DNA of 13,501 nt from Planctomycetota bacterium (GTDB lineage: Bacteria > Planctomycetota > Phycisphaerae > WQYP01): assembly GCA_021852245.1 (NCBI GenBank), contig JAJZNY010000462.1, positions 1 to 13,501 on the forward strand. Reading direction: 5' to 3'. Shown here piece after piece: positions 1 through 13,501 of the stretch. How positions within the stretch are numbered: the stretch's first letter is position 1; the number at the start of each line of letters is the position of its first letter. The notes under the pieces are model-generated. The model ran no database searches and was not told the origin of the DNA. It saw nothing but the letters and a program-made list of their open reading frames with translations. Position numbers and translations under genes: made by a program.

Positions 1-127
1 CGTATCAAACCATTTGGTCATCTCCATGGCGGGCAGATCACGGCGGCCGCCACCGCCGACACGCCCGCGGGCCATCGCAAAGTAATCCGGAAGCGTTACC
101 GGCCCCGTGATGCCGAATCGCTCGGGG
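1..127. repeat. 127-bp exact direct repeat, copy 1 (contig end)
   Basis: This stretch is identical to 299-425, with a constant offset of 298 bases. The two copies diverge immediately afterwards (position 128 against 426). Copy 2 is in frame inside metE. Copy 1 lies beyond the point where metE stops making sense, in a shifted reading frame because 298 is not a multiple of three. A perfect repeat of exactly 127 bases at the first base of the sequence matches a common maximum k-mer length of short-read assemblers, so a looped assembly-graph end is more likely than a real tandem duplication. Confidence 0.95.
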
Positions 128-661
128 CCCGCCGCTCTCGGCATCCCGGCCGAGCATCAGCAGTGAAAACGGCCCGAGAATCACCGGCCGCGTGTGAATG
201 CCCAGCGCTGCCGCCTCGAGAAATTCACGCACTGGTTTGTCATCGAGTAATTGAAACGGCCGACCGGAACTGAACTCCGGCACGATGTAGTGATAATTCG
301 TATCAAACCATTTGGTCATCTCCATGGCGGGCAGATCACGGCGGCCGCCACCGCCGACACGCCCGCGGGCCATCGCAAAGTAATCCGGAAGCGTTACCGG
401 CCCCGTGATGCCGAATCGCTCGGGGATGGCACCGACCATCACGGCCGCATCCAGCACATGGTCGTAGAGGGAAAAATCATTGCTCGGAATATGATCGATT
501 CCCGCAGCCTTCTGCAGCAGCCAGTTGTCGTGACGGATCGCCGCAGCCGCCGCCTGCAGCTCGGCCCCGTTCACCTCGCCCCACCAATATCGCTCAAGAC
601 ACTTTTTCAATTCCCGGCCGGGGCCGATCCGTGGAAAACCGAGGTTGGAAGCTATAACCAT
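38..661 (-). CDS. metE: Cobalamin-independent methionine synthase MetE, N-terminal fragment (interrupted)
   Basis: MetE transfers the methyl group of 5-methyltetrahydropteroyl-triglutamate to homocysteine without B12, in the last step of methionine synthesis in the cytoplasm. The N-terminus follows the family closely: NLGFPRIG, the RELKK segment, QKAAGID, YDHVL, and [17 protein letters not shown] near residues 112-128. Only 661-128 (178 codons) is MetE-like; the family is usually about 750 residues. From base 127 down, the frame reads into the second copy of a 127-bp repeat, gives nonsense and stops at 38. I chose ATG at 661 because a GGAG lies 11 nt upstream; a TTG three codons earlier would sit only 2 nt from that GGAG. 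It starts 40 nt after nrdB and is probably co-transcribed with it. The zinc-binding C-terminal half is not in the window. Confidence 0.93.
299..425. repeat. 127-bp exact direct repeat, copy 2 (in-frame copy within metE)
   Basis: This is the partner of 1-127. It sits inside the reliable part of metE and encodes a normal MetE segment on the minus strand, ending near the [10 protein letters not shown] motif, so it is the genuine copy. Confidence 0.95.
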
Positions 662-701
662 AATTCTCAATACTCCAAATCAACCATGACTGACGCCAGG
701 A

Positions 702-1757
702 TCACCAGACCAGCAGGCCGCCGGACTGGTATTCGGTCACGCGCGTTTCAAAAAAGTTCTTCTCCTTCCCCAGATCAATCGTTTCGCTCATCCATTTGAA
801 CGGGTTGGAGGATCCGAAATGCAGCGGCAGGCCGATCCGCTCCAGGCGCCGATCCGCAATGTACTGCACATATTCTCGAAACAGACCCTTGTTGAGGCCC
901 AAAATGCCATCGGGCAGGCAGCTTTCCGCATATTGAACTTCATACTCAACCGCATCGAGGATCATCTGGACAATCTCAGCCTGCAGGTCGGCTCTCCACA
1001 CGTCCGGGTTTTCCTCTTTTATGGCGTTGATCAGATCGATGCCGAAGTTCAGATGGATGCTTTCATCACGCAGAATATACTGAAACTGCTCGCCGATGCC
1101 GGTCATCAGATTGCGGCGGTGAAGCGAGAGAATCATCACAAACCCGCTATAGAAGAAGATGCCCTCCATGATGACATAAAAGCCGACGAGATTTTTGATG
1201 AACTCGCCGATTCCCTCGGGCGTTGCCGTCGTGAAATCAGGTTCCAGCACGCGGCGTGTGAGGCGCATCACAAATTCGTCCTTGCCGGCGATGGAATCCA
1301 CTTCGTGATACATATTAAATACTTCGCGACCGTCGAGCGACAGCGATTCGCATATGTAATGAAACGTATGGGTGTGCACCGCCTCCTCATACGCCTGGCG
1401 CAGCAGATACTGGCGGGCTTCCGGATTCGTGATGTGCCGGAAGATGGCCAGCACGATATTATTTCCCACGAGACTCTCGCCGGTGGAAAAGAACCCGAGG
1501 TTACGTTTGATGACCAGCCGCTCCGCATCCGAAAGGGTATCGGACTTCCACAGTTCGATGTCCTTCTGCATGGATACCTCGCTGGGGAGCCAGTTGTTGG
1601 CGCAACCGTTGATGTAATGCTCCCATGCCCACTGATATTTGAGCGGCCAGAGCTGATTGACATCCACGGCGGTGCAATTAAGCAGCCGTTTGTTGCCGGC
1701 GTCTATTTTCTTGGACAGATCGTGGGGCGCGGATAGGGTTCCTGTGCAGCAACTCAT
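702..1757 (-). CDS. nrdB: Ribonucleotide reductase small subunit, class Ic (Phe replaces radical Tyr)
   Basis: This is the R2 subunit, which builds the metal cofactor that starts radical chemistry in NrdA and so supports dNTP synthesis in the cytoplasm. It is 351 residues. All six metal ligands can be placed: E94 (TGES), E125 and H128 (EAVH), E198 (MEGI), E232 and H235 (DESIH). The residue four after H128 is F132, where E. coli has radical Tyr122, and the first ligand is Glu rather than Asp. Both features mark the Chlamydia trachomatis-type class Ic enzyme, which uses a Mn(IV)/Fe(III) centre in place of a tyrosyl radical. The C-terminal tail keeps Y343, the likely radical-transfer tyrosine, and ends in W351. 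AAGGAG lies 8 nt before ATG 1757 and is part of a small hairpin (1768-1780). The gene begins 50 nt after nrdA. The assignment to R2 is near certain; the Mn/Fe cofactor is inferred from family knowledge. Confidence 0.96.
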
Positions 1758-1762
1758 GAGGG

Positions 1763-1780
1763 GTTCTCCTTAACGTAAGG
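1763..1780 (-). promoter_or_regulatory. nrdB ribosome binding site within a small hairpin
   Basis: On the minus strand AAGGAG precedes the nrdB start by 8 nt. The inverted repeat CCTTA-N3-TAAGG (1768-1780) covers most of that Shine-Dalgarno sequence, so the mRNA could fold it into a short hairpin with a 3-nt loop. It may tune the NrdB:NrdA ratio. The stem is only 5 bp, so the effect is speculative; the RBS itself is clear. Confidence 0.5.
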
Positions 1781-1807
1781 TAATACATGTTCAATATATG
1801 CGCCGGA

Positions 1808-4651
1808 CTACTGGCACGCTTCGCAGTCTGGATTATCCACCCGGCAGGCGGGGGTTGCGGTTGCCGCGGCAAGCGCCGGCTCGGAGGGTGTGGTACTGCG
1901 GCCGATGGCCACCTCCGCCGACGCCGAGCGGCTTTTCATCCACCGCGGCTGAATGCCATGCCGATTGATATCCAGACTCGATTTTTCAATCTGGGTCGCC
2001 GCCTGCCCGCGTAAATAATATGTCGTTTTGAGCCCCTTGCGCCACGCCAGAACATACATGTCGTGGAGCGTCGCACCGGAGGGTCGATCAATATAGAGAT
2101 TCAATGATTGCCCCATGTCAATCCATTTCTGGCGGCGACTGGCGGCTTCAATGATCCACCGGGGTTCGATCTCAAACGCGGTCCGATACAGATTCCGAAT
2201 GTGGGTCGGAATGCGTTCAATCGAGGCAATCGAACCGTCGTGATATTTGATTTCATCCAGCATGCCAGTATCCCACAGGCCCAGCGCCTTGAGATCTTCA
2301 ATGAGATATTCATTGACGATGGTGAATTCGCCCGAGAGATTAGATTTGGTAAAAAGATTCCGATACTGCGGCTCAATCGACTGGGTGCAGCCGGCGATAT
2401 TGGAAATGGTGGCCGTCGGGGCAATGGCGAGAATCTGGCAGTTGCGCATTCCGTTTCGCCGCACCACCTCGCGAACCTGCTCCCACGGCATGGTGGTGGA
2501 GCGGTCCATATCAAGATCGCCACCGCGCGCCGCCGCAAGCAGGTCGATCGTGTCGATCGGCAGCAGGCCTCGATCCCATTTCGATCCCCGATAACTGGCG
2601 TAAACTCCCCGCTCCTTCGCCAGTTCGGTCGAGGCAAGAATTGCAAAGAAGCTGATCGCCTCCATACTGCGGTCCGCCAGATCCACGGCCTGCGGATCGG
2701 CGTAGCTGATCCGAAGTTTGAAGAGCATATCCTGAAAACCCATGATCCCCAGCCCCACCGGCCGATGCTGCAGATTGGACCGTCGCGCTTCCGGCGTCGG
2801 GTAGAAATTGATGTCGATCACGTTATCCAGCATCCGCATGGCCGTGCGGACGGTGGATTCCAATTGCTGCAGATCCAGCCCATCACGGCCGAGATGCTCG
2901 GCAAGATTGATCGACCCGAGATTGCAGACGGCGGTTTCCTCCGGGCTGGTGTTGAGAAGGATTTCGGTGCACAGATTGGAACCATGCACACGACCGACAT
3001 GATCCTGCGCCGAACGGATATTCGACGGGTCCTTGAAGGTAATCCACGGATGGCCCGTTTCGAAAAGATGAGAAAGCAGATGCCGCCATAATTTCACGGC
3101 GGGGACGGTTTTGTGCTGGCGAAGCAATCCGCGGGCGGCGAGGTTCTCGTAGTGGGCGTAACGGGCTTCAAATTCGGTACCGTAGAGGCCATGCAGATCG
3201 GGCGCTTCGTCCGGGCTCAGAAGCGTCCAGTCGCCGTTGCTCTCGACGCGTTTCATGAACAGATCGGGAATCCATGCGGCGGTATGCATGTCGTGAGTGC
3301 GGCGGCGCTCGTCGCCGGTGTTCTTGCGCAGTTCGATGAAATCCTCAATCTCAAGATGCCAGATTTCCAGATACGCACACACCGCCCCCTTGCGCTTCCC
3401 ACCCTGATTCACCGCCAGGGCGGTGTCGTTGACGATCTTCAGAAATGGAATCACCCCCTGACTTCGACCATTGGTGCCGCGGATAAAGGCGTTGGCGGCA
3501 CGTATGTTGGTCCAGTCGTTGCCCAAGCCACCGGCCCATTTGCTCAGCGCCGCATTGTCGCCAATGACTTTGAAAATATGGGCCAGATCGTCGCGAACGG
3601 TTGACAGATAACACGAACTCAATTGCGGATGCACCGTCCCGCTGTTAAAGAGCGTCGGCGTGGCCGACACAAAGCGGTAGGTGGAAAGCACCTCATAAAA
3701 TTCCATGGCTCGCTGATTGCAGCCGTCACCCTCGTGCAGGGCCAGCCCCATCGCCACGCGCATCCACAGGTATTGCGGAAGTTCCAGTAATTGCCGATCA
3801 TTGCGGATCAGATAGCGATCCGCCAGCGTTTGGAGGCCCAGGTAGGTAAATGTTTCGTCCCGATCCGGACGGATGGCCCGCGCCAGCAATTCCAAGTCGA
3901 ACTGCGCCAATCGCGGATCAAGCAGGCCCGCATCAATTCCGGCCTGCACATACGGAGCCAATCCGCGCTCGATCATCACCGCCTCGACGCCGATGTCTTC
4001 CGGAATTCCAAGCACCTCGCGATAAAGCGTTTTAAGCAGCAGGCGCGTGGCCACCCGGCCATACTCCGGCTCGCTTTCAATGCGCGTCCGTGCCGAGAGG
4101 ATCGCCGCCAGAGTAACCTGCGATTCCGTGGCCCCGTCAAAAAGCGACGCAACCGTATCGGCGATGAGTTCCTCCGGACTGCAATGCGTCAATCCGGCGC
4201 CGGCGGCGTAAATCGTCCGTTTGAGCGCGTGGATATCCAGTGGTCGGCGGTTGCCGCCAGCATCCAGCACCGAGAGACGCTGCCCCGGTCCGCGCGATTG
4301 AGTTCCGTCGCCCGTCAGTGTGCGCACCCGGGCCCGCTCCTGGCGATAGAGAATGTAGCGACGCGCCACGTTGTAGCAGCCGGCCTGCATCAATGATATT
4401 TCAACAATATCCTGAATATGCTCGACATGAAGCGCCTCGCCGGAAGCGCCGGCTTTGCGAACGGCGTCGATTGCCCGGTCGGCCGATTCCTGCACCAGCT
4501 TTTCCATCTCCGCGGACGGCGCCTGACCGTCCTGCCGGCCCAATTCAGAATTGAACGCGGCGCGAATCGCCTGCACGATCCGCTGTGCGTCAAATTTCAC
4601 CACCCGACCGTCGCGTTTCCGCACCGACATCCGGCTCATTGCATCCACCAT
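1808..4651 (-). CDS. nrdA: Ribonucleoside-diphosphate reductase large subunit with two ATP-cones
   Basis: This is the catalytic subunit, which reduces ribonucleoside diphosphates to deoxyribonucleotides together with NrdB. From ATG 4651 it has 947 residues. Two tandem ATP-cone domains come first (about 9-108, starting VRKRDGRVVKF; about 125-214, starting RLSVLDAGGNRRPLD), which normally sense ATP/dATP to set overall activity. The catalytic residues follow: C347 (SSCYL), N559/C561/E563 (NLCTE) and C576 (AVCNLGS). Radical-transfer tyrosines Y878-Y879 lie in TTYYLR. The tail ends DCEACQ with C943-x-x-C946, the pair that relays electrons from thioredoxin or glutaredoxin. An ATG at 4717 is open, but it lacks a Shine-Dalgarno. 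ATG 4651 has AGGGGG about 6 nt upstream and begins just before the first cone, so I prefer it. It is the first gene of the riboswitch-controlled operon. Two cones are more than the single one of E. coli; multiple cones occur in other NrdA, including Chlamydia. Confidence 0.97.
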   Translation of the reverse strand: MVDAMSRMSVRKRDGRVVKFDAQRIVQAIRAAFNSELGRQDGQAPSAEMEKLVQESADRAIDAVRKAGASGEALHVEHIQDIVEISLMQAGCYNVARRYILYRQERARVRTLTGDGTQSRGPGQRLSVLDAGGNRRPLDIHALKRTIYAAGAGLTHCSPEELIADTVASLFDGATESQVTLAAILSARTRIESEPEYGRVATRLLLKTLYREVLGIPEDIGVEAVMIERGLAPYVQAGIDAGLLDPRLAQFDLELLARAIRPDRDETFTYLGLQTLADRYLIRNDRQLLELPQYLWMRVAMGLALHEGDGCNQRAMEFYEVLSTYRFVSATPTLFNSGTVHPQLSSCYLSTVRDDLAHIFKVIGDNAALSKWAGGLGNDWTNIRAANAFIRGTNGRSQGVIPFLKIVNDTALAVNQGGKRKGAVCAYLEIWHLEIEDFIELRKNTGDERRRTHDMHTAAWIPDLFMKRVESNGDWTLLSPDEAPDLHGLYGTEFEARYAHYENLAARGLLRQHKTVPAVKLWRHLLSHLFETGHPWITFKDPSNIRSAQDHVGRVHGSNLCTEILLNTSPEETAVCNLGSINLAEHLGRDGLDLQQLESTVRTAMRMLDNVIDINFYPTPEARRSNLQHRPVGLGIMGFQDMLFKLRISYADPQAVDLADRSMEAISFFAILASTELAKERGVYASYRGSKWDRGLLPIDTIDLLAAARGGDLDMDRSTTMPWEQVREVVRRNGMRNCQILAIAPTATISNIAGCTQSIEPQYRNLFTKSNLSGEFTIVNEYLIEDLKALGLWDTGMLDEIKYHDGSIASIERIPTHIRNLYRTAFEIEPRWIIEAASRRQKWIDMGQSLNLYIDRPSGATLHDMYVLAWRKGLKTTYYLRGQAATQIEKSSLDINRHGIQPRWMKSRSASAEVAIGRSTTPSEPALAAATATPACRVDNPDCEACQ

Positions 4652-4940
4652 CGCGAACCCCCTTTCAAACCGCCACCCATCGGCCGCCGAGGTCGATGGA
4701 ACAGGCGTTGATTTCATGCTTCGGGGAGATGGCAGACGAGCGCACGGACATGCAGATCAGCTGCGCGGGCAAAAACAACCCGCGCCGATTGCATATGCAG
4801 ACATCGACCATCGCTCCCGCGAGCGAAGCAGACCTGCGGATGGGTTTGGCGCTGAAAATGCCCGAGGGAAAAGCCCAGCACAAAAAGTTGGGCACAAAAC
4901 TCAGGCAATTTAGTCCGAAACCTTCCCGCGAGGTTCTGGT
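4652..4940 (-). other. 5' leader between riboswitch terminator and nrdA
   Basis: These roughly 290 bases of nrdA-operon leader hold no convincing gene. Short open frames overlap here on both strands, but none has a good RBS plus a recognisable protein. On the minus strand a second terminator-like element occurs at 4869-4893: a GCCCA/TGGGC stem of 5 bp with an 11-nt loop, then TTTT. It is weaker than the one at 4941-4965. The nrdA Shine-Dalgarno (GGGGG) is at the 3' end of the leader. Confidence 0.5.
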
Positions 4941-4965
4941 AAAAAGCCGCCCCGATCAGGGACGG
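4941..4965 (-). terminator. Intrinsic terminator of the cobalamin riboswitch (attenuator)
   Basis: On the minus strand CCGTCCC pairs with GGGGCGG across a 5-nt loop (7 bp including one G-U), followed by C and then five T. It starts directly after the conserved 3' end of the cobalamin aptamer (ACCTGCCGGC). That spacing is typical of riboswitches that act by transcription termination. Ligand binding should favour this hairpin and stop transcription before nrdA; the competing antiterminator was not resolved by eye. Confidence 0.7.
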
Positions 4966-5160
4966 TCGCCGGCAGGTCTTCGGACTCACAGGCTGAAGGG
5001 CGCTGGTAAGAGCAACCCATTTTCCTACTTGCCGTCACTTCCCGTTCCATGGGGTGGAACAGTGTCGGGGCTAAAGGGCCACCGGACGGCGTTCGTTCCT
5101 GTTTACCGCTGCGGGGCAGTTCCGGATTCGCACCGGATTCCCTCTTACGTTACCACACAA
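4966..5160 (-). ncRNA. Cobalamin (B12) riboswitch
   Basis: Read on the minus strand, the region carries the ordered signature of the cobalamin riboswitch family (Rfam Cobalamin). GGGAATCCGGTGCGAATCCGG comes first, apart from its first base. Then come AACTGCCCCGCAGCGGTA, a CACTG...CGGGAAG segment around 5033-5072 corresponding to the B12-box region, and the 3' closing AGCCTG...CCGAAGACCTGCCGGC. The aptamer lies about 30 nt after the predicted transcription start and is followed at once by an intrinsic terminator. It controls nrdA-nrdB-metE. B12 riboswitches are known upstream of B12-independent isozymes (metE, nrdAB) in bacteria that also hold the B12-dependent versions, so repression by cobalamin is expected. 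Exact ends are approximate. Confidence 0.95.
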
Positions 5161-5194
5161 CACTAAATGTTGATGGCAAACCAGCTATAGGCAC

Positions 5195-5222
5195 ATGATA
5201 TAGCGGTATCGATTCTTGTCAA
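5195..5222 (-). promoter_or_regulatory. Sigma70-like promoter for the nrdA-nrdB-metE operon
   Basis: On the minus strand there is a consensus -35 TTGACA (5222-5217), a 16-nt spacer and a -10 TATCAT (5200-5195; five of six match TATAAT). The predicted start is near 5188, which puts the whole cobalamin aptamer in the leader. An inverted repeat CAACA-N5-TGTTG (5158-5172) lies just inside the transcript; it could be a leader hairpin. No clear NrdR box was found. Confidence 0.7.
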
Positions 5223-5287
5223 CTCTCAGCGAATCCGCCCATCCCCACGGGATTCGGGGTGGAAACTTTTGGCCCTGATTGCACGGG

Positions 5288-5313
5288 AATGCGGTTTTTA
5301 CCACCGAAGTGCG
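5288..5313 (+). repeat. 26-bp imperfect direct repeat, copy A, upstream of the DUF3987 gene
   Basis: Matches 7531-7555 at about 23 positions with two substitutions and one single-base gap; the shared core is GGTTTTT and CCGAAGTGCG. The two copies bracket the DnaB-N/DUF3987 gene. Overlapping the right edge, GAAACTTTTG at 5312-5323 repeats a similar block at 5261-5272 (GGAAACTTTTGG), reminiscent of short iterons. The function is unknown. Confidence 0.6.
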
Positions 5314-5490
5314 AAACTTTTGCTCATTTGTAGGCATAGCAGACTACTACAGCCTAAAGCCGTGGGGGCGGTGTATGGCCAGAGCGGGAACAGCCGGGGA
5401 TCGCGTCCCGGTGGGTAAACCGCCCGGATTTGAGGAAACGTGCAGCAGGCCTCATACCCGACCCCGCGGCCAGAGAATCGAGGTAAGAAC

Positions 5491-7311
5491 ATGATTTTGT
5501 CATCCCATCCGCGTGGTATCGCCAGGCAGCCGGAAGTCCGAGACGTCGCACTCCCCTTGCCGCACGATGAGGCTGGCGAGCGTAATGTGATCGCATCGAT
5601 CCTGATTGACCCGGAATGCTTCAGCGATGTGGCTGAGATTCTGCCCACGCCCGGCGCTTTTTTCGGGCTCCTGCCCCAGGCCGTCTACGGCGCGATGCTG
5701 GCACTTCAAAGTGCTGGCGACCCGATAGACATTTACACGGTCTCGGCCCGGCTCCGCGAGAGCGGATATCCCCGCCTCGATGACGCCCATGCCTACCTTA
5801 CCGAAGCCCTCAACTCCCTTCCATCCGCCGCCAACGCCATCACCTACGCTAAAACCGTCGCTGAACTCTGCGAGCGGCGCCGGCTTTCCATCGCACTCCG
5901 CAATGCACTTATCGGATTGCAATCCGGCGCAACACGGGAAAGCGTACTGGCGACCTTGGATGCGGAATCACAGGTGTCGGAGCGGGCTGTTAAAGAGGAA
6001 AAGCGACGGCCGGTGATGCATTCCGCAGCCTACTACGGCGTGGCGGGTGAATGGGTGCGATTGGTCGATCCCCACACCGAGGCCGATCCCGCTGCGACGC
6101 TGCTGCAGTTTCTCATTGCGTTTGGCAATGCGGCCGGGCGCAGAGCCCATTTTCATATCGGGGCCACCAAGCATTATCTGAATTTATTTGGGTGTCTGAT
6201 CGGGGCGACCAACGCGGGCCGAAAGGGCACATCGCTGGAAGGGGCCCTGCTGCCCATCCGATTGATCGATGAGGCGTGGGCGGATCGTTGCCAGGCGACC
6301 GGTTTATCCAGCGGCGAGGGGTTGATTGATACGGTTCGTGATCCGCAGATTCAGGCCGATCAGATGATCGATGCGGGGGTGCAGGACAAGCGGCTGCTGG
6401 TGATCGAAACCGAACTGGCCGCCCCGATGCAGCGGATGGGCCGCGACGGCAACACCCTCTCGACCATCGTCCGGCAGGCGTGGGACGGCGGGCGGCTGCA
6501 GACGATGACCAGGGGAAACCCGATGCGGGCCACGGATGCCCATATCAGCATCATCGCCCACATCACACCGGAAGAGCTCCGCCGACTGTTAACTGCCAAC
6601 GAGCAGACGAATGGATTTGCGAACCGCTTTCTGTGGTGCTTTGTGCATCGCAGCAAATACCTTCCCTTTGGCGGCCGGATCGATGAGACCCTGCTTGGGC
6701 CGATCCATGCTCACTTGATGGATGCCCTTGAATTTGCCGCCCAACCGCGGGAAATCGTCATGAGCCGGGATGCCGCTGCGGCGTGGGAGGGATATTACCG
6801 GCAGTTGACGGCCGATCTGCCCGGCGTGGTGGGAGCCATGACCGCACGTGGTGCGCCGATGGTGCGGCGGCTGGCGTGCATTTATTCATGCCTGGATTTT
6901 TCGGAGAAAGTGGAGTTGGTGCATCTTGAGGCGGCGATGGCGATCTGGAATCATTGTCGGGAATCGGTGGAATATGTCTTTGGCAATGGGGATGGCGGCG
7001 ACTTGGCGAGATTGATCGACTGGATTGATAACCGCGGCGGAAGCGTGACGGTTCGTGAGGTGGCGAGGACGGCTCCAAGGCGATACCGCCGCAACGCCGA
7101 GGAGTGGTTGGAAAAATTGATCGCCGCCGGCGAAGGGAATTGGAATATACCAGATTGTCCGGGGCCCGGACGACCAAGGAACTTATTCAGGCTTGCGACG
7201 CTGGCGACGGTGACGGAAGTTGAGAATGGCCCTGACGAAAGGAATAACGTCGCCGTCGCCAGTGTCGCCGATGTCGCAACCGCCGCCGATCCTGAGGACG
7301 ACCTGCTCTGA
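5491..7311 (+). CDS. DnaB N-domain / DUF3987-type ATPase fusion, mobile-element replication protein
   Basis: The product has 606 residues. Residues about 22-130 resemble the N-terminal domain of DnaB replicative helicase (GERNVIASIL, ..PIDIYTVSARL, ..YLTEAL). Residues about 180-495 resemble the DUF3987 family: a P-loop-like GATNAGRKGTS (238-248), VIETELA (304-310), GNTLS..RQAWDGGRL (320-336), HISIIAHIT (351-359) and NGFANRF (374-380). Residues 505-555 look like a winged helix (GGSVTVREVA...EEWLEKL), followed by an Ala/Val-rich tail. Such proteins occur in integrated elements and plasmids and are thought to aid their replication, but the biochemical role is not established. ATG 5491 is preceded by GAGG at 7 nt spacing; an open start at 5440 lacks this. 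The last 91 codons are duplicated at 12607-12897. No RecA-like DnaB motor is present, so it is not an ordinary DnaB. Confidence 0.85.
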   Translation: MILSSHPRGIARQPEVRDVALPLPHDEAGERNVIASILIDPECFSDVAEILPTPGAFFGLLPQAVYGAMLALQSAGDPIDIYTVSARLRESGYPRLDDAHAYLTEALNSLPSAANAITYAKTVAELCERRRLSIALRNALIGLQSGATRESVLATLDAESQVSERAVKEEKRRPVMHSAAYYGVAGEWVRLVDPHTEADPAATLLQFLIAFGNAAGRRAHFHIGATKHYLNLFGCLIGATNAGRKGTSLEGALLPIRLIDEAWADRCQATGLSSGEGLIDTVRDPQIQADQMIDAGVQDKRLLVIETELAAPMQRMGRDGNTLSTIVRQAWDGGRLQTMTRGNPMRATDAHISIIAHITPEELRRLLTANEQTNGFANRFLWCFVHRSKYLPFGGRIDETLLGPIHAHLMDALEFAAQPREIVMSRDAAAAWEGYYRQLTADLPGVVGAMTARGAPMVRRLACIYSCLDFSEKVELVHLEAAMAIWNHCRESVEYVFGNGDGGDLARLIDWIDNRGGSVTVREVARTAPRRYRRNAEEWLEKLIAAGEGNWNIPDCPGPGRPRNLFRLATLATVTEVENGPDERNNVAVASVADVATAADPEDDLL

Positions 7312-7324
7312 ACCGCCGGGGCGG
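7034..7324 (+). repeat. 291-bp direct repeat, copy 1 (3' end of the DUF3987 gene)
   Basis: Aligns without gaps to 12607-12897 (constant offset 5573) with nine differences that I could count. Three are scattered (7041, 7047, 7144) and six are clustered in the last codons (7274-7299). It covers codons 516-606, the stop codon and 13 bases beyond. The two copies bracket the helicase-nuclease gene. Confidence 0.95.
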
Positions 7325-7530
7325 CCGGGCCGCCAGAGCAGAGAGGCGCTCGGCGGGAGATCAATAGAGCTCACGTCCATATCTCACGCGGAGGCGCGAA
7401 GTTCGCGCGGAGACGGCACGACAAAGCGTGCTGACGCACGGCCAATGCCTCTGAGCACCCCTGCGTCCTGATACCCCGCGGTCGAAAAGGCCAACACCCT
7501 ATCGCGCAGCACCGCACCTGGCCACGCGAA

Positions 7531-7555
7531 AATGAGGTTTTTGCCCCGAAGTGCG
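7531..7555 (+). repeat. 26-bp imperfect direct repeat, copy B, downstream of the DUF3987 gene
   Basis: Partner of 5288-5313, one base shorter. It lies in the gap after the DUF3987 gene in the same orientation as copy A. Confidence 0.6.
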
Positions 7556-7682
7556 GGGGTTTGGGTGGGCCTCGTGGAATCTGATGTCGGGGTAGGGGCG
7601 CCTCCGCCCGCCGCAACCCAATGCCAGAAAGAAAAAAAATATTGAGCAACGGGAACCCGACAAAAATCACGATGGGGCCGGC

Positions 7683-7743
7683 CCCCAACCCGCCTTGAGG
7701 ACTCCGCATAAGAAAATAATACGCAAGAGTTAACGGGTTGGGG
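7683..7743 (-). repeat. Inverted repeat after the helicase-nuclease gene, possible terminator stem
   Basis: CCCCAACCCG (7683-7692) and CGGGTTGGGG (7734-7743) are perfect 10-bp inverted repeats 25 bases beyond the helicase stop codon. A long 41-base loop and the lack of an immediate T-run make an intrinsic terminator uncertain; on the minus strand a T5 run occurs further on, near 7664-7668. It could instead be an element end or a structured RNA. Confidence 0.35.
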
Positions 7744-7767
7744 CTCGCGTATTCGCTTGTTTAAGGG

Positions 7768-10700
7768 CTAGGCTGTCGAACCAAGTTCACCCACGACTGG
7801 GACGCTTTGTGCGCCCTCCCCCTCTGCTTTCCACTGATCACGAATTTCTGCAGCGCGACGAATTACTCGGTTCAGGAGATCGGGATTTCCGGGCCGCCGG
7901 TTGTCCTCGCGGTGCGGCCCAAGCCTTTCAATGCCCATGTTCTCAAGTTGCTCGAAGAGTGGCCGCAAAGCGTCCTCCGGATTACGAAAAAACAGCGAGC
8001 CGCGGATGCGCACGAAACGCCAGCCCAATCTTTCCAGAACCATTTGTCGTTCCAAATCATGGCTGCACTGCTCAAGCTGGTGGTACCGCTCACCATCGCA
8101 CTCCACCGCAAGGCGGCTTGTCGCTCCGTCCACGACCAAGTCGATCCGATAATAGCCCACGGGGACCTGGAACCGCACCCGGTAACCGTCTTGGATCAAC
8201 CGCTCGGCGACGGCCTTTTCGAACGGCGATTCTGTCTTCGACGCCGCCTCGTCGATTTCACGGCTCATACTTCTCGGGTTGAGCGCATGCTCAATAAGCC
8301 TGCGGCGCAGGTCGCCGACCTTCAGGTCGCACTCCAGATCAAGGGAATGGACCACCCATAGCTGATCACGGGCACGACTGGCGGCAACGTTGAATCGCTT
8401 CTTCACGGATGCGCCGGGGCCTTCGGAGCGCCTGCTGAGCGGCTCTCCATCGGGATCCGACGCATCGACCAATGAAACGAAGATAATATCACGCTCATCA
8501 CCCTGAAACTGTGCAGGGCTACCGCATACTATTCGCCGCTCCATGAGCGCCGCCGGGGGGAGCCGCTTCCGGAGTATGTCGTCAACAATGGTGGCCTGCT
8601 CATCGCCCAACAGCGATATCACGCCAAAGCTCTTTGCAGCATATTCCGGCTGGTCCATGCATGCCATTGTGAGTGATGCGATCTCGATTGCCTCGGCCCG
8701 GTTAATTTTTTCCTCCCGAAAGCCATTGGCCACCCGGTGGCAGACGGTGTGGGGCCGGATCGCCACCCCCGACATGTCGCGAAGGGGCTTTATTCTGCCG
8801 TCGTAGCTCAGTTGGTTGCTAAACTCGATGATTTCTGGTGCACAGCGAAAATGCTCGCGCAGACAAATATTACCCCCGAAGCTTCGCGCGGCTATGTCGT
8901 ACAGCGACTGCTTTCCATCAAAAAGGTGTGCTCCCGGAACATCTGAGAGATGTTCGCTAACCAGACGATCGATGGGGCCCTGAAGTTCTCCAACGGCATC
9001 CGGGCTAACCTGTTCGTCATCTCCCACTACCACAATCCGCTTTGCGAGGTACAAGGCAATGAGTCCGAGAATGTCGCACTGGCTCGCCTCGTCCACCACT
9101 ACAACATCAAAGAGGCCCGGGCGGATATCAAAGGTTTCGGCCAGCCGGGAAAGCGGCACAATCCATACGGGCACCGCGTCGCGGCATTGCCCCATTTGTT
9201 GCCGTGCCGCAGCTCGCAGCTCTGGCGCCCGCTTTCCGGTACCCCGTCCGAGTTTGCGGATGGTCTGAAGCCAGCCGAAGAGAGCCAGCTGCTGCGGCAG
9301 GCCGATGCGGGTCTTTTGGGCGGCCCATGCGAGCTTGCCGACTGCTTCGGCTGTTATTTTCATCAGCTGATCATTCATTTCGCGGATCGCGTGTTGCAGT
9401 GAGGTAGCGTCGCGGTCGTGCCGGTCGCTTAACGCCTGATCCAGTTGTTTCCAGAGCCAGGCACGCTCGGGGTCACCGGGGGGAAAAGAGCCGTCGTGAG
9501 GGGAGCACCGTTTTTTGATCGCTTCGGACCAGCCGGGCGCCGATATGGACAATTTCTTAAGTAATTCAGCACGGCGTGCGAGCCGGAAGCGGATATCAAT
9601 TAGAGCGTTTAATCGCTGGTAGGCCCGCCTATATCCCTCGACGTCGTGCCGCTCCAGAGAACGCAGCAAATCGGCGGCGGGCGTTCCATCTGCAACCTTT
9701 GAGCCCGCGGAGCGCACATGTTGAAAAAGCGCCGGGGCGCGTTGCAACCGGCCCTGCAACTCAAGCCATTGCGAGCGCGACTCAATGCAGGGCGATATCA
9801 CGCCCCTTATGACGCCTGCAATTCGCAGGGCCTCCCCTTGCCGCCCCGGCTGAGGGGGTGCCTGGGCCAGTAGCTGCTCCACGTCAAGCCCGAGCCCACC
9901 AAGTTCGCGAATCAGCGGCCGCCACACCCGTTCGCCCCAGTCGAGCAGCTTTCGTATCTCCCGGATGTAGTGCTCCATCATCCTTTCTGGCTCCTCGCCA
10001 AAATCCGCGGACCCCGGGCCCCCTATCGGATTTAACAGGCGATCCCAGGCCGTTACCAAATCCTTGCGGCAGACCACCACCGCGGATGCAGCGAGCAGGG
10101 CCCGGAAATCCTCGGGCTTCTCCGGCCTCTCGCCATTCACCTTGACTCTGCCAAGCAGGCGCCGCCAAGAGGGATGCTGGAGCAGGCAAAAAGGTGAGAG
10201 TTTTTTGCCCCCCTTTAAGAAGTTCAGTATCTCACGGAGCAAGGCCATCTGATCCTTAGCCGAAATATCGGTGGCCAGTTGAGGCCCATGCATTGCGGAT
10301 TTTTCGTATTCCACCGCTGCGAGCTTAGCAGTGTTTTCGACATCCTTGAAAAGTTTTTCCCAAGGCGCATGGGAGCCGGTCCGCCCAAGTCCAAGCGAAA
10401 CCAAGCACGTCCGCCAGGCAGGCGCGCTCGGCGAGCCCCAATCCTCGACGGCGGCGAGCAAGTCCCCACGAATCCCGGACAGCCTACTCAGTTGGTACTG
10501 CCACTCGCTGGCGCCAGCTGTTTTCCCACTATCCACCGCGCCGCCCGCCAAACTATGCCGCAATTTGGCAACGTCTATCCCCGGGGGATCCCTCCAGCAC
10601 TGTCCGCCCCGGTTGGGCATTTTGTTCAGCCTCTGTGATGCATCGACGAACTCGGCAAATTCATCCGGGTTGGGAATTCGGTCGACGTCCGGTGATGAAG

Positions 10701-12423
10701 CGGCAGCCTGCACCTCGTCGACGGGCGTAATGGTCAAGTTGAAATTATAGAGTTCTTCCAACTCCTCCGAGCTAAGGGGCAACGCACTGCCAACCGCTAC
10801 CGAGCCCGGTATCCAGTCATCGCGCCCAACGCCTTCCGCCAGCGTCTTTGCCGCCGCAGACGGGCGCACGGACCGCCCATTTATCGCAATTTCGCGGTGC
10901 TCGCCTTGGATCGTTTCCAATAGTTCTTTTCGAAGGTGGCGGATGCGGTCAATAATGGTTTTGCGCTGTTTCAGTGCAGCTTCAGCCTGGCCGCGGAGTG
11001 TTCTGGCGTCTGACCTGTCCAATTGCTCCGCGATGTGTTGGACGGACGATTCAAATTGTCGTCGGGCCTCGATATCGTTGTCGAGCAACGGTACGCAAAG
11101 TGGGCGCAGAGGCTCATCCACCTGGTCTCGCAGTACCCGCAGAGCCTTGGCGGTGTGGCTGGTAACCAGCACGCTCTGGCCGCGGGCCAAGAGGTGCCCA
11201 ATCAGGTTGGCGATGGTGTGAGTCTTGCCCGTGCCCGGTGGACCCTGTACGAGCACCGCACCGTGTTCCTCCAGCCGTTTGGCTATCTGAAGCTGCTCGC
11301 CATTGGCTGGTTTTGATAGCAATATTTGCGAATCTTCGTTGGCGCTGCTCGCAACCTCTCCCGAAGGTTCCTCTTCAGGAGCGGCCCGAGTCCCTGAAAT
11401 TCCAACCACGCGCGAGATGTGGTCCGGAATTGGTTCGCCGCTGGCGATACGATCCAGAATCTGATCCAAGGCCAGGTCGAATCGTCCTGTCCTCTCGCGC
11501 AAAACCAGCAATTGGCAGCGCTGAATACTGGGGCATTCCGGACCTGCCTGCCAATCGTGCACCGCCTGTGGTGCCAACAGCACACCTCCCGGCGATAGTT
11601 GATTAGCCAGCTCCCTTAAGAAGTCGTTCGTGGCAGCCTCGTCAAAAAACCCAGCATCTTCCCGTTCCAGTTTGCGGCGCCATTCCCCAATCTTTTCTCC
11701 GTCAACCCCCGGCAGTTTGCGGAGTAGCTGCGTATATAGCTCCACCGGCTGGTCGGTGGGGACAATTTTGAATTCGGGTACGCGGGCGTCAAATTCCAAT
11801 TGGACCCGTTTAAGCAACAGCGGGTGTTCCACACGGCCTTTGTCCAATTCCCAACGCAGCATGCCATCGCAGAAAAGCAGCTCCGGCGGAGGCGTTTCAC
11901 GTTCAATTCGGGCCTGGACCTTGTATATTTTTTCAAACACGTCCCGCGATTCAAAGGCCAACCGCTGGCCGCCGGCCCAGATTTTCCAGCGAGCCCGCCA
12001 TTCCGTGAGGGCTGCCGGGCGGCGCGGATCATCGTCGAACTCTTCAGCCCTGAATTCTGAAGGCTGGGTCCCGCGTACCATTCGGGCGTTAATATCTACG
12101 CCCCGCCGGGCATCACCCCATCCTGGCCGCAGCCAGTCGCGAATGATCGCGGGAGGGTCGGGCGGTTTTGGTATTTCAGGCCGTGAAACCCGCAGAATGA
12201 CGGCCTCCGAGGCCGAGGAAGGGTGCCCACCCGCCATGGCATCCGGTTGGTAGTTTGAGATGGACGAGTGGTTTGGTAGAGCGCCAATATCGAGCCACCA
12301 AGGTGCTTCTCTGAACCGCGAAAGAGGATGCTGCCGCAGCGCGTACCACCCTTGGAGAAATCGGAATAATCGCAGCACGCGGTCGCGGGCTAAATTCCCA
12401 CCCTGTTCCTTATCAAGATCCAT
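7768..12423 (-). CDS. SF1 (Upf1/COG1112-like) helicase with C-terminal Vsr/DUF559-like nuclease, putative defence protein
   Basis: A 1551-residue protein. Residues 1-370 are unrecognised. The helicase core has a Q-motif region NGEQLQ (374-379), Walker A GPPGTGKT (394-401), motif Ia VLVTSHTAKA (418-427), Walker B VVVVDEAS (1107-1114), motif III VVVGDDEQ (1131-1138), motif IV LREHFRC (1188-1194), motif V QFQGDERD (1305-1312) and motif VI RFNVAASRARD (1343-1353). A mostly helical insert of about 680 residues separates motifs Ia and II. Residues 1399-1480 form a PD-(D/E)xK-like nuclease: E1402, D1428 (YRIDLV), E1441 and D1443 (VECDG). Helicase-nuclease fusions of this type are common in anti-phage islands; defence is inferred here from domains and context. 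The open frame extends to 12750, but those extra residues are antisense to a repeat, so I start at ATG 12423. Confidence 0.88.
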   Translation of the reverse strand: MDLDKEQGGNLARDRVLRLFRFLQGWYALRQHPLSRFREAPWWLDIGALPNHSSISNYQPDAMAGGHPSSASEAVILRVSRPEIPKPPDPPAIIRDWLRPGWGDARRGVDINARMVRGTQPSEFRAEEFDDDPRRPAALTEWRARWKIWAGGQRLAFESRDVFEKIYKVQARIERETPPPELLFCDGMLRWELDKGRVEHPLLLKRVQLEFDARVPEFKIVPTDQPVELYTQLLRKLPGVDGEKIGEWRRKLEREDAGFFDEAATNDFLRELANQLSPGGVLLAPQAVHDWQAGPECPSIQRCQLLVLRERTGRFDLALDQILDRIASGEPIPDHISRVVGISGTRAAPEEEPSGEVASSANEDSQILLSKPANGEQLQIAKRLEEHGAVLVQGPPGTGKTHTIANLIGHLLARGQSVLVTSHTAKALRVLRDQVDEPLRPLCVPLLDNDIEARRQFESSVQHIAEQLDRSDARTLRGQAEAALKQRKTIIDRIRHLRKELLETIQGEHREIAINGRSVRPSAAAKTLAEGVGRDDWIPGSVAVGSALPLSSEELEELYNFNLTITPVDEVQAAASSPDVDRIPNPDEFAEFVDASQRLNKMPNRGGQCWRDPPGIDVAKLRHSLAGGAVDSGKTAGASEWQYQLSRLSGIRGDLLAAVEDWGSPSAPAWRTCLVSLGLGRTGSHAPWEKLFKDVENTAKLAAVEYEKSAMHGPQLATDISAKDQMALLREILNFLKGGKKLSPFCLLQHPSWRRLLGRVKVNGERPEKPEDFRALLAASAVVVCRKDLVTAWDRLLNPIGGPGSADFGEEPERMMEHYIREIRKLLDWGERVWRPLIRELGGLGLDVEQLLAQAPPQPGRQGEALRIAGVIRGVISPCIESRSQWLELQGRLQRAPALFQHVRSAGSKVADGTPAADLLRSLERHDVEGYRRAYQRLNALIDIRFRLARRAELLKKLSISAPGWSEAIKKRCSPHDGSFPPGDPERAWLWKQLDQALSDRHDRDATSLQHAIREMNDQLMKITAEAVGKLAWAAQKTRIGLPQQLALFGWLQTIRKLGRGTGKRAPELRAAARQQMGQCRDAVPVWIVPLSRLAETFDIRPGLFDVVVVDEASQCDILGLIALYLAKRIVVVGDDEQVSPDAVGELQGPIDRLVSEHLSDVPGAHLFDGKQSLYDIAARSFGGNICLREHFRCAPEIIEFSNQLSYDGRIKPLRDMSGVAIRPHTVCHRVANGFREEKINRAEAIEIASLTMACMDQPEYAAKSFGVISLLGDEQATIVDDILRKRLPPAALMERRIVCGSPAQFQGDERDIIFVSLVDASDPDGEPLSRRSEGPGASVKKRFNVAASRARDQLWVVHSLDLECDLKVGDLRRRLIEHALNPRSMSREIDEAASKTESPFEKAVAERLIQDGYRVRFQVPVGYYRIDLVVDGATSRLAVECDGERYHQLEQCSHDLERQMVLERLGWRFVRIRGSLFFRNPEDALRPLFEQLENMGIERLGPHREDNRRPGNPDLLNRVIRRAAEIRDQWKAEGEGAQSVPVVGELGSTA

Positions 12424-12432
12424 ACCTTTGGT

Positions 12433-12462
12433 ACCATAACACACAGTTATTGTGCCTGACAA
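12433..12462 (-). promoter_or_regulatory. Promoter of the helicase-nuclease gene, nearly leaderless
   Basis: On the minus strand TTGTCA (12462-12457), an 18-nt spacer and an extended -10 TGT-TATGGT (-10 at 12438-12433) lie directly before the ATG at 12423. Transcription would begin within a few bases of the start codon. An AAAGG one base before the ATG is too close to act as a normal Shine-Dalgarno. This supports 12423 as the start and suggests a leaderless or nearly leaderless mRNA. Confidence 0.45.
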
Positions 12463-12606
12463 GAGAAAGAGAGCTCCTGGTAACCGATAGGGCGCGGCAA
12501 TCCTTCCGCGCGAGCCCGAAGCGTGCAAGAAATGTGGCGCGGCCTTGGTGAGGGCAACGGTGCTCCACGAATATGCCGCGTGGTCAGAATTGAGCTGTTT
12601 CTTGTA

Positions 12607-12884
12607 GCGGCGGCAGCGTAACGGTTCGTGAGGTGGCGAGGACGGCTCCAAGGCGATACCGCCGCAACGCCGAGGAGTGGTTGGAAAAATTGATCGCCGC
12701 CGGCGAAGGGAATTGGGATATACCAGATTGTCCGGGGCCCGGACGACCAAGGAACTTATTCAGGCTTGCGACGCTGGCGACGGTGACGGAAGTTGAGAAT
12801 GGCCCTGACGAAAGGAATAACGTCGCCGTCGCCAGTGTCGCCGATGTCGCAACCGCCGAAGATTCTGCCGACGATCTGCTCTGA
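12607..12884 (+). pseudogene. Orphan 3' fragment of a DUF3987-type gene
   Basis: Encodes the last 91 residues of the protein at 5491-7311 in the same orientation and frame, ending at TGA 12882-12884. A TGA sits in frame at 12591-12593, and homology to the parent ends at the GGS codons, so the ATPase and DnaB domains are absent. A GTG at 12633 is open but has no evident reason to be used. It differs from the parent by WD for WN and by AEDSADDLL for AADPEDDLL at the end. It is best read as a recombination scar or relic of a paralogue, not a functional gene. Confidence 0.85.
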
Positions 12885-12897
12885 ACCGCCGGGGCGG
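12607..12897 (+). repeat. 291-bp direct repeat, copy 2, beside the helicase-nuclease promoter
   Basis: Partner of 7034-7324 at about 97% identity without gaps. Sequence on either side is unrelated between copies. With copy 1 it encloses about 5.3 kb holding the helicase-nuclease gene and the intergenic region. Confidence 0.95.
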
Positions 12898-12957
12898 TGG
12901 TAACCCAGCGCTAGCGAAGCTGCAATGGATAGGGGCGATGTTATCTACTACCCCCAA

Positions 12958-12974
12958 CCGGATTCGAACCCACC
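12958..12974 (-). other. tRNA T-arm-like motif, possible attachment-site remnant
   Basis: The minus strand reads GTGGGTTCGAATCCGGT, with the conserved GGTTCGAATCC of a tRNA T-arm. The stem has a mismatch, and no acceptor, D-arm or anticodon arm could be assembled upstream, so this is not a complete tRNA gene. Integrated elements often end at tRNA 3' ends, and this lies beside the element-like small ORF, so an att remnant is possible. Confidence 0.3.
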
Positions 12975-12992
12975 GCTAAACCCGCGGAAATC

Positions 12993-13244
12993 ATGCAGGT
13001 CACGGCCAAAAGCGGCGCAAAAAGCGGCGCAGTTTCAAACTCATTGCAGAATTCCCCGCCAAATCATCAAATCGACTCCCAAAGCCGAAGGCCACATCCG
13101 AAAGATAGGCTCGATGCAGGGCTCCAATCCCTAATCGATGTTTGGCCTCAACTCCCAGACCCGGTCAGGGCGGCAATCTTGATGCTCTCGGGTCTCCAAC
13201 CGACAGATCTTTCCACCATATCCAGATCGGAGGCGGTCAGATGA
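12993..13244 (+). CDS. Small hypothetical protein with integrase-tail-like WPxLP motif
   Basis: An 83-residue ORF that I do not recognise as a named family. The N-terminal part is low in complexity and includes KSGAKSGA, from a perfect 12-bp tandem repeat. The C-terminal part contains LIDVWPQLPDPVRAAILMLSG (about residues 46-66), which resembles, from general knowledge, short tails near mobile-element integrases in PVC-type bacteria. No tyrosine-recombinase catalytic residues are visible upstream, so any integrase would be lost or truncated. ATG 12993 has no clear Shine-Dalgarno. The stop TGA overlaps the next ATG by four bases (ATGA), and the GGAGG for that next gene lies inside this ORF, which supports real, coupled translation. 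A function cannot be given. Confidence 0.5.
   Translation: MQVTAKSGAKSGAVSNSLQNSPPNHQIDSQSRRPHPKDRLDAGLQSLIDVWPQLPDPVRAAILMLSGLQPTDLSTISRSEAVR
13008..13031 (+). repeat. 12-bp perfect tandem repeat, two copies
   Basis: AAAAGCGGCGCA occurs twice in a row (13008-13019 and 13020-13031). Within the ORF starting at 12993 it is in frame and encodes KSGA twice, so copy-number change would not shift the frame. Confidence 0.9.
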
Positions 13245-13501
13245 CTACCGTACTTTGGCGAGGAATCGACACCCTTAAAACCGGATACTATTGCGACGGC
13301 ACAGACCCAGTCTGGCAGGCCGTATCAATCCACAAACTCAAGTACCGCGAATCCGGAATCCAAGCAACTTACAACGACACCAATATCTACGTGTGCCCCG
13401 CCGCAAGAGGCAAATACAACGCAAGTCTCGAAAACCGAGGAAACGTCTACATGATACGCAAAGACCCATACCGCAGCAGAGATGAATCGCCCCACGTAAT
13501 G
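13241..13501 (+). CDS. Hypothetical protein, partial (runs off the window)
   Basis: Open from ATG 13241 to the last base (87 codons, no stop). A strong GGAGG (13229-13233) lies 7 nt upstream and the ATGA overlap with the preceding ORF indicates translational coupling, so both are likely one operon. The visible part begins MTTVLWRGIDTLKTGYYCDG and contains two cysteines; there is no signal peptide or membrane segment. Codons end often in C, with many ATC, TAC and AAC, consistent with real coding. I do not recognise the family. The full length is unknown because the window ends inside it. Confidence 0.6.
   Translation, partial: MTTVLWRGIDTLKTGYYCDGTDPVWQAVSIHKLKYRESGIQATYNDTNIYVCPAARGKYNASLENRGNVYMIRKDPYRSRDESPHVM

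Follow-up and report, generated by a model that had tools for sequence, protein, structure and literature searches.

As far as the accessible parts of the papers cited here go, riboswitch control of B12-independent isozymes has been described enzyme by enzyme. The methionine synthase gene metE can be found under B12 switch control (PMC2211319), and in Priestia megaterium B12 represses MetE where MetH can work (PMC9600662). Regarding ribonucleotide reductases, the nrdABS operon of Streptomyces coelicolor has a cobalamin riboswitch (Borovok 2006, as cited in PMC8620254 and PMC4342826), and B12 elements accompany NrdDG in the presence of NrdJ (PMC545781). In Bacillus methanolicus MGA3, separate cobalamin switches lie over metE and over nrdAB (PMC4342826), which bears out the statement of an earlier note on the present DNA that each kind of switch is known separately.

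The locus considered here lies in a stretch of 13,501 nucleotides from a Planctomycetota bacterium (hereafter the window), and it is very likely an operon in which two B12-independent enzymes, a class I ribonucleotide reductase and MetE, are repressed by B12. Each half of this arrangement is published; one switch over both was not found in the accessible main texts of the open-access literature, supplements aside, and a combined nrdAB-metE operon is possibly listed, unremarked, in the gene lists of PMC3766115.

The leader and the three genes

The order proposed in the earlier note, a cobalamin switch followed by nrdA, nrdB and metE, holds on the minus strand from 5222 to 128. The promoter claimed there is also present: a sigma-70-like TTGACA-16-TATCAT (5222-5195, minus strand) is near-consensus, matching at 11 of 12 positions, and the promoter scan found one such site where 0.3 were expected in shuffled sequences. 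Its -10 box overlaps the 5' end of the aptamer match, and a TTGAC box lies directly 5' of the aptamer in all six aligned leaders (the window and five others). The Rfam check of the minus strand called for by the earlier note returned a cobalamin riboswitch aptamer at 5200-4954 (minus strand), matching the full RF00174 model (1-189) by sequence and secondary structure with 94.9 bits (E 5.2e-23) against a gathering cut-off of 31.5 bits; no other Rfam match in the window reaches its gathering threshold. From the riboswitch family we infer that this leader binds a corrinoid and is regulated in the B12-OFF sense.

The genes are as closely spaced as had been claimed, with a gap of 50 nt between nrdA and nrdB and of 40 nt between nrdB and metE. 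Because the gaps are short, the genes are co-directional and the scan found nothing resembling a promoter or a terminator in 600-1900, the switch and the three genes are read as one operon. Sites resembling ribosome-binding sites precede nrdB (AAGGAG) and metE (GGAG).

The large subunit of a class I ribonucleotide reductase is encoded by nrdA (4651-1808, minus strand), identified by domain and NCBIfam matches. Its reading frame is open from 4717, and between 4717 and 1808 it holds ATP-cone, all-alpha and barrel domains; the ATG at 4651 is a likelier start than 4717 because a ribosome-binding-site-like AAGGGGG precedes it. A leader ORF (4714-4989, minus strand) has a stop that overlaps the upstream nrdA ATG candidate (ATGA), possibly by chance. 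NCBIfam equivalogs score over cut-off for both subunits (NF005544 for NrdA, NF005550 for NrdB). A viral origin of nrdA is not suggested, the best identity being 51% to phage (among 5,000 records listed), 55% to viral contigs and up to 63% to cellular sequences (among the best 80 of each).

By its sequence, the small subunit encoded by nrdB (1757-702, minus strand) is class Ic-like. In the motif ExxHxxxY, whose radical Tyr is replaced by Phe or Leu in class Ic proteins, it has Phe132, within EEAVHTHTF. The solved chains closest to it by sequence, 1syy, 4d8f and 2ani (about 549 bits, residues 15-351), are presumably those of the Chlamydia trachomatis class Ic subunit. Of 15 like operons, 12 have Phe at the radical position, L030 has Leu and the distant L193 has Tyr, while in L010 this stretch is apparently out of frame and unreadable in the alignment. 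A 99%-identical NrdB is found on a public contig of 8,363 bases (among the best 120 of 7,997 matches). The last gene, metE (661-128, minus strand), encodes cobalamin-independent methionine synthase and is present as an open frame of its first 178 codons only, which correspond to the N-terminal domain and give part matches to the NCBIfam MetE models.

Outside the operon, a direct repeat of 291 nt (97% alike; 7034-7324 and 12607-12897) corresponds to the 3' end of a DUF3987 gene. The two copies flank a stretch of 5.3 kb that includes a long gene for a helicase-nuclease (AAA_11/AAA_12, MTES_1575), which has part matches, below cut-off, to anti-phage families. This stretch resembles a defence cassette that has inserted at the end of a gene. 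The DUF3987 protein has no relatives in the viral contigs searched and, in plasmids, only partial ones (75 records, all with less than 80% coverage).

Recurrence and origin of the gene order

The arrangement is real and not unique to the window. The order nrdA-nrdB-metE can be found in 14 other genomes, 13 of them Chloroflexota, and a fifteenth has nrdA-metE-nrdB. These 15 operon genomes (11 fetched regions plus G002, G010, G015 and G016) are not independent, six being near Thermogemmatispora and five having almost identical NrdB. A cobalamin-family switch scores over the Rfam cut-off in 13 of the 15, and the other two fall less than 1 bit short (30.9 of 31.5 bits and 35.8 of 36.5 bits); counting the nrdA-nrdB-metE genomes separately, 12 of the 14 have a match upstream of nrdA that scores above cut-off, and in two the match is just under it. 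Among the 80 best NrdA relatives from genome contigs, the order nrdA-nrdB-metE is seen in L010, L030 and L033 and the order nrdA-metE-nrdB in L002; in all four a cobalamin match scoring above cut-off precedes nrdA. The metE of L030 extends beyond the contig end.

A MetE relative occurs in 41 of 201 Chloroflexota genomes, and the metE neighbourhood was checked in 33 of the 41 (30 loci with flanks of about 1.5 kb, and three genomes picked by MetE resemblance). There nrdB adjoins metE in 10 of the 30 loci, or in 13 of 33 if the three picked by resemblance are included. The 11 fetched regions, which were preselected (eight by known adjacency, three by MetE resemblance to two of the ten), all have nrdA-nrdB-metE, and nine have a switch over cut-off. 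With the same flanks of about 1.5 kb, nrdB was found beside metE in none of 25 loci in Verrucomicrobiota (the phylum of G006), where L210 has, on the opposite strand, only a reductase stretch of 29% identity, in none of 30 in Actinomycetota (the phylum of G017) and in two of 11 in Planctomycetota (the phylum of G004), namely the near-copies L227 and L230, with nrdB about 750 nt 5' of metE.

Regarding its origin, the operon was probably assembled at least twice, judging from the trees. In the NrdA tree (54 rows) the operon label takes five changes, at least three of them by starred branches, or four changes with the short-contig rows uncounted, among which is L030, a true operon row left uncounted because its metE is cut at the contig end. 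A single clade of ten operon rows was rejected by NrdA in a 26-row tree (p-AU 2.5e-34) and was not rejected without L002 and L193 (p-AU 0.081), nor was a single operon clade rejected in the 43-row MetE tree (p-AU 0.080), and all these p-AU values are soft because the rows were chosen after larger trees had been viewed. The window operon may share its origin with the Chloroflexota ones. As for the placement of the host, the NrdB of the window groups with Latescibacterota (SH-aLRT 96), the nearest rows in the NrdB tree being L001, L003 and L002, and the NrdA and MetE trees do not decide the placement.

Some other arrangements were seen in passing. L002 has two cobalamin matches (7824-8015 and 11108-11279): one lies 5' of nrdA, the other, which is partial, falls in the nrdA-metE interval, and nrdB follows farther on. 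This cluster may be an intermediate between having separate switches and sharing one. In Bradyrhizobium (L061:8566-10001), metE with a cobalamin-like motif (found with a pattern of our own, not Rfam) is divergent from a nearby nrdA. At the Afipia locus L040, metE is likewise divergent from nrdA, and no cobalamin-like motif was found there.

Mode of control and its alternatives

We infer that the switch works at the level of transcription and is turned OFF by B12. Binding of adenosylcobalamin, or of a similar corrinoid, to the nascent leader would close the aptamer, the downstream leader would then adopt an OFF fold, and transcription would most likely end at a hairpin with U5 at 4965-4941. With B12 scarce, readthrough by RNA polymerase would yield the class Ic-like, O2-dependent reductase together with MetE, the former replacing NrdJ and the latter MetH, both of which the host is predicted to have. 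With B12 available, the cell can probably shut down both backup enzymes at once.

The candidate intrinsic terminator (4965-4941, minus strand) was found by the terminator scan as a hairpin, CCGUCCC-UGAUC-GGGGCGG, followed by C and U5. Two terminator-like sites in this region against 1.2 (sd 1.0) in shuffled sequences are not significant alone; the hairpin pairs with probability 0.98-1.0 in all four transcript lengths folded (RNAfold). When leaders are compared by eye, a stem with differing letters comes after the aptamer in the window (CCGUCCC/GGGGCGG), L030 (CCGCGCC/GGCGCGG), L193 (CCGUACCC/GGGUGCGG) and L010 (GCCACGC/GCGUGGC), and only that of the window carries a U-tract. The immediate intrinsic terminator of the earlier note is there as a hairpin with U5, but the claim is weakened by the three relatives whose stem has no U-tract. 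Given the hairpin and the U5, termination at this site is plausible. An antiterminator candidate, in which the 5' arm of the terminator pairs with 5101-5088 (probability about 0.7-0.87) in a transcript ending at 4954, was dropped, 64 of 200 shuffled arms pairing upstream equally or more. Another pairing, which appears once the terminator hairpin is forbidden, would need to outcompete a local hairpin.

A second hairpin, CCU-CGCGGGA-AGG or similar, comes after the first stem in the same four leaders, and in L004 and L007 its motif lies farther downstream, the first stem not being evident. In the window it takes the form of a P13-like hairpin, GAACCU-CGCGGGA-AGGUUUC (4936-4917, minus strand), a motif common to the relatives and of putative function. 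The UCGC in its loop is complementary to GCGA in the aptamer loop L5 (a four-base match, with no chance control), and matches between L5 and the second hairpin are of four bases in L193 and L010 and of three in L030, L004 and L007 (likewise with no chance control). A kissing loop between L5 and L13 is described in PMC9600662, and the P13-like hairpin could form one in the window; its pairing probability is 0.0 in the three folds containing it (RNAfold, with no pseudoknot test).

The prediction that the B12-dependent counterparts are present elsewhere in the genome mostly holds in the relatives, fails for NrdJ in five and is not general. MetH is found in 14 of the 15 operon genomes (12 over cut-off; G010 and G015 part-length or in pieces), with no match in G002. 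A second, NrdJ-type reductase occurs in ten: G002, G010 (in two frames), G015, G016, G178, G167, G079, G088, G070 and G151. In G016, G167, G088, G070 and G151 the NrdJ match falls into parts within a single open frame, with a stop-free stretch of about 1 kb between them, the pattern expected of an intein, and that of G079 is perhaps split likewise, with one piece among the matches listed. In G054, G098, G063, G122 and G129 the single PF02867 match is the operon's own NrdA, and no other class I or II reductase was found with PF02867, monomeric RTPR-type class II enzymes lying outside this search. NrdD (PF13597) gave no match in any of the 15, where a control matched in 6 of 14. CobS is found in 11 of the 15 and absent in G002, G010, G015 and G178, although its presence is no proof of de novo synthesis. 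Herpetosiphon aurantiacus has no B12 synthesis genes and a switch-regulated B12 transporter (PMC3766115).

Three other readings of the window have to be weighed against this one. A real switch might act at translation or via a later leader structure, with 4965-4941 a structural stem and its U5 incidental, which seems somewhat unlikely to us. The stems without a U-tract in L030, L010 and L193 would fit it, as would the strong hairpins with T-runs some 97-116 nt past the aptamer in L033 and L006 and a weaker one before TTTT about 93 nt past the aptamer in the window; but the 7-bp, G+C-rich stem with U5 has the standard form of a terminator, and a distance of about 300 nt between the aptamer and the likely nrdA start is ill-suited to direct masking of that start. 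A truly broken or chimeric metE, which would leave the switch over nrdAB only, is highly improbable. The metE frame does depart from its family near base 128, and it is unreadable beyond that point because bases 1-127 are an exact copy of 299-425 (100% identity). The break coincides with this 127-nt repeat at the very end of the window, the sign of a place where an assembly stopped; assemblers commonly use 127 as their largest k-mer, and the 11 fetched relatives have an open metE frame of 760-835 codons at the equivalent place. The repeat is probably a contig-end assembly artefact by which metE was cut, not a real frameshift.

It is also unlikely that the host makes no isozyme swap, NrdAB being its sole reductase and the B12 switch merely tuning its level. 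The five genomes with one PF02867 match and no PF13597 match would be of this kind, provided that no reductase was missed there, and, with no other reductase found, full B12 repression should not be tolerated there. Their switches (L191, L192 and L199-L201) are weak, at 32-41 bits, two of them being AdoCbl-II by Rfam and a third just under the AdoCbl-II cut-off. The window aptamer, at 94.9 bits to RF00174, is unlike these five, and its neighbours in the NrdB tree L001 and L002 have a separate NrdJ in their genomes, whereas the genome of L003 has one TIGR02504 match only. A wider reading, in which a repeatedly assembled B12-independence module brings DNA-precursor and methionine synthesis under one sensor and in some hosts puts the switch over the sole reductase, with the B12 signal setting DNA-synthesis capacity instead of selecting an enzyme, appears rather improbable. 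Repression of both enzymes by B12, acting through the leader, is the reading we prefer for the window.

Comparison with described systems

A single switch over both enzymes shows that two B12-linked steps can be governed jointly, and the run of genes seems to have arisen on more than one occasion. What such a switch does becomes a question in the five genomes where it stands over the only reductase found. Among the closest described systems, within the accessible parts of the sources cited at the outset, is that of B. methanolicus, where both B12-independent isozymes are likewise B12-switched within one genome; it differs in having two switches and two transcripts, where the window has one switch before one gene run. 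As in the window, the B12 switch of S. coelicolor stands before class I reductase genes, those of its nrdABS operon. The S. coelicolor genome has NrdJ and, to our knowledge, its nrdABS operon is without metE, unlike the window. The likeness to the Chlamydia trachomatis class Ic subunit extends to the about 549 bits and the Phe at the radical site, and we know of no B12 switch over the reductase of that organism. The metE switch of P. megaterium would be comparable to that of the window in letting B12 repress MetE where MetH can work, and it has an L5-L13 kissing loop, for which the window has a candidate; it differs in being a tandem SAM-Cbl switch over metE alone.
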